DNA of 64,000 nucleotides from Paludibacter jiangxiensis (GTDB taxonomy: Bacteria > Bacteroidota > Bacteroidia > Bacteroidales > Paludibacteraceae), in NCBI RefSeq assembly GCF_001618385.1, contig NZ_BDCR01000001.1, positions 434,001 to 498,000 on the forward strand. Reading direction: 5' to 3'. Below the pieces are notes generated by a model. That model had not been told where the DNA came from. It was given only the letters and a program-made list of their open reading frames with translations, and did no database searches. The position numbers and the translations under genes were made by a program. Every line of letters begins with the position of its first letter. Within the stretch, counting starts at the first letter, position 1. Positions 1 to 64,000 of the stretch are shown piece by piece.

Positions 1-459
1 AAAAAGAAACAAAAAATAAAGATTGTATCCGCAAGAAACATCATTAACCTCCAGAAAATCCAGTTACAATCAGAACAGATTTCCAAAATTGCAATCATCC
101 AAAAATTAATTCAACTTCAACTAATTCCCAAAACCAACTTATCACAAATCGGAGCTCAATACCTTAAAATATTCAACGAAGAACATAACAAGTTAATCTC
201 CGAACAGGAAGTAATAAGCCCGAATACAGGTCCATCTTTTGAATCTTTCTCGCTTGAACTTAAACGCAGATTCCCTTCTCTTACGGAAAAAGAACTACAG
301 ATCTGTTATTATATTAGAGTCGGGTTCAATCTTGAATTAATTCTCGCTTCTCTCAATATCAAAAACGACACCTATTATAAATACAGATCAAATATTAGAA
401 AAAAGATCTGTCCACACGAAAATACCAAGATCGAACAAATTCTTTCCGCAATACCTTAA
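1..459 (+). CDS. C-terminal part of a TPR/helix-turn-helix regulator (truncated by window edge)
   Basis: Reading frame 1 is open from the first base to the TAA at 457-459 and gives 152 residues; the start lies outside the window. The N-terminal half seen here is rich in Lys, Gln and Ile and looks like a coiled coil. The last ~75 residues match, position by position, the end of the protein at 854-2455: a F/Y-P-x-LT core, then IC, an R-x-GF turn, and an R-x-x-(I/L)RKK helix. In Bacteroidota this pattern is a LuxR-like winged helix placed after TPR repeats, a transmembrane helix and a coiled coil. I infer a paralogous membrane-bound transcription regulator. The ligand and targets are unknown. 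Confidence 0.75.
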   Translation, partial: KKKQKIKIVSARNIINLQKIQLQSEQISKIAIIQKLIQLQLIPKTNLSQIGAQYLKIFNEEHNKLISEQEVISPNTGPSFESFSLELKRRFPSLTEKELQICYYIRVGFNLELILASLNIKNDTYYKYRSNIRKKICPHENTKIEQILSAIP

Positions 460-832
460 AGAAAAACCAACATTTTCGGATCAATATCTCCTTATACATA
501 CTAACCACCTTCCAATAGAATAATATATCACTGACCATAAGTATGTTACAAACACCTCAAATACACACTATACATATAATTTTTCTTCCCAAAATCAGAA
601 TCCATATTTCTGTTTTCCGTAATTTTACAGAATTGAACAGCTTTCTGATCTTGTCTTAAGATTTTGAAGGTTTTTAGTGGAAAATAGAGTGGAATTGTAC
701 GAATAATTACCAATCCATTTATTCCCTATTAGATTTTGGTTAGTTAGAAAGGGAACGACGCGAAGTCGTTCCCTTTTTCATTTCGCCAATATGTCCGGGA
801 GCCTATCTTGAGATTTATTTTATTGCGTATCT
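460..832. other. Intergenic region with a decayed cassette
   Basis: No convincing gene is present; the best frame (about 542-658) is only 38 codons and has no support. Around 567-590 an ATATAATTTTT stretch resembles the leader repeated at 2567 and 3062, and the region ends in the AGATTTTGGTT-plus-hairpin unit seen twice more downstream. I read it as a remnant of the cassette that follows the next regulator. The similarity at the leader end is weak. Confidence 0.35.
731..778 (+). terminator. Terminator-like hairpin, cassette unit 1
   Basis: A 12-bp perfect stem (748-759 with 765-776) around the loop GCGAA ends in a T run. It is preceded by AGATTTTGGTT (731-741), which also precedes the hairpins at 2786 and 3608. 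The three stems keep pairing while their bases differ, which supports a real RNA structure. Confidence 0.7.
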
Positions 833-853
833 TTGCTATCAAATTTTACATTC

Positions 854-2455
854 ATGGGCCGGATCATCTTCATATTTTCCTTCATTCTGCTAATAACAGC
901 GTGTCATCATTCTTCTCCAAAGGATCAAGCCTTATTATATAATGCCGACCGAATAATGGAAATCTATCCAGACAGCGCATTAAAACTTCTGAATGGTATC
1001 AAGACCCCCCGCCAACTTTCATCTAAGGATTATGCCTTATACTCTTTTGCAATGACTCAAGCTTTAGATAAAGCATTGATTATTGTCCAATCTGACTCTC
1101 TTATAAAAAATGCTGTTACATATTATGCTGATGGAAAGGATCCAATGCGCGCTGGATATTCATATTTTTATCTCTCAAGATGTGAACGTAACCAAGGGAA
1201 TCCGAAAGGTCAAGCTGAATCTCTTCTAAAGGCGATCCCATACGCAATAAAAAGCAACAATTACAAATTACTTGGTTTTATATACAGCGAAAAAGCTTCG
1301 ATTTATAGAGAGCAAAACCAAATTGACAGCATGATTCACTATAACAAACTATCATACAACTCCCTAAAGAGAGCAAAAGATCAAAGAAACTGCATTGTCT
1401 CTCTTATCGGCATTGGCTACGGATATTACCAACTACAACAATTTTCTACTGCCCTGAAATACTATTACCAAGCTGAACATGAAGCGCAAGACAGTAAAGA
1501 CAGCACGTTACTCGCTCCAATTTACAAATTTTCCAGCTTAGCTTTATTCTACCTCAAAGACTACACAAAATCATCGCTTTACGCAAAACAAGGTATCGCA
1601 ATAGAAAAACAAAAAGATCCCTCAAACTGGTTTAATTTAGCTGCTATTTTTGCAAAGCAGAACAAATTGGATTCTGCAAAAATCTATCTTTCAAAGTGCA
1701 TTAGCCATGGATATAAAGCCCCTGACTGCTATGAATTGTTCGAAGACATTTTTGAACAAGAACGAAACTTCCAAGAAGCAATTAAATATGCCAAACTCAC
1801 GATCAATGCTAAAGATTCAACAAATAAGGCAGCTTTGCTCACCAGCTTTGCGGGTATGGAAAAAAAATACAACTATGAACGCATTGCCACTGAAAACAAA
1901 ACACTTATTATAGCAAACCAGCGAAATAAAATTGCCGTACTGTTCCTTTTGCTTGGCTTAAGTGGAATCATAGTAATTGTTTTGTTATGGAGATACAGGC
2001 ACAAACAAGTACAATTGAAGCAGCATCAACTACTGGTTGAGAAAGAAAAAGAGAATAACCAGCTATTGCAGCAACAGATTAATATGCAAAATGCATTGAT
2101 TAAAAATGTAGAACATCATAAAAAAACAGCTATTAAAAGATTAGTTCCGAACACCAGCTCCTATTCTACGTCAGAAGAAGGATCTGTTGACTCCATGGCG
2201 CTTTATGATGAATTAATTTCGAGCATCGATGGCTTGTATAATGGCTTTTCGAAACGACTGAAGAATAAATATCCCCTACTAACCACCACTGACATTCTAA
2301 TCTGTTGTCTCCTGCGGGCTGGGTTTGAATCCGGGATGATTGCCTCCGTATTGGACACACAGACCGATTCATTCAATGTTCGCAGAGCCAGATTACGCAA
2401 GAAACTGGAAATTGAACACGGTATGAATTTTTCGGATTTTCTTGCTGATTTTTGA
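854..2455 (+). CDS. Membrane-anchored TPR/LuxR-like HTH regulator
   Basis: A 533-residue protein from the ATG at 854; the frame could open at a TTG at 833, but the ATG is followed directly by a lipoprotein-type signal (hydrophobic stretch, then LLITAC). Next come about 300 residues of tetratricopeptide-like helical repeats, a single transmembrane helix (about residues 363-383, LFLLLGLSGIIVIVLLW), a Gln/Lys-rich coiled coil, and a C-terminal winged-helix segment with YPLLTTTDILICCLLRAGF and RARLRKKL. The expected topology is periplasmic TPRs and cytoplasmic DNA binding. This is a common but mostly uncharacterised Bacteroidota architecture. It is a paralogue of the truncated gene at 1-459 and lies just upstream of two cassette copies, which are its likely targets (inference). 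Confidence 0.75.
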   Translation: MGRIIFIFSFILLITACHHSSPKDQALLYNADRIMEIYPDSALKLLNGIKTPRQLSSKDYALYSFAMTQALDKALIIVQSDSLIKNAVTYYADGKDPMRAGYSYFYLSRCERNQGNPKGQAESLLKAIPYAIKSNNYKLLGFIYSEKASIYREQNQIDSMIHYNKLSYNSLKRAKDQRNCIVSLIGIGYGYYQLQQFSTALKYYYQAEHEAQDSKDSTLLAPIYKFSSLALFYLKDYTKSSLYAKQGIAIEKQKDPSNWFNLAAIFAKQNKLDSAKIYLSKCISHGYKAPDCYELFEDIFEQERNFQEAIKYAKLTINAKDSTNKAALLTSFAGMEKKYNYERIATENKTLIIANQRNKIAVLFLLLGLSGIIVIVLLWRYRHKQVQLKQHQLLVEKEKENNQLLQQQINMQNALIKNVEHHKKTAIKRLVPNTSSYSTSEEGSVDSMALYDELISSIDGLYNGFSKRLKNKYPLLTTTDILICCLLRAGFESGMIASVLDTQTDSFNVRRARLRKKLEIEHGMNFSDFLADF

Positions 2456-2491
2456 CTCCATTTTCACCTCATTTACTCCATCAGATTGTCT

Positions 2492-2645
2492 TGTTAATAT
2501 GCATCCAAATTATAATTAACTCACAAATCTGATTATCTAATCATTACACCAGAGGTATCTCTCCTATGTTAATATAATTTTTTGAGCAAAAAGTGTACAA
2601 TAGAATGATTTTGTTTGTTTCTTTGTAATGTTAACCAACACAAAA
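2492..2645 (+). promoter_or_regulatory. Cassette A control region: paired TGTTAATAT motif and conserved leader
   Basis: TGTTAATAT occurs at 2492-2500 and 2567-2575, exactly 75 bases apart; copy B has the same pair with the same spacing (2987 and 3062). The 79 bases 2567-2645 match 3062-3140 without gaps at about 66 positions. The most conserved part is TTTCTTTGTAATG followed by YTAACCAACACAAAA. No clean -33/TAnnTTTG pair is visible, so an alternative sigma factor or an activator is possible. Confidence 0.55.
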
Positions 2646-2759
2646 CAGCAAACTATTCAGGATACGTTTGAAAGAGATAATCCAGCAACTATTACTAAAA
2701 TGGAAATCTATCTCATTCGGTTGACAAACAAACGACATGAATACATCAAAAATATTTGA
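2628..2759 (+). other. Possible 43-codon ORF or short transcript in cassette A
   Basis: Between the conserved leader and the conserved hairpin, copy A has only about 105 bases. An ATG at 2628 opens 43 codons, beginning MLTNTKQQ and ending at TGA 2757-2759. In copy B the same ATG opens an 18-codon frame (MLTNTK..., 3123-3179) that overlaps the start of the DUF3244-like gene. Either this is a shared upstream ORF, or the leader is simply conserved RNA and copy A makes a short RNA. Coding status is unproven. Confidence 0.25.
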
Positions 2760-2832
2760 TTATTTTTCTCTTTAGATTTTGGTTTAGAAACAGGGCGACG
2801 AGATGTCGCTCTGCTTCTGGTTTTCAAAGTCA
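2749..2832 (+). repeat. Cassette terminator repeat, copy A
   Basis: About 80 bases nearly identical to 3571-3652. The hairpin pairs CAGGGCGAC (2791-2799) with GTCGCTCTG (2805-2813), with one G-U pair, around the loop GAGAT. The T run after it is short, so it may be a terminator or a stabilising 3' structure. Confidence 0.7.
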
Positions 2833-2986
2833 ATATATGACAAATCATCTGGCCCTTAATATTCAATTCTGATCAATAAAGAAACAAAGAAGTTTTTTCC
2901 TCGAATAAATAAATTTGACAAGATTACTTGATTTTAGCTCCAAATTTTAGCTGCTTATTTATTCGTTTTTTTGCATTTTCCAGTAT

Positions 2987-3150
2987 TGTTAATATTCCCC
3001 AGATTTAAACCATCTGTAAACAATAGATTTTCAAATTTTTATTATATATAGTCACCAGTGATGTTAATATAATTTTTTGAACAAAAATGACACAAATGGA
3101 GATTTTTGTATGTTTCTTTGTAATGCTAACCAACACAAAAATTCTCAAAG
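2987..3150 (+). promoter_or_regulatory. Cassette B control region of the DUF3244-like gene
   Basis: Second copy of the paired TGTTAATAT motif (2987-2995 and 3062-3070, 75 bases apart) and of the 79-base conserved leader (3062-3140), directly upstream of the ATG at 3151. The intervals between the paired motifs have diverged strongly, so the retained motifs and spacing suggest selection. Confidence 0.55.
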
Positions 3151-3540
3151 ATGAAAAATTTGAAATCAAATCCGTTTAATGCTTTAAGCATAAGTTTAGT
3201 TTTAGTATTTGTAGGACTTTCTTCTACTAGTGTAAAGGCAGTTTATAGTGGAGGAACCTTACCACCAGTTCATATTGAATCGATGTCTGTTGCAGAATCA
3301 AGTACAACACTAAGCACATCAATGAATGAATATTCGATTTATGTACCGGCATCAAAATCGACAGTATATATAACAGTTGAAGATCAATCCGGAAATGAAG
3401 TATATACAACAAATGTAACATCAAGCACCGGTACAAATCTGTTTATTGACACAACAGGATGGGAAAGCGGAACATATATTGTAACTGAAACAAACAGCAA
3501 AGGTTCTGTTTTATACGATACAATAATCATGATACCCTAG
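3151..3540 (+). CDS. Small secreted DUF3244-like protein
   Basis: A 129-residue protein with an N-terminal signal peptide: a Lys-containing start, a hydrophobic LVLVFVGLSS core, and a probable cleavage near VKA. The mature part is short beta-rich sequence with the order VYITVEDQSGNEVYTTNV, then a Thr-rich strand, then W-x-S-G-TYIVTETNSKG. This is the strand-and-hairpin pattern of the DUF3244 family of small Ig-like exported Bacteroidota proteins; family assignment is from pattern only. The gene sits in a repeated promoter-hairpin cassette behind a membrane HTH regulator. The function is unknown; surface or periplasmic signalling are guesses. Confidence 0.65.
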   Translation: MKNLKSNPFNALSISLVLVFVGLSSTSVKAVYSGGTLPPVHIESMSVAESSTTLSTSMNEYSIYVPASKSTVYITVEDQSGNEVYTTNVTSSTGTNLFIDTTGWESGTYIVTETNSKGSVLYDTIIMIP

Positions 3541-3570
3541 GTAAACAACAGCATAAAGCCCATAAGGCTT

Positions 3571-3652
3571 AAAATATTTGATTATTTTTCTCTTTAGATT
3601 TTGGTTTAGAAACAGAGCGACGTGATGTCGCTCTGCTTCTGGTTTCAAAATC
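3571..3652 (+). repeat. Cassette terminator repeat, copy B
   Basis: Matches 2749-2832 almost base for base. The stem CAGAGCGAC (3613-3621) with GTCGCTCTG (3627-3635) is perfect around the loop GTGAT, extended by AGAA/TTCT. It ends the DUF3244-like transcript. Confidence 0.7.
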
Positions 3653-3725
3653 TAAATCTACGAATAAAGTTTATGAGATAATCAAACATTTGAATGCTTC
3701 AAAATATATTTGTATTTATAATACA

Positions 3726-3768
3726 AAAATAAGCCCCGGAAAGAATGCTCTTTCTCGGGGCTTATTTT
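3726..3768 (-). terminator. Terminator of galKM
   Basis: A 13-bp perfect stem (3726-3738 with 3756-3768) continues inward as GAAAG/CTTTC. It lies 20 bases beyond the galM stop and could also end leftover transcription from the left. Confidence 0.85.
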
Positions 3769-3788
3769 GTATAGGGTGTTTATTTAGT

Positions 3789-4826
3789 TTATCTTACACC
3801 GAGTTTATATACGCAAATCTCATCGTAATTTTCTCCCGGACGAAGAACCGGAGATGGAAATTGCGGATAATTTGGAGAACAGGGAAATCCCTGTGCCTCG
3901 AGGCAGATAGCATATCTCACATCATATTTTTTCCCATATTTACCGGTAAAATTTTCAACCCAATTGCCTGAATAAACCTGTATACCTGGTTGGGTTGTAA
4001 AGACCTCCAGAGTACGGCCGCTAACTGGCTCATAAAGTTCTGCTGCATAAGCCATGTCATGTGCCTGTCCTTTTTTCACGACCCAGTTATTATCAATCCC
4101 TCTACCAAAAGTAAATTGATTGAATTCTGCATTGATACGATCTGATATAAGCACCGGGCTTCTGAAATCCATTAATGTGCCATCAACAAATCGTACTTCT
4201 CCTACAGGAGCCTGAGTTTCGTCAAGTGGTGTATAAAAATCGGCATTAATCGTAAGATAATGATCTTCAATACTACCATTTCCAGCGCCTTTCAAGTTAA
4301 AGAACGAATGCTGGCAAAAATTAAGGATGGTAGTTTTATCCGTAATAGCCTGATAATGAACTTTCAATTCATTATCATCCGTCACCTGATAAGTGACTGT
4401 AGTTTTAAGATTGCCAGGATAACCTTCTTCATCATCTTTGGCAAGATAGAACAACACCAGTTTATTGTCAGAGAATGATTCCACATCCCAAACGACTGCA
4501 TTAAATCCTTTTATTCCGCCGTGAAGATGATTAGCGCCGTTATTAACCACCAAATCGTATGCTTTTCCTTCAAGTTCAAAATGACCTTTTTTAATACGGT
4601 TAGCAAAACGACCACAAACCGCGCCGAAAAATGGTTCTTTCGTCAAATAATCATCCAGATTATCAAAGCCAAGCACTACGTCGTCAATTTTTCCATTTTT
4701 ATCAGGCGCTTTTAGTGTGACAATTTTAGCACCGTAGTTGGTGATTGCCACTTCCAGTTTACCGCCTTTTAAGACAAACAAGCCAACCTGTTTGCCATCA
4801 ACTATTTTATTGAATTTTTCCTGCAT
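3789..4826 (-). CDS. galM: Aldose 1-epimerase (galactose mutarotase)
   Basis: A 345-residue protein of normal mutarotase length. It interconverts alpha- and beta-galactose, feeding the alpha anomer to galactokinase. Family hallmarks visible in order: the N-terminal ITNYGAKIVTLKAPD, FFGAVCGRFANRI with the substrate-binding Arg, the GANHLHGG segment, the catalytic-region NFCQHSFFNL with its His, and a C-terminal ICLEAQGFPCSPNYP carrying the catalytic Glu. No signal peptide is present, so it is cytoplasmic. The ATG at 4826 lies 11 bases after the galK stop, so the two form one transcript. Confidence 0.95.
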   Translation of the reverse strand: MQEKFNKIVDGKQVGLFVLKGGKLEVAITNYGAKIVTLKAPDKNGKIDDVVLGFDNLDDYLTKEPFFGAVCGRFANRIKKGHFELEGKAYDLVVNNGANHLHGGIKGFNAVVWDVESFSDNKLVLFYLAKDDEEGYPGNLKTTVTYQVTDDNELKVHYQAITDKTTILNFCQHSFFNLKGAGNGSIEDHYLTINADFYTPLDETQAPVGEVRFVDGTLMDFRSPVLISDRINAEFNQFTFGRGIDNNWVVKKGQAHDMAYAAELYEPVSGRTLEVFTTQPGIQVYSGNWVENFTGKYGKKYDVRYAICLEAQGFPCSPNYPQFPSPVLRPGENYDEICVYKLGVR

Positions 4827-4837
4827 AGTTCTACGTT

Positions 4838-6001
4838 TTATCCTATCTTACAAGCTCCATCACCAATTTCGGCGACATAAAAGTCCGGTGTGATGCCTGT
4901 TTTTGCCTTATAAGCCGCACCCACTTTTTCAATAAAGATATCAATAGCTTCTTCTTTCACCAAACTTACGGTGCAGCCACCAAAACCACCTCCAGTCATA
5001 CGAGAACCAATCACGCCGGGAATTTTCCAGGCTTCTTCTGCCATTGTATCAAGCTCAAGTCCGGTAACTTCATAATCATCACGCAACGAAACGTGAGAAG
5101 CATTCATCATCTGACCAAATTTATCGATTTCACCGGCCTTTAGAGCCTTTACAGCATCGGATGTGCGCTGAACTTCAGTAACTACGTGACGAGCGCGTTT
5201 GTGAGCCACAGGATCGCTTTCAAGAGCAGATTCTACCTTTTTGAATTCGTCTTCCGTCAATTCCGCCAAATTTTTAATCGGACGCACTTTTGAAATCAAC
5301 TCTACCGCTTTTTTACATTCTGCAACGCGTTGATTGTATGCGCCTGAATCAAGCTTGTGAGGACTGTGAGTGTTCGAAATCAATATTTTTACTCCTTCCA
5401 GTTTTACCGGCACAAGTTCAAACTCAAGTGTATCGCAATTTAAGTGAATAGCATGGTCTTTAGCTCCATTTGCCGAAGCAAACTGATCCATAATGCCACA
5501 ATTCACAAATGCAAATTCATGTTCTGCTTTTTGACCAATCTGAGCGAGTACGGTACGATTAAATCCAGTTCCCAACTGATCGTTCAGGGCGTAAGCAGTA
5601 ACAACTTCCAGTGCTGCCGACGATGACAAACCCGCACCATTTGGAACATTACCCCAGATAAGGATATCAAACCCCTCGGATATTTCAACACCGCGTTTAA
5701 TAAACTGAGCAAAAACTCCAAGAGGATAATTCACCCAAACTTTATCAAGAGGAGTGGTTAACTGATCAATGGATAATTCGGTAATCTCCGGCTGATTCAG
5801 AGATTTGAATTTAACCGTTTTTCCACCATTTTTCCGCAGCAACAAATAAGTTCCGAAACTTAATGCACATGGGAATACAGAACCACCGTTATAATCTGTA
5901 TGTTCGCCAATTAAATTAACCCGACCCGGCGAAAAGTAGACAGCATCCGGAGCTACACCATAAGCTTCCACAAATGCCTGCTTTAATTCTTCTATTTTCA
6001 T
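4838..6001 (-). CDS. galK: Galactokinase
   Basis: A 387-residue enzyme that phosphorylates galactose at C1 in the Leloir pathway. The galactokinase signature PGRVNLIGEHTDYNGG is near the N-terminus, the GHMP ATP-binding motif GNVPNGAGLSSSAALE is near residue 120, and the third GHMP motif reads RMTGGGFGGC near the C-terminus. The frame could start at a TTG (6007), but the ATG at 6001 begins the conserved protein and is preferred. It is co-transcribed with galM. No transporter gene is adjacent, unlike many gal operons. Confidence 0.95.
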   Translation of the reverse strand: MKIEELKQAFVEAYGVAPDAVYFSPGRVNLIGEHTDYNGGSVFPCALSFGTYLLLRKNGGKTVKFKSLNQPEITELSIDQLTTPLDKVWVNYPLGVFAQFIKRGVEISEGFDILIWGNVPNGAGLSSSAALEVVTAYALNDQLGTGFNRTVLAQIGQKAEHEFAFVNCGIMDQFASANGAKDHAIHLNCDTLEFELVPVKLEGVKILISNTHSPHKLDSGAYNQRVAECKKAVELISKVRPIKNLAELTEDEFKKVESALESDPVAHKRARHVVTEVQRTSDAVKALKAGEIDKFGQMMNASHVSLRDDYEVTGLELDTMAEEAWKIPGVIGSRMTGGGFGGCTVSLVKEEAIDIFIEKVGAAYKAKTGITPDFYVAEIGDGACKIG

Positions 6002-6045
6002 AATCAATAGTTTATTGGTATAAATGTGTTGTGAATGAAGTGGTA

Positions 6046-6053
6046 CAAATTTA
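6046..6053 (-). promoter_or_regulatory. Candidate -7 box for galKM
   Basis: On the minus strand this reads TAAATTTG, an exact TAnnTTTG, 45 bases upstream of the galK ATG. The nearest TTTG upstream is 26 bases away, wider than usual, so only the -7 element is claimed. Confidence 0.45.
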
Positions 6054-6166
6054 CGGATTTATTTTCGCCTGTCAGGAGACAAAACATGTTATACAGCAGG
6101 TTTCGTCTTTTCAAAAAAGAGATTATGCTATGAGATTCGGAGAGTAACAAATTGGTTTAATTTTAT

Positions 6167-6174
6167 TATTTTTG
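6167..6174 (+). promoter_or_regulatory. Candidate -7 box for the glycan gene cluster
   Basis: TATTTTTG, an exact TAnnTTTG, 30 bases upstream of the glycosyltransferase ATG at 6205. No well-spaced TTTG partner is visible. Confidence 0.4.
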
Positions 6175-6204
6175 TAAAATCATTACCCTTACTACTATCT
6201 TTTT

Positions 6205-7149
6205 ATGAGAGTCCTGATTGTTTGCAGCGCCACAAATCAACAAATTGCACCTTTCGTTCTGGAGCAGGCCGACAGTCTGAAAAAAATCGGTGAAATGGTC
6301 GATTTTTTTCTTATCAGGCAAAAAGGAATAATGGGTTATTTAAAAGCTTTGCCCAGACTAAAAGCAAAAATAAGCGATTTCAAACCTGACATAATACATG
6401 CTCATTATGGTCTTTCAGGCCTTTTAGCAAATCTTCAACAGAAGATTCCCGTAGTAACAACATTTCATGGCAGCGATATTAATGACCCCAAAGTACTCAG
6501 ATGGTCTAAATGGGCAATCAGATTATCTGCTCATTCCATTTTTGTATCTCAGAAGATAATTGATATAGCTAACGTTCAAAAGCAATATTCTCTTTTGCCC
6601 TGCGGAATTGATACAGATTCTTTCTGCCCAAAGGGAAAAAGGGAAGCACGCCAGAAATTAGGATGGGATGCCATGGCCACCTACATACTTTTCGCCGGAG
6701 CTCAAGATAATGTTGTCAAGAATTACCCTTTGGCTAAAAAAGCGGTTGATTTAAGTCCAAAAGCTAAACTCGTTGAACTAAAAGGCTACAACCGAGACGA
6801 AGTAAATCTGGCGCTAAACGCGGCAGACGTAGCACTTATGACTTCGTTTTCCGAAGGATCTCCGCAATTTATCAAAGAAGCAATGGCTTGTAATTGTCCG
6901 ATTGTTTCAACCGATGTAGGTGACGTGAAAGAGCTAATAGAAGACACAAATGGCTGCTATATAACAACTTTCGAAAGCGATTCAGTTATTGAGAATCTGC
7001 AAAAAGCGCTCAATTTTGCAGCAAAAGAAGGCAGAACAAACGGTAGATCAAGATTAGAAGCGGCAGGACTGACTGACAAGCAAATCGCAACCAAATTGAT
7101 TGAAATATATAAACATTGCGTTCGGAATGAATCCAGAAATCGACAATAA
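6205..7149 (+). CDS. Family 4 (GT-B) glycosyltransferase
   Basis: A 314-residue GT-B protein. The N-terminal domain opens with MRVLIVCSATNQQIAPFVLE and carries DIIHAHYG and TTFHGSD, typical of GT4 acceptor domains. The C-terminal domain has LPCGIDTDSFCP, then the nucleotide-sugar binding stretch FSEGSPQFIKEAMACNCPIVSTDVGD with the E-x7-E pattern. It should transfer a sugar from a nucleotide donor to a lipid-linked or surface glycan acceptor on the cytoplasmic face. Donor and acceptor cannot be told from sequence. It is the first of four packed genes; the next gene begins inside its 3' end. Confidence 0.85.
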   Translation: MRVLIVCSATNQQIAPFVLEQADSLKKIGEMVDFFLIRQKGIMGYLKALPRLKAKISDFKPDIIHAHYGLSGLLANLQQKIPVVTTFHGSDINDPKVLRWSKWAIRLSAHSIFVSQKIIDIANVQKQYSLLPCGIDTDSFCPKGKREARQKLGWDAMATYILFAGAQDNVVKNYPLAKKAVDLSPKAKLVELKGYNRDEVNLALNAADVALMTSFSEGSPQFIKEAMACNCPIVSTDVGDVKELIEDTNGCYITTFESDSVIENLQKALNFAAKEGRTNGRSRLEAAGLTDKQIATKLIEIYKHCVRNESRNRQ

Positions 7150-8158
7150 ACAGCACACAATCAGGGGATATGAAAACATAGACCGAAAGCAATGGGCCTC
7201 TTTTGTTGAAGGACATCCCAATGGCACAATCTTTCAAACACCTGAATATTATGAAATTCACAACAATGTACCTGGATTTCAACCATATGCATTAGCTATC
7301 TGCGACAATTCAAAGCAGATAACAGGTGTAATGGTTATTATTATCCATCAGGTTTACAGCGGTTTGATAGGTCGTTTTACTGCTCGGGCTATAATTGCAG
7401 GTGGCCCATTAGTCAAAGATAATGATGCTGAGCTTGTTCGTTTCATTCTAAAGGAATATCTCACGGACAAAAAGGTCAGAGTAATATATTCTCAATTCCG
7501 CAACCTTTTTGAGTTGGGCGGGATAAAAAAAGCGTTTGAAGCAATTGGAGCAAAGTATGAAGACCATTTGAATATTTTGATTGACCTGAGAAAAAGCGAA
7601 GATGACTTATGGAAAGGAGTAAAAAGCCGTAAACGCAATAATATCCGACAAGCACAGCGCAAGGGACTTTTAGTCAGAAGATTGACAACAGATAAGGAAG
7701 CAGAAGCAGCATATCCGATTCTGCAAGAAGTCTACAAAAGAGCGAAGCTGCCATTAGCGGACAAATCGTTATTTATGAATGCATTTAATCAAATGTATTC
7801 CAACGGAATGTTAAGAATATACGGAACCTTTTTTCAGGATGAACTTGCAGGCATAATGTATATTTTCTCATACAACGGACGCTTCTACGACTGGTATGCG
7901 GGCAGTTTGAAGCAATATTACCAGTTTAACCCGAACGACATTCTTCCCTGGGAAATATTCAAAATAGCACAGACAGAAAAGATTCAGTTATTTGATTTCG
8001 GCGGAGCTGGAAAACCTGATGTGCCTTATGGTGTTAGAAATTATAAGATTCAGTTCGGAGGAGAACTTGTCAATTACGGTCGGTACGAACTACCGGACAA
8101 CCGGGTTACGTTCTTTATTATGCGCATAGCCTTCAAAGCATGGCAATTTATTCACTAA
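7127..8158 (+). CDS. FemAB-like GNAT-fold acyl/aminoacyltransferase
   Basis: A 343-residue protein. The open frame begins with a TTG at 7100, but the ATG at 7127, overlapping the previous gene by 23 bases, is the better start. Features of the FemAB/GNAT group: LWKGVKSRKRNNIRQAQRKG in the middle, DWYAGSLKQYYQFNPNDILPWE, then LFDFGGAGKPDVPYGVRNYKIQF at the end. Family members add amino acids to peptidoglycan precursors or acyl/aminoacyl groups to surface glycans. Here the glycan-gene context favours modification of an exported polysaccharide or its lipid-linked unit (inference). Confidence 0.7.
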   Translation: MNPEIDNKQHTIRGYENIDRKQWASFVEGHPNGTIFQTPEYYEIHNNVPGFQPYALAICDNSKQITGVMVIIIHQVYSGLIGRFTARAIIAGGPLVKDNDAELVRFILKEYLTDKKVRVIYSQFRNLFELGGIKKAFEAIGAKYEDHLNILIDLRKSEDDLWKGVKSRKRNNIRQAQRKGLLVRRLTTDKEAEAAYPILQEVYKRAKLPLADKSLFMNAFNQMYSNGMLRIYGTFFQDELAGIMYIFSYNGRFYDWYAGSLKQYYQFNPNDILPWEIFKIAQTEKIQLFDFGGAGKPDVPYGVRNYKIQFGGELVNYGRYELPDNRVTFFIMRIAFKAWQFIH

Positions 8159-8170
8159 ACGACAACACAA

Positions 8171-9235
8171 ATGAATATACTTTTCGACATAAATCATCCG
8201 GCTCACGTTCATCTATTCAAGCACACCATCCGAACGCTGAAGCAACATGGACACCTGGTAATTGTTACAGTCAAAGATATTCCCGCGGCAAAACAGCTGT
8301 TAAAGTCCGAAAGCATCGAATATATTTCCCTTACCGGCAAAAAGCGTGATTCTTTGCTTGGGAAAGCGTTAATGCAATTACACTACAATTTTTTCATATG
8401 GAAATTAGCTGTAAACAAGCACATTGACCTTGGCGCAGGATCTTCGGTTACTATTGCACAGGTATCCCGGTTCTGTAAAATGAAGTCTATCTTTCTGGAT
8501 GATGATGACGACAACGTGGAACCTTTAGTCGTTAAACATGTTCACCCGTTTTGCAATACAATATTATCTCCGGCAGCTTTAACAGGAAAACGCAAAGCCA
8601 AAAATGTCATATACTATAACGGCACTCACGAACTTGCATACCTGCACCCAACACGCTTTGTTCCAAACATCAAAACATTGGAATCGATAGGAGTCAATCC
8701 CTCTGACAGTTATTTTATTCTTCGTTTTAATGCCTTTAAAGCGCACCACGACGGCAATGTTTATGGGCTTACTCTTGAACAGAAACTTAAGTTAGTGCAA
8801 CTACTCGCCGGGTATGGCAAAGTGTTGATCACTGCTGAAAGAGAAATTGAACCGGCACTGGAGCCATACCGGCTTTCAGTTTCACCCGAGAAAATCCATG
8901 ATCTATTGGCATTCGCCACACTATTTGCAGGTGACAGCCAAACCATGACTTCCGAGGCAGCAATATTAGGAACTCCTGCTTTTCGTTGTAATTCGTTAGT
9001 TGGCGAATTGAGTTGTATTGAAGACCTAGAACATAATTTCGGGCTGGCATTCGGATATAAGCCGGAAGAATTCGAAAACATGCTTGACGACATCAAGAAA
9101 ATATTAAACAACCCAAATAGCAAGGCGGAATGGCAAGCCAAAAGAGCAGAATTTCTAAAAAACAGAATAGACACGACCATTTTTTTGGTCAATTTCATCG
9201 AAAATTATCCACACTCTACAAAAAGCATTCAGTAA
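8171..9235 (+). CDS. DUF354 GT-B-like protein
   Basis: A 354-residue protein that begins MNILFDINHPAHVHLFKHT, the N-terminal nucleotide-fold motif of DUF354, a family that resembles UDP-GlcNAc 2-epimerase and MurG-type GT-B enzymes. Later motifs are FLDDDDDN, YYNGTHELAYLHP, and AGDSQTMTSEAAILGTPAFR in the position of the sugar-nucleotide site. It is the clear paralogue of the first half of the next protein. Cytoplasmic; a role in surface glycan synthesis is inferred from neighbours. It starts 12 bases after the FemAB-like gene and ends one base before the GTG of the next. Confidence 0.8.
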   Translation: MNILFDINHPAHVHLFKHTIRTLKQHGHLVIVTVKDIPAAKQLLKSESIEYISLTGKKRDSLLGKALMQLHYNFFIWKLAVNKHIDLGAGSSVTIAQVSRFCKMKSIFLDDDDDNVEPLVVKHVHPFCNTILSPAALTGKRKAKNVIYYNGTHELAYLHPTRFVPNIKTLESIGVNPSDSYFILRFNAFKAHHDGNVYGLTLEQKLKLVQLLAGYGKVLITAEREIEPALEPYRLSVSPEKIHDLLAFATLFAGDSQTMTSEAAILGTPAFRCNSLVGELSCIEDLEHNFGLAFGYKPEEFENMLDDIKKILNNPNSKAEWQAKRAEFLKNRIDTTIFLVNFIENYPHSTKSIQ

Positions 9236-9236
9236 A

Positions 9237-11159
9237 GTGAGAATTGCATTATACATATCGCATCCTGCTCAATATCTCTTTTTCAGGAATCCTATCCGGT
9301 TATGGAAAGAGCACGGACATGAAATCAAAATATTCATCCGCACTAAAGACGTATTGGCTCAATTGATGCAATATGACAATGTAACATTTGAAAATGTGAT
9401 GCCTCATGGACGTAAGCCCAATGTATTTGACATCACCAAAGCCTTCATTTACAGAACATCCAAGCTGTTTTTGAAAATTCTCATATTCAAACCTGACATT
9501 CTACTGGGAACCGACGCCTCGGTTGCTCATATCGCGTTCGTTCTCCGAAAGCCTTGCATCACCACGCTTGAAGATGATTACAATGTGATAAAACGACTTG
9601 CTTTACTTACCTACCCCTTCACAAACACGATATTGACTCCCGAATGTTGTAATGTAGGAAGATGGAAACATAAAAAAATCGGATATAATGGGCTCATGAA
9701 GCTATCGTATCTTCACCCCAAACGTTTCACGCCGGACAACAACATTGCCACAAAATACACAGGAGAACAACCGTATTGCCTCATTCGCTTATCACGCCTT
9801 ACAGCCTACCACGACATGGGAATTGCAGGCTTACCTCAGCCTCTCATCAAAAAAGAGATTGAAATCTGCCAAAAGCAAGGCAGAAAGGTATTTATTAGTG
9901 CGGAAGGTGAATTAAATCCGGACTTTGAACCATACAGACTTATAATCAATCCTTCAGACATGCATCATGTATTAGCAGGAGCTGACCTGTTAGTATCTGA
10001 TAGTCAAAGCATGTCTGTTGAAGCCTCCATTCTGGGAGTTCCAAGTATCCGGTTTAGCGATTTTTCGGGTCGCATCAGTGTGTTAGAAGAACTGGAGCAT
10101 AATTACCACTTAACTTATGGTATCTCCACATCTGATCCTGAAAGATTATTGACCCTGACAGGGAAAATATTATCGGTTAACAACAGGAAAGAGCTTTATC
10201 AGGAACGGAGAAATTTATTGCTAGCTAACAAAATAGATGTAGCTCCATTTATTACATGGTTTGTTGAGAACTATCCCAAAAGCAAGAATCTGATGAGGTC
10301 AAATCCAGACATTCAGTATTCAGTTGGAAAAGAACCGGAGCATCTCGCCTATCAGACAAAAAAGACCAAAGACGACTTCCTCTCCAAGTCATCGGATTTT
10401 ACCTTTCACAAATATATCGACCTGCTACATATTCTCAAACATCAGGGATACACATTTAGAACATTTGAAGAGTTTTGCAAGGGACAAAACCAGGGAAGGT
10501 TCGTCATCCTGCGACATGACATTGATGCAAGACCCTACCACGCCTTGCAATGTGCCGAAATTGAACACAATGAAGGCATCCGTTCCTCTTACTATTTCCG
10601 CATAGTGCGAAACAGCAATCGCCCTGAAATAATACAAAAAATAGCAGCTTTAGGTCACGAAATCGGATATCATTATGAAGAGATGAGCATAACCAAAGGT
10701 GACATTAACAAATCAATCGGTTTATTTGAGAAGAATCTGGCGTATTTCCGTCAATTCTACCCGATCAAAACCATTTGTATGCATGGCAGTCCTACCTCAT
10801 CTTTCAGCAATATTGACCTTTGGAAACATTACGATTATCGGCAATCGGACATTATTGGCGAGCCTTATTTCGACATAGACTTCAATAACTTCATGTATCT
10901 CACCGATACCGGCAGATGCTGGGACGGTCAGTCGGTCAGCGTTCGTGATAGAGTAAAAGGAAAAATATATGACAGGTTTCATTCTACCAACGACATGATT
11001 GAAGCAGCTCTAAGCGGGCAATTACACGACAAAATAATGATTACCACCCACCCTCAGCGTTGGACAGACAACCAGTGGAAGTGGGTATTCGAATTCGTCA
11101 GCCAAGGATTCAAAAATCAGATTAAACGTATTGTTATCAAATACAAGAAAACAAAATAA
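9237..11159 (+). CDS. DUF354 protein fused to a NodB-like polysaccharide deacetylase domain
   Basis: A 640-residue two-domain protein with a GTG start one base after the upstream stop, so translation is probably coupled. Residues 1 to about 355 repeat the DUF354 plan (LYISHPAQYLFFRN, then SDSQSMSVEASILGVPSIRF). After a linker, residues about 380-640 look like a NodB-type deacetylase: RHDID at 426-430 in place of the usual TFDDG, GHEIGYHYE near 473, and a CMHGSP strand. The first Asp and the two His give a plausible metal triad. No signal peptide is present, so deacetylation would occur in the cytoplasm on a precursor. Activity is not proven. Confidence 0.75.
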   Translation: MRIALYISHPAQYLFFRNPIRLWKEHGHEIKIFIRTKDVLAQLMQYDNVTFENVMPHGRKPNVFDITKAFIYRTSKLFLKILIFKPDILLGTDASVAHIAFVLRKPCITTLEDDYNVIKRLALLTYPFTNTILTPECCNVGRWKHKKIGYNGLMKLSYLHPKRFTPDNNIATKYTGEQPYCLIRLSRLTAYHDMGIAGLPQPLIKKEIEICQKQGRKVFISAEGELNPDFEPYRLIINPSDMHHVLAGADLLVSDSQSMSVEASILGVPSIRFSDFSGRISVLEELEHNYHLTYGISTSDPERLLTLTGKILSVNNRKELYQERRNLLLANKIDVAPFITWFVENYPKSKNLMRSNPDIQYSVGKEPEHLAYQTKKTKDDFLSKSSDFTFHKYIDLLHILKHQGYTFRTFEEFCKGQNQGRFVILRHDIDARPYHALQCAEIEHNEGIRSSYYFRIVRNSNRPEIIQKIAALGHEIGYHYEEMSITKGDINKSIGLFEKNLAYFRQFYPIKTICMHGSPTSSFSNIDLWKHYDYRQSDIIGEPYFDIDFNNFMYLTDTGRCWDGQSVSVRDRVKGKIYDRFHSTNDMIEAALSGQLHDKIMITTHPQRWTDNQWKWVFEFVSQGFKNQIKRIVIKYKKTK

Positions 11160-11206
11160 TTTGTAAAGAATTCGGATTTTGATGCTGCAAACAACTCAAA
11201 TAGTAT

Positions 11207-11214
11207 TAGTTTTG
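11207..11214 (+). promoter_or_regulatory. Candidate -7 box for proA
   Basis: TAGTTTTG, an exact TAnnTTTG, 90 bases upstream of the proA ATG. The nearest TTTG (11178-11181) is 25 bases upstream, a little wide. Confidence 0.4.
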
Positions 11215-11304
11215 TAATCAAGCGCCACCAAAGTCTGACACCCACATGCAGCTTTATCCCAATTTCAAGCTAATTTAATTCCACTCACATAAATACACAC
11301 GACA

Positions 11305-12555
11305 ATGAACTCATTAGCAACTATTTTTGAAAATGCACACTTGGCTAAAAAAGAATTAGCCACCATTACAGATGCTACGATCAATCGTGTTCTCAATGCC
11401 ATTGCAGACGAAGCCGTCGCTCAAACGAGCATTATTCTGGCAGAAAACAGTAAAGATTTAAGCCGCATGGACCCGTTAGACCCGAAATACGACCGTCTGA
11501 AACTGACAGCCGAACGTATTGAAGGCATTGCAAAAGACCTGCGAAACGTTGCTCTTTTGCCTTCGCCGCTCGGACATGTATTGTCGGACATGATCCGTCC
11601 TAACGAATTAAATATTAAAAGAATCACCGTTCCGTTCGGCATCATTGGAGTTATTTACGAAGCGCGTCCGAATGTGAGCTTTGACGTATTTTCGCTCTGT
11701 CTGAAATCGGGTAATGTCTGCCTGCTTAAAGGAGGTAGCGACGCGCAGGATTCAAACGTTGCCATTGTTGACGTGATCAAAAAAGTACTGCTGAAATTTG
11801 AGATTAATCCTGATATTGTAACGCTATTGCCTCCCGATCGTGAAGCCACCACCGAGTTGCTAAATGCAGTTGGGAAGGTGGATTTGATTATTCCGCGCGG
11901 CAGCCAAAGCCTCATCGAATATGTGCGCGACAATGCCCGGGTACCCGTGATAGAAACCGGGGCAGGTATTTGCCACACCTATTTTGATGAATTTGCCGAC
12001 TTAAAGAAAGGAGCAGACATTGTAAACAATGCCAAAACACGTCGTGTAAGTGTATGCAATGCTCTTGATTGCCTTATAATTCACGCAAGCCGCATTCATG
12101 ACCTTTCAATGCTTTGCGCACCCTTGATCGACTCCAATGTGGTTATATACGCCGATGAACAGGCCTATAATTCGTTGAAAGGCTTCTACCCCGATCGACT
12201 GTTAAAGATGGCCACAGAGCAAGAATTCGGCACCGAATTCCTGGATTATAAAATGGCTATCAAGACCGTCGGCACATTTGCCGAAGCACTTGACCATATA
12301 GCAAAATACGGATCAAAGCATAGCGAAGCCATCGTAAGTGAAAACAAGCTGCGCATTGCGACCTTCCAACAGCAGGTGGACGCAGCCTGCGTTTACGCGA
12401 ACGCATCAACTGCCTTTACGGATGGATCTCAGTTTGGACTTGGGGCCGAAATCGGTATCAGCACACAAAAACTTCATGCCCGTGGACCGATGGCGCTTCA
12501 GGAGATGACCACTTACAAATGGGTTATCACCGGAAATGGACAAATCAGGCAATAA
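11305..12555 (+). CDS. proA: Glutamate-5-semialdehyde dehydrogenase (gamma-glutamyl phosphate reductase)
   Basis: A 416-residue enzyme, normal length for ProA. It reduces gamma-glutamyl phosphate to glutamate semialdehyde with NADPH in proline synthesis. Seen: [15 protein letters not shown] and CLLKGGSDA of the cofactor domain, [15 protein letters not shown], and the catalytic cysteine region [15 protein letters not shown]. It stands alone between a terminator and unrelated glycan genes; proB is not in the window. Confidence 0.95.
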
Positions 12556-12576
12556 AGATTCCCGTTCACAAACGAT

Positions 12577-12614
12577 AAAAAACCTTCGGCTTTTGAATCA
12601 GTCGAAGGTTTTTG
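12577..12614 (+). terminator. proA terminator
   Basis: AAAAAACCTTCG (12577-12588) pairs with CGAAGGTTTTT (12603-12613), 21 bases after the proA stop. Confidence 0.85.
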
Positions 12615-12683
12615 TGTTTTAGACCAAAGACACCACGAGCTCATATCTTGGACTGCTGATATCAAGGCTATAAACGCCCCCAT

Positions 12684-12725
12684 AAAAAAGCAGCCATCTG
12701 TCAAATGACAAATGGCTGCTTTTTT
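12684..12725 (-). terminator. Terminator of the DUF2723 gene (bidirectional)
   Basis: A 14-bp stem (12684-12697 with 12712-12725) has A and T runs on both sides. It sits 17 bases beyond the DUF2723 stop on the minus strand. Confidence 0.85.
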
Positions 12726-12742
12726 ATGTTTCCACCGGGCTT

Positions 12743-15700
12743 TTACTGCATGTGAAACACCTTTGCAAAAACCTGAAATTGAGCCGAATATTGACCCACA
12801 ATTTGTTTACGTTTGTATTTATCTGCAAAGTAAAGCAGATTGCTCAAAGTGGCCATATTGTTTTGAATACGTTCACTGGCACTGCGCATCTGCTTCGGAG
12901 TAAGAGCGGCATACCATGTCAGGCTTTTAATTGACTGTTTTGCCACAGCATTCATTATTTCATCACCCTTCGCAGTTTTACCCAGTTCATAATAGAACCG
13001 TCCCATATTCATCGTAAAATAGTCGTGAGGCAAGGTTGTAGGCGGAACGACCTTCATACCGTAATCCAGCACTTTGAGCGCAGAATCTTTTTTATTTTCA
13101 AGTATCAGCGCCTCTGCCAAGCCAGCAAATTGCATGCGGAACATAGATACCATCCGAACGATATTTTCGTCAAGATAAACTTTCGAATTTTGAATTCCAC
13201 CCCATTTATATTTGTGCATAAGATTGTCATACATCGCCGCAGTGTTGGTATTTGTGCCTTCTTCCATCTTAACCGGCACTATACGATTTACGATACCTTC
13301 ACGTTGGAAATAATCGCTCAGACGAACATTATACATGCTATTCCCTACAGTAGCCGCAATATAAACCGGACGTTTCCAGTTGTTCGTTTTCAAGATATCC
13401 ATCAGGATCAAATCCGACTTCGTAATCTGAGAACCGACCTTCATCTCCATCACTGGCAAAACCTTATCTGCGAGATGAGCAGGCACTACTTTGTTATTCA
13501 GGACAGACTGTTTGTCGACTGGCAATAACACTGTTGATGTCGGAAAAATATCCTGCCCAAACTGATCTTTTGTTCTTGGGTCTTTGCTCAACACGAACGA
13601 CATTGCCGTCTTGAGGTCGACCTTAGTAGAATCTTTAGTATCGTATACACGAGCCACTTCGTGACTGCCTGACATGTACTGAGAAGCATCCCATGATATT
13701 GGCAGAGGAGCAGATGTATATGCCTGACGTTTCATCTGGTCAATATACCAGTCGGTTTGCAGGTAACTCAAGTTACAAACACGCACATCAGGACGGAATT
13801 GTTCTACTTCATTGCAATACCAAAGAGGGAATGTATCGTTGTCACCGCAAGTAAAAATAATAGAGTTCGGAGGAAGACCAACAAGGTAGTTCTTTCCGAA
13901 ATCACGACAGGTATAACGACCAGAACGATCATGATCGTCCCAGTTTTGAGCACAAAGGATACCCGGAATAATCAAACCGAGAATCGATGCTACAACTGCA
14001 CTGATTTTTGCATTGAAACGCTTTTCGAGGAAACGATAGATAGCCAGTACGCCCAGACCAATCCAGATAGCAAATGCATAAAACGAACCAAGATAAGCAT
14101 AATCCCTCTCACGGGGCTGTGCCGGAGTTTGATTCAGATATATTACAATTGCTATACCCATCATAAAGAACAGGACAAGAATAATCCAGAAGGCATGCAT
14201 ACCCTCCTTTCCTCTGTAAACAAGGTAAAACAACCCTAAAAGGCCCAATAACAACGGAAGTAGGAAATACCGGTTGTGTCCTTTATTTTGAGACAATTCA
14301 TCCGGCAGATTCGATTGATCTCCTACCATCAGGTTGTCTATAAAGTTTATACCCGTAATCCAGTTACCACGATCCACTTCACCCATTGATTGCATGTCGT
14401 TCTGGCGTCCGCTAAAGTTCCACATAAAATAACGCCAATACATAAAGTTGACCTGATAGCTAAAGAAAAAGCCAATGTTTTGTATAAACGAAGGAGCCTG
14501 AGCAGATTGCTGTTGGCCGCAAGGCTCATAATCGACCGTATTTTCAGGTTCGCCAGCCCACTCTTTGTAAGCCTGAACATGACTGGGCTGCTGACTGTAC
14601 ATACGTGGAAACAATGTACAGAATGCATCATCATAAACAATATCTTTTTTATAACCGGTAATAATATACTGATCCTTGTCGTTCGGATTTGCCTTCGGCT
14701 TTTTAGCATAGCGCGGAGCTCCTATTTTTTCTTCGGGCAAACAAGTTCCTCCTTCAGCAGGCTTCCATTTATATTCGGCCGTATACAGAGGACCATAAAC
14801 TAAAGAAGGCTGGTCACCATACTGGTCACGACTCAGGTAACTCATCAAAGAGAATACGTTATCAGGTCCGTTTTGATCCATCGGAGGAGTTGCATTTGAG
14901 CGGATCACGATAACGGCGAATGTAGAATAGCCAATAAGCAGCATCGTAACAACCGTGACAATCAAGTGCATCGCATGATTAGACAACGCTTTTTTAAAGT
15001 AGAAGAAAAGCAATGCCGTAGCTGCAAGAATAACGATTCCCAACCACAGACGAGTACCCAGAAAAGGAACTCCAGACAGCGCAATTGCAACAAGGAATGC
15101 AATTTTAGCCCGGGTGTCGTTTTTCTGAGCACGGGTTTCATACAATGCCCAGCCCAAAGCGATGGCTGAAATAGCTATATAAGCTAATAATCCGCTATTA
15201 AATGGCATTGAAAGGGTATTCACGAAGAAGAGTTCCACGTAGCCTGCAAGCCAGAAATAGGAAGGCATCAAACCATATAAAAGTCCGGCCAAAATAGCGA
15301 TCGATACTAACATGGCGATCGCAAGACCTTTTTTATTGACCTGATATTTTTTGAAATAATAGATCAGCACCAAAGCCGGAATAGCAAGCAGGTTCAGAAT
15401 GTGCACCCCGATAGAGAGTCCCATTACATACGCAAGCAATATAATCCAGCGCTCAGCATATGGCTCATCAGATACTTCTTCCCATTTACACATCGCCCAT
15501 ATAACAACGGCAGTACATAAGGTAGAGAAACCGTAAACCTCAGCTTCTTCGGCCGACCACCAGAATGAATCGGAGAACATGAAAGCCCATGCACCTACAA
15601 AACCAGCGCCTAACACCGCGATTGCACGACCTGTTGTCAGTTCTTCCCCCTTGGCCGCAACAACCTTGCGGGCAAAATAGGTAATCGTCCAAAACAAGAA

Positions 15701-15973
15701 CAAAATTGTGAGTGCACTATAGATGGCAGTTGCGACGTTCACGCAATAAGCAATTTGCGTTTTATCGGAAGCAAACAAAGAGAAGAAATGCCCTATTAAT
15801 GCGTGTAGCGGACTTCCGGGAGGGTGACCTACTTCCAGCTTGGCAGCAACGGTAATAAACTCGGGGCAATCCCAAAAACTGGCTGTCGGCTCCAGTGTAA
15901 TAATGTATACGATGGCAGCAGCAGCAAAGGCAACCCATCCGGAGATGGTGTTAATCAGCTTGAAATTCTTCAT
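12743..15973 (-). CDS. DUF2723 polytopic membrane protein (PMT/GT-C-like)
   Basis: A 1076-residue protein. The first ~700 residues hold about a dozen or more transmembrane helices; the last ~400 are soluble and probably periplasmic. The N-terminal region has ITLEPTASFWDCPEF and VGHPPGSPLHALIG, the DUF2723 core, whose acidic loop between helices 1 and 2 resembles GT-C enzymes such as protein O-mannosyltransferases. The middle region has PAQPRERDYAYLGSFYAFAIW and FTCGDNDTFPLWY. The family is widespread in Bacteroidota; a role in transferring sugars from lipid carriers in the periplasm is likely but not shown here. It is monocistronic, with its own promoter and terminator. Confidence 0.8.
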   Translation of the reverse strand: MKNFKLINTISGWVAFAAAAIVYIITLEPTASFWDCPEFITVAAKLEVGHPPGSPLHALIGHFFSLFASDKTQIAYCVNVATAIYSALTILFLFWTITYFARKVVAAKGEELTTGRAIAVLGAGFVGAWAFMFSDSFWWSAEEAEVYGFSTLCTAVVIWAMCKWEEVSDEPYAERWIILLAYVMGLSIGVHILNLLAIPALVLIYYFKKYQVNKKGLAIAMLVSIAILAGLLYGLMPSYFWLAGYVELFFVNTLSMPFNSGLLAYIAISAIALGWALYETRAQKNDTRAKIAFLVAIALSGVPFLGTRLWLGIVILAATALLFFYFKKALSNHAMHLIVTVVTMLLIGYSTFAVIVIRSNATPPMDQNGPDNVFSLMSYLSRDQYGDQPSLVYGPLYTAEYKWKPAEGGTCLPEEKIGAPRYAKKPKANPNDKDQYIITGYKKDIVYDDAFCTLFPRMYSQQPSHVQAYKEWAGEPENTVDYEPCGQQQSAQAPSFIQNIGFFFSYQVNFMYWRYFMWNFSGRQNDMQSMGEVDRGNWITGINFIDNLMVGDQSNLPDELSQNKGHNRYFLLPLLLGLLGLFYLVYRGKEGMHAFWIILVLFFMMGIAIVIYLNQTPAQPRERDYAYLGSFYAFAIWIGLGVLAIYRFLEKRFNAKISAVVASILGLIIPGILCAQNWDDHDRSGRYTCRDFGKNYLVGLPPNSIIFTCGDNDTFPLWYCNEVEQFRPDVRVCNLSYLQTDWYIDQMKRQAYTSAPLPISWDASQYMSGSHEVARVYDTKDSTKVDLKTAMSFVLSKDPRTKDQFGQDIFPTSTVLLPVDKQSVLNNKVVPAHLADKVLPVMEMKVGSQITKSDLILMDILKTNNWKRPVYIAATVGNSMYNVRLSDYFQREGIVNRIVPVKMEEGTNTNTAAMYDNLMHKYKWGGIQNSKVYLDENIVRMVSMFRMQFAGLAEALILENKKDSALKVLDYGMKVVPPTTLPHDYFTMNMGRFYYELGKTAKGDEIMNAVAKQSIKSLTWYAALTPKQMRSASERIQNNMATLSNLLYFADKYKRKQIVGQYSAQFQVFAKVFHMQ

Positions 15974-16020
15974 ATTATGAATTATGGATTACAATCACAA
16001 CAGGATTCTGATTGAAGTGC

Positions 16021-16050
16021 CAAAGATACAAATATTTTCGGTTAACGAAA
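16021..16050 (-). promoter_or_regulatory. Promoter of the DUF2723 gene
   Basis: Minus strand -7 box TATCTTTG (16021-16028), 48 bases upstream of the ATG. A TTTCG at 16046-16050 lies 17 bases upstream as a weak -33 element. Confidence 0.5.
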
Positions 16051-16177
16051 ATCAGCTTTCAGCCTCATTAAGAGCAAGAAAGTGATAATTTTCAGCTCTG
16101 TTTAGGTGTCGTTCTATTCCCGACAAATTAGGTTATGACTAACAAACAACCCATTATCTATCAAAACACAACAAGAT

Positions 16178-16211
16178 TTTGACCACAATCAGAAAAAAAG
16201 CATTACTTTTG
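16178..16211 (+). promoter_or_regulatory. Promoter of sppA-lpxK-punA
   Basis: TTTG (16178-16181), 22 bases, then TACTTTTG (16204-16211), a near-consensus Bacteroidota promoter. The untranslated leader would be about 255 bases (to 16476); I see no riboswitch or long dyad in it. Confidence 0.6.
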
Positions 16212-16476
16212 TTCTCCAAACTTAAATAGCACATCGAGTCAATTTTTCAATTATTTGGAAAAAAGAAATAGAAACAATAAGCGATTTAGGTTTTATTCTA
16301 ATCTAATGCCTGTTGAAAAATGAATTTTAAGAGTGCAATTCCAGAATCTAAATTCTCACACTTCAAAAACTCAACAAAACACAGGATACAAACCCCTTAC
16401 ACACTAATACCTCATTTTGCAAACTCTGTCTTCGGAGTTATTGCAAAACACCTTCAAACAAATAATTTTTGAGCAA

Positions 16477-18231
16477 ATGAAAAGCTTTTTAAAAATCGTT
16501 TTGGCCACGTTTGTAGCAATTATACTTGCTACTATTTTTTTCTTCTTCATTTCCCTTGGCATAATCGGAGGCATTGCAGCCTCTTCGTCGGAAGAGACAA
16601 CGATAAAACCGAACAGCGTTTTCGCTCTTGATCTGAGCGGACAAATAATTGAGAGATCTGAAGACAATCCGTTTGCCTCCCTTTTAGGTGAATATTCCGA
16701 TCAGGTTCAGGAAATCGGTCTAAATGATCTGCTTTCGGCTATTCACAAAGCCAAAAACAACGATAATATTAAAGGTATATATATTGAAGCAGGAGCCCTG
16801 TCGGCATCTCCGGCTTCAATACGCGAAGTACGGCAGGCTTTGATTGACTTCAAAAAATCAGGCAAATTCATTTATTCGTACGGATCGACCTACAGTCAGG
16901 GGGCATACTACATAGCAAGTGCAGCCGACAAGGTTTTTTTGAGTCCGCAGGGAATGGTAAACTGGCATGGAGTTGCTGTTCAGGAAGCTTTTTACAAGGG
17001 AACTCTCGACAAACTGGGGGTCGAAATGCAGGTTATCCGGGTAGGGACGTACAAATCGGCTGTTGAGCCATATATCACCACAAAAATGAGCGACGCCAAC
17101 CGCGAACAGATCACCGCATTTACCGGCTCAATCTGGAAAACAACGGTTAATGATGTGGCTGCGTCAAGAAAACTCACAGCTGAACAGCTGAATCAACTCG
17201 CTGATCAGGGCATTGCATTCAAGCCTGCTGAAGAATCCGTGAAGGGACATTTGGTTGACTCTCTGCTTTATGACGACGGTATTCAAAACTACATCAAGAA
17301 AAAAATCGGCATTAAAGAAAATGACGACTTATCGCTTGTGAAACTCGAAGCGATGAAAAATGCCGCATCGGAGGAGAAAATTTCCGAAAACAAAATTGCT
17401 GTGGTTTATGCTTACGGTGGAATTGACACCGGCGGTTCTGATGGTATTTCCTCTAAAGAACTGGTTAAAACGCTTGCCAAAGTTCGTAAAGACGACAAAA
17501 TAAAAGCTGTAATATTCCGTGTAAATTCACCGGGCGGAAGCGCTTTGGGATCTGAATTGATATGGAGAGAAGTAAGTCTTATAAAAGGGAAGAAGCCCAT
17601 TTATGTTTCAATGGGAGATTATGCTGCATCAGGAGGTTATTATATTTCGACACCGGCAGACATGATTATTGCTCAACCGAACACGCTGACCGGTTCTATC
17701 GGGGTATTCGGACTTATTCCGAATGTAAACGGCCTGACAAAGAAAATCGGAGTCAGCTTCGACGAAGTCAAAACAAATAAATTCAGCACACTCCCCAGTG
17801 TACAACAGGGCATGAGTGCCGAAGAAAAAGACCTTATGCAGGCATACGTCAACCATACCTATGAGGTTTTTGTTGACCATTGTGCAAAAGGGCGCAAAAT
17901 GAACCCTGACGCCATTAAAAAGATTGCTGAAGGCCGTGTCTGGACCGGAGAACAAGCCAAACAAATCGGGTTGGTGGACGCGCTGGGCAATTTAGACGAT
18001 GCTATTTCGTTAATTGCTAAGAAAGCTCGCCTCGACAAATACAATGTGGTAGAATATCCCAAGCAAAAAACATTCCTGGAAAAATTCATGAGCAGTCTTG
18101 ATGCAAAGGTGGAAGAACGGGTGCAAAAAGCTCAACTGGGTGAATATTATCCTTATCTCAAACAAATCAGAGAGGTTTCCTCCCTGCAGGGAATACAGGC
18201 TTTGATGCCCTTTTATTTAACCGTAAAATAA
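16477..18231 (+). CDS. sppA: Signal peptide peptidase SppA, 67K type
   Basis: A 584-residue membrane-anchored serine protease that degrades cleaved signal peptides. The frame begins with a TTG at 16417, but the ATG at 16477 leads straight into the N-terminal anchor (KIVLATFVAIILATIFFFFI) and is preferred. Two S49 domains are present, as in the long form: GTYKSAVEPY holds the general-base lysine in the first, and GDYAASGGYYISTPADMI holds the nucleophilic serine in the second, followed by TGSIGVFG. It leads a conserved-looking operon with lpxK (11 bases later) and punA. Confidence 0.95.
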   Translation: MKSFLKIVLATFVAIILATIFFFFISLGIIGGIAASSSEETTIKPNSVFALDLSGQIIERSEDNPFASLLGEYSDQVQEIGLNDLLSAIHKAKNNDNIKGIYIEAGALSASPASIREVRQALIDFKKSGKFIYSYGSTYSQGAYYIASAADKVFLSPQGMVNWHGVAVQEAFYKGTLDKLGVEMQVIRVGTYKSAVEPYITTKMSDANREQITAFTGSIWKTTVNDVAASRKLTAEQLNQLADQGIAFKPAEESVKGHLVDSLLYDDGIQNYIKKKIGIKENDDLSLVKLEAMKNAASEEKISENKIAVVYAYGGIDTGGSDGISSKELVKTLAKVRKDDKIKAVIFRVNSPGGSALGSELIWREVSLIKGKKPIYVSMGDYAASGGYYISTPADMIIAQPNTLTGSIGVFGLIPNVNGLTKKIGVSFDEVKTNKFSTLPSVQQGMSAEEKDLMQAYVNHTYEVFVDHCAKGRKMNPDAIKKIAEGRVWTGEQAKQIGLVDALGNLDDAISLIAKKARLDKYNVVEYPKQKTFLEKFMSSLDAKVEERVQKAQLGEYYPYLKQIREVSSLQGIQALMPFYLTVK

Positions 18232-18242
18232 ATACATTTGTC

Positions 18243-19376
18243 ATGAACAAACGACTGTTTCTCGTCGACTTAGTGTTGTGGATGCTTTCGGGAATCTACG
18301 CAGTCATCGTACGCACACGAAACTGGATGTTCGACAGCAAGATTTTACGCAGCAAAGCCTTCGATTTCCCGATTATTTCAGTTGGGAACCTGACGGTGGG
18401 CGGAACCGGAAAAACGCCTCACACAGAATACATTGTCTCACTTTTAAGTCAATCGATGAAAGTAGCAACGCTTAGCAGGGGCTACAAACGCAAGACATCA
18501 GGATTTGTTCTTGCCGATGCTTCAGCAACAGGAACTACCATCGGAGATGAATCGTACCAGATCAAAAGAAAATTCCCGGAGGTTGCTGTCGCAGTTGACG
18601 GCAATCGAAGAAGAGGCATTTCAAAACTACTCGCAAATAAAGACCTGCAACCACTGTCAGCCATTGTGCTCGATGATGCATTTCAGCACCGCTATGTAAC
18701 TCCGGGGCTCAACATCCTGATTACGGACTTCAATCGTCTCTTCACAGACGATCATATATTACCGTACGGACGTTTACGCGAGCCTATACACAGCAAGAGC
18801 AGGGCGAATATCATCATCGTATCAAAATGTCCCGAAACGCTCCATCCGATGGATTTTAGGGTCATCTCTAAAAAGATCAACATTTTTCCTTATCAGTCAC
18901 TGTATTTTACAACCTATCAATACGGAGAAATATATCCTTTATTCAACAGTCTGGCCAGCTCACAACCAATCACAGTGGCCGACATTAAAGCTGAGAAAAT
19001 GCAGGTATTGATAGTGACCGGAATTGTATCTCCACAGGGAATCTATGAACATATTGAGAAGTTCACGACAAACTACGACAAGATCACATTCTCAGATCAT
19101 CATAATTTCACGCAAAAAGATTACCGTTCCATTGAGAGAAAATTCAATGAGACAAAGAATCCCAAGATACTGCTCGTAACAGAGAAAGATGCAGCACGAA
19201 TAGTAAACGACAACAATCTGCCCGAAGAACTGAAGCCTAGTATTTACGTATTACCGATTAAAGTCAAATTTTTATCCGGGCAAGAACCTAAATTCAATCA
19301 ACAACTAACCACTTATGTTAAAGAAAATTCAAGAAACATCCGACTTTCTAAAAAAGAAAATCAGCCGTCGTCCTGA
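18243..19376 (+). CDS. lpxK: Tetraacyldisaccharide 4'-kinase
   Basis: A 377-residue inner-membrane kinase that adds the 4'-phosphate to the lipid A precursor. Seen: an N-terminal hydrophobic segment (LVLWMLSGIYAVIV), the P-loop VGGTGKTPHTEY, the SRGYKRKTSGF segment, and DDAFQHRYVTPGLNI. Its last 62 bases overlap the start of punA in another frame, so the two are probably translationally coupled. It implies that the host makes lipid A. Confidence 0.93.
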   Translation: MNKRLFLVDLVLWMLSGIYAVIVRTRNWMFDSKILRSKAFDFPIISVGNLTVGGTGKTPHTEYIVSLLSQSMKVATLSRGYKRKTSGFVLADASATGTTIGDESYQIKRKFPEVAVAVDGNRRRGISKLLANKDLQPLSAIVLDDAFQHRYVTPGLNILITDFNRLFTDDHILPYGRLREPIHSKSRANIIIVSKCPETLHPMDFRVISKKINIFPYQSLYFTTYQYGEIYPLFNSLASSQPITVADIKAEKMQVLIVTGIVSPQGIYEHIEKFTTNYDKITFSDHHNFTQKDYRSIERKFNETKNPKILLVTEKDAARIVNDNNLPEELKPSIYVLPIKVKFLSGQEPKFNQQLTTYVKENSRNIRLSKKENQPSS

Positions 19377-20127
19377 AGTAGGCATTGTACTGGGAACCGG
19401 ATTAGGGAATCTGGCCAGCCAAATTACAGAAAAAGAAGAAATCGCATATGAAGATATTCCCAACTTTCCCGTATCGACTGTAGAAGGGCACAAGGGAAAA
19501 CTTATAATCGGCAAGCTGGGAGATAACCTTGTAATGGCCATGCAGGGCCGATTCCATTATTATGAAGGGTATGACATGAAGGAGGTTACTTTTCCGGTAC
19601 GTGTTATGCATGCCTTGGGAATCAAAACGCTCTTTTTGTCGAATGCCGCCGGAGGAATGAATCCCGATTTCGAGATTGGCGATTTGATGATAATATGCGA
19701 TCATATCAACCTGTTTCCGGAACATCCCTTACGTGGTAAAAATTATAATGAATTAGGGCCGCGTTTTCCCGATATGAGCGAAGCTTATGACAGATCTCTC
19801 ATTGCCAAAGCCGAAGCAATTGCTTTAGAAAACAACATTAAAGTCAAAAAAGGAGTTTACGTAGGCACTCAGGGGCCAACCTTTGAGACTCCGGCAGAAT
19901 ACAACTATTTCCATATCATCGGTGGTGATGCTGTGGGCATGTCTACAGTTCCGGAAGTAATTGTTGCTCACCACTGCGGCATAAAAACTTTCGCTATTTC
20001 CATTATTACGGATTTGGGGGTTGCCAATAAAATTGTTGAAGTCAGCCATGAGGAAGTACAGCAAATTGCTAACAACGTACAGCCTTACATGACGTTAATA
20101 ATGAAAGAATTAATCAGCCGCATCTAA
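19315..20127 (+). CDS. punA: Purine-nucleoside phosphorylase, trimeric class
   Basis: A 270-residue enzyme for purine salvage that splits (deoxy)inosine and guanosine with phosphate. It belongs to the trimeric, eukaryote-like class: IVLGTGLGNLA phosphate loop, GRFHYYEGYDM, LSNAAGGMNPDFEIGDLM, EHPLRGKN, GTQGPTFETPAEY and DAVGMSTVPEVIVAHHCG. Family length is 265-290. The ATG at 19315 is inside lpxK; later starts would remove the conserved N-terminus, so the overlap seems real. Confidence 0.93.
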   Translation: MLKKIQETSDFLKKKISRRPEVGIVLGTGLGNLASQITEKEEIAYEDIPNFPVSTVEGHKGKLIIGKLGDNLVMAMQGRFHYYEGYDMKEVTFPVRVMHALGIKTLFLSNAAGGMNPDFEIGDLMIICDHINLFPEHPLRGKNYNELGPRFPDMSEAYDRSLIAKAEAIALENNIKVKKGVYVGTQGPTFETPAEYNYFHIIGGDAVGMSTVPEVIVAHHCGIKTFAISIITDLGVANKIVEVSHEEVQQIANNVQPYMTLIMKELISRI

Positions 20128-20145
20128 TCTTATTCCTCATAGTTC

Positions 20146-20180
20146 AAAAGAGGGTATCTTCAAAGATTCCCTCTTTTATT
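20146..20180 (+). terminator. Terminator of sppA-lpxK-punA
   Basis: AAAAGAGGG (20146-20154) pairs with CCCTCTTTT (20169-20177), 18 bases after the punA stop. Confidence 0.8.
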
Positions 20181-20241
20181 ATATTCGCACTTGGCCTAAT
20201 CAAGATGGAATAATCGCATTGTTCAACTTAATCCACCTTCT

Positions 20242-22332
20242 ATGCAAAAAAATATCATTTTCATTATATCTCTTCTACTTGGCATGCAATCACTTGCCGC
20301 CAGAGAAATCACTTTTACAGACTCCGCCACTACCACTATAGAAAGACAACTCAACGAAGTTGAAATAGCCGAAAAGAAAAGTGCCCGCTCTCTGTCTGTA
20401 TTCAAAGCTCTGAACATTAACAGCATTCCGGCTGCGACCACATTTTCCACCGCAGCGGTACTGCAACAAATCCCATCGCTCAGTTCCGACATAGAGGGAA
20501 ATCTGCGCCTCAGAGGGAGTAACAAAGTAACGCTTCTTTTCGAAGGCGTTCCCATTACTCTTTTTGAAGAAAACCGCAGCGATTTGCTGATTCAAATGCC
20601 GGTCGCGCTCTTTTCCTCCGTCCTTTTGTTTAACATGCTTCCAACCGCAAGCATCAACGAAGGAGAAGCTGGAGCTGTAGACTTTATTTTTTCTCCTGAT
20701 TTTACGGATAAATCGGTACTAAAAGCGACTGTTGCGAAGGGATCCAACGACAGATACAACGCATCGGTTCTTGCAGGTTCCAGAATCGGAAAGTTCAGAT
20801 GGCAGGCAGGCTATGATTTCAGACAGGAGTACCGTTACCGCACTTACGACAAGACAACCGTTGACAAAACCGGGACGGCAAAGATGAATAATACCGCAAC
20901 CGCAAAGCCCCGTACACATATAGCCATGTTCAATGCTCAGTACCTGCTTACGCCTTCCGATTTCATTAATTTCAATGCTCTTTTTCAAACGATGGATTAT
21001 AGCCGGCTTGGCAATATCAACAACACAAAAACCAACACATCAGGAGTTGTTGTTGCCAACGTTTTGCGCCAGCGTAACAACACTGAAAAACAAACAGGCA
21101 ATTCGGAAGGTCTGAACTGGAAACATATCTGGAAAGAACAGAAAGCTTCTTTTGAAGCCTCTGTCAACTATGATAATTTCAACTACGATCAGGGTAACAA
21201 TTTCACCAATAAGAATCCGAAAACAGGGGCAACTCTCGCTCAAGACAGACTCTTTATCAACCAGGACAAACACCAATGGTTCGGATCCGCCAAGCTCACC
21301 AAAATGTGGGAGAATGGGCTTTCAAGCCAACTCGGATATATCGGGCAATGGCACAAAGACAACTATTCAGCTTCAGATGACGACCTGATTAGTTCCGCAT
21401 GGGTTCACAATCTGGCAAAGAGCAACGATTATGAACTTTCAAAGAATCTTCAGACCGGTTTTGCCGAATTGACTTACCAAAGCAAACAATGGAAATGCCT
21501 TTTGGGCGTTCAGCTTCAGTTTGACAACCGTAACGGAGGTAAATCCGTGGATGCCAACCAAACAAAAGAAGCCAATTCGTATCTATTGCCACACATTGAA
21601 ATCAACTGGCAACAATCACCTTTTTTATCCTGGACACTTCGCTATCAGGAACGGGTGAACCGTCCTCTAATAAGCGATCTGAATCCTTTTACCGACAATA
21701 GCGATGCAACCTACATTCATCAGGGCAACCCTTCTTTGGAAAATGAACTTGCACATGTAGCTGAACTCTCGAACACCTGCCGTGTCCGGAACCTCACTTT
21801 GAATCCGGTTTTCTTTTACCGATACCGCAACCATCAAATCATTGACATTGCAACACAGCAAAATGGCACCACTGTCTGGACCAAAGAGAATGCAAGCAGT
21901 GCGCAGGATGTGGGTCTTGAAATGAACCTTACGTGGAAACCATTTAACTTTCTTACAGCAGATGCATCAGCAACCGGCTATCACTATGAAATAGACGGGA
22001 CCAGACAAGGATATGGTATAAAAGGAAAATATTCAGTGGATGCAAAAGGAAGTGTTAAGGTAAAGCTTCCTCTTGAGTTGGAATGGGAAGTGTATGGCTA
22101 TTATACCGACCGCCAGTTGACCGTACAAGGCGAAATTGCCGCCTTAGGTTCGGTTGGCAGCGCCCTGTCCTATTCGTGTCTCAAAAAGCATTTAGACGTC
22201 GCCTTAACCATCGACAACATCTTCAATTCTATCGAAGAAAAAACAACATTCAACACGATGGGTACACAGCAAACCATCTACCGCAACAGAGACGCCCGCA
22301 CGTTATGGCTTAATGTAAGCTATAAAATATAA
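20242..22332 (+). CDS. TonB-dependent outer membrane receptor
   Basis: A 696-residue outer membrane protein. The signal peptide is MQKNIIFIISLLLGMQSLAA. The plug domain spans about residues 45-160 (VLQQIPSLSSDIEGNLRLRGSNKV, then LFEGVPITLFE), followed by beta strands to the end, with a terminal aromatic-rich strand (TLWLNVSYKI). It resembles the outer-membrane-beta-barrel group of short receptors; the carboxypeptidase-like extension of SusC proteins is absent and no SusD gene is adjacent, so large glycans are unlikely cargo. The substrate is unknown. Confidence 0.8.
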   Translation: MQKNIIFIISLLLGMQSLAAREITFTDSATTTIERQLNEVEIAEKKSARSLSVFKALNINSIPAATTFSTAAVLQQIPSLSSDIEGNLRLRGSNKVTLLFEGVPITLFEENRSDLLIQMPVALFSSVLLFNMLPTASINEGEAGAVDFIFSPDFTDKSVLKATVAKGSNDRYNASVLAGSRIGKFRWQAGYDFRQEYRYRTYDKTTVDKTGTAKMNNTATAKPRTHIAMFNAQYLLTPSDFINFNALFQTMDYSRLGNINNTKTNTSGVVVANVLRQRNNTEKQTGNSEGLNWKHIWKEQKASFEASVNYDNFNYDQGNNFTNKNPKTGATLAQDRLFINQDKHQWFGSAKLTKMWENGLSSQLGYIGQWHKDNYSASDDDLISSAWVHNLAKSNDYELSKNLQTGFAELTYQSKQWKCLLGVQLQFDNRNGGKSVDANQTKEANSYLLPHIEINWQQSPFLSWTLRYQERVNRPLISDLNPFTDNSDATYIHQGNPSLENELAHVAELSNTCRVRNLTLNPVFFYRYRNHQIIDIATQQNGTTVWTKENASSAQDVGLEMNLTWKPFNFLTADASATGYHYEIDGTRQGYGIKGKYSVDAKGSVKVKLPLELEWEVYGYYTDRQLTVQGEIAALGSVGSALSYSCLKKHLDVALTIDNIFNSIEEKTTFNTMGTQQTIYRNRDARTLWLNVSYKI

Positions 22333-22344
22333 TTTACAAACATG

Positions 22345-22385
22345 AAAAGGGCGGCAATGAAAAAAATCATTGCCGCCCTTTTTTG
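22345..22385 (+). terminator. Terminator of the receptor gene
   Basis: A 16-bp stem (22345-22360 with 22367-22382) around an A-rich loop, followed by a T run. Confidence 0.9.
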
Positions 22386-22397
22386 TGTCCTTATATA

Positions 22398-22434
22398 AAA
22401 AAAAAATCGAACCTTATTTCTAAGATTCGATTTT
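22398..22434 (-). terminator. Terminator of tRNA-Val
   Basis: AAAATCGAA-CTTA pairs with TAAG-TTCGATTTT with one mismatch. On the minus strand a long T run follows, just beyond the 3' end of the tRNA. Confidence 0.75.
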
Positions 22435-22439
22435 GAAAG

Positions 22440-22514
22440 TGGGCGTTGACGGATTCGAACCGCCGACCCTCTGCTTGTAAGGCAGATGCTCTGAACCAGC
22501 TGAGCTAAACGCCC
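22440..22514 (-). tRNA. tRNA-Val (anticodon TAC)
   Basis: On the minus strand the sequence folds as a standard cloverleaf: a 7-bp acceptor stem GGGCGTT/AACGCCC, TAGCTCAGCTGG in the D arm, anticodon loop CTTACAA giving TAC, and GGTTCGAATCC in the T arm. The discriminator is A (22440), and CCA is not encoded. Confidence 0.95.
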
Positions 22515-22531
22515 TTTCCTTAAATGCGTTG

Positions 22532-22562
22532 CAAAGATACGTGCTTATTTTGGTTCCTGCAA
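22532..22562 (-). promoter_or_regulatory. Promoter of tRNA-Val
   Basis: Minus strand TTG (22560-22562), 20 bases, then TATCTTTG (22532-22539). This is one of the best consensus matches in the window. Confidence 0.75.
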
Positions 22563-22593
22563 GAGCCTCCGCAATATTTTTGCAATATTTCTT

Positions 22594-23850
22594 CTAAATT
22601 GCCTCTGCCACCACAAAAGTACTCCCTCCGATATAGATCAAATCATCCTCATTTGCAGCCTGTTTTGCAGCCTCAACAGCAGAAGCCACAGAAGCAAAAA
22701 TTTTTCCATGAAGATTGAATTTTTGTGCCAAATCACGCAGTTTTGAGGCCTCCATCGCCCTTGGAATGGCTGCCTGAGTGAAATAATAAATCGCGTTTTG
22801 GGGTAAAAGGGATAAAACTGTACTAATATCCTTATCATTTACCATACCAAAAACGATATGAAGACGAGTATATTTTTGCTTCGACAGCTGCTGTACTATA
22901 AACCGTATTCCGGCTTCATTGTGTCCGGTATCGCAAACCATCGTGGGATTTTTCTGTAATATTTGCCACCGTCCCATCAATCCGGTCAAATCGACGACAT
23001 GTTTTAAACCATTAAACAAAGCATCGTCCTGAATATCGAACCCTCTTTCGCGAAGCCGGTCTACAGCAGTCAAAACAGTCGCGACATTCTTTTGCTGGTA
23101 CAGACCTTTTAACTGCACTTCCAGATTGGGATATTGCTCACAGGCAAAACCATCGGATGTCGGAGTCAATTTATACGTATCTTCCGCAAAAAACAAAGAC
23201 GTACCTATCTCTTCCGCTTTATGCACAAAAACATCTTTTACTTCGCCTTCTGCCTCTCCTATTACGACCGGAATTTCAGGTTTCATAATTCCGGCCTTTT
23301 CGAATGCTATCTTAGGCAATGTATCCCCCAGAAATTGCATATGATCGAAGCTAATGTTCGTGATAACGCTTAATCCAGGGGAGATTATATTCGTACTGTC
23401 CAGTCTTCCACCCAAACCGACTTCAATCACGGCCACATCGACACCGGAAGTCGCAAACCAATCGAACGCCATTTCCATTGTCAATTCGAAAAAAGAGGGC
23501 TGAATGGGTTCAAAGAAAGCACGGTGATTCTCCACAAAATCAATCACAGCCTGCTCCGGAATCATTTCACCGTTCACCTTTATTCGCTCTCTGAAATCTT
23601 TCAAATGAGGAGAAGTGTAGAGTCCGGTTTTGTAACCTGCCGATTGAAGGATTGCTGCCAAAAAGTGCGAAACCGACCCCTTCCCATTCGTTCCTGCCAC
23701 ATGAATAGTTCTATACTTCCGATGCGGATTTCCGAGATGATTATCCAGCTGAATAGTACGTTCAAGACCGGGCTTGTAGGCCGAAGCTCCCTGATGCTGA
23801 AACACCGGCAGGCAGTTATAAAGATAATGTATGGTTTCCTGATAGTTCAT
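22594..23850 (-). CDS. folC: Folylpolyglutamate synthase / dihydrofolate synthase
   Basis: A 418-residue bifunctional enzyme that adds glutamate to dihydropteroate and to folates. The ATG at 23850 (MNYQETIHYLYNCLP) is chosen because the frame upstream to 23931 is not family-like. Seen: the P-loop VAGTNGKGSVSHF, TSPHLKDFRERI, VGLGGRLDSTN, NISFDHMQFLGD with the Mg-binding His, and CDTGHNEAGIRF near the C-terminus. It is convergent with nothing and is followed by the tRNA. Confidence 0.93.
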   Translation of the reverse strand: MNYQETIHYLYNCLPVFQHQGASAYKPGLERTIQLDNHLGNPHRKYRTIHVAGTNGKGSVSHFLAAILQSAGYKTGLYTSPHLKDFRERIKVNGEMIPEQAVIDFVENHRAFFEPIQPSFFELTMEMAFDWFATSGVDVAVIEVGLGGRLDSTNIISPGLSVITNISFDHMQFLGDTLPKIAFEKAGIMKPEIPVVIGEAEGEVKDVFVHKAEEIGTSLFFAEDTYKLTPTSDGFACEQYPNLEVQLKGLYQQKNVATVLTAVDRLRERGFDIQDDALFNGLKHVVDLTGLMGRWQILQKNPTMVCDTGHNEAGIRFIVQQLSKQKYTRLHIVFGMVNDKDISTVLSLLPQNAIYYFTQAAIPRAMEASKLRDLAQKFNLHGKIFASVASAVEAAKQAANEDDLIYIGGSTFVVAEAI

Positions 23851-23930
23851 CACTAAAAAAGTTGTAATACAGCGCACAAAGTTCGCCATTTTAAATGGAA
23901 AACAAGCTCTTCTATGGCCGCATAAAAACA

Positions 23931-23964
23931 AAAGAGCCGGAATTATTTGACATTCCGACTCTTC
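23931..23964 (-). terminator. Terminator of the V/A-ATPase operon
   Basis: AAGAG-CGGAAT pairs with ATTCCG-CTCTT with one internal mismatch, about 43 bases past the subunit K stop. On the minus strand T-rich sequence follows. Confidence 0.75.
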
Positions 23965-24006
23965 TACAAGTATAAAATATTGGGAGTTCTCTCTTCGGCA
24001 GCTCTG

Positions 24007-24483
<477 letters not shown>

Positions 24484-24541
24484 TTAGTGATTAATAATTT
24501 GTTATGTTTTTATTCGTAATTAAGACCGGCAAACTGCCTGA

Positions 24542-26380
24542 TCAGAGTATTTTAAATTCTTCTTTATACCGCGCAAACGGTTTGTATGATTTCCCGCCTC
24601 CCACGAAGCCTGCATTTTTGTAGAATTCGACAAATGTCAAACGGAGAGGGTGAACGAACGATGCCAATATAGCCATAAAGATATTGATAAAGTGGCCGAA
24701 AGCAAGAATCAGTATCATTACAATCTGACTTACAACCGGAGTATCACCGCTTAAGCTGGTAGCCAGACTATTGAACACAATAGCAAGAACCGCTCCTGCA
24801 ATACAAATGGCAAACAAACGAATATAAGAAAGCAAGTCGCTCAGCCAGCCGGTCGCTTTTTCGTAAGTATCCCAGATACCTTCTCCGATATTGGCAAGAA
24901 TATTGTGCCCCGGATGATTCAACAGGAAAATACAAATACCTGCAACGGCAAAGATCACGTAAGAAGCTGTTTTTGCAATTTCCGGGGCAAGCAGACCACC
25001 CTTTTGCAAGCCAAAAACAGATCCGCCTCCAACAACCAACAATAACCACCCCCATGTCGAAATGGTAGAAGCAAATCCATCTGTTTTCCAGCGGGTAATT
25101 GCACGCACAAACTGTCCGAAGATAATCTGAACAGCGCCCAAAATAAGAGAAGCATAAAACAGGCGGTCGGCTGTAAGGATATAGTGTTTTAGATGTTCAT
25201 ACCAAGGCCAGTTGGTCTCAATTTTTTCCAAGGCAATACCGCCGACATTTCCGGTCAGAATTCCCATAAAAAATGCCGTAATCCCGAGGTAAGTCAGCAA
25301 CCGCATAACAGGCTCCAGTTCTTCTCGCACCTTTTTGCGGAAATAGATACCTACTGCCGCAAGGATGACACCGTAGACAACATCGGCAAAGCAAAAGCCA
25401 AAAAAGAGCATGTAAAACGGCGCAAAATAAGGGGTCATATCCGATTTGTGATAGTTGGGTAATTCATACAACCCGCCAATAAATTCGAATACACTGCTAA
25501 ACTTGTTATTCTTCAGTTTTACAGGCACAGCATCATCCGACTTGCGCGGTACTTCTGCCATATAGTAAACACCTGATTTTTTGAGCATTTTGTTAAGGGC
25601 CGCTTCATTTTCTTCAGGGCAATATCCCTCAAGAATCATCACAGTATCTTCAGCTCCCACATTAGTATTTAGTTGTACACGCCGCAAATCGACTCTTTCA
25701 GACACTTCAGCCCGTGCTTTTTTCAAGGCATCATAACCAGATGTTGCTTGCTTGAGACGGTCTTCAATTGCGAGAATTTCAGCATCAATTTCTTTTGCTT
25801 CTTCCTGCAATTCGGCTTCTGTTTTTGCCCCAAGCCGTAAAAGATCGGCATCCAGTTCAAAATCAGTTCCTTTAGGAGTTACCGTCACAAAATAGATGGT
25901 AGAGTTGAAACAATCCACCTCGATAGCGTTATATTGCGATTCCCATTCCGGATTAAATCGACTGGAATTGCAGGCAAAGAAACGAAGTTCCAGCCCAGCT
26001 TTCTCGAGTTGACGGATTCTTTCCCAGCTAAAATTCCCCCACGGAGCCATCCTGTCCATGTCTTTATCAACAGATTGGCGTCTTGTCTGCAATTGCTCTT
26101 TTTCCTGAACACACGTTTCAATCTCAGTCAATAGCTGAAATCCGTCCATTTCAGGATTTTGAGCCAAAGGATTCTCGCCATCCGTGTGACGTTCCAGAAT
26201 TTCAGTAGCAGCCTTGAACCGTTGCAACAGTTGAAGATTACCCCGCAATTCGTCGTCATCGATAGTTCCTCCTTGCCTTTCAGCCACATGAACCACACCA
26301 ATTTCTCTCAATTTTTCGAGAAAACCGGCATACTCCTTGTGGTAAACCAAGAAGGCATATTTTTTCATTTTAACTATCAT
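24542..26380 (-). CDS. V/A-type ATPase subunit I (stator, a-subunit homologue)
   Basis: A 612-residue protein. The N-terminal ~320 residues are cytoplasmic and coiled-coil rich and link the peripheral stalk; the C-terminal half has about eight transmembrane helices that form the ion half-channels, with the key Arg expected in the LLSYIRLFAICIAGAVLA helix. The start at 26380 gives MIVKMKKYAF, which fits the family N-terminus; an internal ATG at 26368 is possible. A 116-base gap with a strong hairpin separates it from subunit D. Confidence 0.92.
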   Translation of the reverse strand: MIVKMKKYAFLVYHKEYAGFLEKLREIGVVHVAERQGGTIDDDELRGNLQLLQRFKAATEILERHTDGENPLAQNPEMDGFQLLTEIETCVQEKEQLQTRRQSVDKDMDRMAPWGNFSWERIRQLEKAGLELRFFACNSSRFNPEWESQYNAIEVDCFNSTIYFVTVTPKGTDFELDADLLRLGAKTEAELQEEAKEIDAEILAIEDRLKQATSGYDALKKARAEVSERVDLRRVQLNTNVGAEDTVMILEGYCPEENEAALNKMLKKSGVYYMAEVPRKSDDAVPVKLKNNKFSSVFEFIGGLYELPNYHKSDMTPYFAPFYMLFFGFCFADVVYGVILAAVGIYFRKKVREELEPVMRLLTYLGITAFFMGILTGNVGGIALEKIETNWPWYEHLKHYILTADRLFYASLILGAVQIIFGQFVRAITRWKTDGFASTISTWGWLLLVVGGGSVFGLQKGGLLAPEIAKTASYVIFAVAGICIFLLNHPGHNILANIGEGIWDTYEKATGWLSDLLSYIRLFAICIAGAVLAIVFNSLATSLSGDTPVVSQIVMILILAFGHFINIFMAILASFVHPLRLTFVEFYKNAGFVGGGKSYKPFARYKEEFKIL

Positions 26381-26433
26381 ATAGCTATTTACGATTTAGT
26401 CATTTACGATTTTCAATTGAAATCTGTTTATAT

Positions 26434-26470
26434 CACAAAGGAACGGAACGAAAAACCGGTATCCTTTGTG
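26434..26470 (-). other. Intercistronic hairpin between subunits D and I
   Basis: CACAAAGGA (26434-26442) pairs perfectly with TCCTTTGTG (26462-26470), with an inner CGG/CCG. There is no T run, so it is not a standard terminator. It could set mRNA stability or the ratio of membrane to soluble subunits. Nearby, ATTTACGATT occurs twice (about 26392-26412). Confidence 0.5.
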
Positions 26471-26496
26471 GTTAATCAAATTCTATTTACAAATCT

Positions 26497-27105
26497 TCAA
26501 ATTTCCACATTGGCTTTTTCAGCTTCCTGTCTCGACTTGACAATCTTTTGTGCTGATTTCGACAGGTTTTCTTCGTCCTCCATAAAACGTTTGATCTTAC
26601 GGATAGCATCTTCGTAGCCCGGAATCTGCACCTTTTCAAAAAGATTCACCTTTTGAGTGGTTTTCTTCCTGGCATGTTCCAACAGGTTGAGTTTTTGCGT
26701 CATAAACTCCTGTTCGATACCGATCTGCGCCAACTCCTTAAGCTGCTCAATTCCATCAGCAAACCACTTGGGACTACTGAAAAGGCTGAAAGGACGAACA
26801 GAATAATCAACACCTTCAAGCACCGGAATACGAACGCCGGCAATCTTCTTGATCGTCATTTTCACATCATCCACATGGAGCAGCGTGGTGTCGAACTCAC
26901 CCCATAGAGCCAGCATCTGATCGTATGCGTTGATGCGCAATTCGAGTTTCTCGTCCAGCGCTTTAGCATCGTCTTTGGCTCTCTTTACCTCTAAACGCAG
27001 AGCACTTTCCTTGTTTTTAATGGTAGGTAGAGCACGCACACGCACTTTAAGCTGCTTTTCAAGCCCCTGAAGCGATGTTTTGTTATATTGAAATGTTATT
27101 GCCAT
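26497..27105 (-). CDS. V/A-type ATPase subunit D (central stalk)
   Basis: A 202-residue, mostly coiled-coil protein, the rotor shaft equivalent to gamma. It begins with the family-like NKTSLQGLEKQLKVRVRALPTIKNKESALRLE helix; the C-terminal helix contains RAKKTTQKVNLFEK-like sequence (here HARKKTTQKVNLFEKVQIPGY), the typical D-subunit signature. It lies 28 bases after subunit B. Confidence 0.93.
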   Translation of the reverse strand: MAITFQYNKTSLQGLEKQLKVRVRALPTIKNKESALRLEVKRAKDDAKALDEKLELRINAYDQMLALWGEFDTTLLHVDDVKMTIKKIAGVRIPVLEGVDYSVRPFSLFSSPKWFADGIEQLKELAQIGIEQEFMTQKLNLLEHARKKTTQKVNLFEKVQIPGYEDAIRKIKRFMEDEENLSKSAQKIVKSRQEAEKANVEI

Positions 27106-27133
27106 AACTTACCTATAAACTCCTTATTCAGGC

Positions 27134-28453
27134 TTATTTTGCCCAATATCTATCAACCAGCTCCTGTTTGATATTCACCTCTTCCGGTTTGAAGTAACTG
27201 GAGAACAAGCCCCAGGTTACGTTTAGCATCTCTTCAGTGCCAATATTGACGTCGATCGCCAGAATTTTTTCTGAATAGTCTTTAGCAAACGAAAGGGTAC
27301 GTTCGTCGTAATTCGTCAGGTCGAAACCGTTTTCGAGTTTTGTTTTTGCATTGGCAGCATCGGCATAAAGACGTACGGCGGCATTCATCACCTGCGGATG
27401 GTCTTCGCGGGTCTTCTTTCCGATTACCAGCTGTTTCAGACGAGACAGCGAGCGGAACGGATCCACAATAACCTTACCAACATCCGAGTCACGACGAAGG
27501 AACAACTGACCTTCTGTGATGTAACCCGTATTATCAGGAATAGCGTGTGTAATATCGCCACCCGAAAGCGTTGTCACGGCAATAATCGTAATAGAACCAC
27601 CGGCCGGGAATTGCACTGCTTTTTCGTAGATTTTTGCCAGGTCAGAGTAAAGCGAACCCGGCATAGAGTCCTTCGAAGGAATCTGATCCATACGGTTCGA
27701 TACAATTGACAGGGCATCGGCATAAAGCGTCATATCGGTCAACAGTACCAGCACTTTTTCATTGTGGTCGACGGCAAAGTATTCTGCAGCGGTCAATGCC
27801 TGATCAGGAATAAGAAGTCGTTCTACCGGAGGATTTTCGGTGGTATTCACGAAACTCACAATACGGTCGAGCACACCTGCATTATTGAACACGTTCTTAA
27901 AGTAAAGGTAGTCGTCATTGGTCAGACCCATACCGCCAAGAATGATTTTGTCGGCTTTTGCACGCAAAGCCACGCTCGCCATTACCTGGTTGAACGGCTG
28001 ATCCGGGTCGGCAAAGAAAGGGATCTTCTGTCCGGATACCAATGAGTTATTCAGGTCGATACCGGCAATACCGGTAGCAATAAGTTCGGAAGGCTGGCGA
28101 CGACGAACCGGATTCACCGACGGACCACCAATTTCACGTTCTTCTCCTTCAATTTCGGGACCACCGTCGATAGGATCACCGAAGGCGTTGAAGAAACGAC
28201 CTGCAAGTTGATTGCTCACTTTCAGAGTAGGAGCTTTACCCAGAAATATTACCTCAGCATTCGTCGGAATCCCTTCGGTTCCTTCAAATACCTGCAAAGT
28301 AACATCTTCACCCATAATTTTTACCACCTGAGCCAGTTTTCCATTCACGGTAGCCAGCTCATCATACCCTACCCCGGTAGCTTTCAGCGAACAGGTAGCC
28401 TTGGTTATCTGAGTGATTTTTGTGTATATTTTTTGAAATGCTTTTGTAGCCAT
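27134..28453 (-). CDS. V/A-type ATPase subunit B (non-catalytic)
   Basis: A 439-residue regulatory subunit that alternates with A in the hexamer. Seen: GRFFNAFGDPIDGGP, NPVRRRQPSELIATGI, ALTAAEYFAV, DMTLYADALSIVSNRMDQIPS and PGSLYSDLAKIYEKA. The Walker A consensus is degenerate (SGQKIPFF), as expected for B. It lies 53 bases after subunit A. Confidence 0.95.
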   Translation of the reverse strand: MATKAFQKIYTKITQITKATCSLKATGVGYDELATVNGKLAQVVKIMGEDVTLQVFEGTEGIPTNAEVIFLGKAPTLKVSNQLAGRFFNAFGDPIDGGPEIEGEEREIGGPSVNPVRRRQPSELIATGIAGIDLNNSLVSGQKIPFFADPDQPFNQVMASVALRAKADKIILGGMGLTNDDYLYFKNVFNNAGVLDRIVSFVNTTENPPVERLLIPDQALTAAEYFAVDHNEKVLVLLTDMTLYADALSIVSNRMDQIPSKDSMPGSLYSDLAKIYEKAVQFPAGGSITIIAVTTLSGGDITHAIPDNTGYITEGQLFLRRDSDVGKVIVDPFRSLSRLKQLVIGKKTREDHPQVMNAAVRLYADAANAKTKLENGFDLTNYDERTLSFAKDYSEKILAIDVNIGTEEMLNVTWGLFSSYFKPEEVNIKQELVDRYWAK

Positions 28454-28506
28454 GATATCTAAAATTACAATTTTGCTATTTACAATTTATGATTTCTCCG
28501 GAACCA

Positions 28507-30267
28507 TCATTTCTGAGCTGTCTCCAGTGTCAGCATCTCATTCAGTTCTTTCAGATATCCGTTAAAGGCTTCCGATTGATACTCTGAATAATTCATCTGT
28601 TTGCAGATATTGATCAATCGTTTGAAGTAGTCCATTACATCTGTAAAGTTGCTAAAATCAAATTTGGTACGGCAAATATCCATCACCAGATTCAGCATAA
28701 ACTGCTGACGATCGATCGGACAAACTGAGTCGATTTTATCAAAAGCATCCTGCTGAAGGATTACAAAGTCAATCACTTCCGATTTCCAGAAGGTAACGTG
28801 GTAATCTACAGGCACTCCGTCATCACCCAAAATATTGATCTGTTCCTGAACCTCTTTACCACGCTGGAGCAACGTCTTCATTTCATTGACATTCTTTGTC
28901 CAGTCGGGCGAAATACGTTTTGCAATATACTCTTCAAATTCGGGATATTCAATATATTTTGAGTAACTATCAATCGGATTCACAGCCGGGTAACGTTTAC
29001 GGTCGGCACGTGCCTGCTCGAGAGCAAAGAAGCAACGGGCAGCCTTTTTGGTCGATTCAGTTACCGGTTCTTTCAGGTTACCACCGGCAGGCGATACAGT
29101 TCCGATAAATGTAATTGAACCTGTTGCGCCGTTTTTGAGGTGAACATATCCTGCACGCCCATAGAAGTTGGCGATGATAGCAGGCAAGTCCATCGGGAAT
29201 GCATCCTGACCCGGAAGCTCTTCCAAACGGTTTGACATTTCACGCAAAGCCTGTGCCCAACGCGAAGTAGAGTCGGCCATCAACAACACTTTCAGTCCCA
29301 TCGAACGGTAATATTCGGCAATGGTCATTGCGGTGTAAACGGAAGCTTCACGGGCAGCCACCGGCATGTTGGATGTATTCGCAATAATGATGGTACGCTC
29401 CATCAACTTGCGACCGGTATGCGGGTCTTCCAATTCAGGGAATTCAACGAAAATTTCCACAACTTCGTTTGCACGTTCACCACAGGCAGCCATAATAACG
29501 ATATCGGCATCGGCCTGTTTTGAGATTGCATGCTGAAGCACGGTTTTACCGGTTCCGAACGGACCAGGAATAAAGCCGGTACCTCCTTCAACAATAGGAT
29601 TGGCAGTATCGATGGTTCTTACGCCGGTTTCCAGTAAGCGGAAAGGACGCGGTTTTTCATTATAACAGGTCAAGGCTTTCTTTACCGGCCATTTTTGAGT
29701 CATGTTGAGTTCGATTTCTTTGCCTTCGCTATTGGTAACGACTGCAATTTTATCGAAAATGCGGTATTGACCTTCCGTCACAATCGACTTAACAGTAAAT
29801 TGTCCCTGAAAAGTGAAGGGAACCATGATTTTGTGAGGCTGGAAATTTTCGTCCACTTCACCCAGCCAGCTACCGGCTTCAACCACATCGCCGGCTTTCG
29901 CCAGGGGTTTGAAATCCCACAGTTTTTCCTCATCAAGGGGGAACGTATATTCACCGCGTTTCAGGAACACGCCCAACATCTTATCGAGGTCATTTTGCAG
30001 ACCGTCGTAGTTACGCGACAGCAAGCCCGGACCAAGAGTCACTTCCAGCATGTGTCCCATGAATTCAGCTTCAGCCCCCACCTGCAGGCCGCGAGTACTC
30101 TCAAACACCTGCACATAAGCATTATCGCCGATAATTTTGATGACCTCTGCCATCAGTTTAGTATTTCCTGTTTCGATGTAACAAATTTCGTTTTGAGCCA
30201 CAGGCCCGTCAACCGTCACTATTACAAGGTTGGAAATAATGCCTTTAACTTTTCCTTTTGTTGACAT
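28507..30267 (-). CDS. V/A-type ATPase subunit A (catalytic)
   Basis: A 586-residue catalytic subunit. The P-loop reads GPFGTGKTVLQH, followed by ACGERANEVVEIFVEFPEL, the arginine-finger partner region LMADSTSRWAQALREMSNRLEELPG, and GTVSPAGGNLKEPVTE. The A-type non-homologous insert is present in the N-terminal third. It synthesises or hydrolyses ATP coupled to ion flow across the inner membrane. It lies 49 bases after the DUF2764 gene. Confidence 0.96.
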   Translation of the reverse strand: MSTKGKVKGIISNLVIVTVDGPVAQNEICYIETGNTKLMAEVIKIIGDNAYVQVFESTRGLQVGAEAEFMGHMLEVTLGPGLLSRNYDGLQNDLDKMLGVFLKRGEYTFPLDEEKLWDFKPLAKAGDVVEAGSWLGEVDENFQPHKIMVPFTFQGQFTVKSIVTEGQYRIFDKIAVVTNSEGKEIELNMTQKWPVKKALTCYNEKPRPFRLLETGVRTIDTANPIVEGGTGFIPGPFGTGKTVLQHAISKQADADIVIMAACGERANEVVEIFVEFPELEDPHTGRKLMERTIIIANTSNMPVAAREASVYTAMTIAEYYRSMGLKVLLMADSTSRWAQALREMSNRLEELPGQDAFPMDLPAIIANFYGRAGYVHLKNGATGSITFIGTVSPAGGNLKEPVTESTKKAARCFFALEQARADRKRYPAVNPIDSYSKYIEYPEFEEYIAKRISPDWTKNVNEMKTLLQRGKEVQEQINILGDDGVPVDYHVTFWKSEVIDFVILQQDAFDKIDSVCPIDRQQFMLNLVMDICRTKFDFSNFTDVMDYFKRLINICKQMNYSEYQSEAFNGYLKELNEMLTLETAQK

Positions 30268-30316
30268 ATTATGCTATAGTTATTATTTTATCGTTAATAG
30301 GGGTTTCCCGGGCAGC

Positions 30317-31156
30317 TCACTTTTCGCCGGGAAATTTCACACCACTTTTCAGGTTGCGGATAAGCTCACGGAAAATTGCAGAACCGGCTTCCTTGTTAAG
30401 AGGCAACCAGCGTTCAATAATTTCGAGCTTCATCAGATAAGCAGCGACAGCCTCAATCGTGAAATATTCGAAAACCGTATTTTCATCAATCCACGCCCAC
30501 TTCAACAGGTCGATCTTACGCTCGCGCTCCAGCAAATCGGTCTCTTCAGCAATACGTAATACCGATTCGGCCTGAGGGAAAAAGTCGCTTACGCCAAAAT
30601 CGCGCGAATGACTGGCTTTCAGGATGCGTGCAACGTTATTGTCGCCTACAATAGAAGAATGAACGTCGAAACCATGCTTGCGACAGGTGTGAGCTGTGAG
30701 CAGATTATTGATATTGAGACAAAATTCGAACCATCGGCTCACAAAACCGTTACTGCACTTCAGCGCCGACTTATAAAACAAGACCATAAGTTGGTCATCC
30801 CACGAAAGATTATCGAACAAAGGCTTATCCTCCCAGTATGCATAGGCAAACATCGGAAAATAGGAAGGAACTGTCGATATTTTAGGATTCTCCGTTTCTT
30901 TCAGTTGCGTCACCACTTCTTCAAAATCCTCTGACGAAGAAATTCCGAGCGGATGCAATGCCACATCCCTGTCTTTGAGGAATGCAAACCAGTTTTTCGC
31001 TTCATATTGCTGAAAAATCAGATCGGCAATCTCGCGGTCTTTTTTTGTGAGAGTTTCCTGCAACGTTTGTTGCAACTCCTGCAATTTAAGGGAAAGTTTG
31101 GTATCGTCCGGCTGGATTTCGGGTAATCCGGCTATCAGGTAGTAATATTTGCTCAT
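30317..31156 (-). CDS. DUF2764 protein of the V/A-ATPase operon
   Basis: A 279-residue, mostly helical soluble protein that opens with MSKYYYLIAGLPEIQPDD. It sits between subunits E and A, the same place as the DUF2764 gene in Borrelia and Treponema ATPase operons. No subunit C (AC39) or F gene is present in the operon. I infer that DUF2764 fills the role of subunit C, joining rotor shaft to ring; the N-terminal YYYLIA resembles the start of C subunits but only weakly. Confidence 0.8.
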   Translation of the reverse strand: MSKYYYLIAGLPEIQPDDTKLSLKLQELQQTLQETLTKKDREIADLIFQQYEAKNWFAFLKDRDVALHPLGISSSEDFEEVVTQLKETENPKISTVPSYFPMFAYAYWEDKPLFDNLSWDDQLMVLFYKSALKCSNGFVSRWFEFCLNINNLLTAHTCRKHGFDVHSSIVGDNNVARILKASHSRDFGVSDFFPQAESVLRIAEETDLLERERKIDLLKWAWIDENTVFEYFTIEAVAAYLMKLEIIERWLPLNKEAGSAIFRELIRNLKSGVKFPGEK

Positions 31157-31200
31157 TATGTTACAAATTATAGTTTTGGTTGCAGATTGAGAATAGCAAC

Positions 31201-31791
31201 TTAAAACAACAATTCTACCAGTTTCGGGCGTAAAAATTCTTTGAAGTATTCTACAAATTCGGCCTCACCGAAAGTGATTTTATACCCGCCCGATGCAGGC
31301 TGAACAGCGAAGTCGGTTTTTGCACCGTTCACCTCTTTTATAGTAACACCATTATTGAGCAGTTCTTTGGCATTTGAAGCAAAATAAGCAGTCAAAGCCT
31401 CTGCATCTTTGGCTTCAATCACAATTTGTTCTTTCTTTGCCCATTCCTGAGTAAAAGAAAGAATTACCTTTTGCATAAAGGCTTTATCAACCACTGCAGC
31501 CTTCACTGAGTCATCGGTAATCTTACCGTTGATCAGATTCACCACCTCTGTCTTCAGAGCTTCTACGGATTGTTGCGCAAACAATTTAAGTTCCGAACGC
31601 GTATTTTTATCGAGTTCTTCTGCCTGTTTTTTAGCTTGTGCTACTACGGCAGCAGCGTCAGCCTCTGCTTTTTGCAGAATTGCAGCTGCCTCATCCTGAG
31701 CTTTAGATACAATTGTGGCGGCTTCACTTTTTCCTTTTTCAACGCCTTCCAAATAGATTTTGTCGGTAAGTTCTTGCAGTGTTGAGTTCAT
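31201..31791 (-). CDS. V/A-type ATPase subunit E (peripheral stalk)
   Basis: A 196-residue protein. Residues about 10-75 form an Ala/Glu/Lys-rich coiled coil (ATIVSKAQDEAAAILQKAEA region), followed by a small globular domain that should bind the A/B head. It is the first gene of the operon (order E, DUF2764, A, B, D, I, K). No partner G/H gene is visible next to it. Confidence 0.85.
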   Translation of the reverse strand: MNSTLQELTDKIYLEGVEKGKSEAATIVSKAQDEAAAILQKAEADAAAVVAQAKKQAEELDKNTRSELKLFAQQSVEALKTEVVNLINGKITDDSVKAAVVDKAFMQKVILSFTQEWAKKEQIVIEAKDAEALTAYFASNAKELLNNGVTIKEVNGAKTDFAVQPASGGYKITFGEAEFVEYFKEFLRPKLVELLF

Positions 31792-31824
31792 ATTGCTGAT
31801 TTAATTATTTTTTTACTTAGACTG

Positions 31825-31832
31825 CAAATGTA
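31825..31832 (-). promoter_or_regulatory. Candidate -7 box of the V/A-ATPase operon
   Basis: Minus strand TACATTTG, an exact TAnnTTTG, 33 bases upstream of the subunit E ATG. No well-spaced -33 element is seen. The rest of 31833-32142 is A/T-rich and shows no gene. Confidence 0.5.
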
Positions 31833-32142
31833 ATGGAATTATCAATAGGGTGTGCCGTTCGATTTAAATTGGAATTCCAATTTAACGTTATTTTTAATTG
31901 CTATAAACAACAGAAACGGAATAGCAATTTCTCCGAAATTTACAATAAAAAGAGAACGAAATAATTCAATAAAAAACAAAAATCAAATAAAAGCAGCAGA
32001 TTATCTATCAGATCAATATAAACGGATGGCAAGAGACGAGAAGAGAACGGAATTCACGATTAGTACTTCATACAGTAAACCCCGGAAGTTTTGACAAATG
32101 AAATAAATTCAAGTTTATTTTTTTTACACAATACCCATAAAC

Positions 32143-32187
32143 AAGAAAGCGCGACCATCTCAGATTATGAGAAGGTCGCGCTTTCTT
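32143..32187 (-). terminator. Terminator of rpmH
   Basis: A 14-bp perfect stem (32143-32156 with 32174-32187) extends inward with TCTCA/TGAGA. It begins 17 bases past the rpmH stop. Confidence 0.85.
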
Positions 32188-32204
32188 CTTAAAAAGAAAA
32201 AGTC

Positions 32205-32360
32205 TTATTTCTTATTAAATTCAGATGAAACTGTCAACACTTTTCTTCCTTTTGCACGACGAGCTGCCAATACGCGACGGCCATTGGCAGTAGCCATACG
32301 TTCGCGGAAACCGTGTTTGTTTCTCCGTTTTGTGTTCGATGGTTGGAATGTTCTTTTCAT
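32205..32360 (-). CDS. rpmH: 50S ribosomal protein L34
   Basis: A 51-residue very basic protein of the large ribosomal subunit. It begins [20 protein letters not shown], continues [19 protein letters not shown], and ends KKLTV-like (here [12 protein letters not shown]). This is an unmistakable bL34, with the short C-terminal tail seen in Bacteroidota. It has its own promoter and terminator. The usual partners rnpA and dnaA are not next to it. Confidence 0.97.
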
Positions 32361-32407
32361 TGCCGTAATGTTTTATATGTTGTTTTTTATTCCTGTTTTC
32401 GGGGCGA

Positions 32408-32437
32408 CAAAGATACGGATTTTTTTCTATAAACAAA
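32408..32437 (-). promoter_or_regulatory. Promoter of rpmH
   Basis: Minus strand TTTG (32434-32437), 18 bases, then TATCTTTG (32408-32415), 48 bases upstream of the rpmH ATG. Confidence 0.7.
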
Positions 32438-32574
32438 CTATTCTTCTGATTTTTATCATCAAATGTATTTCAGGTTAATTTACATCATTAATTTTCTTTC
32501 GAAAGAGATTAAGTCTTTAGTTTTTTTATAGAAAAGAATTACAGAATTTTTTCCTTAATACAAGGATAATCAGC

Positions 32575-32582
32575 TACCTTTG
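32575..32582 (+). promoter_or_regulatory. Candidate -7 box of mdh
   Basis: TACCTTTG, an exact TAnnTTTG, 56 bases upstream of the mdh ATG. The -33 position is only T-rich. Confidence 0.55.
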
Positions 32583-32637
32583 TTGTCCTAAAACAGAGGT
32601 TATTCTAACAATTTATTAATCTATAAACTAAACAGTT

Positions 32638-33579
32638 ATGTCTAAAGTAACAGTAGTCGGAGCCGGTAACGTAGGTGCTACCTGTGCTAACGTTCTGACG
32701 GTAAACCAAGTTGCGAGCGAAGTGGTATTGCTCGATATTAAAGAAGGTGTTGCTGAAGGTAAAGCAATGGACATCATGCAAACTCAGCCTACTCTGGGTT
32801 TTGCCACCAAAGTTATCGGTGTAACCAGCGATTACAGCAAAACAGCTAATTCTGACGTTGTTGTTATCACTTCAGGTCTTCCCCGCAAACCGGGTATGAC
32901 ACGCGAAGAACTGATCGGTGTTAACGCAGGTATCGTTAACTCGGTAGTTGCAAGCATCATCAAAGAATCTCCCAACGCTATACTCGTTATCGTAAGTAAC
33001 CCTATGGATACAATGACCTACCTGACATTCAAAACAGCTGGTCTTCCTAAAAACCGCGTAATCGGTATGGGTGGTGCATTGGACAGCTCTCGTTTCACTT
33101 ACTACCTGAGCCAGGCTCTTAACACTAACGGCAACAACATCGAAGCTATGGTTATCGGTGGTCACGGCGACACAACAATGATTCCTTTGAAACGTCTTGC
33201 TAACTGCAAAGGTGTTGCTGTAAGCGACATTCTTTCTGCTGAAGTTTTGGACAAAGTAGTTGCCGACACAATGGTTGGTGGTGCTACCCTGACAAAATTA
33301 CTGGGCACTTCTGCTTGGATGGCTCCGGGTGCTTCTGCTGCATTCCTCGTTAAATCTATCCTTAACGACGAAAAACGCGTACTTCCTTGCTGCGTTTACC
33401 TCGAAGGCGAATACAAACACAACGATATCTGCATCGGCGTTCCTACCGTAATCGGTAAAAACGGCGTTGAAGCTATCCTCGACGTTAAACTGAATGCAGA
33501 AGAACAAGAATTGTTCGACAAGAGCGCTGCTGCTGTTCAGGTAATGAACGACGTATTGAAAGAAATGAAACTGGTTTAA
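32638..33579 (+). CDS. mdh: Malate dehydrogenase
   Basis: A 313-residue NAD-dependent enzyme that interconverts malate and oxaloacetate, in anaerobes part of the reductive branch to succinate and propionate. Seen: the Rossmann GAGNVGATCA, the substrate-binding arginines in SGLPRKPGMTREEL (Arg at the position that selects malate over lactate), IVSNPMDTMTYL, and the catalytic IGGHGDTTM. Of the LDH-like MDH group. Strong codon bias (GGT, GCT, AAC, AAA) suggests high expression. Single-gene unit. Confidence 0.96.
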   Translation: MSKVTVVGAGNVGATCANVLTVNQVASEVVLLDIKEGVAEGKAMDIMQTQPTLGFATKVIGVTSDYSKTANSDVVVITSGLPRKPGMTREELIGVNAGIVNSVVASIIKESPNAILVIVSNPMDTMTYLTFKTAGLPKNRVIGMGGALDSSRFTYYLSQALNTNGNNIEAMVIGGHGDTTMIPLKRLANCKGVAVSDILSAEVLDKVVADTMVGGATLTKLLGTSAWMAPGASAAFLVKSILNDEKRVLPCCVYLEGEYKHNDICIGVPTVIGKNGVEAILDVKLNAEEQELFDKSAAAVQVMNDVLKEMKLV

Positions 33580-33600
33580 TCTCCGGTTTAGATCTTCAAA

Positions 33601-33637
33601 AAACGAGAGGCATTCCATTCGGATTGCCTCTTTTTTT
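33601..33637 (+). terminator. Terminator of mdh
   Basis: AGAGGCA (33606-33612) pairs with TGCCTCT (33625-33631), flanked by A and T runs. Confidence 0.8.
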
Positions 33638-33738
33638 GTGGCCGAAGTTCTCCTTTGATCCTATCTCTTCTTCTAAATTTGCGTGATATTGAGCATCGTG
33701 GCAACTCGTGCTATGGCAACTAATATCATCAGAGAAAA

Positions 33739-34287
33739 TCACATTTGCAGGGATGGTATATCTTTTTGTGGGATCATTACACAGGAACCCGATACATCGT
33801 CAATTCCAACGACGTAGTTATTAAGGAAGAAATAATACATGATAGAATATTTAAAGCTCTCACTTAACCCAGAAACCATCCACTGTTTCTTTTCATTATA
33901 GTATTTGGCCTTTATCGAATCAAAACCTTTTTCTTGATACATTTTGCGAATAGAATCATTCAGAATAAATACTTTTCTATAATTTGTCAATTGATTGCTT
34001 TGAAAAACGAGATTCTGATTTAATGCTTCTGCAAGGAAATCCTTAAAGGACATTCCCTTATATTCGCACTTTCCTTGATAACAGTTATGCAAATCAGCCA
34101 AACAAGTAACAATCAAATTATTGCTATCGCCTTTTACGAAAAGAAAGAAAAAATCATATCTAAAGGGAGCTTTGTCACTGGCCAATTTTTCAATGAACCC
34201 TTGATTAATAAAACGTTTTTCTTGTTGCTTACAAGAAAAAACACTAATCATCGTGACAATGAAGATGATATAATGGAATAGTTTCAT
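33739..34287 (-). CDS. Hypothetical lipoprotein
   Basis: A 182-residue protein I do not recognise. It begins with a lipoprotein signal (MKLFHYIIFIVTMISVFSC), so Cys19 should be lipidated and the rest face the periplasm. The remainder is aromatic- and Lys-rich with four further Cys; two lie close together in LHNCYQGKC and could form a disulfide. No domain pattern is evident. It stands alone between mdh and secDF; the leader has a TACATTTG -7-like box at 34361-34368 (minus). Confidence 0.6.
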   Translation of the reverse strand: MKLFHYIIFIVTMISVFSCKQQEKRFINQGFIEKLASDKAPFRYDFFFLFVKGDSNNLIVTCLADLHNCYQGKCEYKGMSFKDFLAEALNQNLVFQSNQLTNYRKVFILNDSIRKMYQEKGFDSIKAKYYNEKKQWMVSGLSESFKYSIMYYFFLNNYVVGIDDVSGSCVMIPQKDIPSLQM

Positions 34288-34538
34288 AATTAATTATCAT
34301 TTGGTAGCCTCTTACCAAAGTCGTTGCTAAAAAAGGAAGCTCCTGCTTTCCAAATTTCTTCAAATGTAGCAATATTTCTTCCAAACATAAAAAGAGGCAG
34401 CTGATTACTATCGCAATTTTGTGCTTTTGCAAAGCTGTAAGCCCACTTTTACCCCCGACGCAAGCCAAGCCATACCTCGAACCCAAATCCAACTTACACG
34501 CCACGAGAGAACCAATACCATTGCTCACCCACCAAAAC
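34288..34538. other. Region between the lipoprotein gene and the secDF terminator
   Basis: On the minus strand an open frame of 111 codons (34244-34579) crosses it, starting inside the secDF terminator hairpin and overlapping the lipoprotein gene by 44 bases. Its composition (GC-rich centre, AT-rich ends) and its start in a hairpin argue against a gene. A dispersed repeat is possible; I cannot test this. Confidence 0.3.
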
Positions 34539-34575
34539 AAAAAAGCCGCTCTCGAATTACGAGAGCGGCTTTTTG
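34539..34575 (-). terminator. Terminator of secDF
   Basis: AAAAAGCCGCTCTCG pairs with CGAGAGCGGCTTTTT (34560-34574), 18 bases past the secDF stop, with runs suited to both directions. Confidence 0.9.
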
Positions 34576-34592
34576 TCATTTATAGAACAGGC

Positions 34593-37500
34593 TTATGCCA
34601 GTTTCTTTTTTTGTTGTCTTTTAGCGTGCCAAACCTGTACATCGTAAGCGATGGTAGAAGCCACCAGAATAGATGAATAAGTACCGGTTACAACACCGAT
34701 CAGCAACGCGAATACAAAGCCCCGGATCACATCACCACCGAAGATGAAGATCGCCAGCAATACCAGGATCACACTCACCGTGGTATTGATAGTACGGCGC
34801 AGGGTGTGGTTCATAGCATCATCCATCAACGAGCTGATCTCACGTTTCGGGTACAGCTTGATAAATTCACGAATACGGTCGAAGATTACCACCGTATCAT
34901 TGATGGAGAACCCGATAACCGTCAGGATCGCGGCAATAAATGCCTGGTCGATTTCGAGCGAGAATGGCATAATACTGTAGAGCAACGAATAGAGCCCCAG
35001 TACCACCACCACGTCGTGAATCAACGAAACCAAAGCTCCGATAGAGAACGTGTAGCTTGGGAAACGAAGGAAAATGTAAAGAGCAATACCAAATACAGCG
35101 AGAACGATCGCCCAGATAGCAGCTACTTTAATATCTTCAGCCACAGCAGGTCCAACCTTCTGAGAACTTACGATATGTTTTTTCACAAACTGATCTCTTG
35201 TAATATTACCTCCCAACATAGGTTTCAAGCTGGTGTATAGTTTTGTTTCGATTTCATCATCCACCGAAGCCGACCGATTGGTAATTTCATAGTTTGTAGA
35301 AACACGGACTTCTTTTCCGCTGGTTCCAATTGCAATTACATTTACATTACCGCCAAATGCACCTTTCAGTATCGTACGAAGATTTTCGGCATCAACCGGT
35401 TGGTCGAATGCAACCTGATAGTTACGTCCACCACTAAAGTCAATACCCTGACTCAAACCTCGGGTAGCCAGTGAACCAACACAGACCAAAAGAACAATAC
35501 CAGAAACAACATACCATGTTTTACGCATTCCGATAAAGTCGATATTCGGGTGCAATAACCAGTGTTTGGTCAAACGGGTAGTAAACGAGATATCTTCTCT
35601 TCCTTCTTTTTCCAGGAATAGTTCAAAAAAGATATGTGTAAGGAACACCATACAGAAGAAAGAGGTAATGATACCAATAATCAACGTAGTGGCAAAACCT
35701 TTGATCGGTCCTGATCCAAATGCGAAGAGGATAATACCAACCAGTAAGTGAGTAGCATTTGAGTCGACAATTGCAGACAAAGCATGTTTGTAACCATCGG
35801 CAACCGCTTTACGCAGATTTTTGCCAGCTTCTTTTTCTTCACGAATACGTTCGTTGATCAACACGTTGGCATCGACCGCAAACCCAAGCGTCAGCACGAT
35901 ACCGGCAATACCCGGCATAGTCAATACTGCTTTGAAGGAAGCAAGAATACCCATGATGAAGAGCACGTTTAGAATCAGAGCTCCATTGGCAACTAAGCCA
36001 GGTATCCATCCGTAATAGAAGATCATAAAGATCAGGATCAGGACAAACGCAATCACAAACGAGATAAGACCCGCGTTGATTGATTTTTGACCCAATGACG
36101 GACCAACGTTGTCGGCTTGTACGATGTGTGCCGGAGCAGGCATACGACCTGACTTCAACACGTTTGCCAAGTCCTTGGCTTCTTCAACTGTGAAGTGACC
36201 TGAAATCTGGCTACGACCGCCGGTGATTTCCTGGTTAACAACCGGAGCTGAATAAACATAGTTATCAAGTACGATAGCTACGCATTTGCCAACGTTTTGT
36301 TTTGTAAGGATTGCCCATGTGTTTGCTCCTTTGGAGTTCATGGTCATGTCCACGATAGCGTTTGAACCGTATTGACCGTAGTCATCTTTTGCGTCGGTTA
36401 CAACGTCACCCTGAAGTGCAGGACCTTGTTTGGTGGTGCTCTTCAAAGCATACAGCTCAAAATACTGACCTTGTTTGTCAATTGCCTTAACACCCCATTT
36501 CAAAGCTAGATCCGAAGGGAATTTGCCACGAATCTGAGGATTGCGCAAGTATGATCCGATAGTTGAAGTATCTGCAGCAAGAGCTACACCTACACGGGGA
36601 GAAGCTCCCTGAGGATCGATACCCTGCAAAAGACCGAACAACGGATTTTTCTTTTTGAATTCGGCAATATTTTGTTGATTACCTTTATCAGCTGTCGGTT
36701 TTTCTTTTTTCTTGATCAAAGCAGCAAGCGAATCTTCTTTTGAAGTACCGGCAGGTTTCTGAGCTTTAGCTTCGGCTGTTGCCTTAGCAGGAGCGCCTAC
36801 AGCAGGAACTGTGTCGGTTTTAGCTTTACCTCCGTTTGCAAGGATTGCAGGCAACGAACTGTTTGCATCTTCCAATGCGCTGTAGATTTCAGCCACATTA
36901 TAAGTTTCCCAGAATTCGAGGTTTGCTGTTCCCTGAAGAAGTTTGCGAACACGTTCCGGATCTTTTACACCAGGAAGTTCAACAAGGATACGACCTGATT
37001 TTTCCAGTTTCTGAATGTTCGGTTGAACCACACCAAAACGGTCGATACGCGTACGGAGCACGTTGAATGAGTTGTTGATTGCACTTTCAACATCTTTTCT
37101 CAACACAGCCATAACCTGATCGTTGGTTGCACTCAAAGGAATTTGATCTTTCTTATCGTATGTGCTGAATATAGTAGACAGCTTAGCATTAGGATCAAGT
37201 TCGAGGTATGCGTTTTTGAACAACGTCAAAAAGTCTGTCTGGCTGGTAGCCTGACGTTGAATTGCCATATCGATGGCTTTGTTGAAATTTTGCGGAGGAT
37301 TAGGAACTGTAAGAGAGCGGAGAATATCGGCCTGCGATACTTCCAATACTACGTTCATACCACCTTTCAAGTCAAGACCAAGGTTAATTTCCTTGTCCAT
37401 ACACTCTTTGTAGGTATACCCAAACCACACCTTGGTGGGTGCGATAGAATCGAGATACCTTTTGTAAAGCGCGCTATCGACTTCGTTTGTCCCCGGTTTC

Positions 37501-37619
37501 GTCGCAAATGCCAAAGCAGCTTTATTGTAATGATTTGTCACAAAGCTGAATGACAAATAGAAGAAACAGACAAGCAAAAGCAACACGGCTAGAACCTGAA
37601 CAAATCCTTTGTTTTGCAT
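34593..37619 (-). CDS. secDF: Fused SecDF protein-export membrane protein
   Basis: A 1008-residue fusion of SecD and SecF, the proton-driven partner of SecYEG that pulls proteins out on the periplasmic side. The SecD half: an N-terminal helix, LGLDLKGGMNVVLEV, the first periplasmic domain, then GFAVDANVLINERIREE. The SecF half begins near residue 700: QGIDFSGGRNYQV, then GFSINDTVVIFDRIRE. The periplasmic loop of SecD carries a low-complexity Ala/Lys/Pro insert of about 70 residues (around 245-315). Twelve helices are expected. Single-gene unit. Confidence 0.95.
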   Translation of the reverse strand: MQNKGFVQVLAVLLLLVCFFYLSFSFVTNHYNKAALAFATKPGTNEVDSALYKRYLDSIAPTKVWFGYTYKECMDKEINLGLDLKGGMNVVLEVSQADILRSLTVPNPPQNFNKAIDMAIQRQATSQTDFLTLFKNAYLELDPNAKLSTIFSTYDKKDQIPLSATNDQVMAVLRKDVESAINNSFNVLRTRIDRFGVVQPNIQKLEKSGRILVELPGVKDPERVRKLLQGTANLEFWETYNVAEIYSALEDANSSLPAILANGGKAKTDTVPAVGAPAKATAEAKAQKPAGTSKEDSLAALIKKKEKPTADKGNQQNIAEFKKKNPLFGLLQGIDPQGASPRVGVALAADTSTIGSYLRNPQIRGKFPSDLALKWGVKAIDKQGQYFELYALKSTTKQGPALQGDVVTDAKDDYGQYGSNAIVDMTMNSKGANTWAILTKQNVGKCVAIVLDNYVYSAPVVNQEITGGRSQISGHFTVEEAKDLANVLKSGRMPAPAHIVQADNVGPSLGQKSINAGLISFVIAFVLILIFMIFYYGWIPGLVANGALILNVLFIMGILASFKAVLTMPGIAGIVLTLGFAVDANVLINERIREEKEAGKNLRKAVADGYKHALSAIVDSNATHLLVGIILFAFGSGPIKGFATTLIIGIITSFFCMVFLTHIFFELFLEKEGREDISFTTRLTKHWLLHPNIDFIGMRKTWYVVSGIVLLVCVGSLATRGLSQGIDFSGGRNYQVAFDQPVDAENLRTILKGAFGGNVNVIAIGTSGKEVRVSTNYEITNRSASVDDEIETKLYTSLKPMLGGNITRDQFVKKHIVSSQKVGPAVAEDIKVAAIWAIVLAVFGIALYIFLRFPSYTFSIGALVSLIHDVVVVLGLYSLLYSIMPFSLEIDQAFIAAILTVIGFSINDTVVIFDRIREFIKLYPKREISSLMDDAMNHTLRRTINTTVSVILVLLAIFIFGGDVIRGFVFALLIGVVTGTYSSILVASTIAYDVQVWHAKRQQKKKLA

Positions 37620-37679
37620 GTTTAACTATTTTAAATACATATAACTAATTGATAGAATTTCCAAATTATTTTGAGCCTG

Positions 37680-37709
37680 CAAATATAGCGATTTTTTAAT
37701 AAGCCCAAA
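37680..37709 (-). promoter_or_regulatory. Promoter of secDF
   Basis: Minus strand TTTG (37706-37709), 18 bases, then TATATTTG (37680-37687), 61 bases upstream of the ATG. Confidence 0.65.
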
Positions 37710-37952
37710 ATGAGTTAAAAAAGAATTTTTAGCGCCCACTAAGTTACCCTTTTTGACGAGAAGTAAGAACTTTTTTGTGCGCTAGAGTACAATGTTTGGT
37801 TCTAAAATATATTTCTCGCGCAAAACTTGTCCCACAATGCGGGAGCCGAAAAGAAAAGCCTTCAGCTTTCCTTTATAGTGTTTTAAGTCATAATATATGT
37901 AATTCAATCATTTATGAGTACATTTCGCCTCTGCGACTTTGCGTGAAAAAAT
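37710..37952. other. Structured intergenic region, possible dispersed repeat
   Basis: No gene is present. The stretch has several small dyads (for example AAAGC/GCTTT near 37855) and the segment CCTCTGCGACTTTGCGTGA at 37928-37946, more GC-rich than its surroundings. Its complement resembles the CGCAAAG-CGCAGAGGCG type sequence scattered in many bacterial genomes; this is from memory and unverified. Confidence 0.3.
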
Positions 37953-38016
37953 AAACCACAGTATTTCAAAAACTGTAATTAACCGTGGTTTTTATCCGCT
38001 TTTATCGTTACATTTG
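37953..38016 (+). promoter_or_regulatory. Promoter and upstream dyad of glutamine synthetase
   Basis: TACATTTG (38009-38016), an exact -7 box, lies 40 bases upstream of the ATG at 38057. Just upstream, AAACCAC (37953-37959) pairs with GTGGTTT (37985-37991), with an inner CAGT/ACTG. The dyad covers the -33 region, so it may be an operator for nitrogen control (inference) or an old terminator. Confidence 0.5.
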
Positions 38017-38056
38017 TCTAACTGTTTTTGTCAACTTAACCTTATTATATACACTT

Positions 38057-40243
38057 ATGTCTAAATTACGTTTTGCGGCGTTGCAGGAATTTGCTGCCCG
38101 TACTCCTCTGCATGTGGACATTCCGTCCAAACTTTCCGAATATTATGGAATTAATGTTTTTGACCGAAAGAAAATGCAGGCTTATTTGCCTGAAGAAGCA
38201 TACAAAGCTGTTCGTGAAGCAGTTGAAGACGGCACCCAGATAAACCGAAAAGTAGCCGACCAGATTGCAAACGGCATGTGCCGCTGGGCAAAAGAACGGG
38301 GAGCCACTCACTATACCCACTGGTTTCAGCCTCTTAACGATGCTACCGCCGAAAAACACGAACGTTTGTTTGATTTTGGAGAAAACGGTGAAGTGCTGGA
38401 ACGCTTTTCCGGCAAACTACTCATTCAACAAGAGCCCGATGCCTCCTCATTTCCCAGCGGAGGTATTCGCAATACTTTCGAGGCCCGCGGATATACAGCC
38501 TGGGACGTTTCTTCCCCCGCATTTATAGTTGACGAAACACTTTGCATTCCTACCATTTTCATAGCATACACCGGCGAAGCGCTCGATTACAAAACACCAT
38601 TATTGCGTGCTTTGAGTTCCGTAGACAAAGCAGCAGTCCGCGTTTGTCAGTATTTCGACAAGGAGGTAACAAAGGTAACTGCCAATTTAGGCTGGGAACA
38701 GGAATATTTTCTGATAGACAAAGCGCTGTTCGATGCCCGCCCCGACCTTTGCCTCACAGGGCGAACGTTGATGGGGCATGCTTCTGCCAAAGATCAACAG
38801 CTGGAAGATCACTATTTTGCAGCCATTCCTCCCCGCGTAATGGCGTTCATGAGCGAACTGGAACTGGAGTGTCACAAACTGGGCATTCCGGTAAAAACCC
38901 GCCACAACGAAGTGGCTCCCAACCAATTCGAATGCGCACCAATTTTTGAGGAAGCCAACCTTGCCAACGACCACAATCAGCTGGTAATGGATCTGATGAA
39001 ACACATTGCCCGCAAACATAATTTTGCCGTATTGCTGCACGAGAAACCGTTTGCCGGCGTCAATGGTTCAGGAAAACACAACAACTGGTCACTCTGCACC
39101 GACACCGGGGTCAATCTTTTTAGTCCTGCAAAGAATCCCAAAGGAAACATGCTCTTCCTTACTTATATCGTCAATACGTTGATGGCAGTGCAAAACCACC
39201 AGGACTTGCTTCGCGCTTCGATCATGAGCGCCGAAAATTCACACCGCCTGGGCGCCAACGAAGCACCACCGGCTATTGTCTCTGTCTTTTTAGGGAGCTA
39301 TCTCACCAATATGCTGGACAATCTGGCCGAAAAGGTATCGGATTCCCGCATGTCGCCCGAAGAAAAAACGGCGCTGAAGCTTGGTATCGCGCGCATCCCC
39401 GACATTGTTCTGGACAGTACCGACCGCAACCGTACATCTCCGTTTGCCTTTACCGGCAACCGTTTCGAGTTCAGAGCCGTTGGTTCTTCTGCCAACTGTG
39501 GTGCAGCAATGACGGTACTGAATGCAGTAGTTGCCGATCAACTCAATCGCTTTGCGGATGAAGTTGACGTTCAGATTGCAAAGGGAAAAAACAAGGACGA
39601 GGTTATCTTCCAGATTTTGAAACGAATGATCATCGAAACCCGCCCGATACGTTTTGAAGGCGACGGTTATTCTCCGGAATGGGTAGAAGAAGCTGCCAAA
39701 CGTGGCCTGACCAACATCACATCGGCTCCTGACGCGATAGAGAAATACCTTGACAAAAAGGCCGTGGAGCTTTTCACCAAACAAGGCATCTTGTCGGAAA
39801 CCGAGATACACAGCCGCGTAGAGGTAGAATTTGAAAAGTTCACCAAGAAGATTCAGATCGAAGCCCGCGTTCTGGGAGATTTGGCTATCAACCACATTGT
39901 GCCGACTGCCATTGCCTACCAAAACCGATTGATTGAAAACATCCGGGGATTGAAAGAAGTATTCGACAAAGACGAATTTGAAGCGCTTGCCGCAGACAAC
40001 AAAAGCCTCGTTCGCGAAATCGGAGAACGTGTTGTTGCTATTAAAACAATGGTGCACGAAATGATTGAAGCCCGCAAAGTAGCAAACAACATTGAAGACA
40101 TGCATACCAAAACGTATGAATACAGCACCAAGGTGCGCCCGTATCTCGATCAGATCCGCTACCACATCGACAAACTGGAAGAGGTGGTGGACGATGAAAT
40201 ATGGACTCTGCCCAAATACCGGGAACTTCTTTTTGCAAAATAA
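38057..40243 (+). CDS. glnN: Type III glutamine synthetase
   Basis: A 728-residue enzyme, the length of the GSIII class first described in Bacteroides. It makes glutamine from glutamate and ammonia. The frame opens upstream at 37985, but the ATG at 38057 gives the family N-terminus (MSKLRFAALQEFAARTP). Seen: GWEQEYFLID (Glu metal ligand), ARHNEVAPNQFECAPIFEEANLANDHNQL-type segment, GVNGSGKHNNWS, and NRTSPFAFTGNRFEFRAVG. The C-terminal ~150 residues are helical, as usual in the class. No signal peptide; cytoplasmic dodecamer expected. Confidence 0.96.
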   Translation: MSKLRFAALQEFAARTPLHVDIPSKLSEYYGINVFDRKKMQAYLPEEAYKAVREAVEDGTQINRKVADQIANGMCRWAKERGATHYTHWFQPLNDATAEKHERLFDFGENGEVLERFSGKLLIQQEPDASSFPSGGIRNTFEARGYTAWDVSSPAFIVDETLCIPTIFIAYTGEALDYKTPLLRALSSVDKAAVRVCQYFDKEVTKVTANLGWEQEYFLIDKALFDARPDLCLTGRTLMGHASAKDQQLEDHYFAAIPPRVMAFMSELELECHKLGIPVKTRHNEVAPNQFECAPIFEEANLANDHNQLVMDLMKHIARKHNFAVLLHEKPFAGVNGSGKHNNWSLCTDTGVNLFSPAKNPKGNMLFLTYIVNTLMAVQNHQDLLRASIMSAENSHRLGANEAPPAIVSVFLGSYLTNMLDNLAEKVSDSRMSPEEKTALKLGIARIPDIVLDSTDRNRTSPFAFTGNRFEFRAVGSSANCGAAMTVLNAVVADQLNRFADEVDVQIAKGKNKDEVIFQILKRMIIETRPIRFEGDGYSPEWVEEAAKRGLTNITSAPDAIEKYLDKKAVELFTKQGILSETEIHSRVEVEFEKFTKKIQIEARVLGDLAINHIVPTAIAYQNRLIENIRGLKEVFDKDEFEALAADNKSLVREIGERVVAIKTMVHEMIEARKVANNIEDMHTKTYEYSTKVRPYLDQIRYHIDKLEEVVDDEIWTLPKYRELLFAK

Positions 40244-40252
40244 ACACAACAG

Positions 40253-40281
40253 TTGCCCCGGGTATTCCGGGGCATTTTTTT
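40253..40281 (+). terminator. Terminator of glnN
   Basis: TGCCCCGG pairs with CCGGGGCA (ending at 40274) around GTATT, followed by eight T. It lies just upstream of the next ATG at 40288, so the hydrolase may be expressed by read-through. Confidence 0.85.
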
Positions 40282-40287
40282 TACTTT

Positions 40288-41100
40288 ATGAAACCATTTT
40301 CATTTTGCCTCATCGTCTTTTTGTGCGTACTAACGCCATCTATCTCGGCACAAATCAATTACGGCAATAATCCAGCCGCAGGCAAATACCTAACCACGAG
40401 AGGCATCAAACTCTATTACGAGACCTATGGCAGAGGCGAACCTCTCCTGATGATTCACGGCAACGGAGGATCTATTTCCGGCTTTTCAAATCAGATTCCA
40501 TTTTTCGCCCAAAAGTACAAGGTGATTGCAGTTGATAGCCGTGCACAGGGAAAATCTGCAGACGCATGCGATTCTCTCAGTTTTGAGATGATGGCCGATG
40601 ATTTCAATGCCCTACTCGACTCCATGCATATTTCGTCCTGCCGTGTGTTGGGCTGGAGCGACGGAGGCATTAATGCTCTTTTAATGGCAATCCGGCATCC
40701 CCAAAAAGTAAAAATGTTAGCTTCGACCGGCGCCAACCTGATTCCGGACTCTACCGTTTTTGTCCCTCATGCCTATCGGGAATGGATGAATGATTATTTG
40801 CGTTCAGGCAAAGAAACCCAAACTCCCAAACTGAAGAATCAACGCAAGCTGATGGCGCTCGACCTCTTCCAACCGCATATTACAACGGCACAATTGCAAA
40901 CCATTAAATGTCCATCACTAATTATCGGAGGAGATCACGACCTTATTGTACCATCACACACTCTGGAGATAGCGAATGCCATTCCCGGGGCTTTCTGCTG
41001 GATTATTCCAGATAGCGGTCATGCTACGCTTATTCAACACAAAAAGCAATTTAACGAAGTGGTCAATGCTTTTTTCAACAGGCAGATACACGGCAAATGA
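40288..41100 (+). CDS. Exported alpha/beta hydrolase
   Basis: A 270-residue protein. The frame extends upstream into glnN, but the ATG at 40288 begins a clear signal peptide (MKPFSFCLIVFLCVLTPSISA) and is preferred. The mature enzyme has the hydrolase fold: LLMIHGNGGS oxyanion loop, nucleophile elbow GWSDGG, acid in IIGGDHDLI, and the catalytic His in DSGHATLI. It probably acts on a small ester or amide in the periplasm; the substrate is unknown. It starts seven bases after the glnN terminator. Confidence 0.85.
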   Translation: MKPFSFCLIVFLCVLTPSISAQINYGNNPAAGKYLTTRGIKLYYETYGRGEPLLMIHGNGGSISGFSNQIPFFAQKYKVIAVDSRAQGKSADACDSLSFEMMADDFNALLDSMHISSCRVLGWSDGGINALLMAIRHPQKVKMLASTGANLIPDSTVFVPHAYREWMNDYLRSGKETQTPKLKNQRKLMALDLFQPHITTAQLQTIKCPSLIIGGDHDLIVPSHTLEIANAIPGAFCWIIPDSGHATLIQHKKQFNEVVNAFFNRQIHGK

Positions 41101-41128
41101 CAAACAGACCAGATTTTCGCCAAAAAAG

Positions 41129-41159
41129 TTGTCGGTTATCATTTTTTATTGTTCCTTTG
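41129..41159 (+). promoter_or_regulatory. Promoter of the trp leader / trpB2
   Basis: TTG (41129-41131), 20 bases, then TTCCTTTG (41152-41159), one mismatch from TAnnTTTG. Transcription would start near 41166, just before the leader peptide. Confidence 0.65.
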
Positions 41160-41176
41160 TATCAAAATAAAAGAGA

Positions 41177-41221
41177 ATGAATTTCACAACAAAAAATAGC
41201 TGGTGGCGCTTCCGTTTCTGA
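41177..41221 (+). CDS. Trp leader peptide (14 residues, tandem Trp)
   Basis: ATG at 41177, 14 codons, TGA at 41219-41221; the product is MNFTTKNSWWRFRF. The two adjacent TGG codons (41201-41206), followed 55 bases later by an intrinsic terminator and then by a TrpB gene, form the layout of a transcription attenuator. When charged tRNA-Trp is scarce the ribosome should stall at the Trp pair and keep the terminator from forming. A Bacteroidota trp leader RNA (Rfam Bacteroid-trp) is known; I could not test membership. Confidence 0.75.
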   Translation: MNFTTKNSWWRFRF

Positions 41222-41260
41222 TTCAACAATGGGAAATGCGACTCACCGTTTGCAACACAC

Positions 41261-41293
41261 AACCGCAGGAACCCATACCTGCGGTTTTTTTTT
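41261..41293 (+). terminator. Attenuator terminator upstream of trpB2
   Basis: AACCGCAGG (41261-41269) pairs perfectly with CCTGCGGTT (41278-41286), followed by a nine-base T run. It lies 162 bases before the trpB2 ATG. I could not find a convincing antiterminator partner; TGCG at 41237-41240 could pair with CGCA in the 5' arm, but only weakly. Confidence 0.85.
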
Positions 41294-41380
41294 GCCATAT
41301 CATGAGATTATAGACGATTATTAAAAAACAAATTATATACAGATGAACCGAACGTGTTGCTTTACAATGCTCAAGAACTC

Positions 41381-41394
41381 CCGATAGCTATCGG
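41381..41394. repeat. Perfect 14-base palindrome
   Basis: CCGATAGCTATCGG is fully self-complementary and lies between the attenuator and trpB2. Its role is unknown; it may be one copy of a genome-wide palindrome. Confidence 0.6.
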
Positions 41395-41454
41395 AAAATA
41401 ATTTCTGCAACACACAGTTTCATTCAGCCTTAAAACAATAAAAATCATTATAGT

Positions 41455-42816
41455 ATGAAAACGACAAAAAAAATTCAATTACCGGAAAGCGAAATGCCGA
41501 AGGCTTGGTATAACATCATCGCCGACATGAAAAACCAACCGCTTCCGATGTTAAATCCGGGCACGAAACAACCTCTTAAACCGGAAGAAATGGAAGGTCT
41601 TTTTGCCAAAGGACTGGTTGAACAGGAATTCTCGAAAGAACGCTACATCGAAATTCCGGATGAAGTATGGCAACTTTACAAAATCTACCGCCCTTCACCA
41701 TTAGTTCGTGCTTCAGGACTCGAAAAAGCATTGGACACTCCGGCAAAAATCTATTTCAAGAATGAAAGTGTAAGTCCGGTTGGCTCTCACAAACTAAATT
41801 CTGCCATTCCACAGGCATATTACAACAAAATACAGGGAATCAAGCACATCACTACCGAAACAGGTGCTGGTCAATGGGGAAGCGCTATGAGTATCGCCTG
41901 TAAGCATTTCGGACTCGATCTTCAGGTTTACATGGTAAAAGTCAGCTATGACCAAAAACCTTACCGTAAATTTGTGATGCAGACATATGGTGCCGAAGTA
42001 ATTCCATCACCAAGTACACGCACAGCTGCCGGCCGCTCTTATCTGGAAAAACATCCTAACAGCCCGGGCAGCCTTGGTGTTGCTATTTCGGAAGCCGTAG
42101 AAGCTGCCGTTACTCACCCCGACACACGTTACACATTGGGTAGTGTATTGAATCACGTCATTCTTCACCAGACCATCATCGGACTTGAAGCCGAAAAACA
42201 GATGGAAATGGCAGGCGATTATCCCGATGTAGTAATCGGATGCTTCGGTGGGGGTTCCAACTTTTCCGGAATTACCTTCCCGTTCCTCCGCCACAATCTT
42301 GTTGATGGAAAAACAACCCGTTTTATCGCAGCAGAACCGGCTTCGTGCCCGAAACTGACACGCGGTAAATTCGAATACGATTTTGGCGACACAATCGGAA
42401 TGACACCGCTGATCCCAATGTTTACCCTCGGTCATGATTTCGAGCCGGCGGCTATTCATGCCGGAGGATTACGCTACCACGGCGCAGGTTCTATTGTAAG
42501 TCAATTACTTAAAGACGGCTTAATCGAAGCTCAGGCTGTCAAACAACTCGACACCTTTGATGCAGGAGTTCTGTTTGCCCGTTCGGAAGGTATTATTCCG
42601 GCACCGGAATCGACTCACGCCATTGCGGTAGCTATTCGCGAAGCGTTGAAGGCAAAGGAAGAAGGCAAAGAAAAAACAATTCTTTTCAACCTTTCAGGCC
42701 ACGGATTGATAGACATGGCTGCATACGACAATTACTTTGCAGGAAAGCTCACCAACTTTGAAGTTCCCGATGCAAGCATTGAGGACAACATTGCCAAACT
42801 TGAAAAACTGGCCTGA
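41455..42816 (+). CDS. trpB: Tryptophan synthase beta chain, TrpB2 type
   Basis: A 453-residue PLP enzyme that condenses indole and serine to tryptophan. The length, the long N-terminus and EMPKAWYNIIAD place it in the TrpB2 group (about 450 residues) rather than TrpB1 (about 400). The PLP lysine is Lys113 in GSHKLNSA; the phosphate-binding loop is GCFGGGSNFSG; TETGAGQWG and LSGHGLIDMAAYD are also seen. TrpB2 enzymes often work without TrpA, using free indole. The upstream Trp-Trp leader supports control by tryptophan. No other trp gene is adjacent. Confidence 0.93.
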   Translation: MKTTKKIQLPESEMPKAWYNIIADMKNQPLPMLNPGTKQPLKPEEMEGLFAKGLVEQEFSKERYIEIPDEVWQLYKIYRPSPLVRASGLEKALDTPAKIYFKNESVSPVGSHKLNSAIPQAYYNKIQGIKHITTETGAGQWGSAMSIACKHFGLDLQVYMVKVSYDQKPYRKFVMQTYGAEVIPSPSTRTAAGRSYLEKHPNSPGSLGVAISEAVEAAVTHPDTRYTLGSVLNHVILHQTIIGLEAEKQMEMAGDYPDVVIGCFGGGSNFSGITFPFLRHNLVDGKTTRFIAAEPASCPKLTRGKFEYDFGDTIGMTPLIPMFTLGHDFEPAAIHAGGLRYHGAGSIVSQLLKDGLIEAQAVKQLDTFDAGVLFARSEGIIPAPESTHAIAVAIREALKAKEEGKEKTILFNLSGHGLIDMAAYDNYFAGKLTNFEVPDASIEDNIAKLEKLA

Positions 42817-42842
42817 CAAATAAGGCGCGAAAAAGCTTACTA

Positions 42843-42881
42843 AAAACAGGTAGTCTGCCGAACGGTGGGCTACCTGTTTTG
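42843..42881 (+). terminator. Terminator of trpB2
   Basis: AAAACAGGTAG (42843-42853) pairs with CTACCTGTTTT (42870-42880), 27 bases past the stop. Confidence 0.85.
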
Positions 42882-42950
42882 CTTTGTTCCTGCGTGATAG
42901 CCAAACACTGGTTATACAGACTACCACATCGGTAATTTTAATAAAATAAT

Positions 42951-42958
42951 TACCTTTG
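42951..42958 (+). promoter_or_regulatory. Candidate -7 box of the macroglobulin gene
   Basis: TACCTTTG, an exact TAnnTTTG, 24 bases upstream of the ATG at 42983. No TTG partner is seen. Confidence 0.5.
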
Positions 42959-42982
42959 TTCAACATAAATAATCAGGCCATT

Positions 42983-45900
42983 ATGAAACACCTTCGTTTT
43001 TCCTTCATCCTGATCGGATGTTTCGCCTTTTTGTCTGCCACGGCAAATGCGTTCAACTACACCAAACAATGGGAAAGAATAGCCGCATTTGAGTCTAAAA
43101 GCCGCCCGCAATCGGCATTGCAAGCTGTCGATTCGTTGATGAATGCTGCCAAAACCGAGAAAAACAGTCCGCAATTTCTCAAAGGCTGGCTTTATCGGTT
43201 CCGTTTCCTGATAGAAAAGGATCGCGACAGCTTTATTTCTGAAATTGGTGCCATGGAAAAATACACCGCAACCGACAAGAATCCCGTCGAAAAGGCAGTA
43301 CTTCACAGTCTGTTGGCAAAACTCTACGAACAATATTACCAGCAACACAGATATACCATCAACCAGAGAACGAAACTAACAGCAGAAATCCCGACCAATA
43401 TCAAAGAATGGAGCGCTAACATCTTTGCCGACACCATCGTTTATCATGTAAAAGCATCACTGGCAAATGCAACTCTTTTACAATCCACAAACGCTCTCCG
43501 CTACGAAGCCATAATGGAAACAGGAGCAGACAGCCGCACGTTACAGCCCACGCTTTTTGACTTTCTGTGTGCCCGTTCAATCGAGACACTTTCCGCTTTT
43601 ACAGGCAGCCATTTAATTGATAACCAAGCATTAAACGACCACAAATTATTTGAACCGGCAACAACATTCATTCTCCAGACAGACACCGGCAGCACTTACA
43701 AAGGAAAAATACTCAGCATCTACCGACAATGGCTTGCTTTCCGGTTAAAGGCCAACAATAAAGCAGCATTAATTTACACGGATCTCGAACGACTAAACTA
43801 CATTTACCGGAATGCAACTTTAGCCCGAAAAGACGACTTATATCTCAATGCCTTACAACAATTGCGACAGGAGTATTCCACCTCAGAAAGCGTCGTCGAA
43901 GTAATGGCTGCCATCGCTAACCATTATCTTCAGCATGACGAATATGACAAGGAAAGAGTCAACGAGACTGCTCGTTTTCTGGACTACAAAAAACGTGCTT
44001 TCGACATCTCTGCAGAGGGCATACAACGCTTCCCGAAGTACAAGCGCATCAACTTACTAAAAGCCATTCAACAGCAAATTACGGAACGAACGATAAAAGC
44101 AGAAAATCCGGAAGTGATCGCTTCGAAAAGTCCCCTGAAAATAAAGCTTTCTTCGGCGAACGTATCACAAATTGAGATACGTCTGTACAGAATAGACGTC
44201 GATGCCGTGGACTATTACAAGAATCAGCAACGGGCATACAGGAATCAAATCTCCAAGGGCGCTGTTTTAACAGAAACAAAAAAGATAACCCTCAAACAAT
44301 CGCCCTTTTTTCGGGAAACAGACACGACAATTGTCGTCAAAACTCCACCTTATGGCATCTATGAATACTGTGTATCTGAACCGGGCACCACAAATCAGGA
44401 TAAGCAGGTCTGCGGAAACTTGTCGGTATCGGATCTGGCATATTTTACCCGCACAAAACAGGAGGGAAAGATCGATCTGTATGTTGTAGACAGAGTTTCG
44501 GGACATCCTCTAAAAGAGGTATCTATAAAGACATTCACACAAAACGGATATGGAGAAAAAACACAATTCTCACAAACCGGCACGTTTCTATCAGACTCAA
44601 ACGGCCATTGTGAATTCCCTTCGCCCGAACGGTACGGAACCTTTATCCAATTAGTCAATGCTAACGACAAATATTTTCCGGTTAACAGCGCCTCATCCTA
44701 TTTTTATGCCGGGCACCTGCAAGAGAACAAAGAACCACGTATTTCCCTTTTCACTGACCGGGCAATTTACCGTCCGGGGCAGACGGTTTACTTCAAAGGA
44801 ATAGTTTGGCTTGCCACCCAGGATTCGTCGCAGGTAATAGCTGATAAAAATTACAACATCACTCTTCGCGATGCCAACCGGCAGGAAGTAAGCACACAAG
44901 CTGTCAAAACAAACGATTTCGGTTCTTTCGCCGACAGTTTTACGCTACCGAAAGGCCGATTGAATGGAAATTTTTCTATTAACATAGAAAACAAAGCCTC
45001 CATTTCGTTTTCCGTCGAGGAGTACAAACGTCCTACTTTCGAAATCAAATTTGACACCATCAAAGGAACACCGGCTTTTGGAGACAAAGTAACCATCAGA
45101 GGGAATGTCAGAAGCTATGCCGATTTCCCGATCGAGAAGGCGACCATCAAATATCGGGTTGTTCGCCGCCCTCACTGGTTAATGCGCTGGCAGGGAATGC
45201 AGGATCAGGAAATACTAAACGGAGAACTCAAAAGTGACAACAAAGGCCAATTTGACATCTCGTTTATTCCGCAGAAACAAGATGAAACTCCGGCAGGATA
45301 CAAACAATATTACACCTACTTTGTCTCCGCAGACGTTACCGACACTAACGGGGAAACTCAAAAAAATGAAATGTCATTTTCGGTAGGTGACATCTCCATG
45401 TACCTCACCGCTGACACGAAGGACATCGTCGACAAAACCAAACCTTTTGATATTGGGATAGCGGCTTTTAATCTGAATGACGCTCCTGTCAAAACAACAG
45501 TTTCGTACACATTGTCGCGGCTGAAACCCGACACTGAATATGCAGAAAAAGCGCACAACGAGGATCTTACAAATATTGAACAGCAACTCTTAAGCAGCAA
45601 TCTCGACACGGGGAATGAGAAGAAAATCAGCATTGCTCATCCCGAAAAGTGGGAATCCGGCAAATATCTTATTAAACTATCGGCAAAGGACGAGCAAGGA
45701 CGTCTGACTGAAGCCACAAAAACCTTTGTACTTTATTCTCCCGACGACAAAAAACCGCCCGTAAAAAGCTACTGCTGGGTTCAGGAATTAAAAACAAGCT
45801 GTACCCCCGGCGAAACTGCCGATATTCTTTTTGGGACATCGGCTCCCGATGCCAGAGTGCTGTACGAATTGATGGATGGAAACAAAGTCCTGGAAAGCAA

Positions 45901-48900
45901 ATGGATGACATTTGACAATGAAATGCGGCATTTACAAATTCCATTCAAAAAAGAATACGAAGGAGGAATAACAATGATAATTTCATTGATCAGAGATGAA
46001 AAAAATTTCTCCGAAATAATTCCCATACGCAGAGCGCAACGCAACACAAAGTTGAAACCTAAATTTTCCATCTTTCGCAGCAAATTAACACCAAACTCAC
46101 TGGAAGAATGGCGCATTACCATTCCCGAATTGCAAAAGAACAAAAAACAGGCAGAAAGCATGGTCACCATGTTCGATGCTTCTCTCGACGCATTTGCTTC
46201 GCACAACTGGTATTTCAATCCCACACACATAAATTATCTAAGACAGGTGCCCTATTGGAACTCTACAATGGGCAACTTAATCAATAACAACACTTCGTAT
46301 TACATAGGCAAAGACCTTGAGTCTCCCGGGGTCTGGATGGATCATTTTGATAATATTCTGATAAGCTTATTTCATGGATATCCGGCTACTATCAAAACCA
46401 TGAGAAGAGGTCGAATTATTGAACGTGTAAGTTTTGTAGCTCCAAAAGTAACCACCGACACGACGATGGTCACCAAAGATTTTGGCAAGCAAACCGTCTT
46501 AATGGAACCAGTGGCTGAAGCCGGAAATTTGCAGAAAAATATAGCTGTTTTAGGCTATGCCACTACAAAACAAACCAACCAATCAGCCAAGCAACAACCT
46601 GTCCAACCCCGAAAAAACTTTGCCGAGACGGCTTTCTTCTATCCGCAACTGCGAACAGATGAGAACGGTGAGGTATCGTTCTCCTTCACGGTTCCCGAGT
46701 CGCTCACACGCTGGAATGTGATGGGACTGGCGCACACCAAAGATCTCTATTTCGGGCAATGGTCGGCACAGGCCGTGACTCAAAAACAGTTTATGGTGCA
46801 ACCCAATATGCCCCGTTTTGTCCGCGAAAGCGATACCCTGACCATCACAGCCAAACTGGTGAATCTTTCGGACAAAAAACAGGCTGGTAACGCCCGCATA
46901 GAACTTACCGACCCCGAGACCAACCAGACGCTTCCGGTAGCAGAAGCCAACCACACTTTTGTTGCCGAACAGAATGGTACCACCACGCTTGCCTGGAAGA
47001 TTGCCGGTTTTGCTGGCAAACAAATGCTTATCTGCAAAGTGACGGCTTCTACCGACGAATTCAGCGACGGCGAAGAGCACTATTTACCTGTTCTGCCCGA
47101 CAAATTGCGGGTAACCGAAACCTTCCCATTCCGTGTCAGAACGAAACAAACCAAAGAGTTTACTTTTGAACGCCTGAAAACGGAATCAGCAAAAGTAAAC
47201 AGCAAAAGCCTGACGCTCGAAATGACGGCCAATCCGACATGGTATGCCCTGCAGGCGCTTCCGGCACTGACCCTACCCGAAAACGACTGTTCGGTTTGCT
47301 GGTTTTCTACCTACTACGCCAATACATTAGCTGCCGCGATCGTAAAATCCGACCCAAAAATTGCCGATACTTTCCGGCAATGGCAACAATCGGGCAACGC
47401 CCTGCAATCGAATCTTGAAAAAGACGAGGAGCTGAAAAACCTTCTATTGACAGAAACTCCGTGGGTATTGGAAGCCAAAAGCGAATCGGCTCAAAAGCAA
47501 CGGATCGCGGAGCTTTTCGATACAAACCGTCAGGCCGACAACCGTCGTCTGGCTATGGAGAAGTTAAGTGCGCTGCAATTGAGCAACGGCGCATTCACAT
47601 GGTTCAAAGGAATGAACGAAGACCGTTTTCTGACGCAATACATTCTCGAAGGAATGGCGCGCCTCACCCGCATGGGTGCCGAAAGCTATTCGAACAAAGA
47701 GCAGGAAATGATCCGAAAAGCGTTGCGCTATACAGATCAAAACATGGCACACGATTTTGACGACATGAAGCGATACAACAAAGAGTGGAAAAAACGCAAA
47801 TGGCTTTCGCCCGATCAGATCTACTATTTCTACATGCGAAGCTCTTACCGCGATATTGCTACCGACAAAGAAGCCATGGAAGCTGTTGACTTCTTTAAAA
47901 AACTGTTGGCCGCCAACTGGACTGACTGCACTCTTTCCGGCAAGGCATTGATAGCGATCACCGCACAACGATACGGTGACAAAAAACTGGCTGCAGAGAT
48001 TGTGAAATCGCTGGAAGAAAATGCCACCACAACGGACGAAAAAGGAATGTTCTGGCAAAACAACCGGAGCGGACTTTGGTGGCACGAATCGGACATTGCC
48101 ACACAGACAGCTATCATCGAAGCCTTATCCGAAATCAACAACAACGAGCAGCAAACCGACGACATGAGGTTTTGGCTCTTGTCGCAAAAGCAAACCGAAC
48201 GCTGGCACTCGCCCATCGCCACCGCCGACGCGGTGTATGCTCTACTAATGAACGGTTCGAACTGGTTGTCGGGCAAAAACGATGTGCAGGTGAAGCTAGG
48301 AAAACAAGTTGTAACCAGCAATACCAAAGAAGCCGGAACCGGTTACTTCAAAAGTACTTTTACCGGCAACGAAATTAAACCAGCAATGGCCGAAATATCG
48401 GTAAAAAATAACGAAACACATCCGGCATGGGGCGCTCTCTACTGGCAATACGAAACCTCGCTCAACAACGTAACGGCACAAAAAGGCGTTCAATTGAATG
48501 TGGACAAGAAGCTCTACATCGAACAGGTATCGCCAACCGGCCCGGTGCTGACACCTGTTTCCAATGGTTCGGCCCTGAAAGTCGGCGACAAAGTGACGGT
48601 ACGCCTTGTTGTCACTACCGATCGCGACATGGAGTACGTTGCCCTTACCGACCAGCGGGCTGCCTGTCTCGAACCGACAGAACAGCTTTCGGGTTGCCGA
48701 TGGAAAGAACGGGTATGCTACTACCAAAGCACCAAAGATGCCTCCACGCAATTCTTTTTCTCGTTCCTGCCGAAAGGCACCTATGTATTCGAATATTCCA
48801 CCTGGATAACACGGGGCGGAACCTACAGCAACGGTATTGCAACCATCCAGTGCCAGTACGCTCCCGAATTTTCGGCACATTCGGCAAGTCAAACAATAAC

Positions 48901-48910
48901 AATCAAATAA
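42983..48910 (+). CDS. Alpha-2-macroglobulin family protein with a substituted thioester site
   Basis: A 1975-residue exported protein. The frame begins at a TTG (42956); the ATG at 42983 precedes a clear signal peptide (ending near ATANA). After a helical N-terminal part (about 25-450) come macroglobulin MG domains: SLFTDRAIYRPGQTVYFKG marks MG2 near residue 600. The A2M domain follows near 1215-1260 (FYPQLRTDENGEVSFSFTVP, SLTRWNVMGLAHT), and a helical thioester-type domain spans about 1400-1750. At the thioester position, relatives carry CSEQ; here residues 1436-1439 read CSVC, so the Cys-Gln bond cannot form. It may trap or bind proteases, or serve as an envelope scaffold. It overlaps the next gene by one base. 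Confidence 0.88.
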   Translation: MKHLRFSFILIGCFAFLSATANAFNYTKQWERIAAFESKSRPQSALQAVDSLMNAAKTEKNSPQFLKGWLYRFRFLIEKDRDSFISEIGAMEKYTATDKNPVEKAVLHSLLAKLYEQYYQQHRYTINQRTKLTAEIPTNIKEWSANIFADTIVYHVKASLANATLLQSTNALRYEAIMETGADSRTLQPTLFDFLCARSIETLSAFTGSHLIDNQALNDHKLFEPATTFILQTDTGSTYKGKILSIYRQWLAFRLKANNKAALIYTDLERLNYIYRNATLARKDDLYLNALQQLRQEYSTSESVVEVMAAIANHYLQHDEYDKERVNETARFLDYKKRAFDISAEGIQRFPKYKRINLLKAIQQQITERTIKAENPEVIASKSPLKIKLSSANVSQIEIRLYRIDVDAVDYYKNQQRAYRNQISKGAVLTETKKITLKQSPFFRETDTTIVVKTPPYGIYEYCVSEPGTTNQDKQVCGNLSVSDLAYFTRTKQEGKIDLYVVDRVSGHPLKEVSIKTFTQNGYGEKTQFSQTGTFLSDSNGHCEFPSPERYGTFIQLVNANDKYFPVNSASSYFYAGHLQENKEPRISLFTDRAIYRPGQTVYFKGIVWLATQDSSQVIADKNYNITLRDANRQEVSTQAVKTNDFGSFADSFTLPKGRLNGNFSINIENKASISFSVEEYKRPTFEIKFDTIKGTPAFGDKVTIRGNVRSYADFPIEKATIKYRVVRRPHWLMRWQGMQDQEILNGELKSDNKGQFDISFIPQKQDETPAGYKQYYTYFVSADVTDTNGETQKNEMSFSVGDISMYLTADTKDIVDKTKPFDIGIAAFNLNDAPVKTTVSYTLSRLKPDTEYAEKAHNEDLTNIEQQLLSSNLDTGNEKKISIAHPEKWESGKYLIKLSAKDEQGRLTEATKTFVLYSPDDKKPPVKSYCWVQELKTSCTPGETADILFGTSAPDARVLYELMDGNKVLESKWMTFDNEMRHLQIPFKKEYEGGITMIISLIRDEKNFSEIIPIRRAQRNTKLKPKFSIFRSKLTPNSLEEWRITIPELQKNKKQAESMVTMFDASLDAFASHNWYFNPTHINYLRQVPYWNSTMGNLINNNTSYYIGKDLESPGVWMDHFDNILISLFHGYPATIKTMRRGRIIERVSFVAPKVTTDTTMVTKDFGKQTVLMEPVAEAGNLQKNIAVLGYATTKQTNQSAKQQPVQPRKNFAETAFFYPQLRTDENGEVSFSFTVPESLTRWNVMGLAHTKDLYFGQWSAQAVTQKQFMVQPNMPRFVRESDTLTITAKLVNLSDKKQAGNARIELTDPETNQTLPVAEANHTFVAEQNGTTTLAWKIAGFAGKQMLICKVTASTDEFSDGEEHYLPVLPDKLRVTETFPFRVRTKQTKEFTFERLKTESAKVNSKSLTLEMTANPTWYALQALPALTLPENDCSVCWFSTYYANTLAAAIVKSDPKIADTFRQWQQSGNALQSNLEKDEELKNLLLTETPWVLEAKSESAQKQRIAELFDTNRQADNRRLAMEKLSALQLSNGAFTWFKGMNEDRFLTQYILEGMARLTRMGAESYSNKEQEMIRKALRYTDQNMAHDFDDMKRYNKEWKKRKWLSPDQIYYFYMRSSYRDIATDKEAMEAVDFFKKLLAANWTDCTLSGKALIAITAQRYGDKKLAAEIVKSLEENATTTDEKGMFWQNNRSGLWWHESDIATQTAIIEALSEINNNEQQTDDMRFWLLSQKQTERWHSPIATADAVYALLMNGSNWLSGKNDVQVKLGKQVVTSNTKEAGTGYFKSTFTGNEIKPAMAEISVKNNETHPAWGALYWQYETSLNNVTAQKGVQLNVDKKLYIEQVSPTGPVLTPVSNGSALKVGDKVTVRLVVTTDRDMEYVALTDQRAACLEPTEQLSGCRWKERVCYYQSTKDASTQFFFSFLPKGTYVFEYSTWITRGGTYSNGIATIQCQYAPEFSAHSASQTITIK

Positions 48911-49386
48911 TGCAAGATAAAAAAATGGAAACACCGGAATTAAATTCGCACAACAAGCAGGAATACCCTCCCATGCACACAACAGAGCACATTTTGAATC
49001 AAACCATGGTGCGCATGTTCGGATGTCCGCGCTCCCGCAACGCCCACATCGAACGTAAAAAGAGCAAATGCGACTACCTGCTTTCGGAAGCGCCGACTGA
49101 AGAACAAATCGCTCAAATAACCAACTCCGTCAATGAAGTTATTTCATCGAATCTTCCGGTTACGATCAGCTTTGTAGACAAAGAGGAAGCTGCCTCTTTT
49201 CTCGATTTGGGAAAACTACCCGACGATGCCAGCGAAACCATTCGCGTGATACGGGTGGGCGACTACGATGCATGCGCATGTATAGGCACTCACGTTGAAA
49301 ACACCTCCGAGATCGGGAAATTCGTCATCATCAGCCACGATTTTAGCGAAGGAAGATGGAGGGTTCGTTTCAAACTCGAAAATTGA
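48910..49386 (+). CDS. AlaX-like aminoacyl-tRNA editing protein
   Basis: A 158-residue protein with the second additional domain (SAD) of alanyl/threonyl-tRNA synthetases. The zinc and catalytic pairs are both present: HTTEH at 23-27 and CIGTH at 124-128. It should hydrolyse mischarged tRNA, most likely Ser-tRNA-Ala, but the substrate is not certain. The start ATG (48910) overlaps the TAA of the macroglobulin gene as TAATG, implying coupled translation; an ATG at 48925 is possible. The open frame continues upstream inside the macroglobulin gene, but that part is not coding. Confidence 0.8.
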   Translation: MQDKKMETPELNSHNKQEYPPMHTTEHILNQTMVRMFGCPRSRNAHIERKKSKCDYLLSEAPTEEQIAQITNSVNEVISSNLPVTISFVDKEEAASFLDLGKLPDDASETIRVIRVGDYDACACIGTHVENTSEIGKFVIISHDFSEGRWRVRFKLEN

Positions 49387-49424
49387 GCTATTTTGAGCCA
49401 TACTATTTTATTTTCAGACAGATA

Positions 49425-49455
49425 TTGTCCGAATCATAAAAAAGCGCTATCTTTG
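49425..49455 (+). promoter_or_regulatory. Promoter of rpsF-rpsR-rplI
   Basis: TTG (49425-49427), 20 bases, then TATCTTTG (49448-49455), an excellent Bacteroidota consensus, 37 bases upstream of the rpsF ATG. Confidence 0.8.
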
Positions 49456-49492
49456 CACCCGCATTTTTAACCACATAATTAAAAATTTAAGT

Positions 49493-49846
49493 ATGAACCA
49501 TTACGAAACCGTTTTCATTTTAACTCCCGTTTTGTCTGATGTTCAGATGAAGGAAGCGGTTGACAAATTCAAGGGCATCCTCACACAAGAGGGAGCTGAA
49601 ATTGTCAATGAAGAAGAATGGGGCCTGCGCAAGCTTGCTTATCCCATTCAAAAAAAGTCAACAGGCTTTTATGCCTTGCTGCAATTCAAAGGAGAACCTT
49701 CTTTGGTAGAAAAACTGGAACTTCAGTATCGTCGTGACGAACGCGTCATCCGCTTCCTGACATTCCACATGGACAAATTCGCCGCTGAATACGCCGAAAA
49801 AAGAAAAAGTTTGAAATCGTCTAAAAAAGAAGGAAAGGAAAAATAA
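49493..49846 (+). CDS. rpsF: 30S ribosomal protein S6
   Basis: A 117-residue protein of the small subunit platform. It begins [16 protein letters not shown] and contains [25 protein letters not shown], the core of bS6, with a basic tail. It pairs with bS18 in the ribosome and here in the operon (2-base gap). In Flavobacterium, bS6, bS18 and bS21 together cover the anti-Shine-Dalgarno tail of 16S rRNA. Confidence 0.97.
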
Positions 49847-49848
49847 TT

Positions 49849-50118
49849 ATGGCAGCAAACAATCCTGAAATCAGATATTTGAACCCACCGACAGTTGATA
49901 CAAAAAAGAAAAAATACTGTCGTTTCAAAAAGAACGGTATCAAATACATCGACTATAAAGATCCCGAATTCCTGAAAAAGTTCCTGAACGAGCAAGGCAA
50001 AATCCTTCCTCGTCGTCTCACCGGTACTTCGTTGAAATATCAACGCAAAGTAGCTCAAGCTGTGAAAAGAGCACGCCATTTGGCTTTGCTTCCCTACGTA
50101 ACCGATATGATGAAATAA
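49849..50118 (+). CDS. rpsR: 30S ribosomal protein S18
   Basis: An 89-residue basic protein. Seen: [19 protein letters not shown], then [39 protein letters not shown], the complete bS18 core. It binds with bS6 at the platform next to the 3' end of 16S rRNA. It lies two bases after rpsF and 16 bases before rplI. Confidence 0.97.
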
Positions 50119-50120
50119 AC

Positions 50121-50127
50121 AAGGAGG
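50121..50127 (+). promoter_or_regulatory. Consensus Shine-Dalgarno of rplI
   Basis: AAGGAGG, seven bases upstream of the rplI ATG (50135). It is the only strong, well-placed Shine-Dalgarno I found in the window, whose other genes have A/T-rich leaders. Confidence 0.8.
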
Positions 50128-50134
50128 AATTTAT

Positions 50135-50578
50135 ATGGAAATCATTTTATTAGAAGATATTAACAACCTGGGATACAAAGACGATATCGTAAAAGTGAAA
50201 GACGGTTACGGTCGTAACTATTTGATCCCTACAAAAAAAGCCGTTATCGCTTCTCCTTCAGCTAAAAAAATGCTTGCTGAGAACCTGAAACAACGTGCTC
50301 ACAAGCTCGAAAAAATTAAAGTTGAAGCTCAGGAACTGGCTCAAAAGCTGGAAGGTGTATCTCTCACCATCGGAGCAAAAACCAGCTCAACAGGCAAAAT
50401 CTTTGGTTCAGTTAACAACATTCAGATTGCTGAAGCTCTCGAAAAAGCCGGCTACAATGTTGACCGCAAGGTAATCGTTATCAAAGAAGCTGTTAAAGAA
50501 GTTGGACAATACAAAGCAGTATTGAAACTTCACAAAGAAGTAACCGTGGAAATTCCTTTCGAAGTAGTTTCGGAATAA
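50135..50578 (+). CDS. rplI: 50S ribosomal protein L9
   Basis: A 147-residue protein. The N-terminal domain reads [32 protein letters not shown]; a connecting helix (about 40-75) leads to the C-terminal RNA-binding domain. bL9 bridges the L1 stalk base to the neighbouring ribosome. It is the last gene of the operon and is preceded by an unusual AAGGAGG ribosome-binding site. Confidence 0.97.
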
Positions 50579-50598
50579 TTTCTTATCAATAAATATAG

Positions 50599-50634
50599 AA
50601 AACGCCGCTGTCTTCGGACGACGGCGTTTTTTTG
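50599..50634 (+). terminator. Terminator of rpsF-rpsR-rplI
   Basis: AAAACGCCG (50599-50607) pairs with CGGCGTTTT (50622-50630), followed by T, 20 bases past the rplI stop. Confidence 0.88.
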
Positions 50635-50702
50635 TGACCTTCGGGATGGCGATATTTCTCTCAGTTTTCTTTTCCACAGACAGTTAGATCTGATTTTTTA
50701 AT

Positions 50703-50710
50703 TATATTTG
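50703..50710 (+). promoter_or_regulatory. Candidate -7 box of the ORF6N gene
   Basis: TATATTTG, an exact TAnnTTTG, 27 bases upstream of the ATG at 50738. Confidence 0.5.
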
Positions 50711-50737
50711 CGAAAACGATACCACAACCGCGTTCGC

Positions 50738-51301
50738 ATGGAAACACACCTTATTCAAAGTAAGATTTATACTATCAGAGGGCAAAAAGTGATGCTGGAC
50801 TTCGATCTGGCAGCTCTTTACAATACAGAGACCAAGAGATTGAAAGAATCCGTTAAACGAAACGGGAAACGCTTTCCTCCTGATTTCATGTTTGAACTCA
50901 CAATTACGGAATGGCAAAGTTTGAGGTCGCAAATTGCGACCTCAAACAGAGGTGGCCATCGCTATTTGCCTTATGCCTTTACTGAACAAGGAGTTGCTAT
51001 GCTATCCGGGTTATTGAACAGTGACGTTGCCATTGAAATGAATATTGCCATCATGCGGGCATTCGTAGCAACCCGACATCTGCTAACCAACACTCCCATA
51101 GAAAAGATGACCGAACTGCAGCAGGAAGTACGGGAACTACGACTGTACATGGAAGAAGTTTTTGCAGACCAGAACGACATTAACGAAGACACCCGTATGC
51201 AGCTGGAGCTAATAAACCGGTCGCTGGCGGAGCTACAGACTGACAAGCGACTCACCGGTGAACCCCGCCGACGGATTGGCTTCCATACGAGTAATGACTA
51301 A
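50738..51301 (+). CDS. ORF6N-domain DNA-binding protein
   Basis: A 187-residue protein. The frame could open at a TTG (50708); the ATG at 50738 is chosen. Residues about 8-95 form the ORF6N domain: VMLDFDLAALYNTETKRLKE, VKRNGKRFPPDFMFELT, then RYLPYAFTEQGVAMLSGLL. A coiled coil and basic tail follow. The family occurs in phage antirepressor-like proteins and in many Bacteroidota chromosomes; chromosomal roles are unknown. No other phage genes are nearby. The gene contains a perfect inverted repeat (50920-50946) and lies nine bases before the ABC gene, so they may be co-transcribed. Confidence 0.85.
   Translation: METHLIQSKIYTIRGQKVMLDFDLAALYNTETKRLKESVKRNGKRFPPDFMFELTITEWQSLRSQIATSNRGGHRYLPYAFTEQGVAMLSGLLNSDVAIEMNIAIMRAFVATRHLLTNTPIEKMTELQQEVRELRLYMEEVFADQNDINEDTRMQLELINRSLAELQTDKRLTGEPRRRIGFHTSND
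50920..50946. repeat. Inverted repeat inside the ORF6N gene
   Basis: TTTGAGGTCGC (50920-50930) pairs perfectly with GCGACCTCAAA (50936-50946) around AAATT. It falls in the codons for LRSQIATSN, between the two halves of the ORF6N domain. Confidence 0.7.
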
Positions 51302-51310
51302 ACAAACACG

Positions 51311-52669
51311 ATGAAGCACAAAAGAACGACAGCCTGGATCCTCTCCGCAGCTACCGCCCTTATACTCTGGCAAGCTGTGGCTGCATGGATAGACTATCCG
51401 CAACTGATTCCATCGGTTAGCGGATTATTCCTCTCTGTGCTGCATCTATTTGCGCTTCCCTCGTTCTACATTTCGCTCGGAGCAACGCTACTCAGAGGTT
51501 TAGCCGGAGTCATCGTTGCCTTTTTGCTGGCTCTTCCAATAGGATTTCTGTGCGGCAAAAAGAGCTTCTGGTTCCACTATTTTAACCCATTGCTTTCTAC
51601 ACTACGTTCAACGCCCGTAGTCGCCTTTATTCTCCTTATCATCCTGTGGCTCCCCACAGAAGCCGTTGCGCCTACTATTGCACTGATGACCATGTTTCCC
51701 GTCCTCTGCGAAAACATTATCAAAGGCGTACAATCCATTAACAACGACTATGAAAGACTGGCTTTTGTCTATCAGATAAACTTCCGAACTAAGACCAGAT
51801 ACATATACTGGCCGTCGTTAAAACCATTTGTCGAAAGCGGATGTGTTACCGGATTCGGATTCGGATGGAAAGCCATCATAATGGGCGAAGTGCTGTCAAA
51901 ACCGTTTGCCGGAATAGGCGTTGAAATGCGAACCGCTCAAATGTTTATCAATGTACCGGATTTGATCGCCTGGACTTTTATTGCTATCGTGGTCAGTTTT
52001 TTGCTCACTGAAGCTATAAGATATTTACTAAAAAGAAAACTGCAGACTACTATTTCCAAAGGCCAAAACCACAAAAGGGTCAGTAGCCTGACTTCCGCAA
52101 GCCTCAAAATAAATGACATTACAAAACGATACGATAATAAAATACTGTTTGAACGGATATCATACGAGATACCGTCCGGAAGTATCTGTCTGGTAACCGG
52201 AGTCTCCGGTAAAGGTAAGACAACCCTGCTCAACATTATGGCCGGGATCACCAACAGCGAAGAGGGTTCTATAGAGGGTGTCAACGTGAAAAAGGCCTAC
52301 CTGTTCCAAACTCCGACATTGCTACCATGGCTTACTGCCAAAGAAAACATCCTGATAACCGCTCCTAAAGATACAGAAACCTCAACAGTAACAGAACTTT
52401 TAAACGCTCTCGAAATCAGCGAACTTTCAGATAGCTATTCTAACCAGTTAAGTGGCGGACAGTGCCAACGGGTAGCACTGGCAAGAGCGTTAGTGTCAGA
52501 GCCGCAGTTACTACTTATCGACGAACCGTTTACCGGATTGGACAAAGAACTGACAGAAAAAGTTGTCTCTTTATTGGTTGCGTGGGCCAAAAGCCACCAC
52601 ACTACAATGATTATTGCCATTCACGAAGCAACAGATCTTTTCCCTCACGACATCGAAATTGCATTATAA
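51311..52669 (+). CDS. ABC transporter permease-ATPase fusion (SsuCB/TauCB type)
   Basis: A 452-residue protein that joins an importer permease to its ATPase. Residues 1 to about 240 hold about six membrane helices and a permease loop (LSTLRSTPVVAFILLIILWL and the EAA-like stretch KTRYIYWPSLKPFVESG), as in nitrate/sulfonate/taurine permeases. Residues about 258-452 are an ATPase: Walker A GVSGKGKTTLL, a Q-loop YLFQTPTLLPWL, signature LSGGQCQRVALARA, Walker B LLLIDEP, and an H-loop IAIHEA. Such importers normally use separate chains. No binding protein is adjacent, so the substrate is unknown. Confidence 0.85.
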   Translation: MKHKRTTAWILSAATALILWQAVAAWIDYPQLIPSVSGLFLSVLHLFALPSFYISLGATLLRGLAGVIVAFLLALPIGFLCGKKSFWFHYFNPLLSTLRSTPVVAFILLIILWLPTEAVAPTIALMTMFPVLCENIIKGVQSINNDYERLAFVYQINFRTKTRYIYWPSLKPFVESGCVTGFGFGWKAIIMGEVLSKPFAGIGVEMRTAQMFINVPDLIAWTFIAIVVSFLLTEAIRYLLKRKLQTTISKGQNHKRVSSLTSASLKINDITKRYDNKILFERISYEIPSGSICLVTGVSGKGKTTLLNIMAGITNSEEGSIEGVNVKKAYLFQTPTLLPWLTAKENILITAPKDTETSTVTELLNALEISELSDSYSNQLSGGQCQRVALARALVSEPQLLLIDEPFTGLDKELTEKVVSLLVAWAKSHHTTMIIAIHEATDLFPHDIEIAL

Positions 52670-52670
52670 A

Positions 52671-52707
52671 AAAAGGGATTGTTCGCTTTGCGCGAACAAT
52701 CCCATTC
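52671..52707 (+). terminator. Terminator after the ABC gene (bidirectional)
   Basis: GGGATTGTTCG (52675-52685) pairs with CGAACAATCCC (52693-52703), A-rich on the left. It lies between convergent genes. Confidence 0.8.
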
Positions 52708-52727
52708 ATTATACATCAGATTTGGCT

Positions 52728-53324
52728 CTATTCCTTCGATTTCTGACCTAAATAACCTCCATGGTGACGCTTGTTATAGTCGGCGCGCGTAAAGCCAATT
52801 TTGCGCATCGTACCGACCACCAGCACATCGCCAATTACAGTCATCACCGTTGTTGAGGTGGTGGGAGAAAGTCCCAGAGCACAAACCTCTTCAGGATTAC
52901 CCGTCAAAAGAAGAGCATCCGCAATTTCGGCAAGCGGAGATTCCGGATTGCTTGTGATGATAATAAACGGAATCTGGGCATACAAGTTTCTGGCAAGAGT
53001 CACCAGTTCAAGAATTTCCCTAGTTTTACCTGAATTGGAAATCAGCAGCATCACGTCATTTGACTGCAACACACCCAAATCGCCATGCTGTGCTTCGCTT
53101 GGATGCAGAAAAACGGATGGTGTTCCCGTTGAGCTAAATGTTGTCGCAATATTCAAGGCTATTTGACCGGCCTTGCCCATCCCGCTAGTCACCAACTTCC
53201 CCTTCCTTTCGTGAACGTGTTTGCAAATAAGATCAATTGCATCGTTATAACTTTCTCCTACAGGTATATTCAAAACCGCATCCGCTTCCTGGCGGAGCAC
53301 TTGCTTCATTTCTTCAAGATACAT
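52728..53324 (-). CDS. SIS-domain sugar isomerase (KdsD-like, no CBS domains)
   Basis: A 198-residue protein. The frame opens at 53372, but the ATG at 53324 (MYLEEMKQVLRQEADAV) is the family start. The SIS fold is clear: KLVTSGMGKAGQIALNIATTFSSTGTPSVFLHPSEAQHGDLG, then SNSGKTREI and LSPTTSTTVMTVIGDVLV. It resembles arabinose-5-phosphate isomerases that start Kdo synthesis, but lacks the CBS pair of E. coli KdsD; single-domain forms are known in Bacteroides. Substrate assignment is likely but not certain. The next gene on this strand ends 52 bases upstream. Confidence 0.8.
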   Translation of the reverse strand: MYLEEMKQVLRQEADAVLNIPVGESYNDAIDLICKHVHERKGKLVTSGMGKAGQIALNIATTFSSTGTPSVFLHPSEAQHGDLGVLQSNDVMLLISNSGKTREILELVTLARNLYAQIPFIIITSNPESPLAEIADALLLTGNPEEVCALGLSPTTSTTVMTVIGDVLVVGTMRKIGFTRADYNKRHHGGYLGQKSKE

Positions 53325-53376
53325 TGTTGTGTGTAATTTTCTGGCATTGATCGTAAAATCACCACCCTGCAAATCA

Positions 53377-54705
53377 TTATTTAGTTTTATTCTTTTGGTA
53401 TATCCTTACCCAATCCACATCCAGCGTTCCGGTACCATCCTGGGTCTTATCAACCACCGATGCAAAAAGAGGGAAAAGAGGAATATAGGGAACTCCTTTG
53501 CGTGTACGGAAGACCTCAATATTGTTTACACTCCAAATCAGTTCTTCAGAAGTCCATTCCAATCTGTAAATATAAAAATCCGAAGGAGAAATACCCTTAA
53601 TTATTTCAGTTTGGGTTCCATCTTTCCATGCATTTCCTACCGTAATACGTTTACAGTCAAAATGAAAAATATTAATTTGAGGCAACTTATTTTCACTGAC
53701 AAGGCTAAATACGTGAGTTATATCACCATCACGAATTCTCAATTTTGCTTCTACAATCCCTTCCGTGAATTGAAACGATTCGCCGGCATTGATCACATCC
53801 GAAGTGTACTCAAAATCGCGAAAGATAAACCCCAACTGATCGTCCCACGCCCTTGCTCTTGTTTTCTCCTTCAACGTTTCTATCACCATCCACCCATTAG
53901 CAACGCTCACATTTTTGCCGCCATTGTTCGCTTGTTTATGCTGTGTCAGAGAGTAATCCCGGATCAAAGCTGGATCGCTGAAATAATAGCCATAATCCCA
54001 TATTTTACGGTCGAGGGACACACCATTGAATTCGTCGTTAAAAACCATCTTCCAGTTATAATGAAACGCGAATGATGCCGGATCTGTCTGCTGATAAAAT
54101 ACGATATCTATATGCTGGGAAAGTTGTCTGAACTTTTGTTCCTGTTTGTATGCTTCTGTCTTTTCCCAGCGGTGAGGATCCGACCAAAACTCTTTGAAAC
54201 GAATAAATTCTTCACTGGAAACAACGCTCTTCAACCGTTCATATTCCTTCACGACGTAAGAGTCGTGAAAGCGGGTATAAATCTTGTAGTCTTTCGATTT
54301 TTCATACGCACGAAACTCCCGGAGAGACTCCGATTTCTTCAGTTCTATTTTATTGCCGATAAACTCATACTGAGGAGTTTCCTTAAAATCAAGAAATTCG
54401 GCCAACTCTTTTGAAGCAGCTATTGTGTAATAATGATGGAGTTTCCAGTTTTTCTCCAGTTTATGGAATTTCCGCCAATTCCGATACTCTTCTGTATCCT
54501 TGAACTTGCGGTTAATCAGTACCTTCTTATTTTCTTTGAATGCTGCAGACTTCACTTCTTTGCGCAACGCTTTGTATTCCTGCAGCAATTCGGAGTTTTC
54601 AATAGCAACATAGCGCTCATAAGCACGAAGCAACTCATCCTTCTCTTTTTCAAAGGCGTCTGTACTTTTGAGCTTTCTAAAAATAATTTTACCAAACAGA
54701 TTCAT
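53377..54705 (-). CDS. Helical-repeat protein with a catalytically dead GH16-like domain
   Basis: A 442-residue protein. Residues about 32-201 hold three degenerate, very charged helical repeats of 51-60 residues (starting near 32, 92 and 143), each with a Tyr/Phe pair and an S-x-x-x-E-Y/F core. Residues about 218-438 have the concanavalin-like fold of family 16 glycoside hydrolases: VFNDEFNGVSLDRKIWDYGY at the start, GIVEAKLRIRDG, and TLDVDWVRIYQK at the end. The active-site strand, EIDIFE in active enzymes, reads QINIFH here, so all three acids are lost. No signal peptide is visible. It may bind a glycan. I know no described protein with this layout. Confidence 0.75.
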   Translation of the reverse strand: MNLFGKIIFRKLKSTDAFEKEKDELLRAYERYVAIENSELLQEYKALRKEVKSAAFKENKKVLINRKFKDTEEYRNWRKFHKLEKNWKLHHYYTIAASKELAEFLDFKETPQYEFIGNKIELKKSESLREFRAYEKSKDYKIYTRFHDSYVVKEYERLKSVVSSEEFIRFKEFWSDPHRWEKTEAYKQEQKFRQLSQHIDIVFYQQTDPASFAFHYNWKMVFNDEFNGVSLDRKIWDYGYYFSDPALIRDYSLTQHKQANNGGKNVSVANGWMVIETLKEKTRARAWDDQLGFIFRDFEYTSDVINAGESFQFTEGIVEAKLRIRDGDITHVFSLVSENKLPQINIFHFDCKRITVGNAWKDGTQTEIIKGISPSDFYIYRLEWTSEELIWSVNNIEVFRTRKGVPYIPLFPLFASVVDKTQDGTGTLDVDWVRIYQKNKTK

Positions 54706-54728
54706 ATACTCGTTGAATTAGTTTCCTG

Positions 54729-55700
54729 TTATGTGTGTGCTTCTCCGTCTGTTCCGGCAGCTTCAAATACAATTTGGCAATTCTTCATCAGCTTTTTATA
54801 TCCCAGCCGGGTTAACGAACTCTTGGAGAACTTCCTTTTGAATTCAGGCTGCTCAAGCGCTAACCAATCCTGATCCGACATCATCAATAGGCTTTTATCG
54901 ACTTTCCAGAGTGGAGCCGTATAACCTGATGCCTTGCGGTTCCAGGGACAAACCTCCTGACATCTGTCGCATCCGGCAACATATCCGCCCAGTTTTTGCT
55001 GATATTCCTGCGGTATCTCATCTTTCAGCTCTACCGTAAGGTACGAAATACACTTTTCTGCCTTAAGGAATCCTTGCGGTTGAATAGCCTGCGTGGGACA
55101 CGACGTAACGCAACGCCCACAAAAGCCACAATCACCTTCGATCGGATGGTCATATTCCAGCTCAAGATCAACAACCAGTTCGCCGATAAAACAAAAAGAA
55201 CCGAATTCGGGATGGATAAGACAATGATTGAGTCCAATCCAACCGAGACCTGCTTCATGCGCCCATCTTCTTTCAAACACCGGAGCCGAATCGCAAAAGG
55301 CTCTTCCTTCTACCGGAGCAATCTCTTCTGCTATAAAACGTAAGAGTTCCCCCAAAAATTGCTTTACAACAAAATGATAGTCATCTCCATGTGCATAACG
55401 AGCTATTTTCAGACTTTCAGACTGCTGAGAAAAAGAAGTCGCATAATTCAGCAGGACAACGATAACGGACTTTGCTCCCGGAACTAAAACCGATGGATCG
55501 CTCCTCAGATCGGCATGATTTGCCAGATAACCCATCTTACCGTTATGACCGGCAGCCAACCACTTCTGAAGGTATTCTGAATCATCCGTCAAGGGATGAA
55601 CCTGAGCTATACCACAAGCCGAGAATCCCAGTTGAAGTGCTTTTTCCTTAATCAGAGCAGCTGCAACACGAGGATCATATCGCTTTGCTCCCGTGATCAT
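54729..55700 (-). CDS. queG: Epoxyqueuosine reductase
   Basis: A 323-residue cobalamin- and iron-sulfur-dependent enzyme that performs the last step of queuosine synthesis on tRNA. Seen: LQLGFSACGIAQV at the start, ARYAHGDDYH, GWIGLNHCLIHPEFGSF, then two 4Fe-4S clusters: CGFCGRCVTSCPTQAI and AGCDRCQEVCPWNRKA. It lacks the C-terminal HEAT repeat of the long form, which is common. It lies 23 bases upstream of the helical-repeat gene start. Confidence 0.94.
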   Translation of the reverse strand: MITGAKRYDPRVAAALIKEKALQLGFSACGIAQVHPLTDDSEYLQKWLAAGHNGKMGYLANHADLRSDPSVLVPGAKSVIVVLLNYATSFSQQSESLKIARYAHGDDYHFVVKQFLGELLRFIAEEIAPVEGRAFCDSAPVFERRWAHEAGLGWIGLNHCLIHPEFGSFCFIGELVVDLELEYDHPIEGDCGFCGRCVTSCPTQAIQPQGFLKAEKCISYLTVELKDEIPQEYQQKLGGYVAGCDRCQEVCPWNRKASGYTAPLWKVDKSLLMMSDQDWLALEQPEFKRKFSKSSLTRLGYKKLMKNCQIVFEAAGTDGEAHT

Positions 55701-55708
55701 TCTGCTAC

Positions 55709-56848
55709 TTATTCAACTGCCTTCTGAATATCAGCAGCTGTAGGATTACGTTTTACAACAGTACCTTCTTTGTTGATAAGGAAACGGGTTGGCAAGTCAG
55801 TTACGTTATACGTAGCAACGGCGGCCGGAGTTCCGTTAGTGCCATGAACACAAATCCAGGGTAGGCTCTGTGATGCCTGACGCCAGAAGTCAATATCCGG
55901 ATCAAGAGAAATCTGATAGATTTCCAATCCCTTTGCATGATATTTGTTGTAGAGATCTCTCAGAGCCAGAATATACTCAGAACCTCGGTCTGCCTGATAA
56001 ACAGTAAAGTCCAGAATAACTGTTTTGCCCTTCAAATCGGACAGTTTAGCAACTTGCCCTCTATTGGTTGTCATTTCAACGTCAATCACGTCGGCTTTGG
56101 CAGCTTGCATCATTTTGCTCAGCGTTTGCTGATTGCGCGCCTGACGATCAGCGACTATTGCCTGCATCACAAAATTGTACAGACTAAGTGTTCTTTCTGC
56201 TTTTGGGTGATATGTATAAAATGCAGTTGCAACGGCAGCACAATAACGGCGATCTTCTTTATCGTAAGGCGTAAAAAGATTATACCCGTTCACTTGTTGG
56301 AATATCGCATAATACGCAGCAGACGAAAGCGGATTTTGCAATACGATTTTCTTTGCAAGTTTTTTATGCTGATTAATTGCAGTATCTAATTCAGCAGTTA
56401 TTTGAGATTCATTCTGAGGGTTGCGCTGTTTCAACAGCGATGTGACTTTATTTTGAAGAGCAATCAGCGACAATCTCAGTTCTTTTATGTTTGATGCAGC
56501 AAGAGATCCTTCGATAGAATATTGCGATGCCATTGTTTTAGCAGATGCTTTGACTGAGATGTGTTCACAAGAATCAATGGCAAAAAGAATATCGGAATTT
56601 TTGATGCGCAAGCGGTAAAATTCGGGAGCATCAGGTCGGCCTGCCTTAAAAGAAAAAGATCCATCGGCCTTCAACACGCATGAATCGACAACAGATGTCT
56701 TCAAAAGGCCATCTTTTTCAAGGTATAAAACCGAACCAGAAGCATCACTGATACTTCCTTCGACTTTGAAGTGTTTTTTATCGGAACAAGAGGAAAGACA
56801 CAAGACAAGGCTTACAAAAGACAAGAGGAAAAGATTAGTTTTTCTCAT
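55709..56848 (-). CDS. DUF4369/thioredoxin-fold lipoprotein without CxxC
   Basis: A 379-residue lipoprotein. The open frame runs up to 57088, but the extra N-terminus is only a Leu-rich shadow of another gene; the ATG at 56848 starts a lipoprotein signal (MRKTNLFLLSFVSLVLCLSSC). Residues about 25-120 form the DUF4369 beta domain (FKVEGSISDASGSVLYLEK), and about 245-379 a thioredoxin fold (LKGKTVILDFTVY, LEIYQISLD, LPTRFLINKEG). The usual WCGPC is replaced by YQADRG, so no disulfide exchange is expected. It lies 8 bases upstream of queG on the same strand. Confidence 0.85.
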   Translation of the reverse strand: MRKTNLFLLSFVSLVLCLSSCSDKKHFKVEGSISDASGSVLYLEKDGLLKTSVVDSCVLKADGSFSFKAGRPDAPEFYRLRIKNSDILFAIDSCEHISVKASAKTMASQYSIEGSLAASNIKELRLSLIALQNKVTSLLKQRNPQNESQITAELDTAINQHKKLAKKIVLQNPLSSAAYYAIFQQVNGYNLFTPYDKEDRRYCAAVATAFYTYHPKAERTLSLYNFVMQAIVADRQARNQQTLSKMMQAAKADVIDVEMTTNRGQVAKLSDLKGKTVILDFTVYQADRGSEYILALRDLYNKYHAKGLEIYQISLDPDIDFWRQASQSLPWICVHGTNGTPAAVATYNVTDLPTRFLINKEGTVVKRNPTAADIQKAVE

Positions 56849-56889
56849 AATGAAGATAGAATGATAGTTAGATTTACTGGCTGTAAAGA

Positions 56890-56922
56890 TAAAAAAAAAG
56901 TCCGTTAAAAAACGGACTTTAA
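56890..56922 (-). terminator. Terminator of the small lipoprotein gene
   Basis: AAAGTCCGTT (56897-56906) pairs with AACGGACTTT (56911-56920) around AAAA; on the minus strand a nine-base T run follows. Confidence 0.85.
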
Positions 56923-56942
56923 TTTTTTTCGCTATTGCAAAA

Positions 56943-57116
56943 TTATTTTGCAGGAGTAGCAGCTGCAGCAGCAGTGTCAGCTTTAGCTGTATCAACAGCA
57001 GCAGGAGCAGGAGCAGCAACGCTATCAGTTTTAGGAGCTTCTGTATTAGCTTTAGAAGAGCAAGATACACAAGCAACAGCAGCAACAACAGCGAATAACA
57101 AAACTAACTTTTTCAT
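56943..57116 (-). CDS. Small Ala/Pro/Asp-rich lipoprotein
   Basis: A 57-residue protein, below the usual length cut-off. It begins with a textbook lipoprotein signal: MKKLVLLFAVVAAVACVSC, Cys19 lipidated, then SSKANTEAPKTDS and an Ala/Pro/Thr/Asp-rich tail. It has its own promoter (57170-57203) and terminator (56890-56922). Two longer frames over the same bases, one antisense and one Leu-rich, are shadows. Function unknown; abundant small lipoproteins of this kind often sit in the outer membrane. Confidence 0.82.
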   Translation of the reverse strand: MKKLVLLFAVVAAVACVSCSSKANTEAPKTDSVAAPAPAAVDTAKADTAAAAATPAK

Positions 57117-57169
57117 TTTCTTTTACCTTTTAAAATTAAACATAAATAAGTTTGGTATCAAAACCGATG

Positions 57170-57203
57170 CAAAGGTACAACTCATTTCAATACAGTGTAC
57201 AAA
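57170..57203 (-). promoter_or_regulatory. Promoter of the small lipoprotein
   Basis: Minus strand TTTG (57200-57203), 22 bases, then TACCTTTG (57170-57177), 53 bases upstream of the ATG. Confidence 0.65.
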
Positions 57204-57262
57204 AAAAACACCCGATTAACATTATTTTAAATTTGAATCAAACGATAAAAACGTTATAGTCC

Positions 57263-58930
57263 TCATTTAATGGCATTTGAATACAAATACCTTTTGATAC
57301 TTTTTTTAGGTGTTTTCTCAAATTCATTCGGATAAAGCATGATTTTGGCAACAGAAGAATAAGATGCCAGCTCCGAATTGAGCGCTTTACGGTTTTCTTC
57401 CATAACCGTTTCCAGATCTTCCTGACGGATCTGGGTTCCATCCACGCCTTCATAGTCGGGATACACAAGAGCCACCAATCGTCCATTATTTTCTACCACC
57501 AGGCTCTCCATCACAAAAGGCATATTATTGAGTTTGGCCTCAATCTCTTCAGGATAGATATTTTGTCCGCTTGGGCCCAGAATCATGGTTTTGCACCGGC
57601 CGCGAATGGCAATCACCCCATTTTCGTCAACGGTTCCGAGGTCGCCTGTGTGAAACCATCCTTCTTTATCGAAGGCTGCTTCTGTTGCCTCGTCATTCTT
57701 GTAATATCCGAGCATCACATTTTCACCCCGGACACAAATTTCACCAACTCCGGTCAAAGAATCTTTATTGTCGAGTTTGATCTCCATCCCGTCCAGAATT
57801 TTCCCACAAGTACCCGAGATATATTCTTTGTAATAGGAATAGCTGATTAAAGGCGCGCACTCGGTCATGCCATACCCAACCGTTAGGGGAAACTTTATTT
57901 TGAGCAAAAACTCTTCCACCTCCGGATTCAACGGGGCTCCTCCAACAACAACCTGCTCAAAAGCACCACCAAAAGCCGCTTCGAGCTTTTTATTGATTGT
58001 GCTGAGAATGCGGTTATCCAAAATTGGGATATTGAGAGCCCAACGAATTGCCCGCTGGTTAAGAATCGGCTGAACCTGTTTTTTGTAAATTTTCTCGAGA
58101 ATAAGAGGAACCGTAATGATCACAGTAGGTTTCACCTCGACCATCGCCTGAAGCAACACCTTGGGTGATCTGACTTTACCCAACAGCATCACAAAACCAC
58201 CGGCCGCCAATGGAGACAGAAATTCGAAGGCACACCCATAAGCATGAGCAAGAGGCAAAAAGGAAACGATACGGGTTTGATCATTCATGATGCCCGTACG
58301 CAATGCAAATAAAATATTACCTGCCAGATTATTGGCAGACAACATAACTCCCTTCGTAAAGCCGGTTGTTCCCGAGGTATAATTCAACAAAACAAGTTCG
58401 GAATTATCGACTGCTGCATACTTCACATCACCTTTCCCAAATCCGTTGGGATATCGTTGCTGGAATTCAAGATCAACGGTTCGAAGCATCTTCTGTACCG
58501 TTTCTCCATCATGCTGACAAATGCAGCGGTAATCGTCCAAAGAGAAAACGGCCCGCAATTCAGGCATTTTATCCTCTTCCAGGTTTTCCCAGATGAAATC
58601 ACTCACGTAAAGAATAACCGATTCCGAATGATTTACAATATGATGAATGTCATTTGCATTAAAATCCTGTAAAATAGGAACTACTACAGCTCCATACGTA
58701 ATGGTTGCCATATAGGCCATGACCCATTTCGACGAATTCCGACCCACAATGGCAATTTTATCGCCTTTCTTCACGCGCATTTTATCATAAATAATATGCA
58801 GGCGAGCAATCTCTTTTGCCACATCCGAATAAAACAATGTATCCGGGCTATCGTAGTCGGTTAACGCTTTATTGGCCCAATGGGTTTTAAAGCTCTCTTC
58901 GTAGAGCTTTATCAGGTTCTGTTCAATCAT
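57263..58930 (-). CDS. Long-chain fatty acid-CoA ligase (AMP-binding)
   Basis: A 555-residue adenylate-forming enzyme that activates fatty acids with ATP and CoA. Seen: the AMP-binding motif LLNYTSGTTGFTKGVMLS, VVGGAPLNPEVEEFL, VGYGMTECAPLISY, GEICVRGENVMLGYY, GWFHTGDLGTVDENG and the lysine-bearing C-terminal PKKSIKRYLY. The length and lack of extra domains fit the FadD15-like bacterial group. Single-gene unit; a TAATTTTG box on the minus strand (58951-58958) lies 20 bases upstream of the ATG. Confidence 0.9.
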   Translation of the reverse strand: MIEQNLIKLYEESFKTHWANKALTDYDSPDTLFYSDVAKEIARLHIIYDKMRVKKGDKIAIVGRNSSKWVMAYMATITYGAVVVPILQDFNANDIHHIVNHSESVILYVSDFIWENLEEDKMPELRAVFSLDDYRCICQHDGETVQKMLRTVDLEFQQRYPNGFGKGDVKYAAVDNSELVLLNYTSGTTGFTKGVMLSANNLAGNILFALRTGIMNDQTRIVSFLPLAHAYGCAFEFLSPLAAGGFVMLLGKVRSPKVLLQAMVEVKPTVIITVPLILEKIYKKQVQPILNQRAIRWALNIPILDNRILSTINKKLEAAFGGAFEQVVVGGAPLNPEVEEFLLKIKFPLTVGYGMTECAPLISYSYYKEYISGTCGKILDGMEIKLDNKDSLTGVGEICVRGENVMLGYYKNDEATEAAFDKEGWFHTGDLGTVDENGVIAIRGRCKTMILGPSGQNIYPEEIEAKLNNMPFVMESLVVENNGRLVALVYPDYEGVDGTQIRQEDLETVMEENRKALNSELASYSSVAKIMLYPNEFEKTPKKSIKRYLYSNAIK

Positions 58931-59237
58931 TGCAAATTAAATTTGGACGGCAAAATTACACAAAATATACTCGAATGTGCACAATTAACAGTATTTAACC
59001 CATACACCACATTCCACGAACCAACACAAAACTCTATTTGACAAAATATTACAGTCAAATCCGAGTAAGATATTCCACCATAAGGCCAAGAATTTATTTT
59101 TCTTCGGATAAAGTCATAGTTTTTCGCTATTTTTACAGATTAAAAACTATCAGACGGGAATTATTTCTCATCCACCTAACTCTATCATAAGAGCTTCGTA
59201 AATAGTTTGATATACAGAGAATAAATTAACACTACAT
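58931..59237. other. Divergent promoter region, acyl-CoA ligase / recJ
   Basis: A 307-base A/T-rich region between divergent genes. On the minus strand TAATTTTG (58951-58958) is an exact -7 box. On the plus side a TATTTTTA (about 59129-59136) is one base from consensus. I see no gene, repeat or long dyad. Confidence 0.4.
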
Positions 59238-60971
59238 ATGTCAATTAACACTCATTGGAATTTTCTAAAGCTAACGGATGAACAACAGGAAATAAGCGAC
59301 AGTTTGGCGGAAGAGCTTGGGATCAGCCCAATACTAACTCAACTATTGGCACAAAGAGGGATTACCAGTTTTGATGAAGCAAAAAAATTCTTCAGACCTG
59401 ACTTGTCCCATCTTCACGACCCATTTCTGATGCCCGACATGGACAAGGCTGTTGAGAGATTAAATTTAGCATTAGGAAGAAAAGAAAAGATACTGGTGTA
59501 TGGCGATTACGATGTTGACGGAACCACAGCGGTTTCTTTGGTCTACAAGTTTTTGCTCCAGTTTACTTCCAGCATCGATTATTATTTACCAGACAGGTAC
59601 ACAGAAGGATATGGAATTTCATACACCGGTATAGACTATGCCGCTGCACATGGATTCAGCCTGGTGATAGCGCTAGACTGTGGCATCAAAGCCGTAGAAA
59701 AGATAGAATATGCCAAAGAGCTTGGCGTGGATTTTATCATTTGCGACCACCACATGCCGGATGCGAAACTTCCCGATGCTGTTGCCGTACTTGATGCCAA
59801 ACGAATCGACTCCCAATATCCGTATGAGCATCTTTCGGGCTGCGGAGTAGGATTTAAGCTAATGCAGGCATTCGCTATCAATAACGACATCGATCTTGCG
59901 CTACTCTACCAGCTACTTGATTTACTGGTAGTAAGCATTGCCTCCGACATAGTCCCCATCACGGGTGAAAACCGTGTTTTAGCATATTACGGCCTGAAAA
60001 AGCTCAATTCGTCTCCTTCGCTGGGACTCAAAAGCATCATTGACATTTGCGGATTAAACGACAAAGACATTTCTATCAGCGACATAGTCTTCAAGATAGG
60101 TCCACGCATCAATGCATCGGGACGTATACAAAAAGCCCGGGAAGCTGTTGACCTGTTAGTTGCCCGCGACGAGATTTTTGCCCGCGAAAAAAGCGATTGT
60201 ATCAATCAATATAACCAGACACGCAAAGACCTCGACAAGACAATCACAGACGAGGCCGCTGCCATTTTGGACAAACTGGAAGAACTAAGTCTTAAAAAAT
60301 CAATTGTAGTCTACAACAGCGAATGGCACAAAGGTGTAATTGGCATTGTAGCTTCACGGCTTACCGAATTGTATTACCGGCCATCCATTGTCCTTACGAA
60401 ATCGAACGGTTTGGCCACAGGATCGGCTCGCTCGGTTCCGGGATTCGACATTTACAAAGCCATTGAAACCTGCCGCGATTTACTGGAAAACTTCGGAGGC
60501 CACACTTATGCAGCCGGTTTATCTCTAAAGGAAGAAAATGTAGAGCCGTTTACAAGACGATTTGAAGCCTATGTAGCCGAGAACATTCTCCCGGAGCAGC
60601 AACACCCCCTGATTGATATCGACGCCACAATAGAATTTAAAGATATTACTCCGAAATTCTTCCGTGTTTTAAAGCAATTCAGCCCGTTTGGCCCTGAAAA
60701 TATGAAACCTGTATTCTGCACTAAACGTGTTTTTGACTATGGCACAAGCCGGCTTGTGGGGAAAGAGCAAGAGCATTTAAAAATGGAACTCGTCGACTCA
60801 AGCTCTGAAAATGTAATGAATGGCATTGCATTCAGGATGTGGGAATTCAACGATTACCTGAAAGCCCTGAACCCGCTCGATATTTGTTACACTCTTGAAG
60901 AAAACACTTTCAACGGCAATACTACCGTTCAACTGATGATTAAGGACATCAAAACAGAACCAGAGCACTGA
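59238..60971 (+). CDS. recJ: Single-stranded-DNA-specific exonuclease
   Basis: A 577-residue 5'-3' exonuclease of the DHH family, for recombination and mismatch repair. The DHH domain has YGDYDVDGTTAVSL (motif I), ALDCGIKAVEKIEYA, CDHHMPDAKLPDA (motif III) and SGCGVGFKLMQAF. The DHHA1 domain has VIGIVASRLTELYYRPSIVL, then GGHTYAAGLSL. A C-terminal OB-like domain completes the normal RecJ length. The ATG at 59238 is the only good start. Confidence 0.95.
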   Translation: MSINTHWNFLKLTDEQQEISDSLAEELGISPILTQLLAQRGITSFDEAKKFFRPDLSHLHDPFLMPDMDKAVERLNLALGRKEKILVYGDYDVDGTTAVSLVYKFLLQFTSSIDYYLPDRYTEGYGISYTGIDYAAAHGFSLVIALDCGIKAVEKIEYAKELGVDFIICDHHMPDAKLPDAVAVLDAKRIDSQYPYEHLSGCGVGFKLMQAFAINNDIDLALLYQLLDLLVVSIASDIVPITGENRVLAYYGLKKLNSSPSLGLKSIIDICGLNDKDISISDIVFKIGPRINASGRIQKAREAVDLLVARDEIFAREKSDCINQYNQTRKDLDKTITDEAAAILDKLEELSLKKSIVVYNSEWHKGVIGIVASRLTELYYRPSIVLTKSNGLATGSARSVPGFDIYKAIETCRDLLENFGGHTYAAGLSLKEENVEPFTRRFEAYVAENILPEQQHPLIDIDATIEFKDITPKFFRVLKQFSPFGPENMKPVFCTKRVFDYGTSRLVGKEQEHLKMELVDSSSENVMNGIAFRMWEFNDYLKALNPLDICYTLEENTFNGNTTVQLMIKDIKTEPEH

Positions 60972-61115
60972 AATTTTCCTGTTTGAGCAGGCTGAAATAT
61001 CACTACCGGGAATTATCAACGGAACCTGAATCCCGGAACAAAGAACCGAACCAAAAACCAATGCCCGACAATCTTCACTGATATGCCGGGTTATTTAACA
61101 ACACCTGCAATCCTA

Positions 61116-63680
61116 ATGCAAATCAACCATTTGAGGATTTACACGCTGTCAATTTGCATTTTAATTGCCTTCCAACTTTCGGCTGTCCGTGCAATTCCGG
61201 GAATTGTCACGGTTCAACAGCCGGATGGAACGTTATTGTCGGTTCAGCTCCACGGCGATGAACATTTTCACTACATGACCACCATTGACAATCTGATGGT
61301 TACGCAAAAAGCAGATGGATCATATCATTATGTTACGAATAATGGAACCAGCCTGCAAACGTCAATATTCCGAGCCAAAAACCCAGAGCAAAGAAGCCCC
61401 GAAGAGGTTCATTTCATTAAAAACATTGATCAGAAAGCTCTATTAAAAACCAAGAGACAGCTCCTTTCCAATAAAATAATTGCTGCACCTATACCATCTG
61501 ACACTTTACCGCTTGGGAAAAGACTTATGAATCTGGTCAGAGCCAGGAACACTATGAGTCCCCGTTCGGCGAACAAAGTCAAAAGTGCTTCCGTAATCAA
61601 AGAGCTGGTCATTCTTGTGAATTTTTCCGATACTGTATTCACCACGGCTTCTCCACAGACATCATTTTATAATCTTTTCAACCAACCCGGATACAATACA
61701 AACGGATCATCGGGAAGTGTTCGCGATTTTTATAAAGACAATTCGATGGGGCTAATGACGTTCGATTTCACAGTGATCGGGCCCATTACCCTTCCCCATA
61801 CGATGGCATATTACGGCGCAAATGACAGCAACGGCGACGACATTCGACCTTCCGAAATGATAACCGATGCCTGTCAAATAATCAGTTCATCCATCGACTT
61901 TTCTCAATTTGATAACGATGGCGACGGTTATGTGGACAATGTATTCATCGTTTACGCCGGGCACAATGAAGCCGAAGGCGGACCTGCAAGTTCTGTATGG
62001 CCACACAAATGGACGTTAGGTGAAGCCGGAATAAACTCTCCATCATACAATGGGGTTAAGATCAACGCCTACGCCTGTACCTCCGAATTAAAAGGCACTT
62101 CCACAAACAAAACAATGGCGCCGATCGGAACATTTTGCCATGAATTCGGGCACACTCTGGGATTGGTCGACCTTTATGATACCAATTACAACGGAACAGG
62201 AACAGAAGCCGGAGGACTCGCCAACTGGGATTTGATGTCAACCGGCACTTACAACAACTATGGCCGTACGCCTCCCTTTTTGAGTGCGGTGGACAGATTC
62301 CTTTTAGGATGGTGTGATATTCAATCTCCCAGTACCAGTGAAACCAATACACTATCACCTATTGGCACTTCAAATCAGGTATTTCGCATTGATCTTCCTA
62401 CTGCAAATGAATTTTACCTACTTGAAAACAGGCAAATTTCTTCGTGGGACAGCTACATCAACGGCCATGGAATGCTTATCACTCACATCGATATGACTGA
62501 TATGACTGTCTGGAAAAGCGGAAAAGTGAATAATGACCCTGCTCATCAATATGCAGACCTGATAGAAGCTGACGGGAATGAAACATATTCGGCAAATGGC
62601 ATTGCCGGAGATACCTATCCAGGAACGACGAAGAAGTCAGAATTTTCTGATGCTTCTTATCCGGCAATGGGCTCGTGGTATAGTTCAGTAAAGATGAGAA
62701 AGCCGATCACTGACATTGCCGAAAACACCAATATAACCTTTAATTATTGCGGCGGGCCCTATGGTACTCTTGAAGCTCCGACTGCAACCAAAGCCACACA
62801 GATAAACGACACCAGTTTTGTTGCCAACTGGGGAACAATTAACGGAAATAACATTGAGTATTATCTGGATGTGTACTATCAAGACTATGTTAGTACCACC
62901 GAAAATTTCACAGCATTTCAGACAGAGCCAAATGCCAATGGTTGGAGCGGGAATTGTAAAGCAAATACATCAACCTTCAACAGTTCTCCGTGTTCAATTA
63001 CCTTAACAGCAGACAAAGACACCTTAAGCACACCGCTGTTTAGCGGAGCTGTTCGTTCGTTTTCGTTTTGGGGAATGAGCGATGGCACTTCGGGCTCTTC
63101 ACTGAAAATAGAAGCATACAATGGAAGCTATTGGCAAGTGCTGACTCCGGCTTTGACACTCACAAACACACCGGGGACATACACGTTCAGCACTTCGGGC
63201 TCACCGGCTTTACCCAACGGTACTACCAAAATACGATTCACGGCCACCGGATCGACCGGAAAACTGTACATAGACGACGTCACTGTATCTTATTACGGGA
63301 ATATTTATTTGAATGGCTTTCACAATGCAGAAATGGGCATAAGCACTTCCACGTTAGTCCACCCTGTAGTGAAAAACAGAAACTACTATTACGTTGTGCG
63401 GGCTCAAAGTCCTGTTTTCGTATCTCCAAATTCAAACGTAATTGCTGTTATTCCCATCCAGAACAGAAACAGTATTCTGGCAAATGCATATGCCAACAAT
63501 GGCAACCTGATTGTTGAGGCTCATGACATCAACAGCAACAGTGTGCAGGTTTATACAGTAACCGGTCAAAAAATCATTGACAAAGACATTACAAAAGGCA
63601 TCCACAATTTGGGCGAATTGCCACCACATGGGATTTACATCGTTGTAATCAACGGTCGTAGTTTTAAAGTGATTTTCTGA
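61116..63680 (+). CDS. Secreted M6-family metalloprotease with type IX secretion tail
   Basis: An 854-residue exported protease. The open frame starts at 61083; the ATG at 61116 directly precedes the signal peptide (IYTLSICILIAFQLSAVRA) and is preferred. The N-terminal propeptide has VTVQQPDGTLLSVQLHGDE. The catalytic zinc motif is HEFGHTLGLVDLYD, His342-Glu343-His346, of the immune-inhibitor-A (M6) type. Then come a fibronectin-like module (residues near 565-600), a jelly-roll module of cleaved-adhesin type (near 600-740), and a ~70-residue C-terminal sorting domain (VQVYTVTGQKIIDKDI, ending GIYIVVINGRSFKVIF). The protein should be secreted by the type IX system to the surface. Confidence 0.9.
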   Translation: MQINHLRIYTLSICILIAFQLSAVRAIPGIVTVQQPDGTLLSVQLHGDEHFHYMTTIDNLMVTQKADGSYHYVTNNGTSLQTSIFRAKNPEQRSPEEVHFIKNIDQKALLKTKRQLLSNKIIAAPIPSDTLPLGKRLMNLVRARNTMSPRSANKVKSASVIKELVILVNFSDTVFTTASPQTSFYNLFNQPGYNTNGSSGSVRDFYKDNSMGLMTFDFTVIGPITLPHTMAYYGANDSNGDDIRPSEMITDACQIISSSIDFSQFDNDGDGYVDNVFIVYAGHNEAEGGPASSVWPHKWTLGEAGINSPSYNGVKINAYACTSELKGTSTNKTMAPIGTFCHEFGHTLGLVDLYDTNYNGTGTEAGGLANWDLMSTGTYNNYGRTPPFLSAVDRFLLGWCDIQSPSTSETNTLSPIGTSNQVFRIDLPTANEFYLLENRQISSWDSYINGHGMLITHIDMTDMTVWKSGKVNNDPAHQYADLIEADGNETYSANGIAGDTYPGTTKKSEFSDASYPAMGSWYSSVKMRKPITDIAENTNITFNYCGGPYGTLEAPTATKATQINDTSFVANWGTINGNNIEYYLDVYYQDYVSTTENFTAFQTEPNANGWSGNCKANTSTFNSSPCSITLTADKDTLSTPLFSGAVRSFSFWGMSDGTSGSSLKIEAYNGSYWQVLTPALTLTNTPGTYTFSTSGSPALPNGTTKIRFTATGSTGKLYIDDVTVSYYGNIYLNGFHNAEMGISTSTLVHPVVKNRNYYYVVRAQSPVFVSPNSNVIAVIPIQNRNSILANAYANNGNLIVEAHDINSNSVQVYTVTGQKIIDKDITKGIHNLGELPPHGIYIVVINGRSFKVIF

Positions 63681-63777
63681 TTGTACAACAAACTTCCTGA
63701 ATCAGTATAACTTATAAATTCCTTTCCAGCCTGCCGCTTTTGAATAATGTTAATAATCGAATTTTAGGCCGAAACAG

Positions 63778-63808
63778 TTGCACAAATAGCCATTTTAGAT
63801 TATCTTTG
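63778..63808 (+). promoter_or_regulatory. Strong promoter at the right edge
   Basis: TTG (63778-63780), 20 bases, then TATCTTTG (63801-63808), a perfect consensus match. It drives a transcript that leaves the window. Confidence 0.75.
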
Positions 63809-64000
63809 TATACGTAAAGCCGCTTCGGATAAGCTGGAAAACTCAACAGAAAAATCGTACTGAGATAAGTTTAGGAGTTCAATGGCGGGCTGCACCTTCG
63901 GGTTGTCGAGAGACACGGCAGATTACAACGAATTCTGACACTCAAACCCTATTTATTAGGAGTTTTCTCACAACTTCCGAAGTGGCTTTATTCTGTTCAA
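63809..64000 (+). other. Unassigned leader or RNA at the right edge
   Basis: The ~190 bases after the promoter contain no long open frame. An 18-codon frame (ATG 63882, TGA 63936-63938) is present. The stretch from about 63875 to 63935 is more GC-rich than the intergenic norm and has short dyads. It could be a regulatory leader or a small RNA; I do not recognise it. Confidence 0.3.

Follow-up and report, generated by a model that had tools for sequence, protein, structure and literature searches.

A Bacteroidales family of probable GH16 pseudoenzymes with variable helical repeats and a possible link to surface-glycan synthesis

The closest described relatives of the protein reported here are the GH16 laminarinases (PDB 4DFS and 3AZX; PF00722), which share its jelly-roll fold. 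Unlike them, our protein has lost the three catalytic acids and most residues of the cleft, has no apparent signal peptide, and carries helical repeats in front of the domain. The SKN1/KRE6 proteins (PF03935) are fungal membrane proteins, related to GH16 and linked to glycan synthesis, not breakdown; 4 of 37 members of our protein family match this Pfam model weakly (best E value, 1.9e-6), which is explained by the common GH16 fold. A third comparison is with betaGRP/GNBP3 of insects, animal immune receptors in which the N-terminal domain binds glucan and a glucanase-like C-terminal domain is without glucanase activity (PMC7915573). Judging from this case, a glucanase domain that has lost its activity is not necessarily a lectin. 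The likeness to our protein is one of described layout: both have a glucanase-like C-terminal domain behind another domain. However, the N-terminal part of our protein is an array of helical repeats that has no match in Pfam or PDB, with no glucan-binding domain seen there, and the protein looks cytoplasmic.

The window, by which we mean the whole 64,000-nucleotide stretch of DNA analyzed, comes from a Paludibacter-like genome of 3.66 Mb. The gene occupies positions 53377..54705 on the minus strand, starts with ATG, and encodes 442 amino acids with no internal stops, comprising an N-terminal segment, the helical repeats, and a GH16-derived domain that we consider a pseudoenzyme. Homologues with the same layout were found in homologue searches, and the closest named relative, in a Paludibacter metagenome bin, is 95% identical. 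Literature searches on this protein family returned nothing.

Fold and catalytic motif of the C-terminal domain

The preliminary description of this DNA had assigned a GH16 fold to the C-terminal domain, and this is confirmed. Searched as a single sequence, the full-length protein has no match in Pfam, its C-terminal part reaches PF00722 with an E value of 0.0057, under the cut-off of that model, and the protein matches NCBIfam EglC at 3.7e-5. Searched as a family, a profile of 44 homologues ranks the laminarinase 4dfs first in PDB (E value, 7e-17), and PF00722 matches 33 of 37 protein-family members (best E value, 4.3e-18). The AF2 model, whose confidence is moderate across much of the GH16 region, was compared using Foldseek, and the same laminarinase, 4dfs, again ranked first (E value, 4.3e-14; TM, 0.68 on the target). 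Its alignment contained GH16 rows, so the sequence profile and PF00722 searches, which test the fold independently, are the cleaner evidence. Taken from the profiles, Foldseek, and the residue comparison, the domain spans residues 218-438 (53392..54054, minus strand) and shares with the laminarinases the scaffold residues W236, N265, S302, G316, P342, W384, D431, and Y436 (numbering of our protein).

Within this scaffold, the catalytic motif has been replaced. In the alignment with GH16, QINIFH (residues 343-348; 53662..53679, minus strand) stands at the place of ExDxxE, with all three acids exchanged (Q343, N345, and H348). The initial reading of the motif as a systematic replacement of acids, which homologues retaining EIDIFE would have contradicted, extends across the protein family: an intact ExDxxE occurs in 0 of 75 homologues, the first Glu being kept in 8, the middle Asp in 22, and the last Glu in none. 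At that last position (348), the homologues have H, K, R, D, N, S, Q, Y, T, L, or C. By comparison, the three acids are kept in all 40 GH16 domains that we drew from Bacteroidota and other bacteria, 38 of which fit the strict pattern, while the other 2 read ETDIME. Judged by these residues, it is close to certain that the protein family is a family of pseudoenzymes.

Helical repeats, distribution, and descent

Three helical repeats of about 55 residues had also been described in front of the domain. The repeats are confirmed, with two corrections: each unit has about 70 residues, and the array consists of two full copies and a partial one. A repeat model with a 70-residue unit, built by iteration over the protein family with a long homologue as its seed, finds all three clearly (E values, 1e-10 to 1e-21): a full copy of about 70 amino acids at residues 41-109 (54379..54585; E value, 7.6e-21), a partial, degenerate copy at residues ∼105-149 (54259..54393; E value, 1.3e-10), and a full third copy at residues 152-220 (54046..54252; E value, 9.3e-20) that continues into the initial strand of the GH16 domain; the three copies lie on the minus strand. 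When the protein is taken by itself, copies 1 and 3 score above 997 of 1000 shuffles, and the partial copy is far weaker. Searches of Pfam, NCBIfam, and PDB gave no relative of the unit, the best PDB match being calsequestrin at chance level (E value, 0.38). We therefore reject a known helical repeat family, the alternative that the preliminary description had left open. For residues 1-225, AF2 gives a helical model of low confidence (mean pLDDT, 50.7).

The number of repeat matches per protein ranges from 0 to 9 across the protein family, with 3 in most members. A short segment at the N terminus, residues 1-20 in our protein (MNLF..K.FG....T...E; 54646..54705, minus strand), is conserved and hydrophobic/basic, and even members without repeats have an MNLF-like start and, at the end, the dead GH16 domain. 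At one locus (L087), a 225-amino-acid open frame from near position 2704 on the plus strand encodes helical repeats without a GH16 domain, immediately upstream of a full member.

At an E value of 0.001, the protein-family profile has matches in 167 of 200 genomes of the bacterial family and in 79 of 295 genomes of the order Bacteroidales, counts that include a minority of ordinary GH16 enzymes; exported GH16 enzymes of the ordinary kind, e.g., at L076 and L084, are among the weak matches (E values of ∼1e-5 to 1e-8). Beyond the order, the profile matches the GH16 domain only, and the best of these matches are enzymes that keep the three acids. The repeat profile was matched in 35 of 149 sampled Bacteroidales genomes and in 0 of 293 genomes of Bacteroidota outside the Bacteroidales, and in a sample of 296 genomes across the phylum, it matched only the window's own genome. 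Viral scans gave no relative, and on these scans we reject a viral origin.

In a tree of 89 domains, from a quick search and drawn with a midpoint root, the protein family forms one side of a single branch with an SH-aLRT value of 99. Against two relatives at 95% identity, dN/dS is 0.038 and 0.052. A single clade under such strong purifying selection, together with the conservation described above, argues for an old pseudoenzyme family, and we reject a decaying pseudogene. As far as sequences can tell, then, the protein family is an old clade of pseudoenzymes, restricted to Bacteroidales and under strong purifying selection. This adds an order-wide family of bacterial GH16 pseudoenzymes whose repeat had not been described. 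Because of their good matches to GH16 profiles, many members could be labeled glucanases in annotations, and counts of carbohydrate enzymes would then mislead.

Gene neighborhood and a possible Kdo link

In the window, queG, the 442-amino-acid gene, and a kdsD-like SIS gene follow one another on the minus strand. The upstream gene, queG (tRNA epoxyqueuosine reductase; 54729..55700), ends 23 bp away, and we propose no functional link to it. Downstream lies a gene for a KdsD-like arabinose-5-phosphate isomerase (52728..53324; 198 amino acids from the likely ATG), at a distance of ∼50 bp counted from that ATG at 53324. This isomerase has the SIS domain only, with CBS domains absent, and it is the sole KdsD-like protein found in the window's genome. 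The kdsA gene of this genome sits elsewhere, away from the pseudoenzyme gene.

Kdo is one of the core sugars at the outer surface of bacteria, and its genes recur beside the pseudoenzyme gene across the bacterial family. The usual order there is gyrB, LOG, the pseudoenzyme gene, kdsA (sometimes fused with kdsC), and kdsD. A kds gene is found on the same strand within 2.5 kb downstream at 30 of 42 loci, representing 14 of 19 genera and often separated by less than 60 bp; LOG is upstream at 29 of 42. The KdsA of these clusters scores over the curated cut-off for KDO-8-P synthase, and 9 of 10 tested genomes with KdsA beside the pseudoenzyme gene have no other good KdsA match. At L081:7413-8780 and similar loci, we also observed a KdsA-KdsC fusion of 456 amino acids, whose KdsC part scores near the KDN-9-phosphatase model.

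How might these observations fit together? Our main reading, to which we give a probability of roughly 0.4, is that the protein is a cytoplasmic, nonenzymatic adaptor or scaffold linked to the synthesis of Kdo/LPS or another surface polysaccharide. We infer the adaptor role, and the basis of the Kdo link is gene order within a single bacterial family. In this mechanism, a helical stalk of 70-residue repeats, 0 to 9 of them depending on the lineage, would set the distance between the N terminus and the head. The dead GH16 head would bind a partner, which could be a protein, a lipid-linked glycan, or a sugar nucleotide, and this binding would serve Kdo/LPS or other surface-polysaccharide synthesis. 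It is tempting to go further and picture a scaffold of adjustable length, with a constant N terminus, a constant dead-GH16 head, and a variable number of 70-residue repeats in between, acting as a cytoplasmic tether or spacer in Kdo/surface-glycan assembly; in so specific a form, we consider the idea improbable. If the Kdo link is true, the protein would point to a previously unknown protein step in surface-glycan assembly.

The link to Kdo or surface polysaccharides may be considered a lead rather than a demonstration, since it comes from gene order in one family in which gyrB, a functionally unrelated gene, is about equally conserved as a neighbor. In other families of the Bacteroidales, the neighbors vary (fmt, atpD with a GT9 heptosyltransferase, histidine kinase, peptidase U32, and others); no neighbor is shared across the order, and the kds neighborhood is not conserved outside the bacterial family. 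Thus, the link may be a local accident of operon structure. In addition, 216 of 295 sampled Bacteroidales genomes have no match to the protein family, and presumably most of these make Kdo, which counts against the adaptor reading.

The same evidence bears on a second explanation, according to which the protein is structural or regulatory, has no particular connection with surface glycans, and is encoded next to Kdo genes because the bacterial family conserves its gene order. The conservation of gyrB and LOG as neighbors is just what it predicts, as is the lack of a shared neighbor across the order. However, the pseudoenzyme gene adjoins an SIS gene not only where it lies with gyrB and LOG (L156) but also where it lies with queG, in the window's genus; there, the adjacency to a kdsD-like gene persists although gyrB and LOG are not its neighbors. 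Moreover, in several genomes with no kds gene downstream, that place is taken by Stealth genes or by genes for an O-antigen ligase or a glycosyltransferase. Weighing both sides, we find this explanation doubtful, though well worth keeping in mind.

The remodeled cleft and cellular location

The preliminary description had proposed a glycan-binding protein, and an intracellular lectin would be the corresponding explanation: the inactive GH16 head would bind a glycan, such as a beta-glucan-like chain or a lipid-linked oligosaccharide, in the old cleft. The GH16 fold is retained, and within the bacterial family, Kdo, Stealth, and glycosyltransferase genes are linked to the pseudoenzyme gene, both of which agree with a lectin. 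However, residues that GH16 enzymes conserve, and that we take to line the sugar cleft, are lost almost family-wide. The Arg of TSxR goes from 70% in enzymes to 0 in the protein family; in WPAFW, the Trp goes from 88% to 1% and the Pro from 95% to 0; the Trp preceding PxxGE goes from 95% to 0. The His of the next strand (97% in enzymes) and the His of FH (100%) are each down to 5%, and the glycines of NxAxGG (93 to 95%) are down to 4%. In their place, the protein family has newly conserved residues: W287 and F293, which with G292 are invariant in an AWDxxxGF loop that GH16 enzymes mostly lack (residues 286-293; 53827..53850, minus strand); N394, an Asp in the enzymes; and H331, present in 87%.

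With these residues gone, the ancestral cleft is a less likely binding site than first assumed, and the glycan-binding claim is not borne out. The betaGRP/GNBP3 precedent, in which glucan is bound by the separate N-terminal domain and not by the dead one, also argues against a lectin (PMC7915573). Overall, we regard a lectin as unlikely; a role in protein interaction, or in binding a ligand for which the site has been remodeled, would be at least as likely as glycan binding. It is very improbable that the protein retains enzyme activity through other residues or another chemistry: His348 and His331, both frequent in the protein family, could conceivably serve as acid/base, but position 348 varies as listed above, unlike a catalytic residue, and no invariant acid was seen at the motif.

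A cytoplasmic location, as in the adaptor that we put forward, is likely. We judged export by scanning the hydrophobicity of the first 60 residues in windows of 15; values are low in nearly all protein-family members and high in 5 of 6 exported GH16 enzymes measured, in line with the original observation that no export signal is apparent. An amphipathic membrane anchor at the N terminus was considered and set aside as a weak idea, its helical moment being not above that of shuffles. Bacteroidales have several export routes and the GH16 relatives are exported, as a surface protein exported nonclassically would call for, but such a protein is hardly credible here: the scan found no hydrophobic N-terminal core in the protein family, and the chain stops at the last GH16 strand, too early for a C-terminal sorting domain to follow.

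Other genes of the window are noted for completeness. Positions 51311-52669 on the plus strand encode a 452-amino-acid protein that fuses ABC permease and ATPase domains (BPD_transp_1 plus ABC_tran). A small, Ala/Pro-rich, lipoprotein-like ORF of 57 amino acids lies at 56943-57116 on the minus strand; it starts MKKLVLLFAVVAAVACVSCSS, and a terminator-like hairpin comes after it. The poly-Leu N terminus of the mechanically called ORF at 55709-57088 is this lipoprotein-like ORF read out of frame, so the real start of that gene is probably further in.
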